DNA from: a virus
DNA: 49,475 nt
IMG/VR virus record: IMGVR_UViG_3300032092_000051
Location: 1-49,475 of that record
Reading direction: 5' to 3' (one strand)
Below, in pieces: positions 1-49,475 of the stretch. Both the position numbers and the translations under genes were made by a program. The notes beneath the pieces were generated by a model. It was not told the origin of the DNA. It did not search any database and saw only the letters and a list, made by a program, of their open reading frames with translations. Positions within the stretch are counted from its first letter, which is position 1. Each line of letters opens with the position of its first letter.

Positions 1-2
1 GT

Positions 3-2088
3 GCGCCTATCTATTACGACAGCGCCAATACCGCGTATTACCTCGATCCGGCGAGCACGGGTACGTCGCTCATCACTGCGGGCGGCGTTTACGCTGCGGG
101 CCAAGTTCGCGCTGCGGGTTGGTGGGGTGACGCTTCTGCCAGCGCCACTGGTTTGGCGGTTGAGATTGGTGAAAGTGGTGGTCGTGGTTACGTTCTGACA
201 TACAGCCGTGACGCCTCTGCCTACGGCCCGATGTCGTTTGAAGCGACAGACTTTACCTTCACGGGTATCAGTGGCGGGTTCATTGGTGTCAACACCAGCG
301 TCCGTGCGCCCATCTTCTACGACAGCAACAACACGGCTTATTACGTAGACCCCGCCAGCACCTCGAACCTTGTTGGTCTGACGGTGGCTAACGAGATAAG
401 CGGCAACATTAGCGGGTATTCCAGATACCTTCCGACTGCGTACATTGGGGGCCAGCAGCTTAACCCGCAGACCTACTTTAGCAGCAGCATCGGCTTGAAG
501 GTCGCAATGACCGCTGTGGCTGGCGTCTGGAGCGACACGCTCTGGATCAACGGTTACGCGGGTGGCGATGTGCCAAACATGTGCGCGCTTCACACCTCAC
601 GGCAAGCTACGCCCCGTATGTGGATTAGTAGCCAGTCGGATGTCGGAACAAGCTACGGCACTCTCTACGAGTTCCCGACGTTGGGCTATAACTCCGGCAA
701 CACCAACGCCCTTTTCGCGGGGATTTTCTACGACAGCGCCAACACCGCACGTTATTTTGACGGAACCACAGGGATAAACTTCACTACAGGCTCCAGCAGT
801 CGCGTTACCGTATACTCGGACGACAGTGGATTTCATGTAGTTAACTCAGAGGGCGTGGGTGGGGACGTCAGGCTTGGCGCTGCCTATAATCTTCCGGGGA
901 TATACAATAACCCAAATCTGTATATACAATCTGAAAGCGCAATTTACTTTCACATCGGCAATGCGCAAAAGGGGTACTTTGACAGTTCATCAAACCTGTT
1001 CGCCAACGGTTCGATGCGTGCGCCAATCTTCTACGACAGCAACAACACTGGCTATTACCTCGACCCTACCTCTACAACATCACTCCGCACAGTTGGCTCA
1101 TGGCGGTCAGACAGCGCCGCATGGGACGGTGAGTTTAACGGCAAAATCCAATACCACGCTAACAACTGGTATTTCCAAGCCGCGAACGCATGGCTGTTCC
1201 GCCGGTCTGACAGCAACACTGCATTTTCGATATCTCAAGCGGGTGAGGCGTCATTTTTTGGGGCTATTGCTACAATCAGCAACTACAGCCCGGCCAACTA
1301 CGCCATCCGGCTGACGCCGAATATGCACATAAACGCGGTTGCTGGAAACGCTGTTATTCTTAACTGGGACAACGGAACCACATCGGGCTTGACGTTCCGT
1401 ATCGGCAACGGTGCCGGTAGTGACGTATTTACTACGTATGCCAATGGGGCCGTATACGCTTCAATTATATACGATATTAGCAACAGCGGGTATTACCTCG
1501 ATCCGGCTGGCACAACCCTCCTAAACACCTTCACATGCGCGGGTAGTATTACCACTAGTGGCTCCGTAACTGTGGGTAACGGCGCAGCGGCCAGTTACAT
1601 CTACATGGCGGACAGCGACGAGGGCACTCGTATCATCCACTGCAACAGCCAGCGTGTCGGCTTCCTTGCACAAAACGGGAATTGGGGTTCTTGGTGTGAT
1701 GATGACGGGTCGTGGCGGACTGACCACGCCATGTATTCGCCGGTATATTACGACATTAACAACACTGGCTATTACGTTGATCCGGCCAGCACTTCCGTTC
1801 TTTACCAAATAAACACTGGTGTCGGTATTAACCTATCGGGGGCCATCGCTCTCAATGGCTCTGGCGCAACACTAGCCAACTCCATCGGCGCTCGTCTAAG
1901 TGAGAACTACGGCCCGCTGTGGAACTGCGATAACAGCGCAACATGGCACCACCAAGTTATCAACGGTTCGATGCTATGCGGGTTTACAGCAGGCGGCGTC
2001 AACTGGGGTAGTGGTAGGATGGTCGCCAATAACGACATCCGTGCGCCTATTTTTTATGATTATAATGACACGGCGTACTACTTAGACC
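3..2088 (+). repeat. Seven dispersed YDSNNTAYYxDP repeats in the fibre gene
   Basis: Copies start near 3, 305, 717, 1018, 1462, 1738 and 2041, giving spacings of roughly 302, 412, 301, 444, 276 and 303 bp. Consensus protein: RAPIFYDSNNTAYYVDPAST. The copy at 717 is degenerate (GIFYDSANTARYFD) and that at 1462 is partly so. The DNA itself is similar between copies (ttctacgacagcaacaacac in two of them), so they could recombine with one another. Confidence 0.85.
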
Positions 2089-2633
2089 CTAACGGCACGA
2101 GTAGCCTAAATTCACAGTGTATTGGTTCTTGGTACTTCAGGTCTAACCGGAATACCAACGACAGCGGCGCTCCGCTGCAAGCGTATTCTACCGGTGGTCT
2201 AGGCGCTACAATGGCGTTCCACCGTGCCGGTGTATTCGCGGTTAACATGGGCCTCGACAGCGACAACGTATTCCGTATCGGTGGTTGGTCTGCTTCAAAC
2301 AACTTAATCCAATTGGATATGTCCGGCAACTTCACGGCGCTTGGTAACGTCACGGCTTACTCGGATGCTCGCCTGAAGAAAGACGTAAAGACGATTTCTG
2401 GCGCTCTGGGTATCGTCGGTAAAATGCGCGGCGTCACATACACCCGGATAGACACAGACAAGGCTGGCGTCGGCGTCATTGCGCAAGAGATGCTTGAGGT
2501 TATGCCACAGGTGGTCCAACAAGGCGTCGGAGACGACGACACGCTATCAGTTGCTTATGGTAACCTTGTTGGTGTATTAATAGAAGCAATCAAGGAACTC
2601 GAAGCCCGCGTGGCTCATTTGGAAGGAAAGTAA
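3..2633 (+). CDS. Tail fibre/spike with C-terminal S74 chaperone domain (5' partial)
   Basis: The frame is open from base 3, so the true start lies left of the window; the first internal start (TTG at 153) should not be used. 876 residues are visible. The body carries seven copies of an APIFYDSNNTAYYVDP-type motif spaced by about 90-150 residues of beta-rich sequence. The last 90 residues form a peptidase S74 intramolecular chaperone domain. It begins with the SDARLKKD motif, whose Ser (codon 2361-2363, after Tyr) is the usual self-cleavage nucleophile, and ends in a helical ELEARVAHLEGK tail. In this family the domain trimerises the fibre, cleaves itself and is released. The role is host recognition at the virion tail. 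A small gene follows after 2 nt. Product class is near certain; receptor unknown. Confidence 0.9.
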   Translation, partial: APIYYDSANTAYYLDPASTGTSLITAGGVYAAGQVRAAGWWGDASASATGLAVEIGESGGRGYVLTYSRDASAYGPMSFEATDFTFTGISGGFIGVNTSVRAPIFYDSNNTAYYVDPASTSNLVGLTVANEISGNISGYSRYLPTAYIGGQQLNPQTYFSSSIGLKVAMTAVAGVWSDTLWINGYAGGDVPNMCALHTSRQATPRMWISSQSDVGTSYGTLYEFPTLGYNSGNTNALFAGIFYDSANTARYFDGTTGINFTTGSSSRVTVYSDDSGFHVVNSEGVGGDVRLGAAYNLPGIYNNPNLYIQSESAIYFHIGNAQKGYFDSSSNLFANGSMRAPIFYDSNNTGYYLDPTSTTSLRTVGSWRSDSAAWDGEFNGKIQYHANNWYFQAANAWLFRRSDSNTAFSISQAGEASFFGAIATISNYSPANYAIRLTPNMHINAVAGNAVILNWDNGTTSGLTFRIGNGAGSDVFTTYANGAVYASIIYDISNSGYYLDPAGTTLLNTFTCAGSITTSGSVTVGNGAAASYIYMADSDEGTRIIHCNSQRVGFLAQNGNWGSWCDDDGSWRTDHAMYSPVYYDINNTGYYVDPASTSVLYQINTGVGINLSGAIALNGSGATLANSIGARLSENYGPLWNCDNSATWHHQVINGSMLCGFTAGGVNWGSGRMVANNDIRAPIFYDYNDTAYYLDPNGTSSLNSQCIGSWYFRSNRNTNDSGAPLQAYSTGGLGATMAFHRAGVFAVNMGLDSDNVFRIGGWSASNNLIQLDMSGNFTALGNVTAYSDARLKKDVKTISGALGIVGKMRGVTYTRIDTDKAGVGVIAQEMLEVMPQVVQQGVGDDDTLSVAYGNLVGVLIEAIKELEARVAHLEGK

Positions 2634-2635
2634 AT

Positions 2636-3007
2636 ATGGCACTTACGTACACATGGGCGATCACGTCCTTGAAGAAAACCACGGATGTCGCACTCGACAT
2701 CGACAACGTCGTCGTGCAGACCACATGGACCTGCACTGGCACGGACGAAGACGGCGACAGCGGCACGTTCAACGGCGCTACGCCTTTCCCGCTTTCAACC
2801 GTAGACCCTGCTACGTTCATCCCTTACGAAGATTTGACCGAGGCTGACGTCCTTGGTTGGATACAAGCCGTTGTTGTCGGTTCTTACAAGGAGCACGTCG
2901 ATGCGCAAATCAACAAGCAGATTGCCCTAGAGAAAGACCCAGTAGTGGACGTTCCCGAAGGCGATTTTCCGTGGGAAGAACCAACCCCGACACCACCAGC
3001 TAGTTAA
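2636..3007 (+). CDS. Small tail-fibre-associated protein, function unknown
   Basis: A 123-residue acidic protein. Residues 1-55 look like a beta-sandwich (MALTYTWAITSLKK then alternating hydrophobics, TTWTCTGTDEDGDSGTFNG). The rest has a helical stretch (LTEADVLGWIQAVVVG) and ends in a Pro/Thr-rich tail (EEPTPTPPAS). Small proteins of this general look commonly follow fibre genes in marine phages (a DUF7936-like family, from memory). Start chosen for a GGAAGG Shine-Dalgarno just before the ATG, 2 nt after the fibre stop. It could be a fibre accessory protein or a minor virion protein; no catalytic motif is visible. Confidence 0.75.
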   Translation: MALTYTWAITSLKKTTDVALDIDNVVVQTTWTCTGTDEDGDSGTFNGATPFPLSTVDPATFIPYEDLTEADVLGWIQAVVVGSYKEHVDAQINKQIALEKDPVVDVPEGDFPWEEPTPTPPAS

Positions 3008-3019
3008 AGGAGACAGAAT

Positions 3020-3223
3020 ATGAACCCCGAATTGGACCATCTCGACGTAGACAATCAGGCGCAAGCCGCACAACAGGAGCCAGTTGTAAAGCTGGAACTG
3101 GCCGTCAACGACGTGAACCTCGTTCTCGCCGCATTGCAAGAGCTGCCACACAAGGTAGCCGACCCGCTGCTGCGCAAGATTATGGGCCAAGCAAACGCCC
3201 AGCTTGCTCCGAACGCCGCGTAA
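3020..3223 (+). CDS. Small hypothetical protein
   Basis: A 67-residue protein. The N-terminal third is polar and Gln-rich (NQAQAAQQEP). The rest reads VVKLELAVNDVNLVLAALQELPHKVADPLLRKI, a beta strand followed by two amphipathic helices. A pattern of LxxNDVNxxLxALxELP followed by PLxxKI recurs in small proteins of many tailed phages, as I recall, but none has a known function to me. AAAGGAG precedes the ATG. It sits between the fibre accessory gene and a Dps/DUF5856-like gene in one transcription unit. Confidence 0.7.
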   Translation: MNPELDHLDVDNQAQAAQQEPVVKLELAVNDVNLVLAALQELPHKVADPLLRKIMGQANAQLAPNAA

Positions 3224-3224
3224 C

Positions 3225-3587
3225 ATGATCGAGCAGCTCATCAGCCGGGTCTTCTACGCCCGCAACGTCGCACACTTCGAGCATTGGCGCGCCACGGGCA
3301 CGGGCAGCTTCTCGAAGCACATGGCGCTGGGCAGCTTCTATGACGAAATCATCGAAGCTATCGACGACCTTGTAGAAGCCTATCAGGGCGCGTTCAACAT
3401 CATCGGGGACATACCAGCTCCCGATGTGTCTGAACGCGACGTGCTGAAGCTGCTTGAGGCCGACGCGGCATGGATTGAAGAGCATCACGAAGACATCTGT
3501 CAGGGCAATCGGGCTGTCGCTAACCTGATTGACACCCTGACAGGTGTGTACCTCAGCACCATCTATAAGCTGCGGAACCTGAAATAA
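3225..3587 (+). CDS. Ferritin/Dps-like (DUF5856-type) small protein
   Basis: A 120-residue, probably all-helical protein. The pattern at residues 10-45, ARNVAHFEHWRATGTGSFSK then HMALGSFYDEIIEAIDD, matches DUF5856-type phage proteins, which are predicted to resemble ferritin-like Dps four-helix proteins. His, Glu and Asp residues (HFEHW, HMALGSFYDE, EEHHED) resemble the spacing of a di-iron or Dps-type site, but metal binding is inference. The ATG at 3225 is preferred over a TTG at 3204 because the upstream gene ends at 3223. The stop overlaps the next ATG by 1 nt (TAATG). Confidence 0.7.
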   Translation: MIEQLISRVFYARNVAHFEHWRATGTGSFSKHMALGSFYDEIIEAIDDLVEAYQGAFNIIGDIPAPDVSERDVLKLLEADAAWIEEHHEDICQGNRAVANLIDTLTGVYLSTIYKLRNLK

Positions 3588-3814
3588 TGGACACGAACAC
3601 CCTCTTCACCGTCCTTGGTTTTGTTATCACCGCCCTGAGCTTCATCGGGGCGTTGATAACCGTCTGGGTCAACCTCACCAACAAGCTGACGCTTTTGGAG
3701 GCGCGCCTTGGCTTTGGTGACGAGAAGTTCAATGCCATCGACAAGAAATTCGACGAGGTGATGATCCACCTCCGCCGGATTGAAGATAAATTGGATAACA
3801 AGGCGGATCGATGA
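3587..3814 (+). CDS. Small membrane protein with C-terminal coiled coil (holin-like)
   Basis: A 75-residue protein. Residues 6-30 form one strong transmembrane segment (LFTVLGFVITALSFIGALIT). A charged amphipathic region follows (LLEARLGFGDEKFNAIDKKF then HLRRIEDKLD), typical of a short coiled coil. The shape, one N-terminal membrane helix with a charged tail, fits a pinholin-like, antiholin or spanin-like protein. Its position at the head of the envelope/lysis cassette supports a membrane role in lysis, but there is no diagnostic motif. Start and stop both overlap their neighbours (TAATG, and ATGATG within the end). Confidence 0.65.
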   Translation: MDTNTLFTVLGFVITALSFIGALITVWVNLTNKLTLLEARLGFGDEKFNAIDKKFDEVMIHLRRIEDKLDNKADR

Positions 3815-4794
3815 TGAAGCGGGTTCTGTTCGGTTTTGTGGCCGCCACTAGCGCGGCTTCTCTTGTGTTCGCGCAGACCGCGCCGGTATCGGTGGCTCCG
3901 ACGGAGTATATCTACAACACGACCACCAATAGCACGTCGAACAACACCAACACGTCCACCAACACGAACAACAACAATTCCACCAGCACGTCGACGAACA
4001 CGAATAACAACAACAGCACGTCTGCCAGCACGTCGGTCAACACGAACAACAACGCCAGCACGAGCACGTCGGTCAACACGAACAACAACAACAACGTGAG
4101 CACGTCGGTCAACACGAACAACAATGTTTCGACGAACACGAACATCAACCAAAATACTGGCACGATGACGAACATCAACCAGAACACCAACGTCAATTCT
4201 GGCACGATGACGAACATCAACCAGAACACCAGCACGTCGGATAACGTCAACCGGAACATCAATACCGACACGAGCAACAGCACGATCAACCAGAGCGTGA
4301 ACAGCAGGTCCGATAACACCAACCGGAACATCAACAACGACACGTCGAACTCGACAATCAACAGCACGACGAACAACGTCAATCAGAACAACAACGTCAA
4401 CGTCTCCGACAGCAAAAGCTATAGCGAGAACGTCTCTCGGCAGGTTATCGATCAGAACATCAAGTCGCCTCCGCCCAGCGCCATCGCGCCAAGCATGATG
4501 TCCTACAGCCAAGATCTTTGCACCACTGGGCAGTCTGGCGCAGTGCAGACGCAAATCATCGGCCTGTCGGCTGGACGCACTGTGCGCGACCAAAACTGTG
4601 AGCGGATGAAGCTCTCGAAGACCCTGTACGACATGGGCATGCGCGTCGCTGCCGTGAGCCTCCTGTGCCAAGACACCCGCGTCTTCAGGGCAATGGAGAT
4701 GGCTGGTACGCCCTGCCCGTTCATGGGCGCAATCGGTGAGGCTGCGACAGCGGCATGGGAAGAAAATGCCGACCGCCGCCCCGACGCAGACTAA
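3811..4794 (+). CDS. Secreted Asn/Thr/Ser-repeat protein with conserved four-Cys C-terminal domain
   Basis: A 327-residue protein. Residues 1-22 are a classic Sec signal peptide (MMKRVLFGFVAATSAASLVFAQ, cleavage after AFAQ or LVFA). Residues 35-200 are almost only Asn, Thr, Ser and Val in imperfect repeats (STSVNTNNN, then GTMTNINQNT, then NRNINTDTSNSTIN). Residues 225-327 form a compact domain with four cysteines (SQDLC, DQNCERMKL, LLCQDTR, GTPCPFMG) and the core TLYDMGMRVAAVSLLCQD. I recall similar C-terminal domains in marine phage proteins near lysis genes, without a function. It probably acts in the periplasm or outer membrane, with disulphides possible. It overlaps the next gene by 29 nt. 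Confidence 0.8.
   Translation: MMKRVLFGFVAATSAASLVFAQTAPVSVAPTEYIYNTTTNSTSNNTNTSTNTNNNNSTSTSTNTNNNNSTSASTSVNTNNNASTSTSVNTNNNNNVSTSVNTNNNVSTNTNINQNTGTMTNINQNTNVNSGTMTNINQNTSTSDNVNRNINTDTSNSTINQSVNSRSDNTNRNINNDTSNSTINSTTNNVNQNNNVNVSDSKSYSENVSRQVIDQNIKSPPPSAIAPSMMSYSQDLCTTGQSGAVQTQIIGLSAGRTVRDQNCERMKLSKTLYDMGMRVAAVSLLCQDTRVFRAMEMAGTPCPFMGAIGEAATAAWEENADRRPDAD
3946..4400 (+). repeat. Imperfect tandem repeats coding for NTNNN/NINQNT
   Basis: Within the secreted-protein gene, units built on aacacgaacaacaac and agcacgtcggtcaacacg repeat with small length changes to about 4140. Then a longer unit, ggcacgatgacgaacatcaa, occurs twice (near 4158 and 4200). The repeats keep frame and would be prone to slippage. 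Confidence 0.8.
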
Positions 4795-6409
4795 GCGTCT
4801 AATCTCTTTACTGGCTGCATTGCTGGTCAGTACATCTGCGGCTGCGCAGACCTACGAACCTGCCTTAATCCCGCCGCAAATTCTCGGCGCTCCAACCACA
4901 ATGACACCGCTCAATTTGGGCGATGATAACACGCGGAACGTGGCTCTCGGCTTTGAGTTCGATTATTGGGGCCAGACATTCAGTGACGTTTGGGTGTCGT
5001 CGAACGGCTTTGTGTCGTTCCAAAGCGGCAATCATCTGTGCTGCAACGGGCAGCCTATCGAGATGGCGCAGCGCAACACCATTTACGCCTATTGGTCTGA
5101 CCTGATTAGCTACACGGGCAACCCCTATTATCGCCGCGACGACGGCTCGATCCTCTTCGGCTGGTACGGCGTGAACGAGTATGGCACGAACAACAGCAGC
5201 ACCTTCGAGATTGGCCTCTTTGCCGACGGTAAGATACAACTGAATTTTGGCAATCTGGGCTTCTCTGGCTACCGCGACTTTACTGCGGGCCTCACCGGCC
5301 CAACTGCCGACGATAACATCCCGCTCTTCTACGGGCGCAACGCGCAGTTCCTTCAGAACCAGTCGGGCCTCTTGTCGTGGATTGCGCCCGAGCCAGAGGT
5401 TGTGCCTGTTGACTGCAACGCAACGCCCATGGACCCCACTTGCCCACCGGCATCCGTAGCCATCGATGTCGGCGCACCTGATCCTACGGAAAGCACATCG
5501 GACACTGCCGTTGCTTCAGTCGAGCAGACGCCGCAGGAAGAGGTGCAGATGGAAGATGTGGCCGAGCAGGAGATTGAAGAGGCGCAACAGGCGCTGGAGA
5601 CTGCCGAAGTATCGCTCGAGGCTGACGCCGAAACTGAGGAGGCTGCCGTTGAAGAGGCGGTCGAAGACGACACCGTCGAAGAGCTGGTGGCGGAACAGGA
5701 TTTAGAAGATATTGATGACGAGCGCCTGTCCCCTGAAGAATTGGCTGCATTGGCGGCGCAAGGCCCCGAAGATGATAAAGAAACTTTAGCCAGTGAAACC
5801 TTGGCGTCGCTGGAAGGCGCAGAGAACGCTTTGGAAAGCCAAGACGCATCGGGCGCGGAGCAAGAAGCAAATACTACGGCGCTTGAGGAGAGCGCGCAGC
5901 AATCGGCCTTCTTCGAGGAGGCCGAACAGGCCAGCCAAGCGTCGGCCTTTGAAGGCAGCGCACAATCGGTGCAGGGCTTTGCTGGCTTCCAAATGCGCGT
6001 TGATTTTGGGTCGAGTGCTTCCGTTGCAGGCGGCAGCGGTGTCGGCCTTGGTTCGTCACCGCTCGACGCCGCCATATCAGTGGGCAGCCCTGTTTCGATG
6101 GCTAATACCTTTGAAATTCTGAACAGCGTCGGCGGTCAAAGCAACGCCGCGCCCGCTGCGGCAACCGCCTCATCTGAAAAGTCAGAAAACGAGATGTCGG
6201 AAGGCCAATCGGAAACCATCAATGAAATGGGGGCCGTGCCGGGCTTCGCTGCGTACACTCAGACATCCCTGCAAGATAGGGCTGACTTTTACGCAATTCG
6301 TGATATATACAGCCGACGTAGGCTGCAAGACGCAAACTTTGAATTGTATCGACTGATGCAGACGAATGATGCCCGCTGGCAGGAGATGGTAGATGAGCAG
6401 TACAGATGA
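4766..6409 (+). CDS. Secreted NIDO-like domain protein with long acidic Glu/Ala region
   Basis: A 547-residue protein. A Sec signal peptide (RLISLLAALLVSTSAAAQ) ends near residue 28. Residues 45-200 resemble nidogen-like (NIDO) extracellular domains: ALGFEFDYWGQTFSDVWVSS then NGFVSF, a CC pair, and YWSDL. Residues 215-400 are a very acidic Glu/Ala/Gln helix-forming region, followed by a Gly/Ser region and a charged C-terminus (YRLMQTNDARWQEMVDEQYR). A GTG at 4736 extends the frame, but ATG 4766 gives the better signal peptide and has a GGGAAG Shine-Dalgarno. NIDO domains are usually in cell-surface proteins, so a phage copy is unusual. Function unknown; a periplasmic or surface role during late infection is inferred. 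Confidence 0.75.
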   Translation: MPTAAPTQTKRLISLLAALLVSTSAAAQTYEPALIPPQILGAPTTMTPLNLGDDNTRNVALGFEFDYWGQTFSDVWVSSNGFVSFQSGNHLCCNGQPIEMAQRNTIYAYWSDLISYTGNPYYRRDDGSILFGWYGVNEYGTNNSSTFEIGLFADGKIQLNFGNLGFSGYRDFTAGLTGPTADDNIPLFYGRNAQFLQNQSGLLSWIAPEPEVVPVDCNATPMDPTCPPASVAIDVGAPDPTESTSDTAVASVEQTPQEEVQMEDVAEQEIEEAQQALETAEVSLEADAETEEAAVEEAVEDDTVEELVAEQDLEDIDDERLSPEELAALAAQGPEDDKETLASETLASLEGAENALESQDASGAEQEANTTALEESAQQSAFFEEAEQASQASAFEGSAQSVQGFAGFQMRVDFGSSASVAGGSGVGLGSSPLDAAISVGSPVSMANTFEILNSVGGQSNAAPAAATASSEKSENEMSEGQSETINEMGAVPGFAAYTQTSLQDRADFYAIRDIYSRRRLQDANFELYRLMQTNDARWQEMVDEQYR

Positions 6410-6914
6410 GGAACCCAAGGTCGCCTTTGATGAGAGCGGCTTCAGTTTTAAGATTGGTGGCCTGAGCAGCGGCAAGATTGCCATTATCTTCGCGGCTATA
6501 TCGACCATTGTCGGCGGCCTCTGGGCTGGCTTCCAAGTGTATCAGCAGTTCTTGACCATGAAGGAAGTGACCGCTGCCTATGTGCCGCCGGATCTGTCGA
6601 GCATCGAGAACCGCATTTCGGTGCTGGATGAGCGCGTCACGAGCGTCGAGCGCCTGACCAAGATTAACAGCGAAGCCCTCAACTACATGACGGGCAGCAT
6701 TTCCAGCAGCGTGAGCGGTACGCGCCAGACGGTTGACGCGGTGTCGAGCAGCGTTAGGAATAGCGACGCGCAGAACATGGCGATGCAGCGCGCTGTCATA
6801 GAGCAACTGCGTCAGCAGGATCAGGAGCAGCAGCGTCGCATCAAGGAACTTGAGGCCGAGACTGCCGAACGTATTCAAAAGACGCTGGCGAACCCGCTGG
6901 CCGGAAAGGACTGA
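6393..6914 (+). CDS. Membrane-anchored coiled-coil protein of the lysis cassette
   Basis: A 173-residue protein. A polar N-terminus is followed by one transmembrane helix at residues 27-50 (GKIAIIFAAISTIVGGLWAG). A long helical, coiled-coil C-terminal part follows (IENRISVLDERVTSVERL; later IEQLRQQDQEQQRRIKELEA). The topology resembles an inner-membrane spanin or an anchored virion/lysis factor. There is no lipoprotein partner with an obvious lipobox nearby. An AGGAG lies 7 nt before the ATG, inside the preceding gene (17-nt overlap). The stop overlaps the next ATG (TGATG). Confidence 0.7.
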   Translation: MSSTDEEPKVAFDESGFSFKIGGLSSGKIAIIFAAISTIVGGLWAGFQVYQQFLTMKEVTAAYVPPDLSSIENRISVLDERVTSVERLTKINSEALNYMTGSISSSVSGTRQTVDAVSSSVRNSDAQNMAMQRAVIEQLRQQDQEQQRRIKELEAETAERIQKTLANPLAGKD

Positions 6915-7426
6915 TGATGGAAGATAAATTAATGGAAGCGCGCATCAAGGCGCTCTTGTTGGCTGCTCGCACGATGGCGTTTGTCATCTGCGCCATTACC
7001 TGTGCTATGATTGTTGGCCTGTTCGTGTCGAACGAAATCATCGACAACAAGGACGTCTTCGGCCTCCTAAGCTACGTCATGACCTCGGTTGTCGGCGCAG
7101 TTGCTGGCTCCTACGCCACGCTGATGGGCATGAAGGGTGAGCTGGTTCCACCGCCGCCAGAAGACCGCAACGATCCTGAGCCTGAGCCTGCGGCCCCTGT
7201 AGCGCCTGAACCAGACCCACTACCGCTTACACCCGACATGGTCGCACCAGCGCCAAAGGCATATGACGATCCGCAAGATACAGTATTCATCGACACGCCA
7301 GATGATGACGACGATGACGACATGGAGCCATGGGAAAAGTATCGCAACGATTTGCGCTATGATGCCAACGGCGACGGCGTGGTTGACGAAAATGACTTTC
7401 CAGATTGGCGGAGTGCGGGGAAATGA
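6914..7426 (+). CDS. Holin-like membrane protein with C-terminal EF-hand-like loop
   Basis: A 170-residue protein. Two transmembrane segments lie at about residues 18-40 (AARTMAFVICAITCAMIVGL) and 50-72 (LLSYVMTSVVGAVAGSYATL). A Pro/Glu/Asp-rich linker (PPPPEDRNDPEPEPAAPVAP) leads to seven consecutive Asp residues, then DANGDGVVDENDF, which fits a 12-residue EF-hand/dockerin calcium loop (D1, N3, D5, G6, D9, D12). Two membrane helices directly before the GH19 endolysin make this the best holin candidate. The calcium loop is unusual for a holin. The start may be the second ATG at 6917, which is better spaced from AGGA. It overlaps the endolysin by 4 nt. Confidence 0.75.
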   Translation: MMEDKLMEARIKALLLAARTMAFVICAITCAMIVGLFVSNEIIDNKDVFGLLSYVMTSVVGAVAGSYATLMGMKGELVPPPPEDRNDPEPEPAAPVAPEPDPLPLTPDMVAPAPKAYDDPQDTVFIDTPDDDDDDDMEPWEKYRNDLRYDANGDGVVDENDFPDWRSAGK

Positions 7427-8037
7427 GCCTTATAAACCTTCAAAGTAAATGTGGATGCCATCCAGATGGTGCGTTCGGACCGGGGACACTGAAATCCGCC
7501 TGCGCCCATTTCAAGCTGAACAAGAACCGCGCCGCGCATTTCTTTGCCCAGACGGCGCACGAGAGCGGAAACTTTAAGGCCTTCAGCGAAAACCTGAACT
7601 ACGGCGCAAAGGGACTGCGCGGCATCTTCGGAAAGTACTTCCCGACCGATGCACTCGCCAAGGCGTATGAGCGTCAGCCGCAGCGCATAGCCAATCGCGT
7701 CTATGCCAACCGTATGGGTAACGGCGATGAAGCGTCTGGCGACGGGTGGAAATACCGGGGCCGGGGTCCGCTCCAGCTCACCGGGAAGAACAACTACCGC
7801 GCATTCGGGAAATACATTGGTCGCGAACAGGAGATTTTGGACAATCCAGACCTCGTCGCTACCGAACTCGGCTTTGAAAGCGCCCTGTGGTTCTTTGACG
7901 CAAACAAGCTCTGGTCGATCTGCGACCAAGGCATCAACGACGCTGCGATCCTTGCCCTGACAAAGCGGATCAATGGCGGAACCCACGGCCTTGAAGACCG
8001 TAAATTGAAAACCAAGAAATATGCTGCTTGGCTCTAA
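7423..8037 (+). CDS. GH19 family endolysin (peptidoglycan hydrolase)
   Basis: A 204-residue single-domain lysin. The GH19 signature is clear: HFFAQTAHESGNFKAFSEN with the catalytic Glu in AHES (residue 47), then NYGAKGLRGIFGKYF and later WKYRGRGPLQLTGKNNY. GH19 phage enzymes cut the glycan backbone (muramidase or chitinase-type chemistry). There is no signal peptide or SAR helix, so release should depend on the holin just upstream. The start is ATG 7423 in an ATGA overlap with that gene; an upstream TTG at 7405 is less likely. The length is normal for the family. Confidence 0.9.
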   Translation: MSLINLQSKCGCHPDGAFGPGTLKSACAHFKLNKNRAAHFFAQTAHESGNFKAFSENLNYGAKGLRGIFGKYFPTDALAKAYERQPQRIANRVYANRMGNGDEASGDGWKYRGRGPLQLTGKNNYRAFGKYIGREQEILDNPDLVATELGFESALWFFDANKLWSICDQGINDAAILALTKRINGGTHGLEDRKLKTKKYAAWL

Positions 8038-8048
8038 GGAGAAGAACA

Positions 8049-8222
8049 ATGGATTTGAAAAGCGTATTGAAGAAGGAAGCCGAAAAGGCGATCCTCAAGA
8101 AAGCCACCAACAAGATCTTGCCGATGGACGGAGACGCGCCGAAATTCGGTAAGAAAAGCAAAATCGCAGCCGTTCTTATCACTTTCGCAGGCATCGCAAC
8201 TGCCCTCGCCGAATATCTGTAG
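8049..8222 (+). CDS. Small membrane protein after the endolysin
   Basis: A 57-residue protein. The N-terminal 35 residues are a Lys-rich amphipathic helix (SVLKKEAEKAILKKATNK). Residues 39-55 are hydrophobic (IAAVLITFAGIATALAEYL) and could span or insert in the membrane. AAGGAG sits 7 nt before ATG 8049; the upstream start at 8028 lies inside the endolysin and is rejected. Position right after the GH19 gene suggests an antiholin or second holin, but a small virion membrane protein is also possible. Confidence 0.65.
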   Translation: MDLKSVLKKEAEKAILKKATNKILPMDGDAPKFGKKSKIAAVLITFAGIATALAEYL

Positions 8223-8266
8223 GCGGTGTCTGTCCAAACCAATAAAAAACAGGTATAGAGGCCCCT

Positions 8267-8920
8267 ATGTCCACGACAATGACCTTCGAGAGCCTTCAAC
8301 AGGATGTCCGCCGCTACCTTGAGCGCGGCGCGACACTCGCGTCTGACGCTGTCGTTTACGAGCAAATCCCGCGCCTCATCAACTTGGCGGAGCGCAAGAT
8401 TGCTCGTGAACTCAAGGTTCAGGGCTTCATCAATGTCGTGACGGGCGAGCTCAACACTGGGCAATCGGTTTACCCTAAGCCCGACCGCTGGCGCGACACC
8501 GTGTCGATCAACATCGGCACGGGCGCAACGGGTGACAATCGCAAGTTCCTGTTCACGCGCGATTACGAATATATTCGCACGTACTGGCCCAACGCGCTCG
8601 ACACCGACCAGCCTGTTTTCTACAGCGACTATGACTATAGCCACTGGTTGATCGCGCCAACGCCCGATCAAGATTACCCCTTCGAGATCCTCTATTACGA
8701 ATTGCCGCCGTTGCTCGACGACAGCGTGCAGACGAATTGGGTCACGGAATACGCTCCACAGCTTCTGCTTTACGGCACGCTGGTGGAAGCCACGCCGTTC
8801 CTGAAGAACGACGAACGCATCCAAGTTTGGCAGAGCATGTATGATCGCGCGGCGGCGATGCTAAACGGCGAAGACCTTGGTAAAATCCTCGACCGATCCG
8901 CTGTGCGCAAGGAGGCCTAA
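8267..8920 (+). CDS. Tail/neck adaptor protein (SU10-adaptor-like)
   Basis: A 217-residue protein with the pattern typical of podoviral adaptor proteins: TFESLQQDVRRYLERGAT, then QIPRLINLAERKIARELK, a beta-rich middle, and a C-terminal helix pair (VWQSMYDRAAAMLNGEDLGK). Adaptors of this family form the dodecameric ring between portal and tail nozzle. A 44-nt gap with a modest Shine-Dalgarno separates it from the lysis cassette. It starts a structural run (adaptor, fibre, accessory, nozzle, internal proteins), which fits the function. Confidence 0.8.
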   Translation: MSTTMTFESLQQDVRRYLERGATLASDAVVYEQIPRLINLAERKIARELKVQGFINVVTGELNTGQSVYPKPDRWRDTVSINIGTGATGDNRKFLFTRDYEYIRTYWPNALDTDQPVFYSDYDYSHWLIAPTPDQDYPFEILYYELPPLLDDSVQTNWVTEYAPQLLLYGTLVEATPFLKNDERIQVWQSMYDRAAAMLNGEDLGKILDRSAVRKEA

Positions 8921-8922
8921 TA

Positions 8923-11900
8923 ATGTCCACATCGTTCACTCAGGTCTTCGGGGGCAGCACAATCTACCCCTCGGACGTGTCGTATCTTCCGCTGTCGCTG
9001 TCTGGCGATGTAACGCTTGAGTGGCCGCTTGAGGCCACCACCGGCAACAACGTCGTCGCCCGCATCATCGATGTAACGCCGACTGGCGTCTACACCATCA
9101 TCATGCCTGACGCGACGAAGGTCGGCGTGGGGCAGACGATCCTCTTCAACAACCTCGGCCCCAGCATCGTCACGGTCGACACTGCCGCAGGCAACGCCAT
9201 TCTCAGCATGAGTGCAGGCGAGCAGTGGCAGATTTACCTGACGGACAACACAACGGTCGCCGGAACGTGGCGCGTCTTCCGTTACGGCGCGGCTACCGCA
9301 CAGGCGCAAGCCTCTGCACTCGCAGGCCCCGGCCTTGTTGCCCTCGGCTCAACCCTCGCGCAGAACGCCGAGGTTGTCGATTTCTCCTCAACGCCAGTCA
9401 CGACGACCACAGGCGACCGCGCTAAGACTTTTGTCTGGACAGGCGCACTGGGCACGTTGAACTTGCCAACTTCCGTCTCGGCGACTGACGGCTGGTTCAT
9501 CAACCTGCGCAACAGCGGCACGGGCGACCTTGTCGTCGACCCATCTGGCGCAGAGCTAATCAATGGCAGCAGCACGCTCACCTTGCAGCCGGGCGACAGC
9601 GCCAGCATCGTGACCGACGGCATCCAGTGGTACACCATCGGCCTCGGCCAGCAGGCGGTCTTCGCCTTCGACTACACGTCTGTCGCCGTCACTACAGGCA
9701 CGTACACGTTGAGCGGATCTGAACTGAACCGCATTGCCTACAAGTTCACAGGCACCCTGAGCGGCAACGTGACTATCGTTGTGCCTGCCACCGTGCAGCA
9801 GTACTGGATCAACAACCAGACGACGGGTGCCTTCACCCTCTCTGTCCGCGTGGCGGGCAGCTCATCCCCTGTTGTTGTGACGCAGAACACGACGGGTATC
9901 TACTATTCCGACGGCACGAACATCATCACCGCAACGACTGCGGCGGCATTCGCAGGCGTGGTCGGCATCTCACAGGGCGGCACCGGCGCGACCACCGCAG
10001 GCTCCGCGCTGACCAACCTCGGCGGCACGGGCATCGGCACCGGCGTCTTTACGGCATCCACAACGGCTGCTGCCCGCTCCGCCATCGCGGCGGCTGCCTC
10101 TGGCGCAAATAGCGACATCACCTCGATCACGGGCCTCACAACGGCCTTGACCGTTGCGCAGGGCGGCACAGGATCTACGACAGCCGCAGGCGCACGCTCT
10201 AACCTCAGCGCGGCCCAGTCGGGCAGCAACAGCGACATCACCGCGCTAACTGCCTCTGGCGGCGTGCAGGTCGGCGCACCGACGGGTGGCGCGCAGGGCA
10301 CAGGCACGATCAACGCGACGGGTCTCTTCATCAACGGTGTGGGCGTCGGCACGGGTTCAGGCTCGGTGACCAGCGTTGGTATGACCGTCCCCTCCTTCCT
10401 GTCCGTTACCGGATCTCCTGTCACGACCAGCGGCACGCTCGCTGTCTCGCTGTCAGGCACGGCTTTGCCCGTTGCCAACGGCGGTACGGGGCAGACCTCG
10501 TACACCGACGGCCAACTTCTGATTGGTAACAGCACCGGCAACACGCTGACCAAGGCAACCCTGACGGCTGGCTCGGGCATAAGCATCACCAACGGCGGCG
10601 GCTCGATTACGATTACGTCGACGGCTGGCGGCGGTACGGTTACCTCAGTCGACGCCTCGGGCGGCACGACGGGTCTCTCCTTCTCCGGTGGCCCTGTTAC
10701 CGGAAGCGGCACGCTGACGCTTGGCGGCACTCTGGCCGTCACAAACGGCGGCACAGGCGGCGCTACGGCCTCTGGTGCGCGTCTGAACCTTGGCGCGGCT
10801 GCCTCTGGCGCTAACAGCGACATCACGTCTCTATCGGGCCTCAGCACGCCTCTGAGCATCGCGCAGGGCGGCACAGCCTCCTCGACGGCTGCGGGCGCAC
10901 GCAGCAGCCTTGGCGCGGCTGCCTCGGGTGCAAACAGCGACATCACGGCTCTATCGGGCCTGACGACCGCATTGAGCATCGGACAGGGCGGCACCGCGTC
11001 GACAACGGCTGGCGGTGCGCGCACCAACCTTGGCGCGACGGCCATCGGCAGCAGCATGTTCACGCTCGCCAACCCGAGCGCCGTTACGTTCCCCCGCTTC
11101 AACGCAGACAACACAGTCTCGGCTCTCGACGCGGCGTCGTTCCGCTCGGCCATCGGCGCTGGGACCAGCTCGACCACCGGCACCGTCACCTCAGTTGGCG
11201 GTACTGGATCGGTCAACGGCATCACGCTCACGGGCACCGTCACCTCCTCGGGTAACCTGACACTCGGCGGCACGCTGTCTGGCGTCAGCCTGACCACACA
11301 GGTCTCAGGCACTCTGCCTGTCACCAGCGGCGGCACAGGCGCAACTGATGCGGCAACTGCTCGGTCTAACCTTAGCGTTCCCTCGGCCACTGGTTCCGGC
11401 GCGTCCGGCACTTGGAGCATCAGCATCAGCGGGAACGCGGCGACTGCCACCTCGGCTACGACTGCTGGGTCGGCTACCTCAGCGACTACGGCTGGATCGG
11501 TCACCAATGCGGTAACCTTCACCAATACAGGTGGCGCAGCGGCGGGCACGACGTTCAACGGGTCGGCAGCACGCACGATTGACTACAGCACCGTTGGTGC
11601 TCCTAAAGCAGACGGCACAGGCGCGTCCGGCACTTGGGGCATCAACATCAGCGGCAACGCGGCGACTGCCACATCGGCTACAACAGCTACCTCCGCTACA
11701 ACCGCTACAACAGCCACCAATGCAACAAACGCTACCAACGCGACGAATGCGACGAACGCGACGAACGCAACGACGGCGACCACGGCAAACGCGCTCAACA
11801 CAAGCAACAACTATCAGGTCAACAGCCTTGGCGTCGGCACTGCGGCTTCTGGTACGGCGGGCGAGATCCGCGCGACCAATAACGTCACGGCCTACTATTC

Positions 11901-12210
11901 GTCGGACGCGCGTCTCAAGGAGAACGTGCAGCCGATTGAAAACGCTCTCGGCATCGTATCGACAGTCGGTGGGAAGACCTTCGACTGGACGGACGCCTAC
12001 ATCGCCGACCACGGCGGTGAGGACGGCTATTTCGTCCGCAAGAGTGACTTCGGCGTCATCGCGCAGGACGTGCAGGAAATGTTCCCGCTGGCCGTTCGCA
12101 CTCGCGACGACGGCACGCTGGCCGTTGACTACGAGAAGCTTGTCGCTGTGGCCTTTGCGGCTATCGCGGAACTCAAGGCTGAACTGGACGAGCTACGGGG
12201 AGCTAAATAA
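8923..12210 (+). CDS. Large tail fibre with GGTG repeats and C-terminal S74 chaperone
   Basis: A 1095-residue fibre. The N-terminal 150 residues (PSDVSYLPLSLSGDVTLEWP then VARIIDVTPTGVYTIIMPDA and LTDNTTVAGTWRVFRYGAA) form the conserved virion-attachment domain of many podoviral fibres. Residues about 340-830 hold repeated modules with a QGGTGATTA or NGGTGQT core and a GANSDITxLSGL segment. A Thr/Asn/Ala tract lies near residue 930. The C-terminal 102 residues are an S74 chaperone, with the cleavage Ser in YSSDARLKEN (residue 994) and IAQDVQEMFP. A strong AAGGAGG lies before the ATG. Receptor-binding role inferred. It overlaps the next gene by 1 nt. Confidence 0.9.
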   Translation: MSTSFTQVFGGSTIYPSDVSYLPLSLSGDVTLEWPLEATTGNNVVARIIDVTPTGVYTIIMPDATKVGVGQTILFNNLGPSIVTVDTAAGNAILSMSAGEQWQIYLTDNTTVAGTWRVFRYGAATAQAQASALAGPGLVALGSTLAQNAEVVDFSSTPVTTTTGDRAKTFVWTGALGTLNLPTSVSATDGWFINLRNSGTGDLVVDPSGAELINGSSTLTLQPGDSASIVTDGIQWYTIGLGQQAVFAFDYTSVAVTTGTYTLSGSELNRIAYKFTGTLSGNVTIVVPATVQQYWINNQTTGAFTLSVRVAGSSSPVVVTQNTTGIYYSDGTNIITATTAAAFAGVVGISQGGTGATTAGSALTNLGGTGIGTGVFTASTTAAARSAIAAAASGANSDITSITGLTTALTVAQGGTGSTTAAGARSNLSAAQSGSNSDITALTASGGVQVGAPTGGAQGTGTINATGLFINGVGVGTGSGSVTSVGMTVPSFLSVTGSPVTTSGTLAVSLSGTALPVANGGTGQTSYTDGQLLIGNSTGNTLTKATLTAGSGISITNGGGSITITSTAGGGTVTSVDASGGTTGLSFSGGPVTGSGTLTLGGTLAVTNGGTGGATASGARLNLGAAASGANSDITSLSGLSTPLSIAQGGTASSTAAGARSSLGAAASGANSDITALSGLTTALSIGQGGTASTTAGGARTNLGATAIGSSMFTLANPSAVTFPRFNADNTVSALDAASFRSAIGAGTSSTTGTVTSVGGTGSVNGITLTGTVTSSGNLTLGGTLSGVSLTTQVSGTLPVTSGGTGATDAATARSNLSVPSATGSGASGTWSISISGNAATATSATTAGSATSATTAGSVTNAVTFTNTGGAAAGTTFNGSAARTIDYSTVGAPKADGTGASGTWGINISGNAATATSATTATSATTATTATNATNATNATNATNATNATTATTANALNTSNNYQVNSLGVGTAASGTAGEIRATNNVTAYYSSDARLKENVQPIENALGIVSTVGGKTFDWTDAYIADHGGEDGYFVRKSDFGVIAQDVQEMFPLAVRTRDDGTLAVDYEKLVAVAFAAIAELKAELDELRGAK
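9966..11039 (+). repeat. GGTG fibre-module repeats
   Basis: At least six modules start with an (I/V)(S/A)xGGT(G/A) core, near 9970, 10152, 10474, 10738, 10858 and 10978. Three also carry a near-identical ggcgctaacagcgacatcac segment. The last three modules are about 120 bp long and very similar in DNA, as expected of recent duplication or recombination. Confidence 0.8.
11660..11790 (+). repeat. Low-complexity ACN-AAY-GCN triplet tract
   Basis: This stretch codes for TATSATTATSATTATTATNA then repeated TNA units, made of short repeats such as gcgacgaatgcgacgaacgc. The preceding segment, SGNAATATSATTA with an ASGTW lead-in, occurs twice, near 11400-11470 and 11625-11695. The tract links the GGTG modules to the S74 region and is likely to vary in length. 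Confidence 0.75.
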
Positions 12211-12767
12211 TGACGCTTAACACGACGGGGCCGATCAGTCTGGGTGGCAGCACGGCGGGGCAGTCCATCAACCTCGAACTGGGTAAATCCGCTACCGCCA
12301 CGGTTTCACTAAACGACACCGATGTCCGCACGTTAGCGGGCGTTGCGTCTGGCGCTATCATCGTGCCGACCAACTTCTACGGCAAGAGTGCGGTTATTAT
12401 TTCCATAACCGACCAAACTGCGGCTGACTTCTCAGCGGGTCTTCGCACCGCAAGGGCTGGCTACCGCTTAACATCTACGGGGTTGGCTCAAATTATGGCA
12501 AACAACGTATACGCTACGGTGGAAACATGGTGTACGCCTACATCCCAAGCAGGGTTCTACGAGGCGTTTGTTGACGTCCTATCTGGTGGCCTTGACAGTG
12601 GGACCGTCGGGTCTTGGGTTAATTTGGGGGTCACACAGACTTGGCAACTCGCGGCTTCCATAGGAAACAACAACCTTTGCGTCTTTGATATATCTATTCG
12701 GCGCGGAGGCACGACCACCATACTCGACACCGCGACAATAACCGTCGAAGCGGACGCGCAATTCTGA
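12210..12767 (+). CDS. Putative tail-fibre-adjacent structural protein
   Basis: A 185-residue, Gly/Ser/Thr-rich, probably beta protein. The N-terminal 65 residues (ISLGGSTAGQSINLELGKSA then VRTLAGVASGAIIVPTNFYG) resemble a short module often seen in phage minor structural proteins. The remainder (YATVETWCTPTSQAGFYEAF; SIRRGGTTTILDTATITVEA) looks like a beta-sandwich. Its start overlaps the fibre stop (TAATG) and its stop overlaps the nozzle start (TGATG), so all three are probably translated together. A fibre accessory or receptor-facing role is inferred from position only. Confidence 0.65.
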   Translation: MTLNTTGPISLGGSTAGQSINLELGKSATATVSLNDTDVRTLAGVASGAIIVPTNFYGKSAVIISITDQTAADFSAGLRTARAGYRLTSTGLAQIMANNVYATVETWCTPTSQAGFYEAFVDVLSGGLDSGTVGSWVNLGVTQTWQLAASIGNNNLCVFDISIRRGGTTTILDTATITVEADAQF

Positions 12768-14542
12768 TGGCTGAACAAATCGTACAGATCCGCTCTCTCC
12801 CCGGCATCAAGCGGGACGGCACCAAGTTCGAGGGTGACCAGTACGTTGACGGCCAGTGGGTCCGCTTTCAACGTGGCTTGCCTCGTAAGATGGGCGGCTA
12901 TCGCTCGGTCAACAAGTTTCTGCGCGGCTTGCCCCGCACGCTCACGGAGTACACGCAGGATCTGCTGACCTATGTCCACGCCGGATCGGCTAACCTCGTC
13001 GAACGGTTCTACATTGACGGCACGTACAACACGAGCGTCATCAGCAACCGCACGCCGACATCGAGCTTCACGGCCAACGACGGAAATCTCTGGCAGTTTG
13101 CCCTCGGCTATGATCTGACGAACGGCAACCAGCTTGTCGCGCAGGTCGCGCCGAACTTGAACTGCATCTGCAACAGCGACGGCGGCGAGCTCTTCGTCGG
13201 CGACCTTCTCGCCACGACCGCCTTGACACGAGTTACGGCTGTTCCCGCAAATTTCAGCGCCACTGGCGGCGTCGTATCGCTGCCTCCCTACACTGTTGTT
13301 TTTGGTAATGACGGCTACGTTGCGTGGTCGGTTCCGAACGGACCTGACGACTTCACCAGCTCCGGTGCGGGGAATGCCTATGTGACCGGCCAAAAGATCG
13401 TGCGCGGCATGCCGTTGCGCGGCGGCCCCGGTAACAGCCCCTCGGGCCTCTTGTGGTCCGCAGACAGCCTTGTGCGTATGACATACATCGGCGGAACGGC
13501 AGTCTTCCAATTCGACACGATCAGCACCGAGAGCTCAATCCTGTCGGCGCAGTCCGTCATCGAGTATGACGGCGTCTTTTATTGGATCGGCACCGACCGC
13601 TTCCTGATGTTCAACGGCGTCGTGCGCGAGGTCCAGAACAATCTGAACATCAACTTCTTCTTCGACAACCTGAACTATGCCCAGCGGCAGAAAGTGTTCG
13701 CGGTAAAGGTGCCACGCTTTGGCGAGATCTGGTGGTGCTTCCCGTTCGGCGACAGCCTCGAGCCGAACCACGCCGTTGTCTACAACGTGCGCGAAAACAT
13801 CTGGTACGACACGCCGCTGCCCAACGGTGGTCGCGGCGCGGGCTTGTTCCCTGCCGTGTTCCGCAAGCCGCTCATGTCGGGCGTCGAGCAGCAGAATTAC
13901 GAGGCCACTGCGGTCACAATCACGGCGGCAGGCACCGGCTACGCCGTGGGCAACACCCTACTCGTCAGCGGCGGGATCGATGTCTTTCCGACTGAGCTGA
14001 CTGTGACGACGGTCAACGGCAGCGGAGGTATTACCGGCATAACGATTACCAATGCGGGCAGCTACACAACGCCGCCAACCAACCCTGTGTCGGTCACAGG
14101 CGGCGCAGGCTCTTCGGCCACGTTCACTTTGACCTTTGTCCAGCCCTACAAGTTCTGGGTGCATGAGGTCGGGACGGACGAGATTGACGGCACAGTGGTT
14201 AACCCAATCCTCTCCTACTTCGAGACGGGCGACATGTCGCTTCCAGTCCAGTCGCAGACCAACAAGGCCCTTCAAGTCCTTATGCTGGAACCTGACTTCG
14301 TGCAGTCTGGCGACATGACCGTGCAGGTCATGGGCCGCGCCAACGCTCGCGCGCCGGAAGTGAACGGCGAGCTCAAGACGATCTACGAAAACCCGCAAAC
14401 GCCGCAAGAGCAGGTCATCTATTTTAAGGACCAGCGGCGCGAGATGCGCTTCCGTTTTACGAGTAATGCCATCGGCGGAAACTACGAGATGGGCCTTATT
14501 CTTGGGCACGTCCAGCCCGGCGACGGCACGGTCATCGGCTGA
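12767..14542 (+). CDS. Tail nozzle/stabilisation protein (P22 gp10-like)
   Basis: A 591-residue protein. The opening (IRSLPGIKRDGTKFEGDQYV then WVRFQRGLPRKMGGYRSVNK) and the beta-propeller-like body with repeated Trp/Phe strands (YVAWSVPNGPDDF, YWIGTDRFLMFNG, EIWWCFPFGDS) match phage stabilisation or tail nozzle proteins. These close the tail of P22-like and SU10-like podoviruses. Residues about 375-455 look like an inserted Gly-rich beta domain (ITAAGTGYAVGNTLLVSGG; ITNAGSYTTPPTNP). It is joined by 1-nt overlaps to both neighbours. Confidence 0.8.
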   Translation: MAEQIVQIRSLPGIKRDGTKFEGDQYVDGQWVRFQRGLPRKMGGYRSVNKFLRGLPRTLTEYTQDLLTYVHAGSANLVERFYIDGTYNTSVISNRTPTSSFTANDGNLWQFALGYDLTNGNQLVAQVAPNLNCICNSDGGELFVGDLLATTALTRVTAVPANFSATGGVVSLPPYTVVFGNDGYVAWSVPNGPDDFTSSGAGNAYVTGQKIVRGMPLRGGPGNSPSGLLWSADSLVRMTYIGGTAVFQFDTISTESSILSAQSVIEYDGVFYWIGTDRFLMFNGVVREVQNNLNINFFFDNLNYAQRQKVFAVKVPRFGEIWWCFPFGDSLEPNHAVVYNVRENIWYDTPLPNGGRGAGLFPAVFRKPLMSGVEQQNYEATAVTITAAGTGYAVGNTLLVSGGIDVFPTELTVTTVNGSGGITGITITNAGSYTTPPTNPVSVTGGAGSSATFTLTFVQPYKFWVHEVGTDEIDGTVVNPILSYFETGDMSLPVQSQTNKALQVLMLEPDFVQSGDMTVQVMGRANARAPEVNGELKTIYENPQTPQEQVIYFKDQRREMRFRFTSNAIGGNYEMGLILGHVQPGDGTVIG

Positions 14543-14778
14543 TGGCTATCAATCCCATCGGTATGTCATTGCTCGAATGGGCAGATGCTGTTATATTGAC
14601 AACCAATGACGCTTGGGCGTTTGGGAAACTGGACGACGAAGCTGATTGGCAACGATGGGCCACAGGGTTTGTACGCGCGTCCCCCTTTACGCAGCGCGCC
14701 CTGCCTGACCCCTTTCAATTTACGGACTGGCGCGAGTGGGCTATGCGGGTTTATCCAATGCTTGAGGAACAAAACTGA
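14542..14778 (+). CDS. Small hypothetical protein between nozzle and internal virion proteins
   Basis: A 78-residue, Trp-rich (6 Trp) helical protein: MSLLEWADAVILTTNDAWAF, WQRWATGF, DWREWAMRVYPML. It is joined by TGATG overlaps to both sides, so it is certainly in the structural operon. No family is recognised. The high Trp content in a small late protein may point to a virion or membrane-contact role, but nothing decides this. Confidence 0.7.
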   Translation: MAINPIGMSLLEWADAVILTTNDAWAFGKLDDEADWQRWATGFVRASPFTQRALPDPFQFTDWREWAMRVYPMLEEQN

Positions 14779-16973
14779 TGTATATCCCCGGCTTCACCAA
14801 CTATTTGGAAGCGTCCATACCTGAGTATGGCGCGGAACCAATCATGGATGCGCCCCAGCGTGCGCTGGTCGAGCCGATGACACAGGAGGCCGTCGCGCCT
14901 GCCGAAGTGCCCTTCGATATTAATAGTTTGGCTGGCTTGGATTTAAGCGGCCTGAACAGCCTGTACGGGATGAACTTCGGTTCTAACTTCGGCGGCGGTG
15001 GCGCTGGGGGCGGCATATACCAAGCCGATCCGAACCTACAATACATCGGCGCACCAAAGTCTAACAAAGGCAACCCCACCTCGCGAACCGGCGGCAACAC
15101 GTTCGCGGTGCGGGCTGACCAGCCAGTGCGCCTCGTTGACCATCGCACCAATCAGATCGTGTTCGAGGGGTCGGGCTTTGATGCGGCACGCAAGGCGACC
15201 GAATTGGGGCAGAATATGTCCAACACGCTCGGTCGCAAAGCAAATTACAGCATTCAAACCGCCGACCCGTCCGGTAACTACTCGACTGTCGCGTATGAGA
15301 AGAAGAACAAGAGCACACTAGGCCAGATCGCGAATGTAGTCGGCACCGTGGCTCCTTTGGCATTAGGCTTTGTGCCGGGCTTCGGCCAGCTTAGCCTTCT
15401 TGCAAAAATGGGCGCTGCCGCTGGCGCAGGCGGTTTAGGCGCTGCACTCAAGGGCGACGACATCCTTAAAGGTGCCTTACTCAGCGGCGCTACGGCGGGC
15501 TTAGTAAGCGGCACTGGGCTTGATAAAGCGATTGGCGGTGCCCTGAGCAATGCTACCAAAGGCGTAGCACAAGGCGCGGCGCAGGGAGCCGCACAAGGTT
15601 TAAGCGATGACATCGTTGTCACCGCGCTTTCTCGGCTTGCCCAAGGCACAGGCGGCGCACTCGGCCAAGCGGCTCTATCGGAAGCAGGCAACGCCGCCTC
15701 GCGTGCGCTAAGTGGCTACAAGACGCCAGCCGAGCAGTTTGCGCAGCAGCCGCTGCCCGAGGCATTTCAGCCTCCAATAGACGACACTATTAACGTAATC
15801 GCAAGCCGAGCGGCGTCCGCTGCGCCGAATTACGGCGGAGCACTAGCCAACACCCTCGGCCCTATAGCCACAGAGTTTCTACCGAAGGGTGCTTTGCCCG
15901 AACCTCTGCCGTCGGAACCAACCCCTGTAACGGAACCAACCCCTGTAGCGGAACCCGCGCCAGTGGACGACAGCATCGTTGTCAGCGGGAACAGGTTCGT
16001 ATCTGGATCGGGATCACCGTTCGCAGCGGCGGTCCCTATCCCCGTAAACGCCATGCTTTCAGGCGCGTTGAGCGGCGCAGAGCCTGCGCCTGCGGAAAAG
16101 ACAGCAGAAGAGATTGAAGCCGAAAAGAACCCGATTGTCGTCACAGCTCCGACAAACCTGTTGCCCGCTGACTTCGTCACCTCTGCCGCAGCAGCCGCAG
16201 CCGCCAACGCGGCAAACGGCATGGGTAACGCCCCCGACCGTGCGGAGATGACGGACGAGGAACTAGACACGTATATGAACTCCGACGCGGCGGCTAAAGG
16301 CTTGTCCCTTTCGGACATCGCCGACTATCTGCGCCTCGGCAGCACAGGCGTTGGCCTGATCGGTGGTCTGATTGAGGGCGGCAAGGGCGGCTCATCGGGC
16401 GTTATGTATCCGGGCGGCGGCACGGGGACGCTCAACCCGCTGTTCTCAGCCAAGCTTCCTGCACCGAACATGCCCGGCGCGACTGGCAACTTCGCCGCTC
16501 GGCCACAGTCCGACTTCGCCGTAGTGAACGGCCAACCTCGTGACTGGACGCGGTACGGCTTCGGCCCCGAGGCGAGCTTCTTCAACTACGCGTCGCAGCC
16601 CGGCTCTGCGCCTATCAGCGCGCCTATCACCACACCTATTCCAAACGAGCCTAGCGCCCCTGCGATGTACGCTCCCGACGTCGACAATATGCGCTTCGCA
16701 CGGGGCGGCTCGCCCAAGCGTAACGCATTTGCAGTCAGCGGCCCCGGCACTGGCCGCAGTGACGACATCCCTGCGGTGTTGTCCGACGGCGAGTATGTGA
16801 TGGACGCGGAGACCGTGGCCCTGTTGGGCGACGGATCGAGCAAGGCGGGTGCCGAAGCTCTGGATCGGCTGCGCGTTAATTTGCGCAAGCATAAGGGACA
16901 AAAACTTGCTAAGGGCAAGTTCAGTGTAAATGCAAAACGGCCAGAGCGTTATCTGGTAGGAGGACGTATCTAA
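14778..16973 (+). CDS. Internal virion protein with C-terminal GRSDDIPAxLSDGEYVM motif
   Basis: A 731-residue protein rich in Ala, Gly and Pro. Residues 175-300 contain hydrophobic Gly/Ala-rich stretches (TVAPLALGFVPGFGQLSLLA; GAAAGAGGLGAALKG) of the kind used by ejected proteins to enter membranes. The middle is low in complexity and Pro/Glu-rich. The C-terminus has MRFARGGSPKRNAFAVSGPG followed by TGRSDDIPAVLSDGEYVMDA, a block I recognise from internal or ejection proteins of marine podoviruses. The likely role is in the capsid core or DNA ejection path. TAATG/TGATG overlaps on both sides. Confidence 0.7.
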   Translation: MYIPGFTNYLEASIPEYGAEPIMDAPQRALVEPMTQEAVAPAEVPFDINSLAGLDLSGLNSLYGMNFGSNFGGGGAGGGIYQADPNLQYIGAPKSNKGNPTSRTGGNTFAVRADQPVRLVDHRTNQIVFEGSGFDAARKATELGQNMSNTLGRKANYSIQTADPSGNYSTVAYEKKNKSTLGQIANVVGTVAPLALGFVPGFGQLSLLAKMGAAAGAGGLGAALKGDDILKGALLSGATAGLVSGTGLDKAIGGALSNATKGVAQGAAQGAAQGLSDDIVVTALSRLAQGTGGALGQAALSEAGNAASRALSGYKTPAEQFAQQPLPEAFQPPIDDTINVIASRAASAAPNYGGALANTLGPIATEFLPKGALPEPLPSEPTPVTEPTPVAEPAPVDDSIVVSGNRFVSGSGSPFAAAVPIPVNAMLSGALSGAEPAPAEKTAEEIEAEKNPIVVTAPTNLLPADFVTSAAAAAAANAANGMGNAPDRAEMTDEELDTYMNSDAAAKGLSLSDIADYLRLGSTGVGLIGGLIEGGKGGSSGVMYPGGGTGTLNPLFSAKLPAPNMPGATGNFAARPQSDFAVVNGQPRDWTRYGFGPEASFFNYASQPGSAPISAPITTPIPNEPSAPAMYAPDVDNMRFARGGSPKRNAFAVSGPGTGRSDDIPAVLSDGEYVMDAETVALLGDGSSKAGAEALDRLRVNLRKHKGQKLAKGKFSVNAKRPERYLVGGRI

Positions 16974-18046
16974 TGGCGCTCAGCGACTTCTTGAACAACG
17001 GCCAGATCCCCGCAGGATCTGCGGTCAAGTCTACGACCAGCCAGACGGTGCTGCCCGAGTGGTACACCAACTACGCTATGCAGCTCCTGTCGAACCAGCA
17101 GGCTGTCCAGAACCGCCCATACGAGACGGCTCCGATGCCGCGCGTTGCGGAATTTACACCGGGCCAGCAGCAGGGCTTCGGGATGACCAACACGGCGGCC
17201 ACGGCGTACCAGCCCGGCCTGACGGCGGCCACAGACGTGACCAAAGCGGCCCTCGCCGCTCCCGGCGCTCTGCCCACCGCGCAGCCGTATGTGACGCAGG
17301 CAGGACAAAGCACAGTCGCCAACATCGGCCAGTACATGAACCCATACACGGAGCAGGTCGTCAAGCGGATCGGTGAGGTGGGCCAACGCAACCTGACCGA
17401 GAACCTTCTTCCCGCTATCGAAGGCCGGTACATCCAATCAGGTCAACTCGGCTTCGGCGCTCGTGAGGGTGCGGGAACGCCATCAGGAATGCTGACGGAC
17501 ACGGCACGGGCTATTCGCGACACCAGCTCCGACATCCTCGGCAAGCAGACAGAAGCCCTTCGCAGCGGCTTCACTGAAGCTGCGGGTCTCTCTGCGACTG
17601 ATCTGGCGCGCATGGGCCAACTCGGGCAGCTTGTCGGCGGCCTCCAAGGTTCCGACCTCACACGCCTCCTTTCAGGCGGAGAGCAGCTCGGCGGTCTCGC
17701 CGCATCCGAACAGGCCCTCGGCCTCAAGGGCGCGCAGGCTGTCACGGGCGTCGGCGCAGAGCAACAGGCTCTCAACCAGAAGAACCTTGACGTCGCCTAC
17801 AGCGACTTCCTCAAGCAGCAGGGCTACCCGCAAGAGCAGATCGACAAGGCCCTCGCCACGTTCCGTGGTCTGGCGGGCGCAGCACCCGGCGCGACGATTG
17901 ACGAGGGCATCGTGCCCAGCGGCGTGGACTATAAGGGCACGCCAACGACTGCGGCGACAATCGCAGGCGCTCTGTCGGGCCTTGGCGGTGTGCTGGCTGG
18001 CGCTAAGGAAGGCTCCGCCCTCAGCAAGTTGCTGGGCTACGGCTAA
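16973..18046 (+). CDS. Internal virion/ejection protein, Ala/Gln-rich
   Basis: A 357-residue, mostly helical Ala/Gln/Gly-rich protein. The start reads ALSDFLNNGQIPAGSAVKST then LPEWYTNYAMQLLSNQQAVQ. The middle has long helical runs (RAIRDTSSDILGKQTEALRS), and the last 40 residues hold a Gly/Ala hydrophobic segment (TIAGALSGLGGVLAGAKEG). This composition and the position in a run of large helical proteins behind the nozzle fit the ejection proteins of podoviruses. No enzymatic motif is seen. 1-nt overlaps with both neighbours. Confidence 0.65.
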   Translation: MALSDFLNNGQIPAGSAVKSTTSQTVLPEWYTNYAMQLLSNQQAVQNRPYETAPMPRVAEFTPGQQQGFGMTNTAATAYQPGLTAATDVTKAALAAPGALPTAQPYVTQAGQSTVANIGQYMNPYTEQVVKRIGEVGQRNLTENLLPAIEGRYIQSGQLGFGAREGAGTPSGMLTDTARAIRDTSSDILGKQTEALRSGFTEAAGLSATDLARMGQLGQLVGGLQGSDLTRLLSGGEQLGGLAASEQALGLKGAQAVTGVGAEQQALNQKNLDVAYSDFLKQQGYPQEQIDKALATFRGLAGAAPGATIDEGIVPSGVDYKGTPTTAATIAGALSGLGGVLAGAKEGSALSKLLGYG

Positions 18047-18894
18047 TGGATAAAACTTTTATCACCCAGCAGAACTATGATGACTTGGTTGCGCAAGAAG
18101 GCCAAGAGGCGGCTGACTTGTTCATGCGCAAGTACGACCTTGCGGTCCGCCCAAGCGAAGTTGAATTTAGGCCCGTTTCTGGTATGAGCGGCGGTGGAGA
18201 AGACGATATGGACCCCGAGGCAGATTTTGCTGTTGCAGATGAGGACGCCGCAAACAACACAGGCGAAGAGGGATCGAGCCTTGCCGTTGGTGGCCCCAAG
18301 TCTGATACCTACACCGACTGGGAACAAGACCAACTTGCCTTCATGAAGAAGGCACAGGACCAACGGTTGAAGCAGTTCAATGACGCAAAGGCCTACATCG
18401 AGAAGAATTATCGCGGACCTAGCCTGTCCGAGCAACTCTTCGCAATGTCTCAGGCCTTTCTGAGCCCAACCAGCATGCCCGGCTTTAAGGGCACACTGGC
18501 GAACATCAGCCCTGTCTTCGGCCAGATTGCCAAAGCGCAGCGCACCGCTGAAGAGCAGCGCGCCGAGGCTCTCATGAAGCTTCAGCAGCAGTATCAGACG
18601 GGCGAGTTGGGCGCGGAAGGCGAGGCGCTCAAGAACCGTTTGGCCGTTATCAGGGCGCGCGCAGCCGCGAACAAGCCGCAGTATATCCGCACTGAAGATC
18701 CGTCGGGCAAGGTCACTATCACGCCTGTTTTCCCGAATGGGCAACAGGGTACCGCAGCGGGGAACGGCCCGACGCTTGAGAACACGCGGTACATCCGCAA
18801 CCAAGCCGACATGATCAGGCTGCCGCCTGAAATCAGATACTTCATCGCGGTGGACGACCCGAACCAGACACCACGCCCGATCCCCGGAAGGTAA
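18046..18894 (+). CDS. Putative internal virion protein
   Basis: A 282-residue protein. The N-terminal 90 residues are acidic and likely disordered (GGGEDDMDPEADFAVADEDA). A helical region follows (DQLAFMKKAQDQRLKQFNDA; AKAQRTAEEQRAEALMKLQQ), then a beta-rich end (YIRTEDPSGKVTITPVFPNG; IRLPPEIRYFIAVDDPN). It sits between two other proposed ejection proteins. The ATG overlaps the upstream TAA; the next gene starts 5 nt downstream, the one break in the chain of 1-nt overlaps. Role inferred from context only. Confidence 0.6.
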   Translation: MDKTFITQQNYDDLVAQEGQEAADLFMRKYDLAVRPSEVEFRPVSGMSGGGEDDMDPEADFAVADEDAANNTGEEGSSLAVGGPKSDTYTDWEQDQLAFMKKAQDQRLKQFNDAKAYIEKNYRGPSLSEQLFAMSQAFLSPTSMPGFKGTLANISPVFGQIAKAQRTAEEQRAEALMKLQQQYQTGELGAEGEALKNRLAVIRARAAANKPQYIRTEDPSGKVTITPVFPNGQQGTAAGNGPTLENTRYIRNQADMIRLPPEIRYFIAVDDPNQTPRPIPGR

Positions 18895-18899
18895 AAGCT

Positions 18900-21701
18900 A
18901 TGGCTCAAAAGAAAGATTGGTGGGAAAGCTACGAGGAGGCAGGAGGTCAAGGCTCCCCCTCGCGCAGCATCGTTGTGCAGCCCGGTTCCCCCGTGAAAGA
19001 AAGGGAAATCGAAGCGGGGATTGGGCAGAAGCAAGCGGGGGCCGCATCCTCGGCAGCTTCTGCCGAACAGACGCGGACGCTGCTTCCTGCCAAGGCGAGC
19101 AAAGCTCAGTCTGACGCCGAGCTGGCGCAGATTAAGACTGAAGCCGCTCGCATGGCGTTGGAAAAGGCAAAGGCGCTCATGCGCAACCGTCCGGTCGGCG
19201 ACGCGCTGACCGAGGCGCAGAACCTTGTTCTGACAGAAATCAGGAACGCTGTTAAGGCACGCAAGCTTAGCCGTGACATGTTCGGCGCAAGCGGCCTCGG
19301 GCAGGGTATCACGTCAGCGTCTATATTCTCCGGCTCTCCGGCAAACAGCGTCCTTGCGCTTCTCAAACCCATTCAGGCGAACACGGCCTTTACCAAACTG
19401 CAAGACATGCGCGCCAAAAGCCCGACGGGCGCGGCACTGGGTGCCGTGTCGGATCGTGAACTTCAGTTGCTCTACAGTACTGAGGACGCGATTGACCCTG
19501 CGGCGAGCGACGAAGTCTTTCAGGACGGCATGGGCACGGTCATCAGGAACCGACTGACAGTCGCCAACCGCCTCGGCATCTCCCCCGAAGCTTTGGCCGA
19601 GGCCCTCGGGCCAGAAGAAATTCAGACCTTTGGCTCGGACATCAAGTCCTACCGCTTCGTCCCTGAAGATGTGAAGGCGCTTCAGGCGTATGTTGCGAAG
19701 ACCAAGAAGGATGGCACCTTCGACCCAACGGACTTTGCCGCACTCATGGGCAGCGCATACTATAACGCCACTGGCCGCGAACCAGACGAGAACTTTGTAA
19801 AGAATGCTCTCGACACCGGCATGAACTTGCAGACCAGTGAGGGCGCAGGTCTTTCGGACTTTAGCTATGAGCAGGCCGACAAGGACGCGCAGAAGATGCT
19901 CGGCGTTCAAGCCAATGCTGGGGGCAAGACCGAACTTGGCTTGGGCGAAGTGCTCGGCGGCGCGGCGTTGAACTTTATCCCGAGCACCTTTGAGCTTGCA
20001 TACGATACGGCCAAGGCCCTGACTGTCGATCTGCCAGACACGGTTGAGAGCCTTGTGAAGGTCGTTGGCGGCGCGACTGGTCTCACAGACGATACCCAGT
20101 ATGAGGCCCTGAAGAAATACTACATGGATCGTTACGGCAGCATTGAGGGCTTCAAACAGGCCCTCATGACAGACCCAGCGTCTATCGCCGCTGACATCGC
20201 GGGCCTCGCAACGGGCGGTGCTACGATCCTTGCGAAGACTGCGGGCCTTGCGTCCAAGGTCGGGAAGATTGGCGCACTATCGAACGCGGCCAAAGCCGCT
20301 GAAGGTTTCGCCAGTGTCGCTGAAGGCTTCGCCACTGGTGCGAGTAAGTTGGACCCAACACGCTTGGCGGTTGGCACAACCAAACTTGGCGCAAAGGCCC
20401 TTGGCAATGTGGCGGAACAGCTCGCTGTGAACGCCCCTGCTCGCATGGTTGGTGCGACGGGCGCTGACGTCAAGCAGGCCTTCAGTGCTGGCAAGCGCGG
20501 ATCTCAGGAGTTTGTTGAGCAAGCAACGGAAACGGGCGACGTTCTCGACCCCTTGGCTAAGGCCGACGCAGCCCTTAGCGAACTCTATCTGAACCGCAGC
20601 CGTGATTATACGCGCCGCATGAAGAAGCTAAAGCAAAATCCAGAAATCTTGTCCTTTGACGATGTCGAACAGGCTATTGAAGGCGTCCGCAATGTTGGGC
20701 GGCATAAAGGCATCGACATTTCTGGTGCTGGCGGCGTGTGGGACGAAATCGACGCGAAGTACATGGAGTTCTTCGACAAGGGTCTGAACAGCATCGAAGA
20801 CTTTGATGCGATGAAGCGCGCGATTAAAGAAATAGGCAGCCGCTACCAAGTCGGTACGCCTGAGTTCAAGGTCGCGAACGATGTCGCAAAGTCAATCAAC
20901 GCCACCATCACCGCAAAAGCTCCCATATACTCCAAGGTTATGGGCGACTATCGTCTAGCGAGTGATACACTCGCCGACGTGAAGGCATCGATTGGTGCAG
21001 GTGCAAAGAGTGCAGATACCACCCTCTCGAAGCTCATGCGTGCGCAGTCCGGTAAAGGCCCGCGTGGCAACTCGGTTATCCAATTACTTGAGAGTACGAA
21101 AAGCGGCAAGGGTCTTGGGGACATGCTGGCAGGACGCAACCTGTCGAGCACTGAACCCCGTGGCATGGCACCAAGCATGATGACGACTGGGGGTGCTGCT
21201 GCGGGTTCTCCTGAGCTTCTTCTCGCCTCCACGCTATCGCCTCGCGGCCTTGGCATGAAGGCCTATGAGCTGGGCGAAAAGTACGGCGCAGCAGAGCGCG
21301 GTATTGGCGCAGCGGGTCGCATGATTGGCGCGGATCAGTACATTCCGAAGGCAGTCAATCTGGTGCAGGAGTATACGCCGGGCGTGAAGCGCGCCGTCTT
21401 CGGCATGCAGCCTATCATCCAGAGCCAGCAAGACCCGTTCACCCTCACGACGGTCACTCCTGAAGAGCGCAAGAACGCCCTGATGGCGCGCTACGCCGCA
21501 ACGGCCATACCGCAGGCTACCTTGCTAGAGCGCGCGCCGCTGTCGCTTGAGCAGTACCGCGTTGGTCTTCCGGGGGAGGGCAGAACGGATCTGACCGAGC
21601 TTTTGAAGATGTATACAGGCGAAGACAACGAACAGCCCGTTGAAGAAGAGCAGCCCGGATTTGCGCGCGGCGGCATCGTCATGGCACCGAGCATGTTCTA
21701 A
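18900..21701 (+). CDS. Large internal virion (ejection) protein
   Basis: A 933-residue, largely helical protein, the biggest of the late cluster apart from the GGTG fibre. Residues 345-470 contain hydrophobic Gly/Ala stretches (SIAADIAGLATGGATILAKT). Long amphipathic helices follow (IEDFDAMKRAIKEIGSRYQV). The C-terminus is FARGGIVMAPSMF, resembling the FARGG motif in the 14778-16973 protein. Such large helical proteins beside the nozzle are usually ejected with the DNA to build a conduit. I see no transglycosylase ExxxxA/GH motif that I would trust. The stop overlaps an 11-codon ORF (TAATG). Confidence 0.65.
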   Translation: MAQKKDWWESYEEAGGQGSPSRSIVVQPGSPVKEREIEAGIGQKQAGAASSAASAEQTRTLLPAKASKAQSDAELAQIKTEAARMALEKAKALMRNRPVGDALTEAQNLVLTEIRNAVKARKLSRDMFGASGLGQGITSASIFSGSPANSVLALLKPIQANTAFTKLQDMRAKSPTGAALGAVSDRELQLLYSTEDAIDPAASDEVFQDGMGTVIRNRLTVANRLGISPEALAEALGPEEIQTFGSDIKSYRFVPEDVKALQAYVAKTKKDGTFDPTDFAALMGSAYYNATGREPDENFVKNALDTGMNLQTSEGAGLSDFSYEQADKDAQKMLGVQANAGGKTELGLGEVLGGAALNFIPSTFELAYDTAKALTVDLPDTVESLVKVVGGATGLTDDTQYEALKKYYMDRYGSIEGFKQALMTDPASIAADIAGLATGGATILAKTAGLASKVGKIGALSNAAKAAEGFASVAEGFATGASKLDPTRLAVGTTKLGAKALGNVAEQLAVNAPARMVGATGADVKQAFSAGKRGSQEFVEQATETGDVLDPLAKADAALSELYLNRSRDYTRRMKKLKQNPEILSFDDVEQAIEGVRNVGRHKGIDISGAGGVWDEIDAKYMEFFDKGLNSIEDFDAMKRAIKEIGSRYQVGTPEFKVANDVAKSINATITAKAPIYSKVMGDYRLASDTLADVKASIGAGAKSADTTLSKLMRAQSGKGPRGNSVIQLLESTKSGKGLGDMLAGRNLSSTEPRGMAPSMMTTGGAAAGSPELLLASTLSPRGLGMKAYELGEKYGAAERGIGAAGRMIGADQYIPKAVNLVQEYTPGVKRAVFGMQPIIQSQQDPFTLTTVTPEERKNALMARYAATAIPQATLLERAPLSLEQYRVGLPGEGRTDLTELLKMYTGEDNEQPVEEEQPGFARGGIVMAPSMF

Positions 21702-21736
21702 TGGCACAGGATTATAGCTCGAAGGGTTTAGGTTAA
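21701..21736 (+). CDS. 11-codon linking mini-ORF
   Basis: ATG GCA through TAA encodes MAQDYSSKGLG. Its ATG overlaps the upstream TAA and its TAA overlaps the downstream ATG, so it exactly bridges two large genes in the same TAATG style used throughout this operon. It contains aaggg, which may serve as Shine-Dalgarno for the next gene. It may be a relay for translational coupling, a truncated gene remnant, or chance. Confidence 0.4.
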   Translation: MAQDYSSKGLG

Positions 21737-23826
21737 TGACTGGTAGCGTTTCATCCCGCAAAAAGAATGCCGAAAGGGCCCGTCAACGTCGTATTGATGC
21801 GATGAAGGTCGAACGCCGCCAAGCCAATGAAGCCGCGACCTCCAACGTAGGAAAGCTCGGCAGCGGGATTGCGTCGATACCAAGCCGCGTCGTGAAATAC
21901 GCCAAGACCTCTACGCCTTCGAGCGTTGTTCGTGACGTCAAAAATATTGCCACGTCCACTTACGATGCGGCGGTGGAAGATCCAAACGCGTTTATCGAAG
22001 ACGCGATATTCTCTCCGCTTGCGGCTATCCGTGACTTTGGTGATGCGCGCGCAATGGCGCAAAAGCTCCGTGAGCAGGGGCGCTATGCCGAGGCAGAAAA
22101 GATGGAAGCACTGGCGGGCACTGCTGTGATGGCCGCCGTGCCTATCCTCGGACGGCCCGCAGGTGTTACACTGCGCAACGCAGTGAAAACCGCAGAAAAG
22201 ACGGCTATAAAAGACGCGGTGAAAGGGGCTAAAAAGGCGGCAACCTCGGACCTAACTGTAACGCCGAAGGCGAGCACAATAATCGCGGGTGTCGAAGAGA
22301 AGAAACCTTCGCGGGCCATCCAGCGTTTTGCCGAGCCGCGTTCTGGCCCAAGCACAAAAGAACGCCCCCTCGCCCAAACAAGGACACCTCTACCCGAAAC
22401 AGCGCCCCCGCTACCGTCCAGCGTTTCTGGTTCGTTTGATGCCAGCCAGAATGTGCCGATGACCTATAAGGGCATGCAGCCTTGGGAACTGACTAGCACC
22501 CAGATGGCTGATCTCGGCGATACGCTGGGCGTGCCAAATCTTGGGCCGCTGAACGAGCCTGTCTCCTTTCCTTATGAGGCAGGCGGTGGCGAACGCTTCG
22601 ACATACCGGGCGGCCTCGAAGGCAGGTTCACCTATGAAGACATGGCGAAGATGAAAGCTTCGGGCATCGATCCATCGCGGATTGATCCTGAACTGCACCG
22701 TGGCATCCAGCGTAAGCTGATGCTGTCAATGGACGAGCCTGAAGGTCTCTCCGACGCCAAGGTGCTTTCGGGCCTGACCTTTGGCTACACCTCACCAAAC
22801 AACCCGCTGACACCAAACCAACTCGCGACATCGCGCCTTCGTATGAACTCGATGGAAGATTTGGATCGCATCATAAATAGCAGGCCGTGGGAGCTTTCCG
22901 ACGCGGTCACGAAAGATCAGCGAGAAGCTTTTAGCGAAGATCTTGCCAATCGGTTGGGCTTGGGTGCTGCCTCAAAGGGCGGCATAGGCGCACGCGGCAG
23001 CGTCGACTATTCCGGTTATACCGACTTTTTAGATCTGTTCCGTCGCGACCCCTCCTTCTTCCACCGTGGTGCGGACGAAGCATGGCCCGCACTGGTGGAG
23101 CGCATAGCAACGCAGGTGCCGGGCTTGTCGAACAAGACTGGATCTTTTGGCGTTGCGTGGCAGCCAAATGCTGGGGTGTCGGCTATCGACCGCCACATGG
23201 CAAACAGGTACATGGACACAATCTTGGCTGATCCAGCCAAGCGAGATGCCTTTGAAAAACGCGCCTTGAACCTTGCGGCGACCCGTGCTGCCAAAGAAGG
23301 GAAAGAGGCACCCACGAACTTTGCTGATTTGAACAAAGGTCTGGTGCAAGAGCTTCTTCTGGCGGAAGTTGGCAACTCGCCTTCTCCGAAGTTCCGCATG
23401 AAGTCTGGTGAGGTGAACCCCGCCGTCCCCGACTATCTTGCCGATGTTGACTGGATCTCTGAACCGCAAAAAGCGGAACTAATGGGGCAGACCTACAAGG
23501 ACGTCGTTAACGCAAACGAAGAGGCGATGGCCGGTTCAGGCCTGCACCTGTTCGGCAACCAGTGGAACATCTGGGATCGCATCCGCCAGCGCCTTGAGCC
23601 GCATGAGAATATGTTCCCCGGCCTTGAAAACATCCCGAGGCTGAACGTCGACCAGATGCGGGTTATCGACACCGCCCACGGTCTGACCGGACACAAGAAC
23701 TACAGCAAAGATAGCGACTTCAGGCTCCAGCCAACGAAGGCTGGGGACTACCGGCGGTTCCGTTATTTCTCGGATGGGGGCTTCGCTGTAAAGAAGCGTG
23801 ATGAGGCTTTTGCTGTCCACAAATAA
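21736..23826 (+). CDS. Large virion-associated protein, function unknown
   Basis: A 696-residue protein. A basic N-terminus (SSRKKNAERARQRRIDAMKV) is followed by a hydrophobic region near residues 118-150. A globular C-terminal half of 400 residues follows, with conserved-looking blocks: VLSGLTFGYTSPNNPLTPNQ, SRLRMNSMEDLDRI, FGVAWQPNAGVSAIDRHMAN, and LHLFGNQWNIWDRIRQRLEP. I recall the first and last blocks from DUF7178-type phage proteins, function unknown. The C-terminus (FRYFSDGGFAVKKRDEAFAV) echoes the ARGG ends of the two other internal proteins. It could be an ejected effector. It is the last late gene before the convergent early region. Confidence 0.65.
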   Translation: MTGSVSSRKKNAERARQRRIDAMKVERRQANEAATSNVGKLGSGIASIPSRVVKYAKTSTPSSVVRDVKNIATSTYDAAVEDPNAFIEDAIFSPLAAIRDFGDARAMAQKLREQGRYAEAEKMEALAGTAVMAAVPILGRPAGVTLRNAVKTAEKTAIKDAVKGAKKAATSDLTVTPKASTIIAGVEEKKPSRAIQRFAEPRSGPSTKERPLAQTRTPLPETAPPLPSSVSGSFDASQNVPMTYKGMQPWELTSTQMADLGDTLGVPNLGPLNEPVSFPYEAGGGERFDIPGGLEGRFTYEDMAKMKASGIDPSRIDPELHRGIQRKLMLSMDEPEGLSDAKVLSGLTFGYTSPNNPLTPNQLATSRLRMNSMEDLDRIINSRPWELSDAVTKDQREAFSEDLANRLGLGAASKGGIGARGSVDYSGYTDFLDLFRRDPSFFHRGADEAWPALVERIATQVPGLSNKTGSFGVAWQPNAGVSAIDRHMANRYMDTILADPAKRDAFEKRALNLAATRAAKEGKEAPTNFADLNKGLVQELLLAEVGNSPSPKFRMKSGEVNPAVPDYLADVDWISEPQKAELMGQTYKDVVNANEEAMAGSGLHLFGNQWNIWDRIRQRLEPHENMFPGLENIPRLNVDQMRVIDTAHGLTGHKNYSKDSDFRLQPTKAGDYRRFRYFSDGGFAVKKRDEAFAVHK

Positions 23827-23968
23827 ATGCTGTTGATAGGCATGAAGAGAACCAGAGGCTGATCTCGTGTAGATCGGCCTCGTCCTTCACCGCCATAAAC
23901 GCTTTTGCCCACGCATCCGCGTCAACGCACATGTCCTGTTCTAGTTTCCGTCTGACCTCGTGTGTCAA
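23720..23968 (-). CDS. Small hypothetical early protein, 3' end antisense to the late gene
   Basis: An 82-residue ORF starting with TTG in a TTGA overlap with the upstream gene's stop, with GGGAGAGG 6-10 nt before it. The first 48 residues look like a real small phage protein (DADAWAKAFMAVKDEADLHE then ISLWFSSCLSTAF, a WAxxF...WF pattern). The last 35 residues lie on the antisense strand of the + gene that ends at 23826 and look random. Translation of the N-terminal part is likely; the overlapping tail is doubtful. Confidence 0.5.
   Translation of the reverse strand: MTHEVRRKLEQDMCVDADAWAKAFMAVKDEADLHEISLWFSSCLSTAFICGQQKPHHASLQRSPHPRNNGTAGSPQPSLAGA
23855..23881. terminator. Hairpin between convergent late and early units
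   Basis: GAGGCTGATCT, loop CGTGT, AGATCGGCCTC: an 11-bp stem with one G.T pair, 29 nt after the stop of the late operon. It is followed by gtcctt rather than a run of T. It could end late transcription, or slow both polymerases, but it also lies within the small - strand ORF. Confidence 0.45.
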
Positions 23969-24342
23969 CGCCCCTCTCCCTTTGCTTCGGCCAGCAGCGC
24001 GGCATAGGCTATGTTATCCTCGGCGCTGTCGGCGTGATACTCGCTGCGCGTGAACAGGCGAACAAGCTTGACCTGCTGCATGAACATCCAGCCTTCGCTC
24101 TCGGTCAGGTCGCGCCCTGTGATGGCATTGAAGGCCGTCACAATCTTACCCATTGACCGTTCGCCCTCTGGCTCGTCATAGGTCGCGGATCGGTCGTGCA
24201 TGTGCGCCGCAGCGCGGCCCAGCAGCTCGGCGGCCTTCGGCTCTGGCATCTTGGGTGTCGCATGCGACTGGAAGCAGTCCAGCGCCAGCTTCACTGTGTC
24301 GTGCTCGACATCGCAGAAACTGCATATAAAGCTCTTGCTCAT
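23965..24342 (-). CDS. DUF6378-domain protein with N-terminal Cys motif
   Basis: A 125-residue protein. The N-terminus (FICSFCDVEHDTVKLALDCF then QSH) could bind zinc through C-x2-C and C/H. Residues 45-120 match the DUF6378 pattern: DRSATYDEPEGERSMGKIVT, then MQQVKLVRLFTRSEYHADSA and EDNIAYAALLAEA. This family is common in phage replication regions and its function is unknown; the helical acidic pattern is reminiscent of MazG-like folds, a guess only. The start is in an ATGA overlap with the helicase stop. Confidence 0.75.
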   Translation of the reverse strand: MSKSFICSFCDVEHDTVKLALDCFQSHATPKMPEPKAAELLGRAAAHMHDRSATYDEPEGERSMGKIVTAFNAITGRDLTESEGWMFMQQVKLVRLFTRSEYHADSAEDNIAYAALLAEAKGEGR

Positions 24343-25697
24343 TTCGTTCTCCGTTTCAGTGCTTCCAATAGAACCTCCTGCACGCTCTTCTTTGACGTCA
24401 GGCGGTACATAACGAGGTTGTCGACCGTGTTGCGGGCGAGGATAGGGTAGATAAAGACTGGGCGATCATAGCCCGCCTGCTTCTGCCGCATCGGGCCGAT
24501 GCGCTCAATGATCTGCATATGCTCTTCGAGGTTCCAGTTGACCCCATAGAAGGCCAATATATTGCCCCCGTCGGCAAGGTTCAACCCGTGGCCTGCCGAC
24601 GCAGGGTGCGCAAACAGGATCGGGATCTGCCCGGCGTTCCACTGCCTAATCGTGTCAGGGTCTGCGTCCAAGACCCGACCGTTACGAAAGCGATCCCGCA
24701 GCCGCGCCAAGTCATGCTTGAAATTATAGGCCACCAGCACGGGCGCGCCGTTGGCTTCCTCGATGATGCTTTCCAGCGCATCCAGCTTGGCCGCGTGAAC
24801 TGGTTCCCAGTTGCCCTCGTCATCTACGTACATCGCGCCGTTGGCGAGTTGTAAACACTTCTGCGTGCGCACCGCCGCGTTGACGGCCTCGACACCCTCC
24901 TCACCGATCTGCGCGAACATCTCGGTCTCCATGTCCGTGTATATGTCCCGCGCGTCGGGCGGCAGGTCGATGTATATCGGGTTGGTGATTGGCTCGTCGA
25001 CCGGCAGGCCGCGCACAGTCAGGCAAATGTCCTTGAGCCGCTCCTCAACTTCGGCCTGCGTGTGATCGTAGGGTACGAGGCTGTAGCCGTCATATCCCTT
25101 GCGGAACCAGCGCATGGCGAAGGCGGAGAAGCTCTGACCCAGACGCTCGCCCTTGTCGAGGAACCAGATCTGGCCCCACAGATCCTTGACGCCGTTTGGA
25201 GCGGGCGTGCCTGTCAGGCCAATGAAGCGGTCGACGTGCGTGTGCGCCACCTCACCCAATGCCCGAGCGCGAGATCCGCCCTGCCGCAAGCGGAAGGACT
25301 TCAGGCGCGTGAACTCGTCCGCGATCACAGTCTTAAAAGGCCATGCGTCGCCCACCGCCTTCCGCAGCCAGACAAGGTTGTCATAGTTGGTCGTGTAGAT
25401 GTCGGCGGGCGTGTCAAGCGCCGCTTGACGCTGCTTAGGCGTGCCGGTGATGACGCTGACGCGCAGGTGGGACAGGTGCGGCCACTTCTGGACCTCGTCA
25501 GGCCACGTAGAGCGCGCAACGCGCAGCGGGGCGAGCACAAGGGCCGGATAGACGTCCTCGACCACGGAGAGGGCCTCTAGAGCCGTCAGGGTGGTTACGG
25601 TCTTCCCGCCGCCCATCGGCATCCACAGGGCTGCCCTGCGCTCCTTGTATAGGTGCGCGAGGGCCTCTTCCTGATAGTCGTGTGGTTTGAAGGTCAT
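24339..25697 (-). CDS. SNF2/DEAD-like superfamily II helicase
   Basis: A 452-residue helicase. Motif Q/I: HDYQEEALAHLYKERRAALW then MPMGGGKTVTT (Walker A). Ia: LVLAPLRVARSTWPDEVQKW. II: VIADEFTRLKS, with DEFT in place of DEAH. III: IGLTGTPAPNGVKDLWGQIW. The C-terminal RecA lobe has ASAGHGLNLADGGNILAFYG (motif V) and QIIERIGPMRQKQAGYDRPV (motif VI). In phages such enzymes remodel or unwind DNA during replication and recombination. The start is ATG 25697 in an ATGA overlap; the longer ORF from 25763 adds residues overlapping the upstream gene and is rejected. Confidence 0.88.
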   Translation of the reverse strand: MTFKPHDYQEEALAHLYKERRAALWMPMGGGKTVTTLTALEALSVVEDVYPALVLAPLRVARSTWPDEVQKWPHLSHLRVSVITGTPKQRQAALDTPADIYTTNYDNLVWLRKAVGDAWPFKTVIADEFTRLKSFRLRQGGSRARALGEVAHTHVDRFIGLTGTPAPNGVKDLWGQIWFLDKGERLGQSFSAFAMRWFRKGYDGYSLVPYDHTQAEVEERLKDICLTVRGLPVDEPITNPIYIDLPPDARDIYTDMETEMFAQIGEEGVEAVNAAVRTQKCLQLANGAMYVDDEGNWEPVHAAKLDALESIIEEANGAPVLVAYNFKHDLARLRDRFRNGRVLDADPDTIRQWNAGQIPILFAHPASAGHGLNLADGGNILAFYGVNWNLEEHMQIIERIGPMRQKQAGYDRPVFIYPILARNTVDNLVMYRLTSKKSVQEVLLEALKRRTK

Positions 25698-25849
25698 TTC
25701 AACATCTGCTGAAGCGCCAGTGCCTGACACTGGGCGTAGGTGAGCTTCGGTGCGCGTTGCCATATTGCTTCGGCGCGGGTCTCGACTTCATCGGCTATGG
25801 CGTATGCCATGGCTTTGAGTTCTGCTTGTGTGCGTTTCTTGGTCTTCAT
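25694..25849 (-). CDS. Small helical hypothetical protein
   Basis: A 51-residue basic helical protein (KTKKRTQAELKAMAYAIADE; YAQCQALALQQML). Start ATG 25849 and stop TGA are both in 4-nt ATGA overlaps with the neighbouring genes, which strongly supports translation. The longer frame from 25888 overlaps the upstream gene and is rejected. No family is recognised. Confidence 0.65.
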   Translation of the reverse strand: MKTKKRTQAELKAMAYAIADEVETRAEAIWQRAPKLTYAQCQALALQQMLK

Positions 25850-26103
25850 GCTACGATCTCCTCGATCTGCGCAACGCGCTCCCGCCAATAGCGTTTTGTG
25901 TCGGGTGGGCAGCTATGCCAGCCATCATGCGCGTCGAGGTGAAAGCCTTCGACCGTGCGGTTGTCGTCCAATCGGTTCCACGTGAAACCGTCGGCCAGCC
26001 AGACTATGACCTTGCCCGGCTCGTCCAACTCGATGTTGGGGTCGAAGCGCGGGTCGTTGGCGATGGCTTCGCGGATGTAATCTACTGTGATGTACTTAGT
26101 CAT
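25846..26103 (-). CDS. Hypothetical protein, first gene after the 26.1-kb operator
   Basis: An 85-residue acidic protein: VDYIREAIANDPRFDPNIEL, then KVIVWLADGFTWNRLDDNRT and WRERVAQIEEIV. The mixed alpha/beta pattern has Trp and His residues (FHLDAHDGWHSCPPD). It is the first gene behind one of the four repeated operator/leader units, with GGAGTACAATACC before the ATG. It is therefore likely expressed early. No family is recognised. Confidence 0.7.
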   Translation of the reverse strand: MTKYITVDYIREAIANDPRFDPNIELDEPGKVIVWLADGFTWNRLDDNRTVEGFHLDAHDGWHSCPPDTKRYWRERVAQIEEIVA

Positions 26104-26112
26104 GGTATTGTA

Positions 26113-26162
26113 CTCCTTCGTTGCTGATGCCCCTTAGTGGCATATGCAACGTCAGGTTGCAA
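26113..26162 (-). promoter_or_regulatory. Operator dyad and leader box of the 26.1-kb operon
   Basis: The dyad TGCAAC-N5-GTTGCA lies at 26145-26161. Read on the - strand, a TTGCAA (26157-26162) could be a -35; the expected -10 (CACTAA) is poor. Next comes the leader box plus Shine-Dalgarno ATCAGCAACGAAGGAG (26113-26128), 9 nt before the ATG. Related arrangements recur at 33.4, 36.5 and 39.9 kb. Confidence 0.65.
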
Positions 26163-26445
26163 CCCCCTTCTGCACTTTTTTCACTATTTCGTCGATTTCT
26201 TCTATCGAGCGAGCGATGAACACCGGAAAACCGTCGTTTCTCATGCGCTCGATCTCGCGCTGCTGGTGCCCGCTAACGCGGTCGGCGTCGGCTTTGATCT
26301 CGATGAAGGCCGCCTTGGGCCACGTCCACCACACAAAGCAGTCTGGGCAGCCCCTGCGGCCCTCCCAGCGCACCTTGCGGTACTGACCGCCGCTCTTCTG
26401 CACGATGTGCTTGAGATGGTCCTGTAGGCGTCCTGCGGGCGTCAT
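26152..26445 (-). CDS. VRR-NUC family nuclease
   Basis: A 97-residue nuclease of the VRR-NUC (PD-(D/E)xK) type. The core is GCPDCFVWWTWPKAAFIEIK followed by a Gln in the GHQQREIERM helix: catalytic Asp (PD), Glu-Ile-Lys and Gln are all present. Family members cut branched or junction DNA, and phage copies often sit with replication genes. The start is ATG 26445 in an ATGA overlap with the methyltransferase; six extra codons upstream are rejected. The C-terminal Lys-rich end (EIVKKVQKGVAT) overlaps the next operator. Confidence 0.85.
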   Translation of the reverse strand: MTPAGRLQDHLKHIVQKSGGQYRKVRWEGRRGCPDCFVWWTWPKAAFIEIKADADRVSGHQQREIERMRNDGFPVFIARSIEEIDEIVKKVQKGVAT

Positions 26446-27071
26446 TTGATCGCCGCGTAGCAACCGAAGTTGCCCCAGCGCCAGATAGGATCGACCGAGC
26501 GGAACATGCCCAGCTCCTCCATCAGGCCCGCCTCGGTCTGCTGGTGCATGACCGGCGCGAGGGCGACGGCCTTGTCCACGATCTCCTGATCGGTGAAGGT
26601 CTTGCGCTTAAACGTCATGAGCTGCGCAGACAAACTGTTGTCGAGCCGCCTGTCGTTGCTGTGCAGCTTCTCGGCTACCAACAGAACCCCACCGGCAACC
26701 AGCGTGTCGTGGCACAGCTCAAAGAACTGCGCGCGGCTATAGTACGGCATGAACTGTGCCGTAAAGACCGATACAATTACGCTTGCGGTGTATAGGTTCG
26801 CCCCAAGCACGTCGCCCTTTATGAACTCCACATCCTCGCACGGCTCTGGCTTCATGTCGCGGTCAACACCAACGTACCAGACGTCGGCGCGCTTATCGAT
26901 CTTGCGCAGTAGCCTGCCTGTCGAGCAGCCGACATCGATCACGGCGGTGCCTGCCTGCGCGAAGTCAAACATGATGCGGTTCAGGAGCGTGTCCAGCTCC
27001 GCAAGCATAGGGATCGACTGCGCGATGTGGTCGTCAAAGTTCTCGACCTTAGAAAAGTCAAACGAGTTCAT
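26442..27071 (-). CDS. CmoA-like class I SAM-dependent methyltransferase
   Basis: A 209-residue Rossmann methyltransferase. The opening FDFSKVENFDDHIAQSIPML, motif I AVIDVGCSTGRLLRKI, VSVFTAQFMPYYSRAQFFEL, GGVLLVAEKL, LMTFKRKTFTDQEI and the end WRWGNFGCYAAIK align by eye with CmoA, which makes carboxy-SAM for tRNA wobble modification. The position of the CmoA carboxylate-binding Arg (Arg199 in E. coli, as I recall) reads Ala here (EIVDKAV versus EISQKRS), so ordinary SAM may be the cofactor. The substrate may be tRNA or DNA. It overlaps the cytosine methyltransferase by 14 nt. Confidence 0.75.
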   Translation of the reverse strand: MNSFDFSKVENFDDHIAQSIPMLAELDTLLNRIMFDFAQAGTAVIDVGCSTGRLLRKIDKRADVWYVGVDRDMKPEPCEDVEFIKGDVLGANLYTASVIVSVFTAQFMPYYSRAQFFELCHDTLVAGGVLLVAEKLHSNDRRLDNSLSAQLMTFKRKTFTDQEIVDKAVALAPVMHQQTEAGLMEELGMFRSVDPIWRWGNFGCYAAIK

Positions 27072-27954
27072 CTAGTATGCGCTCCCCTATGTAGCGAACG
27101 ACCGGAACGGTCATCCCGTTCATCCTGAATTGCTCGGTGCGGGACAGGCCCAGACCGTCAAAGTGTGTACCATCGATCCCTTGCAGCCGCAGCCGCTCAT
27201 GCGGCATGACGCGACGGAGGGTGCCGTCGGCGTGGAGAACGACGTCGGTGAAGCTCTTATAGTCCCGCTTCGTTATCGTGCTGCTCAGTCCTCGGATGGC
27301 AAATTCATCAGTGCGCTGGCGAGTGAAGAAGGCAATGCCTTGCCCCCCGCCTTCTGCGAGCGACGCACAATCGTCTTGCAGTTCGCAGTCGTAAGTTTTG
27401 AGCCGTCTGGCGGTGTCGGGTCCAATACGTTCCGCAAACTGGAAAAGGTCGGCTCCGGCGGGGATGCCGTCACGCGCGGCCACAATGTAAATTCGACGTC
27501 GGCGCTGGGGCACTCCGAAGTATTGGCTGTCGAGTTCCGTCCAAGCCGCATCGTACCCGATGCAGGCCAACTCGCCGAGGATACGGTCGAGGCCCCGCCC
27601 GCGAAGGGCAAATACGTTTTCCACGATTGCGAAGCGGGGTCGTAGCTCCGCGATACACTGCCGATAGTACTCCCAGAGGCCCGATCTTTCACCATCCAAT
27701 CCTTTCTTTGTGCTGCTGCCGATGCTTATGTCTTGGCAAGGGAAGCCTCCTGTGATCACGTCCACCCCAGCCAGTTCGGAGAACGGAACTGAGCGAACGT
27801 CGCTGTGTATGGGCACGGTCGGCCAGTGTTTGGTCAATACCTTCTGGCACGCCTTGTCCTGCTCGCAGAACGCCACCGTCTTAAACCCGCCGGTTTGCTC
27901 CAGTCCAAGGGTGAAGCCGCCGATCCCACTGAATAGGTCGAGTACAGTCAGCAT
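27058..27954 (-). CDS. DNA cytosine-5 methyltransferase
   Basis: A 298-residue enzyme with the ordered C5 methyltransferase motifs: I LDLFSGIGGFTLGLE, IV GGFPCQDIS with the catalytic Cys, VI IVENVFAL, VIII QRRRRIYIVAAR, IX HERLRLQGI, X RMNGMTVPVVRYIGERI. The target-recognition region between VIII and IX is only about 90 residues, typical of single-specificity phage enzymes. Its role is probably protection from host restriction or a signal for packaging or replication. No cognate restriction endonuclease is seen. It starts 3 nt after the polymerase gene's stop and overlaps the CmoA-like gene. Confidence 0.92.
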   Translation of the reverse strand: MLTVLDLFSGIGGFTLGLEQTGGFKTVAFCEQDKACQKVLTKHWPTVPIHSDVRSVPFSELAGVDVITGGFPCQDISIGSSTKKGLDGERSGLWEYYRQCIAELRPRFAIVENVFALRGRGLDRILGELACIGYDAAWTELDSQYFGVPQRRRRIYIVAARDGIPAGADLFQFAERIGPDTARRLKTYDCELQDDCASLAEGGGQGIAFFTRQRTDEFAIRGLSSTITKRDYKSFTDVVLHADGTLRRVMPHERLRLQGIDGTHFDGLGLSRTEQFRMNGMTVPVVRYIGERILDELV

Positions 27955-27957
27955 GCC

Positions 27958-29922
27958 TTAGTCCTTCCTGTACCGCTTGGTCTCAAAGCCCGCAGCGGCC
28001 AAAGGCAGGCCGCCAGACCAACTCGGGTTGGTGGACATGAGCTCGGCCAGACCGTCGCTGGTGTAGGTTGGGTTGTCCGGCGTCTCGCAGACCAGCTCGT
28101 CGTGGACGCGGATGCAGACGTCGAAGCCGTCGACCTCGGCGCGCAGCATGCCGGACATGAAGACGTCGCGGGCGATGGCCTGCACTGCGTTCTCCGTCAG
28201 CTTGCCGCCGTAGGTGTCGAGGCGCTCCCACTTGCGGGTGTACTGGTTCATGCCCTCATGCGTGATCTTGCCGCTCTCCGACACCTCCGGGCTCGGATAG
28301 CACAAGTACCGACCGCTCGGCAGCCGCATGCGCAGCCACGCGATGCCCTGCGTGTCCGCCTTGACGTCGAACGTGATCAGGTCGCGCACGCCAAAGCTTT
28401 CGCCCAGATTGTTAATCGCCTCCCGCGCGGCGGCCTCCATGTCGTACCACAGGCTGCGCGTGCGCGGGTGCGCCTTGCGCCATGCCGTGACGATCTCCTG
28501 TATGGCCTCGTCGGTCATCGCGTCAAAGACTGCGCCGCCCATCTTACGATAGGCCCCGACGCCGCCCTGATAGCCCCCAGCGAGCTCAGGCACCTTGCCC
28601 TGAAGCTGCCGCTCGGTCTTTGTGATGTCACTCGGATCTTTGTCGAGGATGCGCCCAGCGGTCACCTTGTACAGATCGTGCCCGTCGCCGCTGTCATAGG
28701 CTTTGAAGGCTTTGATCTTCCAATCCTCGCCCGCCAGCCACGCCAGCACGCGCCCTTCGATGTTCGACAAATCGGCGATGACCAGCTTCTTGCCCGGAGA
28801 CGCGATCAACGCGCCGCGCACGCCGAAGGCGCAACGCTCGCTGATGTTGTCCCAGATGAGATCTTCGCAGTCTGCCTTAAACGCCGCGACCGTCGTCTCT
28901 TGCACGACGTCGTCGAACCAGTCAGGCGAGCGGGGCAGGTTTTGCGGCTGGAACAGACGGCCCGCATCGCGCCCTGTGCGCGCCGCGCCGCAGAACTGGA
29001 TCAAGCCGCGCAGGCGACCGTCGCGTGACGTGCCGTTGAGCAGCACGGTGTATTTGGCCGGTGAAGTCGCGGCGGCCTGCTGGCGGATCTCCAACAACTC
29101 GCGCACCTGCGGATCGAGATCCCCGTCGAGCAAGTTGCTGAGGGTGCCACCCGTCAGATCTTCAGGCTCGAAGTTGAGCTTGTCCTTGAAATGGTCGAGC
29201 AGCCGCTGCCGCTGCGTGGCCGAGGTGACGTTGCCGCCAGTCAGATGGGTTGCACGAGCGGCCAGAGCTCTTGAAGTTCGGTCAAAAGCTCGGAGAGCGG
29301 ATCGGGCGAAGTCGAGGTCAACGGCGATGCCACGGTCATTAATTCTTTGGTCTGTGAGCCATAGGTTGCGCTCATAGCTAGTATCGTTCCAATGCGGCAG
29401 GCGTCCATGTACGTCGCGCATCGCGTCCACATCAAGTCGGGCGTATTCGATGAAGGCTGTCCACTCATTGGGGTGCGTCTCCCGTGTTGCTCGCCGCAAT
29501 TTCCAGTTCTTGGGACACGGCTTGGTGAATAGATGTATAAGCTTTTTACCTGCTTTGTCTTTAGCTTTGTCAGTCGGCACGTTCAGGACGTCGCAGAGCT
29601 GGCCCAGAGAGCCCGGCAGGCTGTGCTGTAGGGCCAGCACCATCGTGTCGACGATCTTCTCGACTGGGATATGCACGCCCTGCTCACGCAGCACGGTGCG
29701 GTCAAAGTTGCTGTTGTGGATCACGACGCTGTCGGCGCTGTCGATCAGCTCCTGTAAGACCTCACGCCAGTTCGGCATGTCCTGCGTGTCCCAGACGTCC
29801 ACAGGCGCGTTATCGACGGCCACCGCGACGAGCATCACCTCTGCCTCTTCGGCATAGCGGTACGCCCCGTGCCGGATGTTGACGGCGCAGAAGGTTTCCA
29901 GATCGAGGTAAAGAACGGTCAT
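27958..29922 (-). CDS. Family A DNA polymerase with 3'-5' exonuclease
   Basis: A 654-residue PolA-type polymerase without a 5' nuclease domain. Exonuclease: Exo I VLYLDLETF, Exo II HNSNFD, Exo III YARLDVDAM. Polymerase motif A VIADLSNIEGRVLAWLAGE, motif B GKVPELAGGYQGGVGAY, motif C VCIRVHDELVCE. At the position of E. coli Phe762 (Lys+4 in motif B) the residue is Leu, linked in the literature to a slower, more accurate enzyme and common in virioplankton. The motif B Arg lies one residue further from the Lys than usual. The ATG at 29922 lies directly behind a heavily structured 143-nt leader, with the Shine-Dalgarno AAGAAGGA inside a stem. Confidence 0.93.
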   Translation of the reverse strand: MTVLYLDLETFCAVNIRHGAYRYAEEAEVMLVAVAVDNAPVDVWDTQDMPNWREVLQELIDSADSVVIHNSNFDRTVLREQGVHIPVEKIVDTMVLALQHSLPGSLGQLCDVLNVPTDKAKDKAGKKLIHLFTKPCPKNWKLRRATRETHPNEWTAFIEYARLDVDAMRDVHGRLPHWNDTSYERNLWLTDQRINDRGIAVDLDFARSALRAFDRTSRALAARATHLTGGNVTSATQRQRLLDHFKDKLNFEPEDLTGGTLSNLLDGDLDPQVRELLEIRQQAAATSPAKYTVLLNGTSRDGRLRGLIQFCGAARTGRDAGRLFQPQNLPRSPDWFDDVVQETTVAAFKADCEDLIWDNISERCAFGVRGALIASPGKKLVIADLSNIEGRVLAWLAGEDWKIKAFKAYDSGDGHDLYKVTAGRILDKDPSDITKTERQLQGKVPELAGGYQGGVGAYRKMGGAVFDAMTDEAIQEIVTAWRKAHPRTRSLWYDMEAAAREAINNLGESFGVRDLITFDVKADTQGIAWLRMRLPSGRYLCYPSPEVSESGKITHEGMNQYTRKWERLDTYGGKLTENAVQAIARDVFMSGMLRAEVDGFDVCIRVHDELVCETPDNPTYTSDGLAELMSTNPSWSGGLPLAAAGFETKRYRKD

Positions 29923-30065
29923 GCTGATAATTCCTTCTTTCGGGTGAGCCGCGCGCTTCGGTTATCAGCAACGCAGGAGCAACCCGCACCCGCGCGCGGC
30001 TCGCCAGAAAGAAGGTACGCCCGCCGACGATACATGAGGAGAGCGGGCGTACCATGACTATAGAC
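29923..30065 (-). promoter_or_regulatory. Structured leader of the polymerase gene with nested inverted repeats
   Basis: In + coordinates the pairs are: CCTTCTTTC (29933-29941) with GAAAGAAGG (30007-30015); GAGCCGCGCGC (29946-29956) with GCGCGCGGCTC (29992-30002), the two joined by a 4-nt segment with 2 further pairs, giving a 24-position stem with 22 pairs; GGTACGCCCGC (30014-30024) with GCGGGCGTACC (30043-30053); TGCTGATAA (29922-29930, touching the start codon) with TTATCAGCA (29962-29970, in the big loop). The mRNA Shine-Dalgarno is in the first arm. The loop carries the antisense of the ATCAGCAACG leader box and Shine-Dalgarno of other operons. A riboregulator is the reading I favour; an origin or RNA processing site is also possible. 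Confidence 0.7.
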
Positions 30066-30079
30066 CTAAAGTAGGTCTA
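30061..30079. terminator. Perfect 8-bp hairpin over the end of the GapR-like gene
   Basis: TAGACCTA, loop AAG, TAGGTCTA. It covers the stop codon and last codons of the gapR-like gene and directly precedes the structured polymerase leader. There is no T-run, so it is more likely an RNA stabiliser or part of the leader than a true terminator. Confidence 0.4.
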
Positions 30080-30320
30080 AGCCAATAGCCGAGGCATAGG
30101 TATCGAGTATCGCGAAATGTTCGTCCCTATCTTCCTTCGACATCTTGCGGATGCGCACGATCTCACGGAGGATTTTCGGCACATATCCACGGGCCTTAGC
30201 CTCAGTGTACACGTCCCTGATGTCTTCCGCGATGCCCTTCTTCTCCTCTTCGAGACGCTCGATGCGCTCGATTAAAAGACGGAGCGGATCGCCCGCACTA
30301 TTGTGTCCTACCTCGCTCAC
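30066..30320 (-). CDS. GapR/DUF2312-family DNA-binding protein
   Basis: An 84-residue protein matching DUF2312 (GapR): GDPLRLLIERIERLEEEKKG then IAEDIRDVYTEAKARGYVPK and ILREIVRIRKMSKEDRDEHF. GapR is an alphaproteobacterial chromosome protein that clamps overtwisted, AT-rich DNA and helps topoisomerases during replication. The phage copy keeps the helical coiled region and basic stretch and is of family length. The start is GTG 30320 in a GTGA overlap with the ssDNA-binding gene, so it is made with the replication proteins. A role on replicating phage DNA, or competition with host GapR, is inferred. Confidence 0.85.
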   Translation of the reverse strand: MSEVGHNSAGDPLRLLIERIERLEEEKKGIAEDIRDVYTEAKARGYVPKILREIVRIRKMSKEDRDEHFAILDTYASAIGLDLL

Positions 30321-30901
30321 AGGATGTCGTCCGCGTCGGCCTTGGCCTTAGCCATGCCTGCGAACTCGTCCGCCGATGCCGGGCTCGACCCGCCACCGAA
30401 GTTCTCGCCTTCGCCGGTCAGCATGACGCCGCGAAGGGAGCAGTTGATGCGACGGCCCCACTTGTTGTCCTGCGCCCAGATCTCGACCGAGGCGTTGACC
30501 AGCGCGCCGCTGAACGCCTTGGCTTCAATCTCGCTCTTGCCGCTCAGCTCTTCACCGTACTGATTGAACACGGTGGGCTGGGTCTTGGCGTTGCGGGCAG
30601 ACAGATAGTGCATGCCTTCAAAGCCCTGATAGGCTTCGCCTGTCTTCTTCGAGCGGTAAACCTTCTTGGTGAAGGCAACCTTGCCATCTTCTTCAAGCAT
30701 CGACAAAACGCTGTCGGCCTTGTCCTTCCAAGCTTCCTTAGCTTCGGCCAGCATAGCAGCCTCGATGGCCTTCTGCTGTTCGCTATTTGGCTTGATTGGG
30801 AACTTGGCACCATAGGCAGGTTCGCCCTCGCCAAATGCCTGCGGTTCGGCCAGAGCCGGAAACGCCAGTGTGATGCCTTTGAGCATAATACGTGTAGCCA
30901 T
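30317..30901 (-). CDS. Single-stranded DNA-binding protein (DUF2815 type)
   Basis: A 194-residue OB-fold type protein. MATRIMLKGITLAFPALAEP then QAFGEGEPAYGAKFPI, a long helical insert, the VYRSKKTGEAYQGFEGMHYL strand, and the acidic C-terminal tail SPASADEFAGMAKAKADADD match DUF2815, the family of the Enc34-type phage ssDNA-binding protein. Start ATG 30901 follows AAGAAGTGG; a TTG two codons upstream is less likely. Context supports it: polymerase, GapR, SSB and a Cas4-like nuclease are in one unit. Confidence 0.85.
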   Translation of the reverse strand: MATRIMLKGITLAFPALAEPQAFGEGEPAYGAKFPIKPNSEQQKAIEAAMLAEAKEAWKDKADSVLSMLEEDGKVAFTKKVYRSKKTGEAYQGFEGMHYLSARNAKTQPTVFNQYGEELSGKSEIEAKAFSGALVNASVEIWAQDNKWGRRINCSLRGVMLTGEGENFGGGSSPASADEFAGMAKAKADADDIL

Positions 30902-30919
30902 TATCAATTATCCACTTCT

Positions 30920-32158
30920 TCAGTTTGCAGTTTTAATAAGATCGCTGAAATCATCAGCGACCGATTGAACGGTCAATTCTGACCGCTTATCCGAGGCAAA
31001 TGCCACAGATGGCTTACCGTCGCTGCGGGAGGTCAGGGCTTCGACCTTCTCCCACCGCTTGGGGTTACTCTTGAACATCTTCTCCGCCTTTGTCGGGGAA
31101 ATCAAGCTCATATCATACATTTCGTCTTGCCGCAGGCGGAAAGACTTGAACAGAGCCTCGACCTCAGCCTCATCCTTCCATTTGCGGTTGCCCTTACGGC
31201 CCTCGACCAGCTTGAAGCCGTCGATCTTTTGCCCCGCCAACAGCCGACGCTCGACCTCGGCGCGGACGGCTTTGCACCAATCCTCGACCAGACCGACCTT
31301 CGCCATGGCGATGGACAGATAGTTGTCGCCTGTCTGCATGTCTGGCACCTCTGGTAAGAAAGCCTCAAACTCATCCAGCGTGGCCGCAGCCGATCCGCCG
31401 ACGACCTCGGTCATCTCCGCACGCAGGGCTGGGCACGTCGCCTTGGCCTTGCAGAAGCGGCACTGCTTCTCACCGGGGGTGAAGAAACCCTTGACCAGAT
31501 CGTCGGTGGGATCTGACATGTCGAGGCTCTGGGCCAGTTGAACGTACCCTGCCGCTTCGCGCACCTGATCGGCGAACTTGAGCAGATCCTCTGTCGTCAT
31601 GTGGCACTCGCCGACATAATTTAAGCGTGGCATGTGGATGTACATGCTGACCGTGTCGAAGTCGCATAGGACGCCGTACATCTCCAATGCCCCCAGCGCA
31701 TACATCATGAGCTGCGGATTGTTTGTCGCGTCCACGGCAACGCCCACGCCGTACTTCAGGTCGACAATCGACAGGTTGCGGCCCGCCACGTCCACGATGA
31801 CAACGTCGCTGGTGCCTGTGGCTCCCTCTTCGCCAGTCAGGTGGCCGATTGGCACCTTGCTCTCAACGTACAGGGTCTTGCCCTGCGACAGCTCGCGGAC
31901 GAGCTTCATGTAGTCGAGAACGTGATCGATCATATCCTGCCCGACGGTAAAGTCGAAGCCGTCGACGGTGTGCTTGGTGCCGAGGTACACGGGCGTGTAC
32001 GTGTCGTTGAGCAAACTCTCCGACGCAATCTCGTGCGCCAGCGTACCCTCAGCGGCATAGATGCTGCTGTCGTCTGGATAGGCCGCCTCAAGGACGACGC
32101 TGCCCGGACAGGCCATCCAGCGGTGCGCGCCGGACGGACTAAGCTTTGCGTGTGCCAT
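30920..32158 (-). CDS. DUF2800/Cas4-like PD-(D/E)xK exonuclease
   Basis: A 412-residue protein. Nuclease motifs: ATGTSDVVIVDVAG then LSIVDLKYGVGV (Asp and DxK), and NPQLMMYALGAL (Gln). An iron-sulphur cluster is suggested by ACPGS near residue 17 with CRFCKAKATCPAL near residue 236. This is the arrangement of DUF2800 and of Cas4/AddB-type nucleases, which resect DNA ends. The C-terminal 150 residues are helical and basic. It is paired with the SSB gene, a common phage arrangement for recombination. TAATG overlap with the upstream gene. Confidence 0.87.
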   Translation of the reverse strand: MAHAKLSPSGAHRWMACPGSVVLEAAYPDDSSIYAAEGTLAHEIASESLLNDTYTPVYLGTKHTVDGFDFTVGQDMIDHVLDYMKLVRELSQGKTLYVESKVPIGHLTGEEGATGTSDVVIVDVAGRNLSIVDLKYGVGVAVDATNNPQLMMYALGALEMYGVLCDFDTVSMYIHMPRLNYVGECHMTTEDLLKFADQVREAAGYVQLAQSLDMSDPTDDLVKGFFTPGEKQCRFCKAKATCPALRAEMTEVVGGSAAATLDEFEAFLPEVPDMQTGDNYLSIAMAKVGLVEDWCKAVRAEVERRLLAGQKIDGFKLVEGRKGNRKWKDEAEVEALFKSFRLRQDEMYDMSLISPTKAEKMFKSNPKRWEKVEALTSRSDGKPSVAFASDKRSELTVQSVADDFSDLIKTAN

Positions 32159-32601
32159 TAGGCAATCTCTGCTTCGAGCCGAGCAATCAACTCAGGCCAC
32201 AGGGCGTCGTCCAGATCCGAGGCGCGGACGCCGCCGAACTCAGACAGGACGTCCTGCACAAATGGCTTACCCTTTGCGGCCACCGCACGCAGTACCACCG
32301 GCGCAACGTCCAACTCAAAGTTGAGCGGCTCGGAGGCCGATGCCGCAGGAGCAGGGGTAGAAGAGGGTTCCGTCGTCGTTGGCTGGCTCTCGGAGCCAGC
32401 CGCAGCCTCGACACTCTTGGGGGCCGGAGTAGGGTCCACGGGTGCGGCTTCGGCTACCCCCATAACTTCTTCGATTGTCTGAGCACCTGTGCCCCCATTG
32501 GCAATGGGCAGAACAGCCTTGCTGTACAGGCTGTGACCAAGAGCCAACAGCTTGTCGGCCACTTCGGGGATGCTATTTCCTGCTACTTCGATCTTAATCA
32601 T
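32158..32601 (-). CDS. Hypothetical replication-region protein with low-complexity middle
   Basis: A 147-residue protein in three parts: an N-terminal block MIKIEVAGNSIPEVADKLLA LGHSL; a Pro/Ala/Ser/Thr-rich linker (residues 55-92); and a C-terminal helical block VAPVVLRAVAAKGKPFVQDV then LSEFGGVRASDLD. The two ends resemble small proteins found beside DUF2800/SSB genes in other phages, as I recall. Between them, LPIANGGTGAQT reads like a tail-fibre GGTG motif (compare ALPVANGGTGQT in the fibre at 8923-12210). Function unknown. AAAAGGAAA precedes the ATG. Confidence 0.7.
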   Translation of the reverse strand: MIKIEVAGNSIPEVADKLLALGHSLYSKAVLPIANGGTGAQTIEEVMGVAEAAPVDPTPAPKSVEAAAGSESQPTTTEPSSTPAPAASASEPLNFELDVAPVVLRAVAAKGKPFVQDVLSEFGGVRASDLDDALWPELIARLEAEIA

Positions 32602-32604
32602 CTA

Positions 32605-32889
32605 TCAGTTTCCTTTTCTCAGTTCTTCAATAGTTTCGTCACGCTGGCTGATCATCAGTTCGAGTTTGTTGATTTCCATTTCCAGTTCATAGACCTTGTC
32701 TTCGAGGTGGCTCACCTCGCGGTTTGCGTCGGCGGTGCGCTCGTTGGCCTCATACAGATCCGTTTCGGCTTCGAGCATTATGTCATCCAAACGCTCGGCC
32801 AGCACGACGGCCAGCTCCGAGTTCGGGTTGTACTTCGCCTCCTCGATCAGTTGCTGATCCTCTTCGGTGCGGTAATATGTGCGGTCCAT
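32605..32889 (-). CDS. Small acidic coiled-coil protein
   Basis: A 94-residue protein: MDRTYYRTEEDQQLIEEAKY, then a continuous helix ERLDDIMLEAETDLYEANER and a heptad-like region VSHLEDKVYELEMEINKLEL. Start ATG 32889 follows AGGGGGATTGAA; the upstream start at 32913 overlaps the previous gene and is rejected. No enzymatic motif. Possibly a structural partner of the replication proteins; this is inference. Confidence 0.65.
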   Translation of the reverse strand: MDRTYYRTEEDQQLIEEAKYNPNSELAVVLAERLDDIMLEAETDLYEANERTADANREVSHLEDKVYELEMEINKLELMISQRDETIEELRKGN

Positions 32890-32900
32890 TTCAATCCCCC

Positions 32901-33077
32901 TCAAAAGTTCCACGGCTGCGCGCCGTACTGTTTGGCGAGCTGACGCGCTTCACGCTTGCCGCTCACGTTGAAGCCGATCAGGTGCGTGCGGTGCCCGCCC
33001 ACGATCCGCGTAAGGTACACTGTCGCGGGGACGTTGCGCCCCCGTGACGTGAACTCTGCTGCAAGGATGCCCAGCAT
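32901..33077 (-). CDS. Small basic conserved hypothetical protein
   Basis: A 58-residue protein: MLGILAAEFTSRGRNVPATV, then YLTRIVGGHRTHLIGFNVSG and KREARQLAKQYGAQPWNF. The second half, a beta hairpin followed by a Lys/Arg helix, looks familiar from phage replication regions, but I know no function. It is basic enough to bind nucleic acid. ATG 33077 is 4 nt after the upstream stop; the longer frame is antisense-like shadow of the upstream gene. Confidence 0.65.
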   Translation of the reverse strand: MLGILAAEFTSRGRNVPATVYLTRIVGGHRTHLIGFNVSGKREARQLAKQYGAQPWNF

Positions 33078-33081
33078 GCGC

Positions 33082-33393
33082 TTAGGCCTTGCGCGCCACG
33101 ACCTTGACGGTCGTGTAGCCCTTGGTGGTCTTCTGGTTCTTGCTGAACCAGCGACCGTCGACGCCCAACTCACGAAGTTTGGCTTCGGCAGCCTTGGGGC
33201 AGAGCGACTGGCGCTCGGCGATCTCGGACACGGTGGCGCGGAAGGTGTCGCCCTCGTGGGCACCTGCGCCAAGATCCTTGATCTCGTCGGTGAGAAAAGC
33301 TTCGATCTCCTTCAAGCGGGCGATCTCGGCCTTGATGTCGCCCAGACGGTCGACTGGGGAAATGTTGGAAATGGTTGCGGCTACAGTTGCCAT
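33082..33393 (-). CDS. Hypothetical protein, first gene after the 33.4-kb operator
   Basis: A 103-residue protein. Residues 14-40 form a helix (LGDIKAEIARLKEIEAFLTD). The rest is GDTFRATVSEIAERQSLCPK then AAEAKLRELGVDGRWFSKNQ and TTVKVVARKA. It resembles small phage proteins encoded at the start of replication operons; role unknown. ATG 33393 follows TAGGAGTACGCATC, the shared leader sequence, so it heads the operon that continues to the SSB and GapR genes. Confidence 0.7.
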   Translation of the reverse strand: MATVAATISNISPVDRLGDIKAEIARLKEIEAFLTDEIKDLGAGAHEGDTFRATVSEIAERQSLCPKAAEAKLRELGVDGRWFSKNQKTTKGYTTVKVVARKA

Positions 33394-33427
33394 GATGCGT
33401 ACTCCTATTTGCGTTGCTGATAGACAT

Positions 33428-33456
33428 CATATAGTCGCTGCAATTAGGCATTGCAA
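33428..33456 (-). promoter_or_regulatory. Promoter with operator dyad, 33.4-kb operon
   Basis: On the - strand: TTGCAA (33451-33456), 17 bp, TATATG (33428-33433), the best -35/-10 pair of the four repeated sites. The dyad TGCAAT-N5-ATTGCA (33439-33455) covers the spacer and -35. The leader box ATCAGCAACGCA and AGGAG follow before the ATG at 33393. Confidence 0.65.
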
Positions 33457-33471
33457 CCCCCCTAAGCAAAA

Positions 33472-35523
33472 TTATTCGTAAAAAATTACAATGCCTTTTT
33501 CCATGCGCAGCGGGCCGTCCTTTTCCTTGCTAAGTTGCTGAATTGCCCTGACAATCGACTGGCGGCGGATGTCACGCTTGCCCTGCTCAGGCGGTGGTAA
33601 CATATCGCAAGCCTTCTGGATGAGCTCTTCTGCACGCACGACGGCGTCTTCTGCAAAGGTCGTCATGACCTCAAGCACATGCGTCTCAAGCCGACCGCGA
33701 CGCTTCACGGATTTCTTGTCTTCGGTCACGGTCGACCGCACCTCGTCCTCGACTGCGACGCAGCTTGTGATCTCGTCACCGTCCTCGTCGAAGCCCAGCA
33801 GGATCGTCTCCAACTTGAAGCCCCAGCGCAGGCCGTCCTCACCGTCCTTTTGCTTGCTGGTGCGGATCTGGCGTGCGCCGTTGTTCTCATCCCGCGTCAC
33901 TTCCAGCTCGGCGTCGACGGCGGCGCGGATGCCTGACCAGCCGCGTGAGCCTCGGTGGGCGTCCTTGCCTGCGTGATGCACAAGCTCGACCGTTGCGCCT
34001 GTCGCGGTGCGCAGGATGCGCACGTTGGCAAGGGCGAGGCCCATGTCCTCTGCGCCGTTCTCGTTCGCGCCGGGCGTCACCTGCGCAAAGGTGTCGATCA
34101 CGATCAGGGACACGCCGCCGACCGCCTTGATCGATGCCGCCAGCTCGGTGACGTCGCCCTCCTCCATGAGGTTGGGCGGCACCACGATCACGCCGATGTC
34201 CAGATCTTTAGGCGAGATGCCCAGATGCTGCGCCAGCGCCTTGATGCGCTTGCCGTAGCTGCCTGCGCCTTCCGCTGCGATGATCACGACGCGGCCCTTC
34301 TCGGCCTTGTGGCCGCGCCACGGCACGCCCAGTGCGATGCAGGCCGCCATCTCAAGGACGACAAAGCTCTTACCTGAGCCTGACGCGCCAAAGATCGTGA
34401 CGATGTCGGCGGCAGGCACGACGCCCTTGATGAGCCACTTAGCCGTCTTCTGGCTGCTCATCTCATCGGCAGACAGGACCGGGAACTTGCCGGTGTAGCC
34501 CGCAGGCGAATAGACGCCCTCTGACGCTTCCAGATCGGCGACGAGCGCATCGGCCTTGGCCGACACCTCATAGGCGCTCGCCGCCTTACTGGGGCGCGTT
34601 GCTGCGGCGTCCTTTACCATCTTGATTACGGAGGCCATGGTGACCTGCTTGCGGTTGGAGCCCTTGCGCCGCTCGAAGCTGTCCCACTGGACGCGCAGCC
34701 CTTCGGTGCCGGGGTAGGTGTAGCCTTCGCTCGACCAGTCGTCCCAGATCTCGAAGCCGTCATCGCCGCCGTCGGTCTCATGGGCCAGAGCCATGCCGAC
34801 CTTGATCCACTGCTCGCGGCCCATGTCTGGATCGAGGGCGGAGACTAGCTCCTGCATGCGCTCAATGGTCAGGCCGAGCCTCGGCTCGCGGCCTGCCATG
34901 AAGTCGTCGGGATCGATGACGTTGTTCTGCACCGAACCGAAGCGGGCCTCGCATAGGTCGACCGTGTACTGGTCAACGTCGGCGACTGTGTTTTTAAGGC
35001 CTATCATCTCGCAGGCTGGCAGAATGTTGCCGGTGAAGGTCACAAAGCCTGAGCTGCTGAACGTCTCGAAGCCGAAGCGGTCGGGCGTGGCGTGGCTCTT
35101 GTGGTTGCCCAGATTGCCCCTCAGCGCGGCGCGGATGCCTTTGCCGCTGGGGCTGTACTCGGCGTAGGTGCGCACGATGATGCGCTCGATGTCGTTCGGG
35201 ATCTCACCGTTCGGCCCGACGCAGTGGTCGAAGTCGAGGAAGGTGTACCCAAAGTCAGGCAGGGGCGCGAAGCCGACGCCGTCATAGCCCATGCGCGCGG
35301 CTGCGTCGCGAGCGGCGGCGAAGGTTGTCAGCCGTGTGCGGTCGGTCGGGGAGCCCTGCTGGCCGTGCCTGATCGTGCCGTCGGTCCAGTAGGGCACCTT
35401 ACGCGGCTTGGGTTCGTTGTGGTATTTCTCAAAGCGCCAGATCAGCCACGCGGGAACTGAACGCAATTCCTCTGGCACTTCTAACGAGAGAAGTTTGGGC
35501 GCAATTGCCCTTACGCTTGCCAT
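33472..35523 (-). CDS. PrimPol-helicase fusion (primase-polymerase plus RepA-like ATPase)
   Basis: A 683-residue replication protein. N-terminal primase-polymerase: PAWLIWRFEKYHNEPKPRKV, the metal-binding FLDFDHC, and AEYSPSGKGIRAALRG. A PriCT-2-like middle: LVSALDPDMGREQWIKVGMA with DDWSSEGYTYPG. A C-terminal AAA_25/RepA-type helicase: Walker A IFGASGSGKSFVVLE, RVVIIAAEGAGSYGKRIKAL, Walker B LIVIDTFAQ, and LVHHAGKDAHRGSRGWSGIR. It should prime and unwind at the fork, so no separate primase or DnaB is needed. ATG 35523 follows GGAGAGG; a GTG 18 nt upstream is rejected. Confidence 0.88.
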   Translation of the reverse strand: MASVRAIAPKLLSLEVPEELRSVPAWLIWRFEKYHNEPKPRKVPYWTDGTIRHGQQGSPTDRTRLTTFAAARDAAARMGYDGVGFAPLPDFGYTFLDFDHCVGPNGEIPNDIERIIVRTYAEYSPSGKGIRAALRGNLGNHKSHATPDRFGFETFSSSGFVTFTGNILPACEMIGLKNTVADVDQYTVDLCEARFGSVQNNVIDPDDFMAGREPRLGLTIERMQELVSALDPDMGREQWIKVGMALAHETDGGDDGFEIWDDWSSEGYTYPGTEGLRVQWDSFERRKGSNRKQVTMASVIKMVKDAAATRPSKAASAYEVSAKADALVADLEASEGVYSPAGYTGKFPVLSADEMSSQKTAKWLIKGVVPAADIVTIFGASGSGKSFVVLEMAACIALGVPWRGHKAEKGRVVIIAAEGAGSYGKRIKALAQHLGISPKDLDIGVIVVPPNLMEEGDVTELAASIKAVGGVSLIVIDTFAQVTPGANENGAEDMGLALANVRILRTATGATVELVHHAGKDAHRGSRGWSGIRAAVDAELEVTRDENNGARQIRTSKQKDGEDGLRWGFKLETILLGFDEDGDEITSCVAVEDEVRSTVTEDKKSVKRRGRLETHVLEVMTTFAEDAVVRAEELIQKACDMLPPPEQGKRDIRRQSIVRAIQQLSKEKDGPLRMEKGIVIFYE

Positions 35524-35546
35524 GTCGTCATCCTCTCCCACAGTGT

Positions 35547-35795
35547 TTACAGTAGATCTGCGCTTGCGCTGGGCGTGTTCAGGGCCCGCATGAGATCAGG
35601 GTTCATGAGCTCGGAGCGCGGGATGGCGAAGATGGCCTCGATGATGATGGCCTTCTCGACGGGTGCCCAGCCGCGACTTTTCCACGCATAGACGGCCTGA
35701 TGCGTCAGGCCCATGCGCTTACAGAACTTGACGATGCCGCCGCCTCGCTCGATGGCGAGGTCGATGGCGGCAATGCGTTCTTGTTTGGTGGTCAT
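35547..35795 (-). CDS. YdaS/Cro-like helix-turn-helix regulator
   Basis: An 82-residue protein with a YdaS/Cro-type HTH: RIAAIDLAIERGGGIVKFCK then RMGLTHQAVYAWKSRGWAPV, with recognition helix THQAVYAWKSRG, followed by IEAIFAIPRSELMNPDLM. It is the only clear DNA-binding regulator seen here, so it is the natural candidate to bind the 17-bp dyads upstream of the operons; this is inference. It lies in the 36.5-kb operon just before the PrimPol gene. ATGA overlap with the upstream gene. Confidence 0.82.
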   Translation of the reverse strand: MTTKQERIAAIDLAIERGGGIVKFCKRMGLTHQAVYAWKSRGWAPVEKAIIIEAIFAIPRSELMNPDLMRALNTPSASADLL

Positions 35796-35980
35796 GCGGC
35801 TACTTTCGTTTCTTGCCTGAAGCTCTCTTCTCGGAGGCCCCAGACGCGGGTGATGACCATGTGCTCGGTCCTAAGTTGGGTAATTTGGTTGTTGATGGCG
35901 CGCAGCTCGGCTTCGAGCTTGTCGCGCTTGGTGAAGGCCTTGCGAGCCTCGGCGTGGATGGTCTTGAGATCCCGTGTCAT
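35792..35980 (-). CDS. Small coiled-coil hypothetical protein
   Basis: A 62-residue, helical, charged protein (KTIHAEARKAFTKRDKLEAE then LRAINNQITQLRTEHMVITR). The first 45 residues read as a coiled coil. Start and stop are both in 4-nt ATGA overlaps with neighbours, which supports translation. No family is recognised. Confidence 0.65.
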   Translation of the reverse strand: MTRDLKTIHAEARKAFTKRDKLEAELRAINNQITQLRTEHMVITRVWGLREESFRQETKVAA

Positions 35981-36207
35981 TTGAAACGCTCCCCCTTGCG
36001 GCCCATACGGCCTGTCTTCGGGTTGCGGAAGTGTGCCTTCTTGAGCAGATCTTGGAGACGCTCAAGCTCGGTGCGCAGGATGCGCTGATGCAGCGCATGC
36101 TCTTTCAGTTTTATCTCAAGCCTACTGTTCATGGCGTGCAGACGGTCGGCTTCCAACTTGTAGGCTTCAATCGCCTTGTGTGCGGCCCACGGCCAGATGA
36201 TGTTCAT
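35977..36207 (-). CDS. Small basic helical hypothetical protein
   Basis: A 76-residue protein: an amphipathic N-terminus with Trp (MNIIWPWAAHKAIEAYKLEA), a helix LEIKLKEHALHQRILRTELE and a basic tail KTGRMGRKGERFK that could contact nucleic acid. ATGA overlaps on both sides. Function unknown. Confidence 0.6.
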   Translation of the reverse strand: MNIIWPWAAHKAIEAYKLEADRLHAMNSRLEIKLKEHALHQRILRTELERLQDLLKKAHFRNPKTGRMGRKGERFK

Positions 36208-36518
36208 GCATACTCTCCCAGTTTTCCGGCGGCGATTGCCTCCTCGATGATGTCGGTAAGCTTGGCTGCGAGCTTCTCGTAGCTGACGGCCCAGTCCATG
36301 GATGCGTAACGCTGGGCGTCCGTGCGCTCGTTGATGTCGAACGAGGTGCCGTGATCCCAGACGACGATGTCTGTCGTCTCGCCTTCGAGGTAAACGTCGA
36401 AGTCGGCAGTCGCGCCTTGCTCAGGCTCGTAGCCGTCCCAACTGACGGTGATGTCGAGTTGGGTGTGCGCCTTGAGAGCCTTGTTGATTTGGCTTTCGGT
36501 GTATTCGGGGTGGTCCAT
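36204..36518 (-). CDS. Acidic hypothetical protein, first gene after the 36.5-kb operator
   Basis: A 104-residue acidic protein: MDHPEYTESQINKALKAHTQ, then LDITVSWDGYEPEQGATADF, DVYLEGETTDIVVWDHG and a C-terminal helix YEKLAAKLTDIIEEAIAAG. A beta-sheet core with two flanking helices is likely. Start ATG 36518 follows CGGAGTACACAAC; the longer frame runs back into the operator and is rejected. It heads the operon that includes the HTH regulator and PrimPol. Confidence 0.65.
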   Translation of the reverse strand: MDHPEYTESQINKALKAHTQLDITVSWDGYEPEQGATADFDVYLEGETTDIVVWDHGTSFDINERTDAQRYASMDWAVSYEKLAAKLTDIIEEAIAAGKLGEYA

Positions 36519-36547
36519 GTTGTGTACTCCGTGTTGCTGATGAGCTA

Positions 36548-36576
36548 TCCCTAATCGATGCAATCAGGCATTGCAA
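36548..36576 (-). promoter_or_regulatory. Operator dyad and possible promoter, 36.5-kb operon
   Basis: The dyad TGCAAT-N5-ATTGCA lies at 36559-36575, matching the one at 39.94 kb base for base over the whole 17 bp. A - strand TTGCAA (36571-36576) could be the -35; the expected -10 (TAGGGA at 36548-36553) is weak, so an activator may be needed. It is followed by ATCAGCAAC and CGGAG before ATG 36518. The dyad overlaps the stop of the 38-residue gene upstream. Confidence 0.6.
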
Positions 36577-36680
36577 TACCCTATCGATGATTTTTTTGAT
36601 ACTCGACGCAGCCAATCCCCTGCCCAGACTGCGGCCAGCACCAGTAGGATAACACCGATAAAGAGAGCGGCCTCCGTCAC
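36564..36680 (-). CDS. 38-residue single-span membrane mini-protein
   Basis: Start GTG 36680 is in a GTGA overlap with the upstream stop. The protein reads MTEAALFIGVILLVLAAVWA then GDWLRRVSKKSSIGYCNA: one transmembrane helix (residues 5-23) followed by a basic tail, which predicts the C-terminus inside. It ends within the next operator. It is too short for usual gene callers, but the overlap and the clear membrane pattern support it. Function unknown. Confidence 0.55.
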   Translation of the reverse strand: MTEAALFIGVILLVLAAVWAGDWLRRVSKKSSIGYCNA

Positions 36681-36931
36681 GCGTTGCCCGCCACGTCACT
36701 GAACATGGTCAGGTCCGTATGTGCCCGCGACATAATCATCCGGGCCATGGCTTGGGTGACCTCGGACACGTCCTGAACGTCGTCCATCGCCATGAACTCG
36801 GCGTACAGGAGCTTGATCAGGACTTCCGCTCGGCAGACCCGCTCACTGTCGGCGAAGATGTCCCAGAGGACGTCGGTAATCTCTTGCTCCGCTGTTTCGT
36901 GCGATAGGACGTGGCGCTCTTCTTCAGTCAT
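36677..36931 (-). CDS. Acidic helical hypothetical protein
   Basis: An 84-residue acidic, Met-rich helical protein (TAEQEITDVLWDIFADSERV; LIKLLYAEFMAMDDVQDVSE; TQAMARMIMSRAHTDLTMF). ATG 36931 lies 8 nt inside the end of the upstream gene; the GTGA overlap at its stop links it to the membrane mini-protein. No family is recognised. Confidence 0.65.
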   Translation of the reverse strand: MTEEERHVLSHETAEQEITDVLWDIFADSERVCRAEVLIKLLYAEFMAMDDVQDVSEVTQAMARMIMSRAHTDLTMFSDVAGNA

Positions 36932-37073
36932 CTTTTTTCCCTTCGATTAGGTGGTTCAGCCCGAGGCGCTTCGCCTCACGCTCAAGGTGTTGGACCTTGC
37001 GCCGAGCCAGCTCCAGTTGCTGCGGCAAGATCTTGATGCGGTACTTCATGTACCGCAGGGCTTCTGGCTTCAA
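36924..37073 (-). CDS. 49-residue basic coiled-coil protein
   Basis: Start TTG 37073, in a TTGA overlap with the upstream mini-gene and behind GAGGAG: MKPEALRYMKYRIKILPQQL then ELARRKVQHLEREAKRLGLN and a basic end. An ATG eight codons in (37049) is the alternative start. It is helical and strongly basic, so nucleic-acid contact is possible. The longer frame to 37253 crosses other coupled genes and is rejected. Confidence 0.5.
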   Translation of the reverse strand: MKPEALRYMKYRIKILPQQLELARRKVQHLEREAKRLGLNHLIEGKKDD

Positions 37074-37147
37074 AATCGGATCTCCTCGTCGGCCCAGTCG
37101 TAAATGTCCCAGCCGAAATTGGTGAACAGGAATTGGCGCAGGGTCAT
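37070..37147 (-). CDS. 25-residue aromatic/acidic mini-protein
   Basis: ATG 37147 overlaps the upstream stop (ATGA), and its own TGA overlaps the next TTG (TTGA). The protein reads MTLRQFLFTNFGWDIYDWAD then EEIRF. It has six aromatic residues and an acidic end. Coupling on both sides is the main support. Function unknown. Confidence 0.45.
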   Translation of the reverse strand: MTLRQFLFTNFGWDIYDWADEEIRF

Positions 37148-37281
37148 TTGCGTTTGTCCCGTATATAAAACCAGTCAGCCCAAGAAATGCGACCAGACCT
37201 GCTCCCCGAAAAGTAGAAGCAGCTTCGGCCCTTGCGTTTGTCAGCCATCTCAATACGCTTAGTTTGAATTGGGTTTGTCAT
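37144..37281 (-). CDS. 45-residue basic mini-protein
   Basis: ATG 37281 overlaps the upstream stop (ATGA) and its stop overlaps the next ATG (ATGA). The protein reads MTNPIQTKRIEMADKRKGRS then CFYFSGSRSGRISWADWFYI and a basic end. It is rich in Lys/Arg and aromatics, so RNA or DNA binding is conceivable. No family is recognised. Confidence 0.5.
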   Translation of the reverse strand: MTNPIQTKRIEMADKRKGRSCFYFSGSRSGRISWADWFYIRDKRK

Positions 37282-37652
37282 TGCCCCTTTTCCCGTATCT
37301 CAAAGCCAGCGGCGTCCAGTGCGGCGCGGAGAGCGTTGGCAGCGTCTTCACTCGTTAGATGCATCTGCGCCGCGCACTTTTCTATCGCCTCCACCAGCGG
37401 GTCAGGCTTGGGCTTGGGGATGATGAGCGGGTCAAGCATTGCAGCACCCCAACTGGTAACTGCGCAACTCTCAATGACTTTCTCAACCGCATCGCTCACC
37501 TCTTGCTTAAAGGCTTCGTGCTGTTCGATGGCGCGGCATAGTGCTTCGTGCGCGGGTAAGTCTTCACGGCGCACTTTGTCCTCCGGCGGGTAACCACGTT
37601 CTTTCCACACCTCATTCAACAGCGCCAAGGCTTTTGCTTCAATGTCTGTCAT
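37278..37652 (-). CDS. Hypothetical helical protein
   Basis: A 124-residue protein: MTDIEAKALALLNEVWKERG then YPPEDKVRREDLPAHEALCR, AIEQHEAFKQEVSDAVEKVI, a Pro-rich loop (DPLIIPKPKPDPLVEAIEKC) and AANALRAALDAAGFEIREKG. It is mostly helical and acidic. Similar ALxLLNEVWKERG openings occur in small phage proteins, as I recall, with no function. ATG 37652 is in an ATGA overlap with the preceding small gene; the longer frame to 37772 is rejected. Confidence 0.65.
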   Translation of the reverse strand: MTDIEAKALALLNEVWKERGYPPEDKVRREDLPAHEALCRAIEQHEAFKQEVSDAVEKVIESCAVTSWGAAMLDPLIIPKPKPDPLVEAIEKCAAQMHLTSEDAANALRAALDAAGFEIREKGQ

Positions 37653-37816
37653 CTGAGTAACAGCCCTTCCAGTTCGCGGATGGCCCACTGGATGCCTTGG
37701 ATCTCGACGCCCATGTCGTGCAGGCCGTGCGCGTCCTTGGCGTGTAGAAACACCTCCGCCATCTCCCAGCATACTTGTTCGCGCTTGCGCAGCGCCTCGA
37801 TACGTTCCTTGATCAT
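37649..37816 (-). CDS. 55-residue helical hypothetical protein
   Basis: MIKERIEALRKREQVCWEMA then EVFLHAKDAHGLHDMGVEIQ and GIQWAIRELEGLLLR. Two amphipathic helices around a His/Asp turn. ATG 37816 overlaps the upstream mini-gene's stop, and its TGA overlaps the next ATG, both as ATGA. It is below the length limit of most gene callers but very likely real. Confidence 0.6.
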   Translation of the reverse strand: MIKERIEALRKREQVCWEMAEVFLHAKDAHGLHDMGVEIQGIQWAIRELEGLLLR

Positions 37817-37887
37817 TGATCCCAATCCTTATTGTTTCTGAACATGTAGGCCAAAAGCCGGTCGATGATGCGGCGTATCAGTCCCAC
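37813..37887 (-). CDS. 24-residue basic amphipathic mini-protein
   Basis: GTG 37887 lies inside the end of the upstream membrane gene, 6 nt behind a strong GGAGGA. The protein reads MGLIRRIIDRLLAYMFRNNK then DWDQ, an amphipathic basic helix like membrane-active peptides. The stop overlaps the next ATG (ATGA). The good Shine-Dalgarno and coupling support translation; function unknown. Confidence 0.45.
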   Translation of the reverse strand: MGLIRRIIDRLLAYMFRNNKDWDQ

Positions 37888-38003
37888 CAGTCTTCCTCCA
37901 TCTCTTTGCGCTCCTGTGCGGTGAGCTCAGGCGCAGTCAGCATGAGGTAGGTCGTCAGCAGGCCGAGGCCTACTATGAAAAAGAAGAGTGCGCGCTCGCT
38001 CAT
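37878..38003 (-). CDS. 41-residue single-span membrane protein
   Basis: ATG 38003 is in an ATGA overlap with the upstream gene. The protein reads MSERALFFFIVGLGLLTTYL then MLTAPELTAQERKEMEEDWW and D: one transmembrane helix (residues 5-23) and an acidic tail. It is one of three tiny membrane proteins in this early array. Possible roles are superinfection exclusion or lysis timing, but nothing in the sequence decides. Confidence 0.6.
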   Translation of the reverse strand: MSERALFFFIVGLGLLTTYLMLTAPELTAQERKEMEEDWWD

Positions 38004-38341
38004 GCTGCACCCTTGCGGGTGTAGCTGCGCTTCGTGCCGTCCTTGTAATAGACGTGCGCCCACGGCTCACCTTCCTTGGCCCAGTATTCCTGATAGTCCT
38101 CGACAGGCTTGCCGTAGATCTCAGGCGTCGCGTCGCCTTCACCCCAAGCGCGGGACCAACGGTCGCCGCAGCAGGGGCAGTCAGGGCCATCATCGTCAGT
38201 GCCGTCGAAGTAGATGCCGATGTCCTCAGCCTTACGGTCAGCCTCGTCGGCGCTGCCCGCCTCGATGATGACGTTGTAGGTGACGCGGTCATCGACGTCG
38301 AAGCCACCGCCTGAATTGTTCTGGTCGTATATGTAAAACAT
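38000..38341 (-). CDS. DUF7296-like small protein with CPCC motif
   Basis: A 113-residue acidic protein: MFYIYDQNNSGGGFDVDDRV, then VIIEAGSADEADRKAEDIGI, YFDGTDDDGPDCPCCGDRWS and a basic tail. The DQNNSGG start and DCPCCGDRW core match a recurring phage family (DUF7296, from memory). The Cys cluster may bind zinc. Function unknown. Its ATG overlaps the upstream TAA (TAATG) and its stop overlaps the next ATG. Confidence 0.72.
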   Translation of the reverse strand: MFYIYDQNNSGGGFDVDDRVTYNVIIEAGSADEADRKAEDIGIYFDGTDDDGPDCPCCGDRWSRAWGEGDATPEIYGKPVEDYQEYWAKEGEPWAHVYYKDGTKRSYTRKGAA

Positions 38342-38535
38342 TAGTTTGCCTCCTTGCGCACGGGTGTCTTGCGCGGTTTCTTGTCCTTGCTGCCCTTGGG
38401 GCGGCCCGGTTTGCGCGGGCGTGTCTGCATCAGCTCACCCTCGACTATGATGACGGCCAATGCGACCCTTACGGCCTCCTCCCAGTCCAGCCAGACGGCT
38501 GTATCAAAGAGCTTACGTGCTAACCATTTCTTCAT
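38341..38535 (-). CDS. Small protein with C-terminal AT-hook
   Basis: A 64-residue protein: MKKWLARKLFDTAVWLDWEE then AVRVALAVIIVEGELMQTRP, ending in RKPGRPKGSKDKKPRKTPVR. KPGRPKGSKDKK is a good AT-hook (GRP core with flanking basic residues), which binds the minor groove of AT-rich DNA. The N-terminal 35 residues form a helix. Possibly a host-takeover or nucleoid-binding early protein; inferred. Confidence 0.65.
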   Translation of the reverse strand: MKKWLARKLFDTAVWLDWEEAVRVALAVIIVEGELMQTRPRKPGRPKGSKDKKPRKTPVRKEAN

Positions 38536-38545
38536 TTCAGTCCTC

Positions 38546-38893
38546 CTATTTAATTACCCTGTATTGCGGAATGCGTGAGGCGTGGCTCTTCACCGACTTG
38601 GTGGGGGCGATGTTGTGCAGTTCGACATAGTTTTGCCTGATCCAACGGCCCAACACGCCCCTAGCGGATGCACCCCACGCGTTGGGATGCGATGGCGTTC
38701 CGGTGTATGGCAGTACGTAGAGGCGTAGATCCTCGCCGGTGAACAGGTCATTGAAGCGGAGGTCGTCGAGAAACTTCTCGGCGTAATATGCGTAATCCTC
38801 CTTCCAGCTTGATGCTTGGTTCTCAAGCACCTGCTCACAGCCAGCGTCGCGCGCAGCGCGGCTGGCGGAGCCGTCGGGTAGATCTTCGGTCAT
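38546..38893 (-). CDS. Hypothetical early protein
   Basis: A 115-residue protein: ARDAGCEQVLENQASSWKED, then YAYYAEKFLDDLRFNDLFTG, EDLRLYVLPYTGTPSHPNAW and a basic C-terminal part WIRQNYVELHNIAPTKSVKS. The end (TKSVKSHASRIPQYRVIK) could contact DNA. Start ATG 38893 is 7 nt after AGGAG and in an ATGA overlap; an ATG two codons upstream is too close to the Shine-Dalgarno. No family is recognised. Confidence 0.65.
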   Translation of the reverse strand: MTEDLPDGSASRAARDAGCEQVLENQASSWKEDYAYYAEKFLDDLRFNDLFTGEDLRLYVLPYTGTPSHPNAWGASARGVLGRWIRQNYVELHNIAPTKSVKSHASRIPQYRVIK

Positions 38894-38982
38894 TTCCATT
38901 CTCCTGTCAGTGTCTTGACGATTGCGATGATGGTGAAGGCGAGGACGGCCAAAAAGAAGATGTTCGATGCGATGTGGATCAT
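38890..38982 (-). CDS. 30-residue single-span membrane mini-protein
   Basis: ATG 38982 overlaps the upstream stop (ATGA), and its TGA overlaps the next ATG (ATGA). The protein reads MIHIASNIFFLAVLAFTIIA then IVKTLTGEWK: a transmembrane helix over almost its whole length with a short basic end. Missed by length-limited gene callers. Function unknown. Confidence 0.55.
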   Translation of the reverse strand: MIHIASNIFFLAVLAFTIIAIVKTLTGEWK

Positions 38983-39242
38983 GCTGCTGCCCTCCCCTGA
39001 TTGCCGATGTGCAGTGCCTCGTCGAGCAGCTCGTTGCGCAGCGTGTGCAGCGCGGCGATGCGGTCGAAGTGCGTGGTGCGGTCGTCGATGAAGCGGTCAC
39101 GGTCGCCGAGGTAGTCGCGACCGTTGGGCGTGACCTGCTTGAGCGCCTCGATGGCGTCCATCAGGTGGTCCATCGCCGCGCGGCGGGGCTGGATGAGGTC
39201 AACGGCGCTGCTGCCGTTGATGTTGAGTGTTGGTCGTATCAT
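38979..39242 (-). CDS. Conserved hypothetical early protein
   Basis: An 87-residue protein: MIRPTLNINGSSAVDLIQPR then RAAMDHLMDAIEALKQVTPN, GRDYLGDRDRFIDDRTTHFD and RIAALHTLRNELLDEALHIG. I recognise this pattern (LNINGTSxxDLxxxRRAA...TPNGRDY) from many tailed phages, without known function. It is helical with an Asp/Arg/His-rich loop. ATG 39242 follows AGGAGCACATC and a GC hairpin. Confidence 0.72.
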   Translation of the reverse strand: MIRPTLNINGSSAVDLIQPRRAAMDHLMDAIEALKQVTPNGRDYLGDRDRFIDDRTTHFDRIAALHTLRNELLDEALHIGNQGRAAA

Positions 39243-39259
39243 GATGTGCTCCTGTTTGT

Positions 39260-39275
39260 GGGGGCCGGAGCCCCC
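39260..39275. terminator. GC hairpin between two early genes
   Basis: GGGGGC, loop CGGA, GCCCCC on the + strand; the - strand transcript reads the same stem with loop TCCG. It lies 7 nt after the stop of the gene at 39282-39896, with no T-run. It may partly terminate, or protect the upstream mRNA end. Confidence 0.45.
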
Positions 39276-39281
39276 GTTGGG

Positions 39282-39896
39282 TTAGCGGTAGGTTACTGTG
39301 ATCTTGCCACCACCGCGACGCTGCTGCGCCTTGTGGCCTGCGGCCTTCAACTCCTCGACGCGGGCGTGTGCCGCGCTGTAGGTCTTGAAGTACTCGCGCT
39401 TGATGTCGGCTTCGACCTTGCGCTCCTGAAGCGGCTGGCCGTGGACCGTCTCACGCAGGTCAACAAGCATCTCGGCGTCGGCGCGAACGCCGCGAGCAAT
39501 GCTGCGGTGTTTCATGCGAGCGATCTCAACCTGACGGTCGAAGTCAGCGTAGCGGGGCTGCGTCGCCTCGAACTCAGCGCGATCAACCATCTTGGTCTCG
39601 CGGAAGCGACGGTTGCGGTCAAAGCGGTAAGGGCCGAACTCGACAAGCACCTTGGTGATGTCAGCCTCGGCGGCTGCCTCGTGCTTCTCTGCGAACTTGA
39701 CCATGGCGGCGATGGTGGCGACATTGACGGCAGTGTCGAGTTCCAATGGCAACTCGTCTGATCCGCCGCAGGTGCCGTTAAAGAAACCATACTCGGTGGT
39801 GTAGCCGTGCTTGGCGATCATGCCGGTGTTGACGTGAACGGCCTGACGGCGTCCGCAGGCTTGGCAGGTGCCGGTGTGGGTAGAAGCGGTGGTCAT
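39282..39896 (-). CDS. First early gene: zinc-ribbon-like hypothetical protein
   Basis: A 204-residue protein. The N-terminus GTCQACGRRQAVHVNTGMIA followed by KHGYTTEYGFFNGTCGG has CxxC and a later Cys/His, as in a treble-clef zinc site. The rest is helical and charged (IAAMVKFAEKHEAAAEADIT; QERKVEADIKREYFKTYSAA) with a basic end (QQRRGGGKITVTYR). Similar proteins head early regions in other phages, as I recall. It is the first gene from the divergent control region, so probably the earliest transcribed. ATGGAGTTAATCAC precedes the ATG. Confidence 0.72.
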   Translation of the reverse strand: MTTASTHTGTCQACGRRQAVHVNTGMIAKHGYTTEYGFFNGTCGGSDELPLELDTAVNVATIAAMVKFAEKHEAAAEADITKVLVEFGPYRFDRNRRFRETKMVDRAEFEATQPRYADFDRQVEIARMKHRSIARGVRADAEMLVDLRETVHGQPLQERKVEADIKREYFKTYSAAHARVEELKAAGHKAQQRRGGGKITVTYR

Positions 39897-39929
39897 GTGA
39901 TTAACTCCATTTGCATTACTGATTTGTCG

Positions 39930-39958
39930 TACCTAATCGATGCAATCAGGCATTGCAA
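39930..39958 (-). promoter_or_regulatory. Operator dyad and early promoter region
   Basis: The dyad TGCAAT-N5-ATTGCA lies at 39941-39957. A - strand TTGCAA (39953-39958) is the possible -35, with a weak -10 (TAGGTA, 39930-39935). It is followed by a diverged leader box (ATCAGTAATGCA) and GGAG before ATG 39896. It drives the outermost early gene. Confidence 0.6.
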
Positions 39959-39987
39959 TACACAAAATGCATCTTTTTAAAATTAAT

Positions 39988-40194
39988 TGCAGCATGCATC
40001 ATTTGCAGCATTAAGCAGCATGCTGCAAATGGTGCAGCTCGGAGAAATGCAGCATTTATGCAGCATCGGGGGGAGCCTTCTAAAAGAAGGCCCCCAACTG
40101 CTGCAAATGCTGCACCGAGCAGATGCTGTGCTGCGCTGCACTTTTGTTGACCACCCTCGGAACTCTCATCCGCTGCATGATGCGTCGTGCTGCA
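39988..40194. repeat. Array of TGCAGCAT boxes in both orientations (iteron-like)
   Basis: Direct copies of TGCAGCAT: 39988-39995, 40004-40011, 40014-40021 (AGCAGCAT), 40048-40055, 40059-40066. Reverse copies of ATGCTGCA: 40020-40027, 40098-40105 (CTGCTGCA), 40107-40114, 40187-40194 (GTGCTGCA), plus degenerate ones at 40123-40140 and near 40171. Copies 3 and its reverse form the palindrome GCAGCATGCTGC. Most copies left of the 40075-40091 hairpin point one way and most to the right point the other. There is no gene in this stretch. Candidate origin, terminase (pac/cos) site or regulator array. Confidence 0.7.
40075..40091. terminator. Central hairpin of the divergent region
   Basis: GCCTTCT, loop AAA, AGAAGGC, extended outward by a run of G (40068-40073) against a run of C (40092-40095) with an A bulge. 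It lies at the symmetry centre of the TGCAGCAT array. There is no T-run on either strand. It could insulate the divergent units or be part of an origin or packaging site. Confidence 0.5.
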
Positions 40195-40202
40195 TGCTGT
40201 AA

Positions 40203-40248
40203 CGCAATCCCACGTTGCATTGACAATTTGGATTTCGTGAAGGATCAT
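40203..40248 (+). promoter_or_regulatory. Candidate late promoter with adjoining operator dyad
   Basis: TTGACA (40220-40225), 17 bp, GATCAT (40243-40248; 4 of 6 to TATAAT) facing the terminase genes. Immediately upstream, CGCAAT-N5-GTTGCA (40203-40219) has the same 6-5-6 geometry as the early operators, so one regulator could control early and late units. Confidence 0.55.
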
Positions 40249-40364
40249 GCAGGCAGTGGCTCGGCTGATTTGGAATAGGTCGAGCCACACCCTCTTGTAG
40301 TTTCATCGCGCTGCTGCTATCTGGGGGTTCTGGTAGTCCTGCCAAGAAGCGGAGCATGCAGACA

Positions 40365-40853
40365 ATGGGTCAGACGAAACGAACTTCTGCCGTCGAGCAG
40401 CGTATCATCGAGGGGCTGTGCGATGGCGTCCCGCTGCGTGAGTTGTGCCGTCAGGATGGGATGCCGAGCTGGCGGACTGTGTATGATTGGATCTCCGCCG
40501 ACGAGGAGTTCGCCGCACGCATCGCGCACGCGCGCGAGTTGGGCTTCGACGCCATAGCCGAGGACATCCTCGACATCGCCGACGACGGCACCAACGACTG
40601 GATCGAGCGTCAACGCAACGACGGCACGACCGAAATGGCAATCAACAGCGAGCATGTGCAACGCAGCAAGTTGCGCATCGACACGCGCCTCAAGCTTCTG
40701 GCGAAGTGGTCACCCAACAGGTACGGCGACAACGCAACATTGAGCCTCGCCAACAAAAACGGTGAAACGCTCAAGATCGAGACCCAGCCCGCCGACCCCA
40801 TGGTGGTGTCCGCAGTGACCCAAGCCCTGCTCTCGCATAAGGTAGACCCATGA
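40365..40853 (+). CDS. Terminase small subunit (Sf6-like)
   Basis: A 162-residue protein. An N-terminal HTH region IIEGLCDGVPLRELCRQDGM then PSWRTVYDWISADEEFAARI matches Sf6-type small terminases. A helical ring-forming core ARELGFDAIAEDILDIADDG and a C-terminal tail follow. It recognises the packaging site and feeds DNA to the large subunit; its HTH could bind the TGCAGCAT array just upstream. ATG 40365 is better spaced from GGAG than ATG 40356. It ends in an ATGA overlap. Confidence 0.88.
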   Translation: MGQTKRTSAVEQRIIEGLCDGVPLRELCRQDGMPSWRTVYDWISADEEFAARIAHARELGFDAIAEDILDIADDGTNDWIERQRNDGTTEMAINSEHVQRSKLRIDTRLKLLAKWSPNRYGDNATLSLANKNGETLKIETQPADPMVVSAVTQALLSHKVDP

Positions 40854-41026
40854 TCTGGAACCCGTGGCGTCGCATCCGCGAGCTTCAGGTTGAGCTGGAC
40901 CGCGTGTGCGCCGAGCGCGCTGCGCTTGATCACGCGCTGCTGCGGTCGACGGAACGGTACGACAAGATCCGCGAGACCAACCTCCAACTGCGCGACGCGC
41001 TGACGCTCTACCGCAAGAACGCATGA
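40850..41026 (+). CDS. 58-residue coiled-coil protein between terminase subunits
   Basis: ATG 40850 and TGA 41026 both form ATGA overlaps, with the small and large terminase genes. The protein reads MIWNPWRRIRELQVELDRVC then AERAALDHALLRSTERYDKI and RETNLQLRDALTLYRKNA. It is a continuous charged helix, probably a coiled coil. It is too short for many gene callers. Position suggests a terminase-associated or spacer protein; function unknown. Confidence 0.65.
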   Translation: MIWNPWRRIRELQVELDRVCAERAALDHALLRSTERYDKIRETNLQLRDALTLYRKNA

Positions 41027-42522
41027 CCAGCGCGCCGCTTACACTCGCGGATGGTCGCGTCGTGCAGGTTGACGTAGTCGACATCCTGACTGGCGACGAG
41101 CACGTCAATACCTTCATGGAGTGGCAGACGCGCTGGAAAAGCACGGCGCGCGACAGCCAGATCCCCCCGTTCACCAACTGGAGCGAGTGCGGCTTCCTTG
41201 CCGGGCGCGGCTTCGGCAAGACGCGCGTCGGCGCAGAGTGGCTGACGCGATCCGTCTTCCTCGATCCGTCGGGCTTCGATAGCTGCGTGATTGCGCCGAC
41301 CTATCAGGATATTCAGGTGACGTGCATGGAGGGCGAGAGCGGTCTGCTGTCCGTCCTGCCGCCCGAGCTGCTCGTCGAGCACAACAAGACGGGCAACTAC
41401 ATCCGCATGCGCAACGTGACCGGCGGCATCAGCACGATACGCGGCTTCACGGCTGAGAAGCCCGAACGTCTTCGCGGCCCGCAGCACTGCCGTGCATGGT
41501 GCGACGAGCTCGCCGCATGGCAGTACGATCAAGAGACGTGGGACATGATGATGATGGGCATGCGTCTCGGCCCTGCACCGCAGATACTCTGGACGACGAC
41601 GCCCAAGCCCAAGGAGCTGATCCGCAGGCTGAGCGCGCCCAAGGACCGGCGCGTCATCGTGCGGGGCTCAAGCCATGACAACCGAGCGAACCTGCCCGAC
41701 GACTTCTTCAGCAACCTCGAACAGTATGAGGGCACGACGCTTGGGCGTCAGGAGATTTACGGCGAGCTGATCGATCCTGAAGAGAACGGCGTCATCAAGC
41801 GGAGCTGGATCAACCTCTGGCCCGCCAAGCGCAGGCTGCCGAAGCTCGACTGGATCATCATGTCGCTCGACACGGCCTACACCGAGAAGAGCGTCGACAA
41901 GAAGGGCGACACCGACCCGACGGCGTGCGGCGTCTGGGGCGTGTTCCAGTACAAGAACATGAGCCACGTCATCCTGCTCGACTGCTGGGAGGATCATCTC
42001 GGCCTGCCCGACCTGATGAAGCGCGTGAAGAAGGAGCGCAACGTGCGCTACGGCGACGACGACGATCAGGCGCTGATCCGCCCCATGTTCGGCAGCGCCA
42101 AGCCCATGACGTCTGGACGCAAGCCCGACATCCTGCTGATCGAAGACAAGGGCAGCGGCATCTCGCTGCGCCAGATGTTGGAGCGCGAGGGCATCGAGGC
42201 CTACGCCTACAATCCGGGGCGCGCCGACAAGTTGACGCGGCTGCACATGGTCTCGCCGATCTTCGCCCAGAACCGCGTCTGGGTGCCCGAGAGCGACAAG
42301 TTCCCCGGCAAGCCACGCAGTTGGGTCGAGCCGCTGATCTATCAGCTCTGCTCGTTCACCGGCGAACGCTCAATTAAGCACGACGACCACGTCGATCAGA
42401 CCACGCAGGCGCTGCGGCTGTGCATGGATAAACGCATGATCGACCTCACACGCAAACCGCGCGATGACTGGAAGGGTGACAGACCCGCCCCCACTGTGGT
42501 AATGAACCCCTACGCGGCGTAA
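41023..42522 (+). CDS. Terminase large subunit
   Basis: A 499-residue packaging motor. ATPase: Walker A FLAGRGFGKTRVGAEWL, Walker B CRAWCDELAAW, coupling motif ILWTTTPKP. Nuclease: IIMSLDTAYTEK (first Asp), DILLIEDKGSG, and KHDDHVDQTTQAL (last Asp pair). Length and motif order are complete. It cuts concatemeric DNA and drives it into the prohead through the portal encoded next. ATGA overlap with the preceding small gene; the portal follows after 12 nt. Confidence 0.95.
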   Translation: MTSAPLTLADGRVVQVDVVDILTGDEHVNTFMEWQTRWKSTARDSQIPPFTNWSECGFLAGRGFGKTRVGAEWLTRSVFLDPSGFDSCVIAPTYQDIQVTCMEGESGLLSVLPPELLVEHNKTGNYIRMRNVTGGISTIRGFTAEKPERLRGPQHCRAWCDELAAWQYDQETWDMMMMGMRLGPAPQILWTTTPKPKELIRRLSAPKDRRVIVRGSSHDNRANLPDDFFSNLEQYEGTTLGRQEIYGELIDPEENGVIKRSWINLWPAKRRLPKLDWIIMSLDTAYTEKSVDKKGDTDPTACGVWGVFQYKNMSHVILLDCWEDHLGLPDLMKRVKKERNVRYGDDDDQALIRPMFGSAKPMTSGRKPDILLIEDKGSGISLRQMLEREGIEAYAYNPGRADKLTRLHMVSPIFAQNRVWVPESDKFPGKPRSWVEPLIYQLCSFTGERSIKHDDHVDQTTQALRLCMDKRMIDLTRKPRDDWKGDRPAPTVVMNPYAA

Positions 42523-42534
42523 AAGGACAACCTG

Positions 42535-45102
42535 ATGCAAGACGAAGACGAACAGGAGTACGGCGAACTCATTGAGCTTGAGGGCCAAGAGCAGGACGAC
42601 GTTGAGGACACCGAAGACGGCGGCGCAATCGTGCGCCTCGACGAGGAAGACCCGAAGGCAGGCGAGAGCGAGTTCTACGCCAACCTCGCCGACGGCATCA
42701 TCCCCGAGCCGGAGCTGGGCCGCCTGTCGTCACGCTTCCTCGACCTGATCAGCAAGGACAAGGACGCGCGCAAGAAGCGCGACGACCAGTATGACGAAGG
42801 CCTGCGACGCACGGGTCTGGGCGACGACGCCCCCGGCGGCGCAGACTTCCAAGGCGCATCGAAGGTGGTCCACCCGATGCTGACCGAGGCCTGCATCGAC
42901 TTCGCGGCGCGCGCCATGAAGGAGATCTTCCCGCCGCAGGGTCCTGCCAAGGACTTCGTGCCGGGCAAGCCCACGGACAAGAAGCTCGACAAGGCGAAGC
43001 GCAAGACCAACCTGCTCAACTGGCAGATGACCGTGCAGTGCCCCGAGGTGCGTGCCGAGCTTGAACAGCTCATGACGCAGGTGCCACTGGGCGGCGCGCA
43101 GTATCTGAAGCTGGGCTGGGACGAGGCGAAGAACCGGCCTGAGTTCCTGTTCGTCGCCATCGACGACATGTACCTGCCATTTGCGGCCACCAACTTCTAC
43201 ACGGCCCAGCGCCGCACGCACGTCCAGTACCTGACGCAGCTCGACTATGAGAACCGCGTCAAGAACGGCATGTACCGCGACGTCGACCTGACGCCCGCAG
43301 GCATGGAGCCTGAGATGAGCGTGGCCGCGCAGGCCAACGACAAGATCGAGGGCCGCGAGCAGACCAGCTTCAACGAAGACGGCCTGCGGATCGTCTACGA
43401 GATCTACGCGATTGCCGACGTCGAAGGCGAAGGCGCAGCGCCGTACATCATCAGCGTCGACAAGCCCTCGGGCAAGGTGCTGTCGATCTACCGCAACTGG
43501 GACGAAGAGGACGAGCACAAGGAAGAGTTGCTCTGGTTCGTCGAGTTCCCGTTCATTCCGTGGCGCGGCGCGTATCCAATCGGCCTGCCGCACATGATCG
43601 GCGGCCTCTCGGGTGCTGCGACCGGCGCACTGCGCGCATTGCTCGACAGTGCGCACATCTCCAACAGCCAGACGATGCTCAAGCTCAAGGGCGGCACGGC
43701 AGGCGGCCAGTCTCTGTCCATCCAGCCGACGCAGACCATCGAGATCGAGGGCGGCCTGAACGTCGACGACGTGCGCAAGCTGGCGATGCCGCTGCCGTAC
43801 AACCCGCCCTCGCCTGTCCTGATGAACCTGCTCGGCTTCTTGGTCGACGCAGGCAAGGGCGTGGTCCGCACGGCCTTGGACGACGTGGCCGACGGCAACC
43901 CGAACGCGCCCGTCGGCACGACGCTTGCCAAGATCGAGCAGGGCATGGTCGTCTTCTCCTCAATCCACGCACGTCTGCACGACGCCATGGCCCGCATGCT
44001 GCGGATCTTGCATCGCCTCAACGCGATGTACCTCGACGACGAGCGGCTGGAGCAAGAGGCAGGCGAAGAGCTCGCCACGCGCAAGGACTTCGAGGGGCCG
44101 CTTGATGTGGTGCCTGTCTCCGATCCGAACATCTTCAGCGAGGCGCAGCGTTATGCGCAGGTGCAAGCCGTGTCGCAGCGCGCCGCCGCCCTGCCGCAGC
44201 TCTACAACATGCGCGCCGTTGAGGAGCGCCTGCTTGAGACGCTCAAGGTGCCCAACCCGAAGGAGCTTCTGGTCCCGCCGATGGAGCCCAAGGACCAGAA
44301 CGCCGTCAACGAGAACGTCGCGGCGACACTGGGTCGCCCGATCACGGCCTTCCCCGATCAGGACCACATTGCGCACCTCAAGACGCACCTTGCGTACATG
44401 ATGAGCCCGACCTTCGGCATGTCGCCGATGATCGCGCCCGCCTTCCTGCCCGTCATGCTGAACCACATCAAGGAGCACGTCGCTCTGTGGTACGCGGCAT
44501 CCGTCTTCGACGTCTCGAACGAGGCGCTCGGCGAGGATGTGGGCGACATGATGAAGGAACTGGGCAAGGATACGGAAGGGCGCAAGGCGCTCGACCAGAT
44601 GCTGGCCGAGGCTGGTGCCGCCGTTGTGCAGCGCGGTGGCGAGATCTTCAGCGATCTGCCGCAGGTTGTGCAGCAGGCGCAGCAGGTCATGCAGCAGTTC
44701 GCACCGCAGCCGATGCAAGATCCGCGCCTCGCCCTTGAGACGCAGAAGCTTCAGGCCGAGACGCAGCGCGATCAGATGCGCATGCAGCAGGATGCGCAAC
44801 AGGCGCAGCTTGAGGCGCAGATGGACCAGCAGCGGATGCAGCTTGAGCAGCAGAAGATGCAGGTCAATGCGCAGCAGGACCAGCAGGACAACCAAATCGA
44901 CATGGCCGAGCTTCAGCTCCGCATGCAGATCGAGCAGCAACAGCAGCAGGCTGAAGATGCACGTAAGGCGGCTGAGCTTCAGGCTCGCATGACGATGAAC
45001 TCGCAGGACAATCAGACGGCCATGCAACTCGCGGCTGCCGAGATCGCGTCCGGTGAACAAATCGCGGTGTCGACAGGCACCGGGATCAACCCCAACCCGT
45101 GA
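42535..45102 (+). CDS. Portal protein (P22-like, with long Gln-rich C-terminus)
   Basis: An 855-residue portal. An acidic N-terminus precedes the wing and stem region (RFLDLISKDKDARKKRDDQY; TNLLNWQMTVQCPEVRAELE; WDEAKNRPEFLFVAIDDMYL; FVEFPFIPWRGAYPIGLPHM; LLDSAHISNSQTMLKLKGGT). The last 130 residues are Gln/Met-rich heptad-like repeats (QRDQMRMQQDAQQAQLEAQM), as in the helical barrel of P22-type portals, but longer and richer in Gln than usual. The dodecamer forms the DNA entry vertex. It follows terminase directly, as expected. Confidence 0.9.
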   Translation: MQDEDEQEYGELIELEGQEQDDVEDTEDGGAIVRLDEEDPKAGESEFYANLADGIIPEPELGRLSSRFLDLISKDKDARKKRDDQYDEGLRRTGLGDDAPGGADFQGASKVVHPMLTEACIDFAARAMKEIFPPQGPAKDFVPGKPTDKKLDKAKRKTNLLNWQMTVQCPEVRAELEQLMTQVPLGGAQYLKLGWDEAKNRPEFLFVAIDDMYLPFAATNFYTAQRRTHVQYLTQLDYENRVKNGMYRDVDLTPAGMEPEMSVAAQANDKIEGREQTSFNEDGLRIVYEIYAIADVEGEGAAPYIISVDKPSGKVLSIYRNWDEEDEHKEELLWFVEFPFIPWRGAYPIGLPHMIGGLSGAATGALRALLDSAHISNSQTMLKLKGGTAGGQSLSIQPTQTIEIEGGLNVDDVRKLAMPLPYNPPSPVLMNLLGFLVDAGKGVVRTALDDVADGNPNAPVGTTLAKIEQGMVVFSSIHARLHDAMARMLRILHRLNAMYLDDERLEQEAGEELATRKDFEGPLDVVPVSDPNIFSEAQRYAQVQAVSQRAAALPQLYNMRAVEERLLETLKVPNPKELLVPPMEPKDQNAVNENVAATLGRPITAFPDQDHIAHLKTHLAYMMSPTFGMSPMIAPAFLPVMLNHIKEHVALWYAASVFDVSNEALGEDVGDMMKELGKDTEGRKALDQMLAEAGAAVVQRGGEIFSDLPQVVQQAQQVMQQFAPQPMQDPRLALETQKLQAETQRDQMRMQQDAQQAQLEAQMDQQRMQLEQQKMQVNAQQDQQDNQIDMAELQLRMQIEQQQQQAEDARKAAELQARMTMNSQDNQTAMQLAAAEIASGEQIAVSTGTGINPNP

Positions 45103-45113
45103 AGGATGGAACC

Positions 45114-45254
45114 ATGAAGAAGAACGACGCGGCGCTGAGCAAGGGCAAGCACACTGGCCCAATCAACGCAGAAAACACAAACATGCACAAGCTCATGAAG
45201 ATGGGCATGCACCCGAAAACCGAAGTGTCGGGCGGTAAGAAGACCCCCGCATGA
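45114..45254 (+). CDS. 46-residue basic hypothetical protein
   Basis: ATG 45114 follows AAGGATGGAACC; the stop is in an ATGA overlap with the next gene. The protein reads MKKNDAALSKGKHTGPINAE then NTNMHKLMKMGMHPKTEVSG and GKKTPA. Lys/His/Met-rich and probably unstructured. It was too short for the usual length limits. Function unknown; perhaps an assembly factor. Confidence 0.55.
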   Translation: MKKNDAALSKGKHTGPINAENTNMHKLMKMGMHPKTEVSGGKKTPA

Positions 45255-45445
45255 GGATAGAGACCTTGCTTCAACGCATCGAGGCAGAGCAAACCAAGTT
45301 TGCTAACGATGCGTTGTCGCAACCTGCCGGGCGCGATTTGTTCGCGTATGGGCAGGCCGTTGGCATGCACGCGGGTCTTGAACATGCCAAGCGTATCCTG
45401 ATCGACCTTGTGGCCGAGAAGGAGCGCAAAGACTTCAACCTCTAA
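45251..45445 (+). CDS. Small helical hypothetical protein
   Basis: A 64-residue protein: IETLLQRIEAEQTKFANDAL, SQPAGRDLFAYGQAVGMHAG and LEHAKRILIDLVAEKERKDF. It is two amphipathic helices joined by a short turn. The pattern (FGYGRAVGxxxGLxxA) recurs in small phage proteins near portal genes, as I recall, without known function. Confidence 0.65.
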   Translation: MRIETLLQRIEAEQTKFANDALSQPAGRDLFAYGQAVGMHAGLEHAKRILIDLVAEKERKDFNL

Positions 45446-45464
45446 CCCTGCGAAAGGAGCACAC

Positions 45465-45893
45465 ATGCAGGAACTCGGTAACAAGGTTGACTTTGGGTAT
45501 GCGAGCACGGACGAGGCGTTTCCCGCCTGTGATCCGGGCATCACACCCTTTGGCAGCCGTGTCCTGTGTCAAATCAGGACACCGAAACAGAAAACCAAGG
45601 GCGGGATCATCCTGACCTCGGAAACACGCGAGACAGACGCGTGGAACACCCAAATCGCGAAGGTGATCGGGGTGGGCGAACTTGCGTTTCGCAACCGCAC
45701 AACAGGCGAGCCATGGCCCGAGGGCTCATGGTGCCAGACCGGAGACTTTGTCCGGGTGCCTAAGTACGGCGGCGACCGCTGGACTGTCAAAACCGCAGAC
45801 GGCCAAGACGAAGCTCTTGTCGTCATTTTCAACGACCTTGATCTGATAGGCAAAGTGACGGGCGATCCGCTCGCCATGAAAGCTTTCATATGA
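45465..45893 (+). CDS. GroES-like co-chaperonin
   Basis: A 142-residue protein with a Cpn10-like fold signature: TPFGSRVLCQIRTPKQKTKG then GIILTSETRETDAWNTQIAK, VIGVGELAFRNRTTGEPWPE and TGDFVRVPKYGGDRW, VIFNDLDLIGKVTG. The mobile-loop region (TPKQKTKGGIIL) corresponds to the GroEL-binding loop of GroES. As with T4 gp31, it probably changes host GroEL so that it can fold the capsid protein encoded 2 kb downstream. It starts at ATG 45465 behind AAAGGAG; earlier in-frame codons overlap the previous gene. Confidence 0.82.
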   Translation: MQELGNKVDFGYASTDEAFPACDPGITPFGSRVLCQIRTPKQKTKGGIILTSETRETDAWNTQIAKVIGVGELAFRNRTTGEPWPEGSWCQTGDFVRVPKYGGDRWTVKTADGQDEALVVIFNDLDLIGKVTGDPLAMKAFI

Positions 45894-45921
45894 TCAATAA
45901 GGCTACAATAGGGAGCTGGTT

Positions 45922-46857
45922 ATGAGTGACCGAAACAACCTAAGTGAACAAGATGAAGACGACTTGATCCCCGTCGAAACGCCCCCCGAGGAAGAGACCA
46001 AGGCTGAAGAGCCCGAGGTCGAAGAGGACGAGGACGATGATGACGACGACGAGGAAGATGCGCGTCTAGCCGAAAGCGACGACGATCACGACGAAGAGGT
46101 GTCCAAGAACCAGAAGCGCCGTCAGAAGCGGCGTGAGGTGCAAAAGCGGGCCAAGGAAGCCGCCCAGCGCGAGTTGGAAACGCTTCGCCAACTGAACGCG
46201 GATCTCATCCGCCGCGTGTCTGCCATCGAGACGCACACGGCCAACAGCAATGCTCAGACCCTTGAGCAGAAGCTGGCGCAGGCCGTTGCCGAAGTGCAGC
46301 AGGCTGAGCATGTAATCGCCAAGGCGACTGAGCAGGGCAACGGTGACGATGTCGTCGCAGCCATGCGCATCCGCGATCAGGCGATCTACGAAGCCCAGCG
46401 GCTGAACGCTGCCAAGCAAGAGTTCGAGCAGACGCGTCAGCAAGCGGCCCAGCCGCAGGCTAACCCGGCTGTCGTCAGCTTTGCGAAGCAGTGGATGGAC
46501 GCCAACCCGTGGTACGACCCACAGGGCGGTGACCGTGACAGCGCACTGACCAAGGGCATCGACAACGAGCTGGCGCGTGAGGGTTACAACCCCGCATCGC
46601 GCGAGTATTGGGAAGAGCTCACGGCCCGTGTCTCCGAGGCAATCGGCGGCAATGACGAGCCCAAAGCGAAGCCACGCCGCAAGGCCCCACCGACTGGCGG
46701 AACACGCGAACACGCACCCGTTTCGACTAAAAAAGAAATATACGTGACACCCGACCGTAAACAGGCTATGATTGAAGCCGGAGTATGGGATGACCCTGTG
46801 CTTCGCCAACGCTATCTAAAAGCGTATCAGGCCTATGACACCGGTTCGGCTCGCTAA
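45922..46857 (+). CDS. Capsid scaffolding protein
   Basis: A 311-residue protein. The very acidic N-terminus (DDLIPVETPPEEETKAEEPE then a run of Asp/Glu) is followed by a long helix (VSKNQKRRQKRREVQKRAKE; AQRELETLRQLNADLIRRVS; AEVQQAEHVIAKATEQGNGD) and a basic C-terminus (DEPKAKPRRKAPPTGG; VLRQRYLKAYQAYDTGSAR). The acidic tail, helix and basic end are typical of podoviral scaffolds. The position between portal and capsid genes agrees. AGGGAG lies 6 nt before the ATG. Confidence 0.82.
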   Translation: MSDRNNLSEQDEDDLIPVETPPEEETKAEEPEVEEDEDDDDDDEEDARLAESDDDHDEEVSKNQKRRQKRREVQKRAKEAAQRELETLRQLNADLIRRVSAIETHTANSNAQTLEQKLAQAVAEVQQAEHVIAKATEQGNGDDVVAAMRIRDQAIYEAQRLNAAKQEFEQTRQQAAQPQANPAVVSFAKQWMDANPWYDPQGGDRDSALTKGIDNELAREGYNPASREYWEELTARVSEAIGGNDEPKAKPRRKAPPTGGTREHAPVSTKKEIYVTPDRKQAMIEAGVWDDPVLRQRYLKAYQAYDTGSAR

Positions 46858-46874
46858 AGAAGGAGTGAGACAAC

Positions 46875-47426
46875 ATGACAAATAGTACTGAAGATGATCG
46901 CTTGAAGAAGCCGGAATTTGACGTTGTAGGTCGGCGCGAAACTCGCCGGTCTCAGGACCGGCAGGTCACTGAGAACCGCGAAGTGAGCGAAGATGACCGG
47001 CTCGAAATGTTCCGTAACCAACTTTTCAATGACGCACTTCCTGATCTGCCGGACGTCCCGGGCTATCATATGTGCTGGCTAACCACGCAAAATCCGCGTG
47101 ATCCTATCCACCGTCGCATGCAGCTCGGCTACGAGCCAGTGCGACCGGATGAGATACCGGGGATGGAATACGCTTCGATCAAGACTGGTGAATGGACTGG
47201 TTTTATTGGGGTCAATGAGATGCTCGCGTTTAAGCTGCCCATCAGCCTGTACAACAGGTTCATGCAGGAAGCTCACCACGATGCACCCCTTCGCGAGGAA
47301 GATAAGCTTGCCGAGGTTGCGGATGCTATCCGTGAACAGGCTGAGCGAGCCGGTAGCACAATGTACGAGGGCGACGGATTGTCGGAGATGCGTGATTTCA
47401 ACCCTCGGGCACCGCAGGTGTGGTGA
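46875..47426 (+). CDS. Head-module protein, function unknown
   Basis: A 183-residue protein. A polar, charged N-terminus (DVVGRRETRRSQDRQVTENR) precedes the core LFNDALPDLPDVPGYHMCWL then TTQNPRDPIHRRMQLGYEPV, EYASIKTGEWTGFIGVNEML and AFKLPISLYNRFMQEAHHDA. Proteins with this core (GYHxCWLTTxNxxDxIxxRxxLGYEPV) lie between scaffold and capsid genes in related phages, as I recall. A minor capsid or assembly role is inferred. AAGGAGTGAGACAAC precedes the ATG. Confidence 0.7.
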   Translation: MTNSTEDDRLKKPEFDVVGRRETRRSQDRQVTENREVSEDDRLEMFRNQLFNDALPDLPDVPGYHMCWLTTQNPRDPIHRRMQLGYEPVRPDEIPGMEYASIKTGEWTGFIGVNEMLAFKLPISLYNRFMQEAHHDAPLREEDKLAEVADAIREQAERAGSTMYEGDGLSEMRDFNPRAPQVW

Positions 47427-47461
47427 CCGAGTAACCGCAACTAACTACGAGGTATAAGACT

Positions 47462-48028
47462 ATGTCTTCGGTATCCCAACCGTTCGGCCTACGTCCCGTC
47501 TACTCGCCAAGCGGTGTGGTTCGCCCCACCGCCTACTCGATCCTTACGGGCTACGCAGCGAACATTTTCCAGAACCAGCCGGTCAAGATCGTTACGTCTT
47601 CGACTGGCGAAGGTACCATTGCTGCGGCAGCCATCGGCGACCGCTTCATCGGCACCTTCCAAGGCGTTGAGTTCACGGACACAGACGGTCGCCGTCGCGT
47701 ATCCAACAAGTGGACTGCATCGCAAGCAGGCACCGACATCGTTGCCTACGTCACGCTTGACCCGACAATCGTTTACGAAATCCAGAGCAACGCTGCTTTG
47801 GTCGTAGCCGACATCGGTAAGCAGTACGACTTCACCACCATCGGTACTGGTTCGACTGTTGTCGGCATCAGCCAGATGATGCTTGACGTCGCTTCTGCTG
47901 CTGCAAACGCGTCGTTCCGCCTGATCGGGATCACTCCCGGTCCCGACAACAACTGGGGTGACACTTACGTCATCGCTCAGGTCCAAATCAGCGAACATCA
48001 GAACGTCGCTGACGTGGCCGCATACTAA
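47462..48028 (+). CDS. Putative capsid decoration/structural protein
   Basis: A 188-residue beta-rich protein: SVSQPFGLRPVYSPSGVVRP, SILTGYAANIFQNQPVKIVT, GDRFIGTFQGVEFTDTDGRR, then KWTASQAGTDIVAYVTLDPT and RLIGITPGPDNNWGDTYVIA. It lies directly before the capsid gene with a 13-nt gap, the usual place for a decoration protein. No signal peptide or enzyme motif. Product class inferred from fold-like pattern and position. Confidence 0.7.
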   Translation: MSSVSQPFGLRPVYSPSGVVRPTAYSILTGYAANIFQNQPVKIVTSSTGEGTIAAAAIGDRFIGTFQGVEFTDTDGRRRVSNKWTASQAGTDIVAYVTLDPTIVYEIQSNAALVVADIGKQYDFTTIGTGSTVVGISQMMLDVASAAANASFRLIGITPGPDNNWGDTYVIAQVQISEHQNVADVAAY

Positions 48029-48041
48029 GGAGGGCTGAACT

Positions 48042-48956
48042 ATGGCTACCCCAATGCGGAGTACAGACTTCCGCTCAATCGTTGAGCCGATCCTGAACGA
48101 AGAGTTCAACGGCATCTATGACCAGCGCGCTGACGAATGGTCGCAGGTTTTCAAAGAGTTCAAGGGCATTCCTCGGAACTATCATGAAGAGCCTGTCCTG
48201 TTCGGCTTCGGTGCTGCACCGGAACTGCCCGACGGCATGCCGGTCACCTATCAATCAGGCGGCGTGCTGTTCATTCAGCGTTACGTCTACAAGGTCTACG
48301 GTCTGGCATTCGCCCTGACCAAGGTTCTTGTTGAAGATGGTGATCACATCCGTATCGGCCAGACCTATGCACGTCACCTTGCACAGTCGCTGATCGAGAC
48401 CAAGGAAACGCTTGGTGCCAACATCCTGAACCGCGCCTTCAACGCCGCGTACACGGGTGGTGACGGCAAGTCGCTCGTTGCAACGGATCACCCGATTGCA
48501 CAGGGCACGTTCTCGAACCAGCTCTCGACCGCTGCAAACCTCTCGCAGACGTCGCTTGAGCAGCTCCTCATCCAGATCCGCAACGCCGTAGACAACAACG
48601 GCAAGCGTATCCGTTTGACACCGAAGAAGATCGTTTCCGGTCCTTCCAACGTGTTCCAAGCTGAGGTTCTGCTGAAGTCCGCACTGCGTGCAGGCACCGC
48701 AAACAACGATGTCAACCCTGTGAAGAGCATGGGTCTCCTCGATGACGGTCAAGCTAACCTTTCACGTATCACCTCGACCACTGCATGGTGGGTACAGACT
48801 GATGCGCCAGAAGGCCTCAAGCTCGCGATGCGTCGCGGCCTTGAGAAGTCGATGGAAGGTGACTTCGAGACCGACAGCATGCGGTACAAAGCCACCGAGC
48901 GTTATGCGTTCGGCTGGACCGATCCGCGCGGTGTCTACGGCACGGCTGGCATCTAA
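48042..48956 (+). CDS. Major capsid protein (HK97-fold type)
   Basis: A 304-residue protein: RSTDFRSIVEPILNEEFNGI, DQRADEWSQVFKEFKGIPRN, RYVYKVYGLAFALTKVLVED, the spine-helix-like TYARHLAQSLIETKETLGAN, GGDGKSLVATDHPIAQGTFS and KRIRLTPKKIVSGPSNVFQA. This matches gpT-like or HK97-fold capsid proteins without an N-terminal delta domain; scaffolding is supplied in trans. An AAGGAGGG Shine-Dalgarno and a strong terminator 8 nt after the stop fit very high expression. Confidence 0.88.
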   Translation: MATPMRSTDFRSIVEPILNEEFNGIYDQRADEWSQVFKEFKGIPRNYHEEPVLFGFGAAPELPDGMPVTYQSGGVLFIQRYVYKVYGLAFALTKVLVEDGDHIRIGQTYARHLAQSLIETKETLGANILNRAFNAAYTGGDGKSLVATDHPIAQGTFSNQLSTAANLSQTSLEQLLIQIRNAVDNNGKRIRLTPKKIVSGPSNVFQAEVLLKSALRAGTANNDVNPVKSMGLLDDGQANLSRITSTTAWWVQTDAPEGLKLAMRRGLEKSMEGDFETDSMRYKATERYAFGWTDPRGVYGTAGI

Positions 48957-48963
48957 CCGGGTT

Positions 48964-48981
48964 GGGGAGCTTCGGCTCCCC
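48964..48981 (+). terminator. Hairpin terminator after the capsid gene
   Basis: GGGGAGC, loop TTCG, GCTCCCC: a 7-bp GC-rich stem with the very stable UUCG tetraloop, followed by tccctcttcct, moderately pyrimidine-rich. It lies 8 nt after the capsid stop and should end or stabilise the capsid mRNA. Confidence 0.75.
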
Positions 48982-49005
48982 TCCCTCTTCCTAAGGAGAA
49001 ACCAG

Positions 49006-49449
49006 ATGTCACAGACTACTTGGAGCGGACCACTCGCCTCTGGCGACCGCAACGCAGGCGAAAGTGGCGGACCGAACCTCGGCTTCGTCACTCTCAGCCA
49101 AACCGCGCTGATTAACTTCGACGCCACGTTGGTACAAAACGCGACGTTCAACATCCCTGCGTCCTCGCAGATTGTTGACTTCTACGTTGACGTGCTGACG
49201 GCTTACGACAGCGCAACGTCCGCAACGCTCTCGGCTGGTACCGCTTCTGGCGGCACTCAGTATCTGAGCGGCGTGAGCGTTAAGACGGCAGCTCGCCGTC
49301 CGAACGCGTTCAGTGCTGCGCAGCTTGCTGCGATGGACGACGTTGGTGCGAACCGCACGGTTGTCGCAACTGTAACTTCAGTCGGTCAGCCGACTGCTGG
49401 TCAAGTTCGCGTCACCATGCTGTACGTGCAAACAACGGCTGATGACTAA
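49006..49449 (+). CDS. Putative structural protein after the capsid gene
   Basis: A 147-residue beta-rich protein: LASGDRNAGESGGPNLGFVT, LSQTALINFDATLVQNATFN then IPASSQIVDFYVDVLTAYDS, GTASGGTQYLSGVSVKTAAR and a final VTSVGQPTAGQVRVTMLYVQ. It resembles small phage head proteins that decorate capsids. AAGGAG lies 7 nt before ATG 49006; the longer frame back to 48742 is antisense-like shadow of the capsid gene. After its stop, the last 26 bases end in agagggg, probably the Shine-Dalgarno of the next late gene. Confidence 0.75.
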   Translation: MSQTTWSGPLASGDRNAGESGGPNLGFVTLSQTALINFDATLVQNATFNIPASSQIVDFYVDVLTAYDSATSATLSAGTASGGTQYLSGVSVKTAARRPNAFSAAQLAAMDDVGANRTVVATVTSVGQPTAGQVRVTMLYVQTTADD

Positions 49450-49475
49450 GCATTAGTCTTATGCTATAAGAGGGG

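Follow-up and report, generated by a model that had tools for sequence, protein, structure and literature searches.

Overlaps of the ATGA type are abundant in prokaryotes, and Huber et al. (2019, PMC6728339) tested translational coupling across them in other organisms, for 13 of 14 pairs. Why the edges of exchanged modules in phage genomes fall on the edges of genes is a long-standing question, for which two models exist: recombination at repeated boundary sequences, and random exchange followed by selection (PMC3233612). In cluster I mycobacteriophages, the single small gene 68 of Island3 is absent from a relative, and its 3ʹ end repeats that of its upstream neighbour, which is what recombination between repeated gene ends would give (Pope et al. 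2011, PMC3029335). A regulatory sequence common to early genes has been used to find anti-defence genes of archaeal viruses (PMC11065993).

Here we describe a chain of ~19 minus-strand genes that runs, in the ORF list of a 49,475-nucleotide stretch of viral DNA (the window), from 39896 to 35547 and into the gene for a primase-helicase. We consider it probable that the chain serves an uncultured, podovirus-like phage as an early accessory operon, in which the cassettes are interchangeable and coupled in translation. Neither overlapping genes nor mosaicism of phages at the precision of genes is new in kind; what appears to be new is the set of conserved mini-protein families, a shared promoter-like module, and the putative service of the overlap as an exchange point.

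Layout of the chain and its joints

The 4-nt or 1-nt stop-start overlap that marks translationally coupled pairs is present at 13 joints of the chain, 12 of them NTGA and one TAATG. The genes, the copies of a promoter/operator-like module and the joints (from ORF coordinates) are as follows.

39912..39960, minus: module copy 1, 58.5 bits, exact 25-nt repeat; heads the unit starting with g01
39282..39896, minus: g01, 204 aa, zinc-ribbon-like, phrog_17208 (family of unknown function)
38979..39242, minus: g02, 87 aa; distant relatives in Rhizobium, Erythrobacter and other phages
38890..38982, minus: g03, 30-aa single-span membrane mini-protein, HIAS-x2-FF...K/R-T-x-x-G family
38546..38893, minus: g04, 115 aa; found in close relatives only
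38341..38535, minus: g05, 64 aa
38000..38341, minus: g06, 113 aa, DUF7296 (PF23969) / phrog_4867
37878..38003, minus: g07, 41-aa single-span membrane mini-protein, near-invariant ERKEMEEDWW tail
37813..37887, minus: g08, 24-aa amphipathic basic helix, GTG start, overlaps g07 by 10 nt
37649..37816, minus: g09, 55 aa, helical hairpin, DAHGLHDMGVEIQ motif
37278..37652, minus: g10, 124 aa, divergent
37144..37281, minus: g11, 45 aa
37070..37147, minus: g12, 25 aa, MTLRQFL..NFGWDIYDW...IRF
36924..37073, minus: g13, 49 aa, TTG start
36677..36931, minus: g14, 84 aa; called by codon usage; few relatives
36564..36680, minus: g15, hydrophobic ORF of 38 aa, its status as a conserved gene in doubt; ends inside module copy 2
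36530..36578, minus: module copy 2, 71.5 bits; heads g16-g19 and the primase
36204..36518, minus: g16, 104 aa
35977..36207, minus: g17, 76 aa
35792..35980, minus: g18, 62 aa
35547..35795, minus: g19, 82 aa, weak Cro/YdaS-like helix-turn-helix
33472..35541, minus: primase-helicase, next after the chain
33410..33458, minus: module copy 3, 69.5 bits; heads the next minus-strand unit (ORF 33082-33393)
Gene starts 38982, 38893, 38003, 37816, 37652, 37281, 37147, 37073, 36680, 36207, 35980 and 35795, minus: 4-nt joints
Gene start 38341, minus: 1-nt joint (TAATG)
Gene starts 37887 and 36931, minus: inexact joints, with overlaps of 10 nt and 8 nt
Before gene starts 39242, 38535 and 36518, minus: gaps instead of overlaps

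An earlier note on this DNA had described six mini-ORFs, of 38, 25, 45, 55, 24 and 30 residues, as joined by overlaps and liable to be missed by length cut-offs. Their coordinates, strand and lengths are all as it gave them, and two further chain ORFs fall below 56 codons (41 aa at 37878-38003; 49 aa with a TTG start at 36924-37073). Exact joining holds at 13 joints; elsewhere there are the 10-nt and 8-nt overlaps and the three gaps. The default minimum of a common gene caller is 90 nt, and the point about cut-offs applies to g08 (24 residues, 75 nt) and g12 (25 residues, 78 nt) and not to the others. Comparable small genes are already included in the annotation of the cultured Caulobacter phage RW, among them a membrane mini-protein of 30 aa with an ATGA joint.

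The earlier note had also argued that chance is an unlikely source of such overlaps. The longest strictly exact chain, of 6 ORFs, is unremarkable against 300 dinucleotide shuffles (mean 3.18, maximum 7), and this statistic was dropped as too weak. In its place we used a tiling-path count, picked after the first statistic had proved weak and tolerant of 8/10-nt overlaps and short gaps, by which the best path has 13 exact joints against a shuffle mean of 3.38 and maximum of 10, with 0 of 1000 shuffles reaching 13. When only ATG starts are allowed, the path has 4 exact joints, a number reached by 13 of 1000 shuffles. We take conservation, rather than overlap counts, to be decisive for the gene status of the chain ORFs.

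Gain, loss and exchange of single genes

In related phages, single genes have been gained, lost and swapped precisely at the stop-start overlap: genes A-B in one phage correspond to A-X-B in another, with the overlaps kept. For example, g06 is present or absent between g05 and g07 among relatives, and base-by-base comparison shows exact overlaps in both the empty and the occupied states. Our tallies of cassettes, Shine-Dalgarno (SD) motifs and linkers were made with a gene caller and are biased because it rewards 4-nt joints and SD motifs; as counted, of 48 configurations selected for homology that lies at a distance from the joint, 34 keep both neighbours intact up to the joint, with homology breaks at gene edges, and only 17 have exclusively 4- or 1-nt joints. 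Where DNA homology extends over both flanks, 16 of 20 configurations have only 4- or 1-nt joints. The length difference between phages GB2A and RW, considered as a cassette deletion between isolates, falls within a pentapeptide-repeat gene and was rejected.

Of 274 four-nt joints, 199 have an SD-like motif inside the gene that lies upstream; at control positions the rate is 20%. A fixed repeat resembling the start-associated sequences (SAS) of mycobacteriophages was looked for and is absent; the linkers share only an SD and otherwise vary between joints. For a minority of genes, the two flanking linkers are near-identical direct repeats of ~14-18 nt coinciding with the SD plus NTGA. Matches of at least 11/14 occur in 6 of 166 flanking pairs and in 6 of 1568 other linker pairs of the same genome (p 0.0004, pairs collapsed by family), and matching is hence ~nine times as frequent between adjacent linkers as between non-adjacent ones. 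At exchange events, the matching excess has p values of 0.0004-0.014.

We propose that a promoter/operator module common to the units starts the transcript, which would then be translated serially by stop-start coupling, as in the pairs tested in other organisms. Each gene's own 3ʹ end provides the SD and NTGA for any next gene. Because such a linker could serve any downstream gene, a whole start-to-stop cassette can enter, leave or be replaced at the overlap while the neighbours stay unbroken, as relatives show. Where the linkers are direct repeats, recombination may proceed through the linker itself, perhaps by means of the exonuclease and Gp2.5-like annealing protein that are encoded nearby. 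The cassettes encode small proteins, conserved among relatives, of which two are predicted from hydrophobicity to span the membrane once.

An account that we judge to be evenly balanced invokes selection only. Illegitimate recombination would be random, the survivors would be those that keep both neighbours and their coupling, and the overlap would be no exchange signal; repeated linkers would have arisen where linkers converged on a favourable SD and, in a few cases, where gene ends were duplicated in tandem. This accords with the usual view of phage mosaicism (PMC3233612), and most cassettes show no repeated linker. However, convergence on an SD should affect adjacent and non-adjacent pairs alike, and the ninefold difference between them is at odds with this. 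Under either account of the joints, the chain would be the same operon. A further proposal, that the SD-plus-NTGA linker is dual-purpose, coupling translation and acting through the phage exonuclease and annealing protein as a recombination address for single mini-genes, with each insertion leaving a duplicated linker that decays over time, is tentative and strikes us as rather unlikely. The chain offers many small exchange events with base-resolved joints and a measurable excess of repeated linkers, which should allow the two models of mosaicism to be distinguished by counts in more genomes and by experiment.

Coding status of the small ORFs

Evolutionary criteria support most of the small chain ORFs as protein-coding genes. 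Relatives keep the frames, and most keep the overlaps, which bears out the conservation that the earlier note had put forward as a check. In homologues from uncultured phages, g03, g07, g09, g11, g12 and g13 bear signs of purifying selection that are seen in the annotated frame and not in shifted frames. Synonymous changes are in excess in g03 (p 1e-3; 21 loci), g07 (p 1e-35; 56 loci, with 41 of 43 distinct ORFs 41-42 aa long), g09 (p 1e-127; 143 loci), g11 (p 1e-11; dN/dS 0.12), g12 (p 4e-8; exactly 25 aa in 14 of 18 distinct ORFs) and g13 (p 1e-5). Strong selection support is absent for g08, g10, g14 and g15; for g10, a synonymous excess was looked for among homologues and none was detected. 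Phage annotation would thereby gain several conserved families of 25-55 residues.

Pfam and PHROG profile searches matched no chain protein family to a known function, and nothing rose above the cut-off when nine cassette proteins from relatives were searched against Pfam. The AlphaFold2 model of g09 is a helical hairpin (pLDDT 97.5), for which a structure search returned no PDB match under E 0.6 and a single viral match (E 7e-4), an uncharacterised protein. Protein searches of cultured phages yielded no homologue of g07 or g09, a nucleotide search of cultured phages no match, and a scan of genome contigs no relative of g09.

We lean mildly against the view that g08 and g15 are not genes, the conservation of g08 coming from its neighbours and g15 being a by-product of hydrophobic reading through the promoter region. 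The shifted-frame control for g08 is almost as low as the true frame, as this view would have it, but in 16 of 17 distinct ORFs the length of 24 codons, the GTG as start, the overlap of 10 nt and the terminal KDW[DE]Q are all kept, and there is a weak synonymous excess (p 8e-3). The hydrophobic moment of g08, 0.64, suggests an amphipathic helix. We considered whether a frameshift might join g07 to g08; judged by eye, their overlap has no canonical slippery site. The view suits g15 better: this ORF lacks an SD, is not called by a codon-usage gene caller, changes frame in its tail in relatives, and was re-found in 3 loci only, of which two are on near-identical contigs. The hydrophobicity of g03, g07 and g15 fits a single membrane span in each. 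Hence, of the three single-span mini-proteins in the earlier note, g03 and g07 stand as conserved families, whereas g15 (36564-36680) is poorly supported and was rejected as a conserved membrane protein, being unproven with its frame-shifted tail and 3 loci.

The promoter-like module and comparison with known systems

The 49-nt module stands at the head of three minus-strand units and is found again in relatives; it lies 57-66 nt upstream of start codons, and 31 of its 32 sites are on the same strand as the chain. A conserved ATCAG is a candidate transcript start, and a TGCAAT-N5-ATTGCA repeat might be bound by g19. The next best non-copy in the window scores -12. A σ54 reading was dropped, as there is no GG at -24, and no copy was found in cultured phages. 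The chain adjoins a replication gene, the primase-helicase (50% identical to that of Caulobacter phage RW). Early expression, as the earlier note had it, gains indirect support from the run into this gene and from a heading module common to two other minus-strand units. A candidate regulator is g19, from a weak helix-turn-helix match (phrog_35, E 8e-5; YdaS, E 2e-6, below the cut-off). The module could help to locate more early accessory genes among related phages.

Judging from position and turnover, the likeliest role would be take-over of the host or counter-defence, fitted to whichever host is local. That the chain is aimed partly at the host membrane, as previously suggested, is at most possible, convincing single-span proteins numbering 2 of ~19 genes.

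It is unlikely that compaction alone explains the locus, as an ordinary early operon whose overlaps serve economy of space and the coupling of translation, whose swaps are normal turnover and whose joints are not special. The abundance of ATGA overlaps in prokaryotes (PMC6728339) and the similar layout of the cultured Caulobacter phages RW and GB2A fit this explanation, but it predicts neither an exact overlap at the same joint in both the empty and occupied states nor the linker repeats. An operon of exchangeable cassettes is the reading we prefer. That the membrane mini-proteins are holin- or antiholin-like lysis factors, and not early effectors, is very unlikely: they are small single-span proteins bearing charged tails, but they sit among replication genes and away from structural genes, their neighbours change freely (16 upstream families for g07), and no lysis family was matched among the chain proteins or the other window proteins scanned, a subset of the window ORFs.

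Caulobacter phages RW, GB2A, KcrB and RLK also have a homologous primase-helicase after many small genes with 4-/8-nt overlaps, but searches of cultured phages turned up neither a g07 or g09 homologue nor the promoter-like module. Among cultured phages with such a chain, RW, on C. vibrioides CB15, is the nearest. T4-type promoter/stem-loop cassettes are said to mediate gene shuffling (Arbiol et al. 2010). They resemble our linkers in being a short regulatory sequence proposed as a place of gene exchange, and differ in being a longer promoter plus stem-loop, where ours is a stop-start overlap. The start-associated sequences of cluster K mycobacteriophages (PMC3203893) are likewise SD-containing repeats just upstream of non-structural gene starts; however, they are one fixed 13-bp sequence genome-wide, whereas the linkers here vary by joint. 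Archaeal viruses similarly carry a conserved promoter-like sequence ahead of several early accessory units (PMC11065993); function was tested there, and our chain is known from sequence. The 4-nt and 1-nt overlaps with SD motifs within the upstream gene are those of the coupled pairs of PMC6728339, which are cellular, whereas here they join a mini-gene chain with interchangeable members. Island3 shares the insertion of a single small gene between repeated gene ends (PMC3029335), but its repeat is ~50 bp and a single case, whereas here repeats of ~14-18 nt, comprising SD plus NTGA, accompany many cassettes in several phages.

Small genes ahead of the primase-helicase

The terminase and portal genes of this 49,475-base window, the record of an uncultured virus, lie on the + strand (40356-45102), and its replication genes (exonuclease, DNA polymerase, helicase, methyltransferase and primase-helicase) lie on the - strand. 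About 19 small - strand genes, numbered g01 to g19 in chain order, occupy 39896-35547 and run into the primase-helicase gene. Their stop-start joints comprise twelve 4-nt overlaps, one TAATG, one 10-nt overlap and one 8-nt overlap, and the chain is interrupted by gaps before 39242, 38535 and 36518. ORF checks on the - strand confirmed all coordinates and lengths in the earlier note; the small class also takes in g07 (41 aa) and g13 (49 aa). Elsewhere on the - strand (23965-24342), the PHROG hit of a 125-aa protein (E 2e-26) bears the name phosphofructokinase, which is odd for such a short product.

Relatives were collected by searching with the primase, which brought in 33 loci at 30-99% identity, and by profile searches (g07, 56 loci; g03, 21 loci; g09, the best 80 of 143 loci); several of the loci come from shared contigs and overlap. 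ORF lengths are nearly constant: g12 has exactly 25 codons in 14 of 18 distinct ORFs, g08 has 24 in 16 of 17, and g07 has 41-42 in 41 of 43. Pooled pairwise dN/dS, for which pairs are not independent, is 0.17 for g07, 0.08 for g09, 0.12 for g11, 0.17 for g12 and 0.44 for g03, and about 1 to 2.5 in the other two frames of the same DNA. When every change was scored once by parsimony along a tree, the annotated frame had a synonymous excess in g07 (p 1e-35), g09 (1e-127), g11 (1e-11), g12 (4e-8), g13 (1e-5), g03 (1e-3) and g08 (8e-3); the same count gave no excess in shifted frames and no clear excess for g10 and g14. In pairwise dN/dS a shifted-frame control for g08 scores almost as low as its annotated frame, and hence g08 is only probably a gene. 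Gene calling with codon usage taken from the large genes finds the whole chain except g15. The earlier observation is correct, and most of the chain ORFs are real genes.

According to the earlier note, exact overlap this frequent is hard to explain by chance. The longest strictly exact chain, 6 ORFs, stands out only mildly against 300 dinucleotide shuffles (mean 3.18, maximum 7). When short gaps and the overlaps of 8 and 10 nt are also allowed, the best path has 13 exact joints (shuffles: mean 3.38, maximum 10; 0/1000 reach 13). With ATG starts only, there are 4 exact joints, equalled in 13/1000 shuffles. Since the best-path statistic was picked after the strict-chain test, we do not rest the case for genes on it.

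Membrane proteins and other small products

Two of the three membrane mini-proteins proposed earlier, g03 and g07, are solid families. That of g03 has the signature HIAS-x2-FF and a C-terminal K/R-T-x-x-G. In g07 the span varies while the ERKEMEEDWW tail that follows is almost invariant, and hence the tail is likely to be a contact surface. The third, g15 (38 aa), fared poorly: it lacks a Shine-Dalgarno (SD) sequence, its tail is pushed into other frames by indels in the two nearest relatives, its end falls inside a promoter-like module, and scanning recovered it from just 3 loci, 2 of them near-identical contigs.

The 24 residues of g08 make up an amphipathic, basic helix. The 25-aa g12 (37070-37147, -) is similar to a segment within larger phage proteins that carry an MTLRDWFA-like motif (L021, L025; phrog_13581, E 0.012); it looks as though a piece of a domain had turned into a free mini-gene. 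The 55-aa g09 family (37649-37816, -; 143 loci) has a confidently predicted helical hairpin and an invariant DAHGLHD motif; a sequence search of the cultured-phage collection gave no match.

A 49-nt module, tgTTGCAATGCCTgATTGCATCgacTAtatA.tGCttATCAGCAACgCA, heads three - strand units.

Copies of the promoter/operator-like module
39912-39960, - strand, start 39960
36530-36578, - strand, start 36578
33410-33458, - strand, start 33458

These copies score 58-71 bits, and the next best site in the window scores -12. In relatives, 31 sites of 32 (the three of the window are counted among those 31) lie on the chain strand, and wherever a gene was called downstream, its start codon is 57-66 nt after the module start. 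The layout is TTGCAA, 17 nt, TAtatA, resembling -35 and -10 hexamers; an inverted repeat, TGCAAT-N5-ATTGCA, covers the spacer and the -35, and ATCAGCAAC is conserved at the expected transcription start. We infer that the module may be a promoter/operator, with g19 (35547-35795), a weak Cro/YdaS-like protein, as a candidate regulator. The pattern recurs exactly in 22 pieces of contigs from uncultured viruses, and in none of the cultured phages searched. The intergenic stretch between the divergent units (39960-40290) is dense in TGCTGCA/TGCAGCA words and contains an inverted repeat (39995-40011/40020-40036); it could be an origin or a regulator-binding region.

Interchangeable cassettes and their linkers

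Genes were called in 118 non-redundant loci and their proteins clustered into families; the caller rewards 4-nt joints and SD motifs, so its tallies lean that way. In 122 configurations, not all independent events, two families that adjoin in one phage have one or two genes between them in another. Many have long gaps or uncertain calls, and subsets were examined. In clean cases, compared base by base, the left neighbour's homology reaches the ATG, the right neighbour's begins at the ATG, and the overlap is kept in empty and occupied states alike.

Joints found with or without a cassette in base-level comparison of relatives (all - strand)
g02 (38979-39242) to g03 (38890-38982): 129-aa gene
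g03 to g04 (38546-38893): 63-aa gene
g05 (38341-38535) to g07 (37878-38003): g06 (38000-38341)
g10 (37278-37652) to g11 (37144-37281): 64-aa gene
g11 to g12 (37070-37147): 95- or 66-aa gene

DNA homology on both flanks is present in 20 configurations, 16 of which have only 4- or 1-nt joints; their sharp homology step is partly by construction, as the inserted gene differs from both neighbours. Among 48 configurations picked by homology away from the joint, both neighbours are intact to the joint in 34, and only 4- or 1-nt joints occur in 17.

Within the upstream gene, at about -12 to -9, an SD-like motif is present for 199 of 274 distinct 4-nt joints (caller bias applies), compared with 20% of internal control positions. 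Thus, each gene carries its successor's start signal, whichever gene follows. In several cassettes the linkers (SD plus NTGA) on the two sides are nearly identical: GGGAGAAGGGGCA followed by ATGA flanks the 64-aa gene on both sides in loci L036 and L071, as does GGAGAAACTGAA followed by ATGA for an 88-aa gene in L007. When linkers were re-paired among the 20 events, p ranged from 0.0004 to 0.014 across seven lengths (uncorrected for lengths tried). Across all chains, collapsed by family, linker pairs at least 11/14 identical number 6/166 when adjacent and 6/1568 when non-adjacent (p 0.0004), and mean identity differs too (p 0.002; both uncorrected). The repeated-linker signal is real and concerns a minority of cassettes. 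It is compatible with exchange through linkers followed by decay; for most cassettes, random exchange plus selection is still a tenable account.

To call the set a micro-proteome aimed partly at the host membrane, as the earlier note does, is to describe it too narrowly. The better fit is an early accessory operon whose cassettes are coupled and interchangeable, and position and turnover make host take-over or counter-defence the most likely guess for their role.

Comparison with known systems

The cultured Caulobacter phages RW and GB2A carry a like chain before a primase 50% identical to the window's. The annotation of this chain includes a 30-aa membrane protein and overlaps of 4 and 8 nt; hence, the architecture is already known. 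In RW, the equivalent chain has an annotated single-span protein of 30 aa, RW_GP045 (L041:5393-5485; MIDTAMTILSYVAVFFVGVSAGILMRRWGE), at an ATGA joint. A pentapeptide-repeat protein gene also differs in length between GB2A and RW (L199:6491-7186 vs L200:6489-7559), by ~375 nt and in frame. ATGA coupling is known from other organisms, where 13 of 14 tested pairs were strictly coupled (PMC6728339), and gene-precise phage mosaicism is known, with its cause debated (PMC3233612). Start-associated sequences of cluster K are one fixed repeat (PMC3203893), unlike the linkers here. For the linker repeats, the closest known parallel is the Island3 gene 68 case, in which gene ends are repeated over about 50 bp (PMC3029335).
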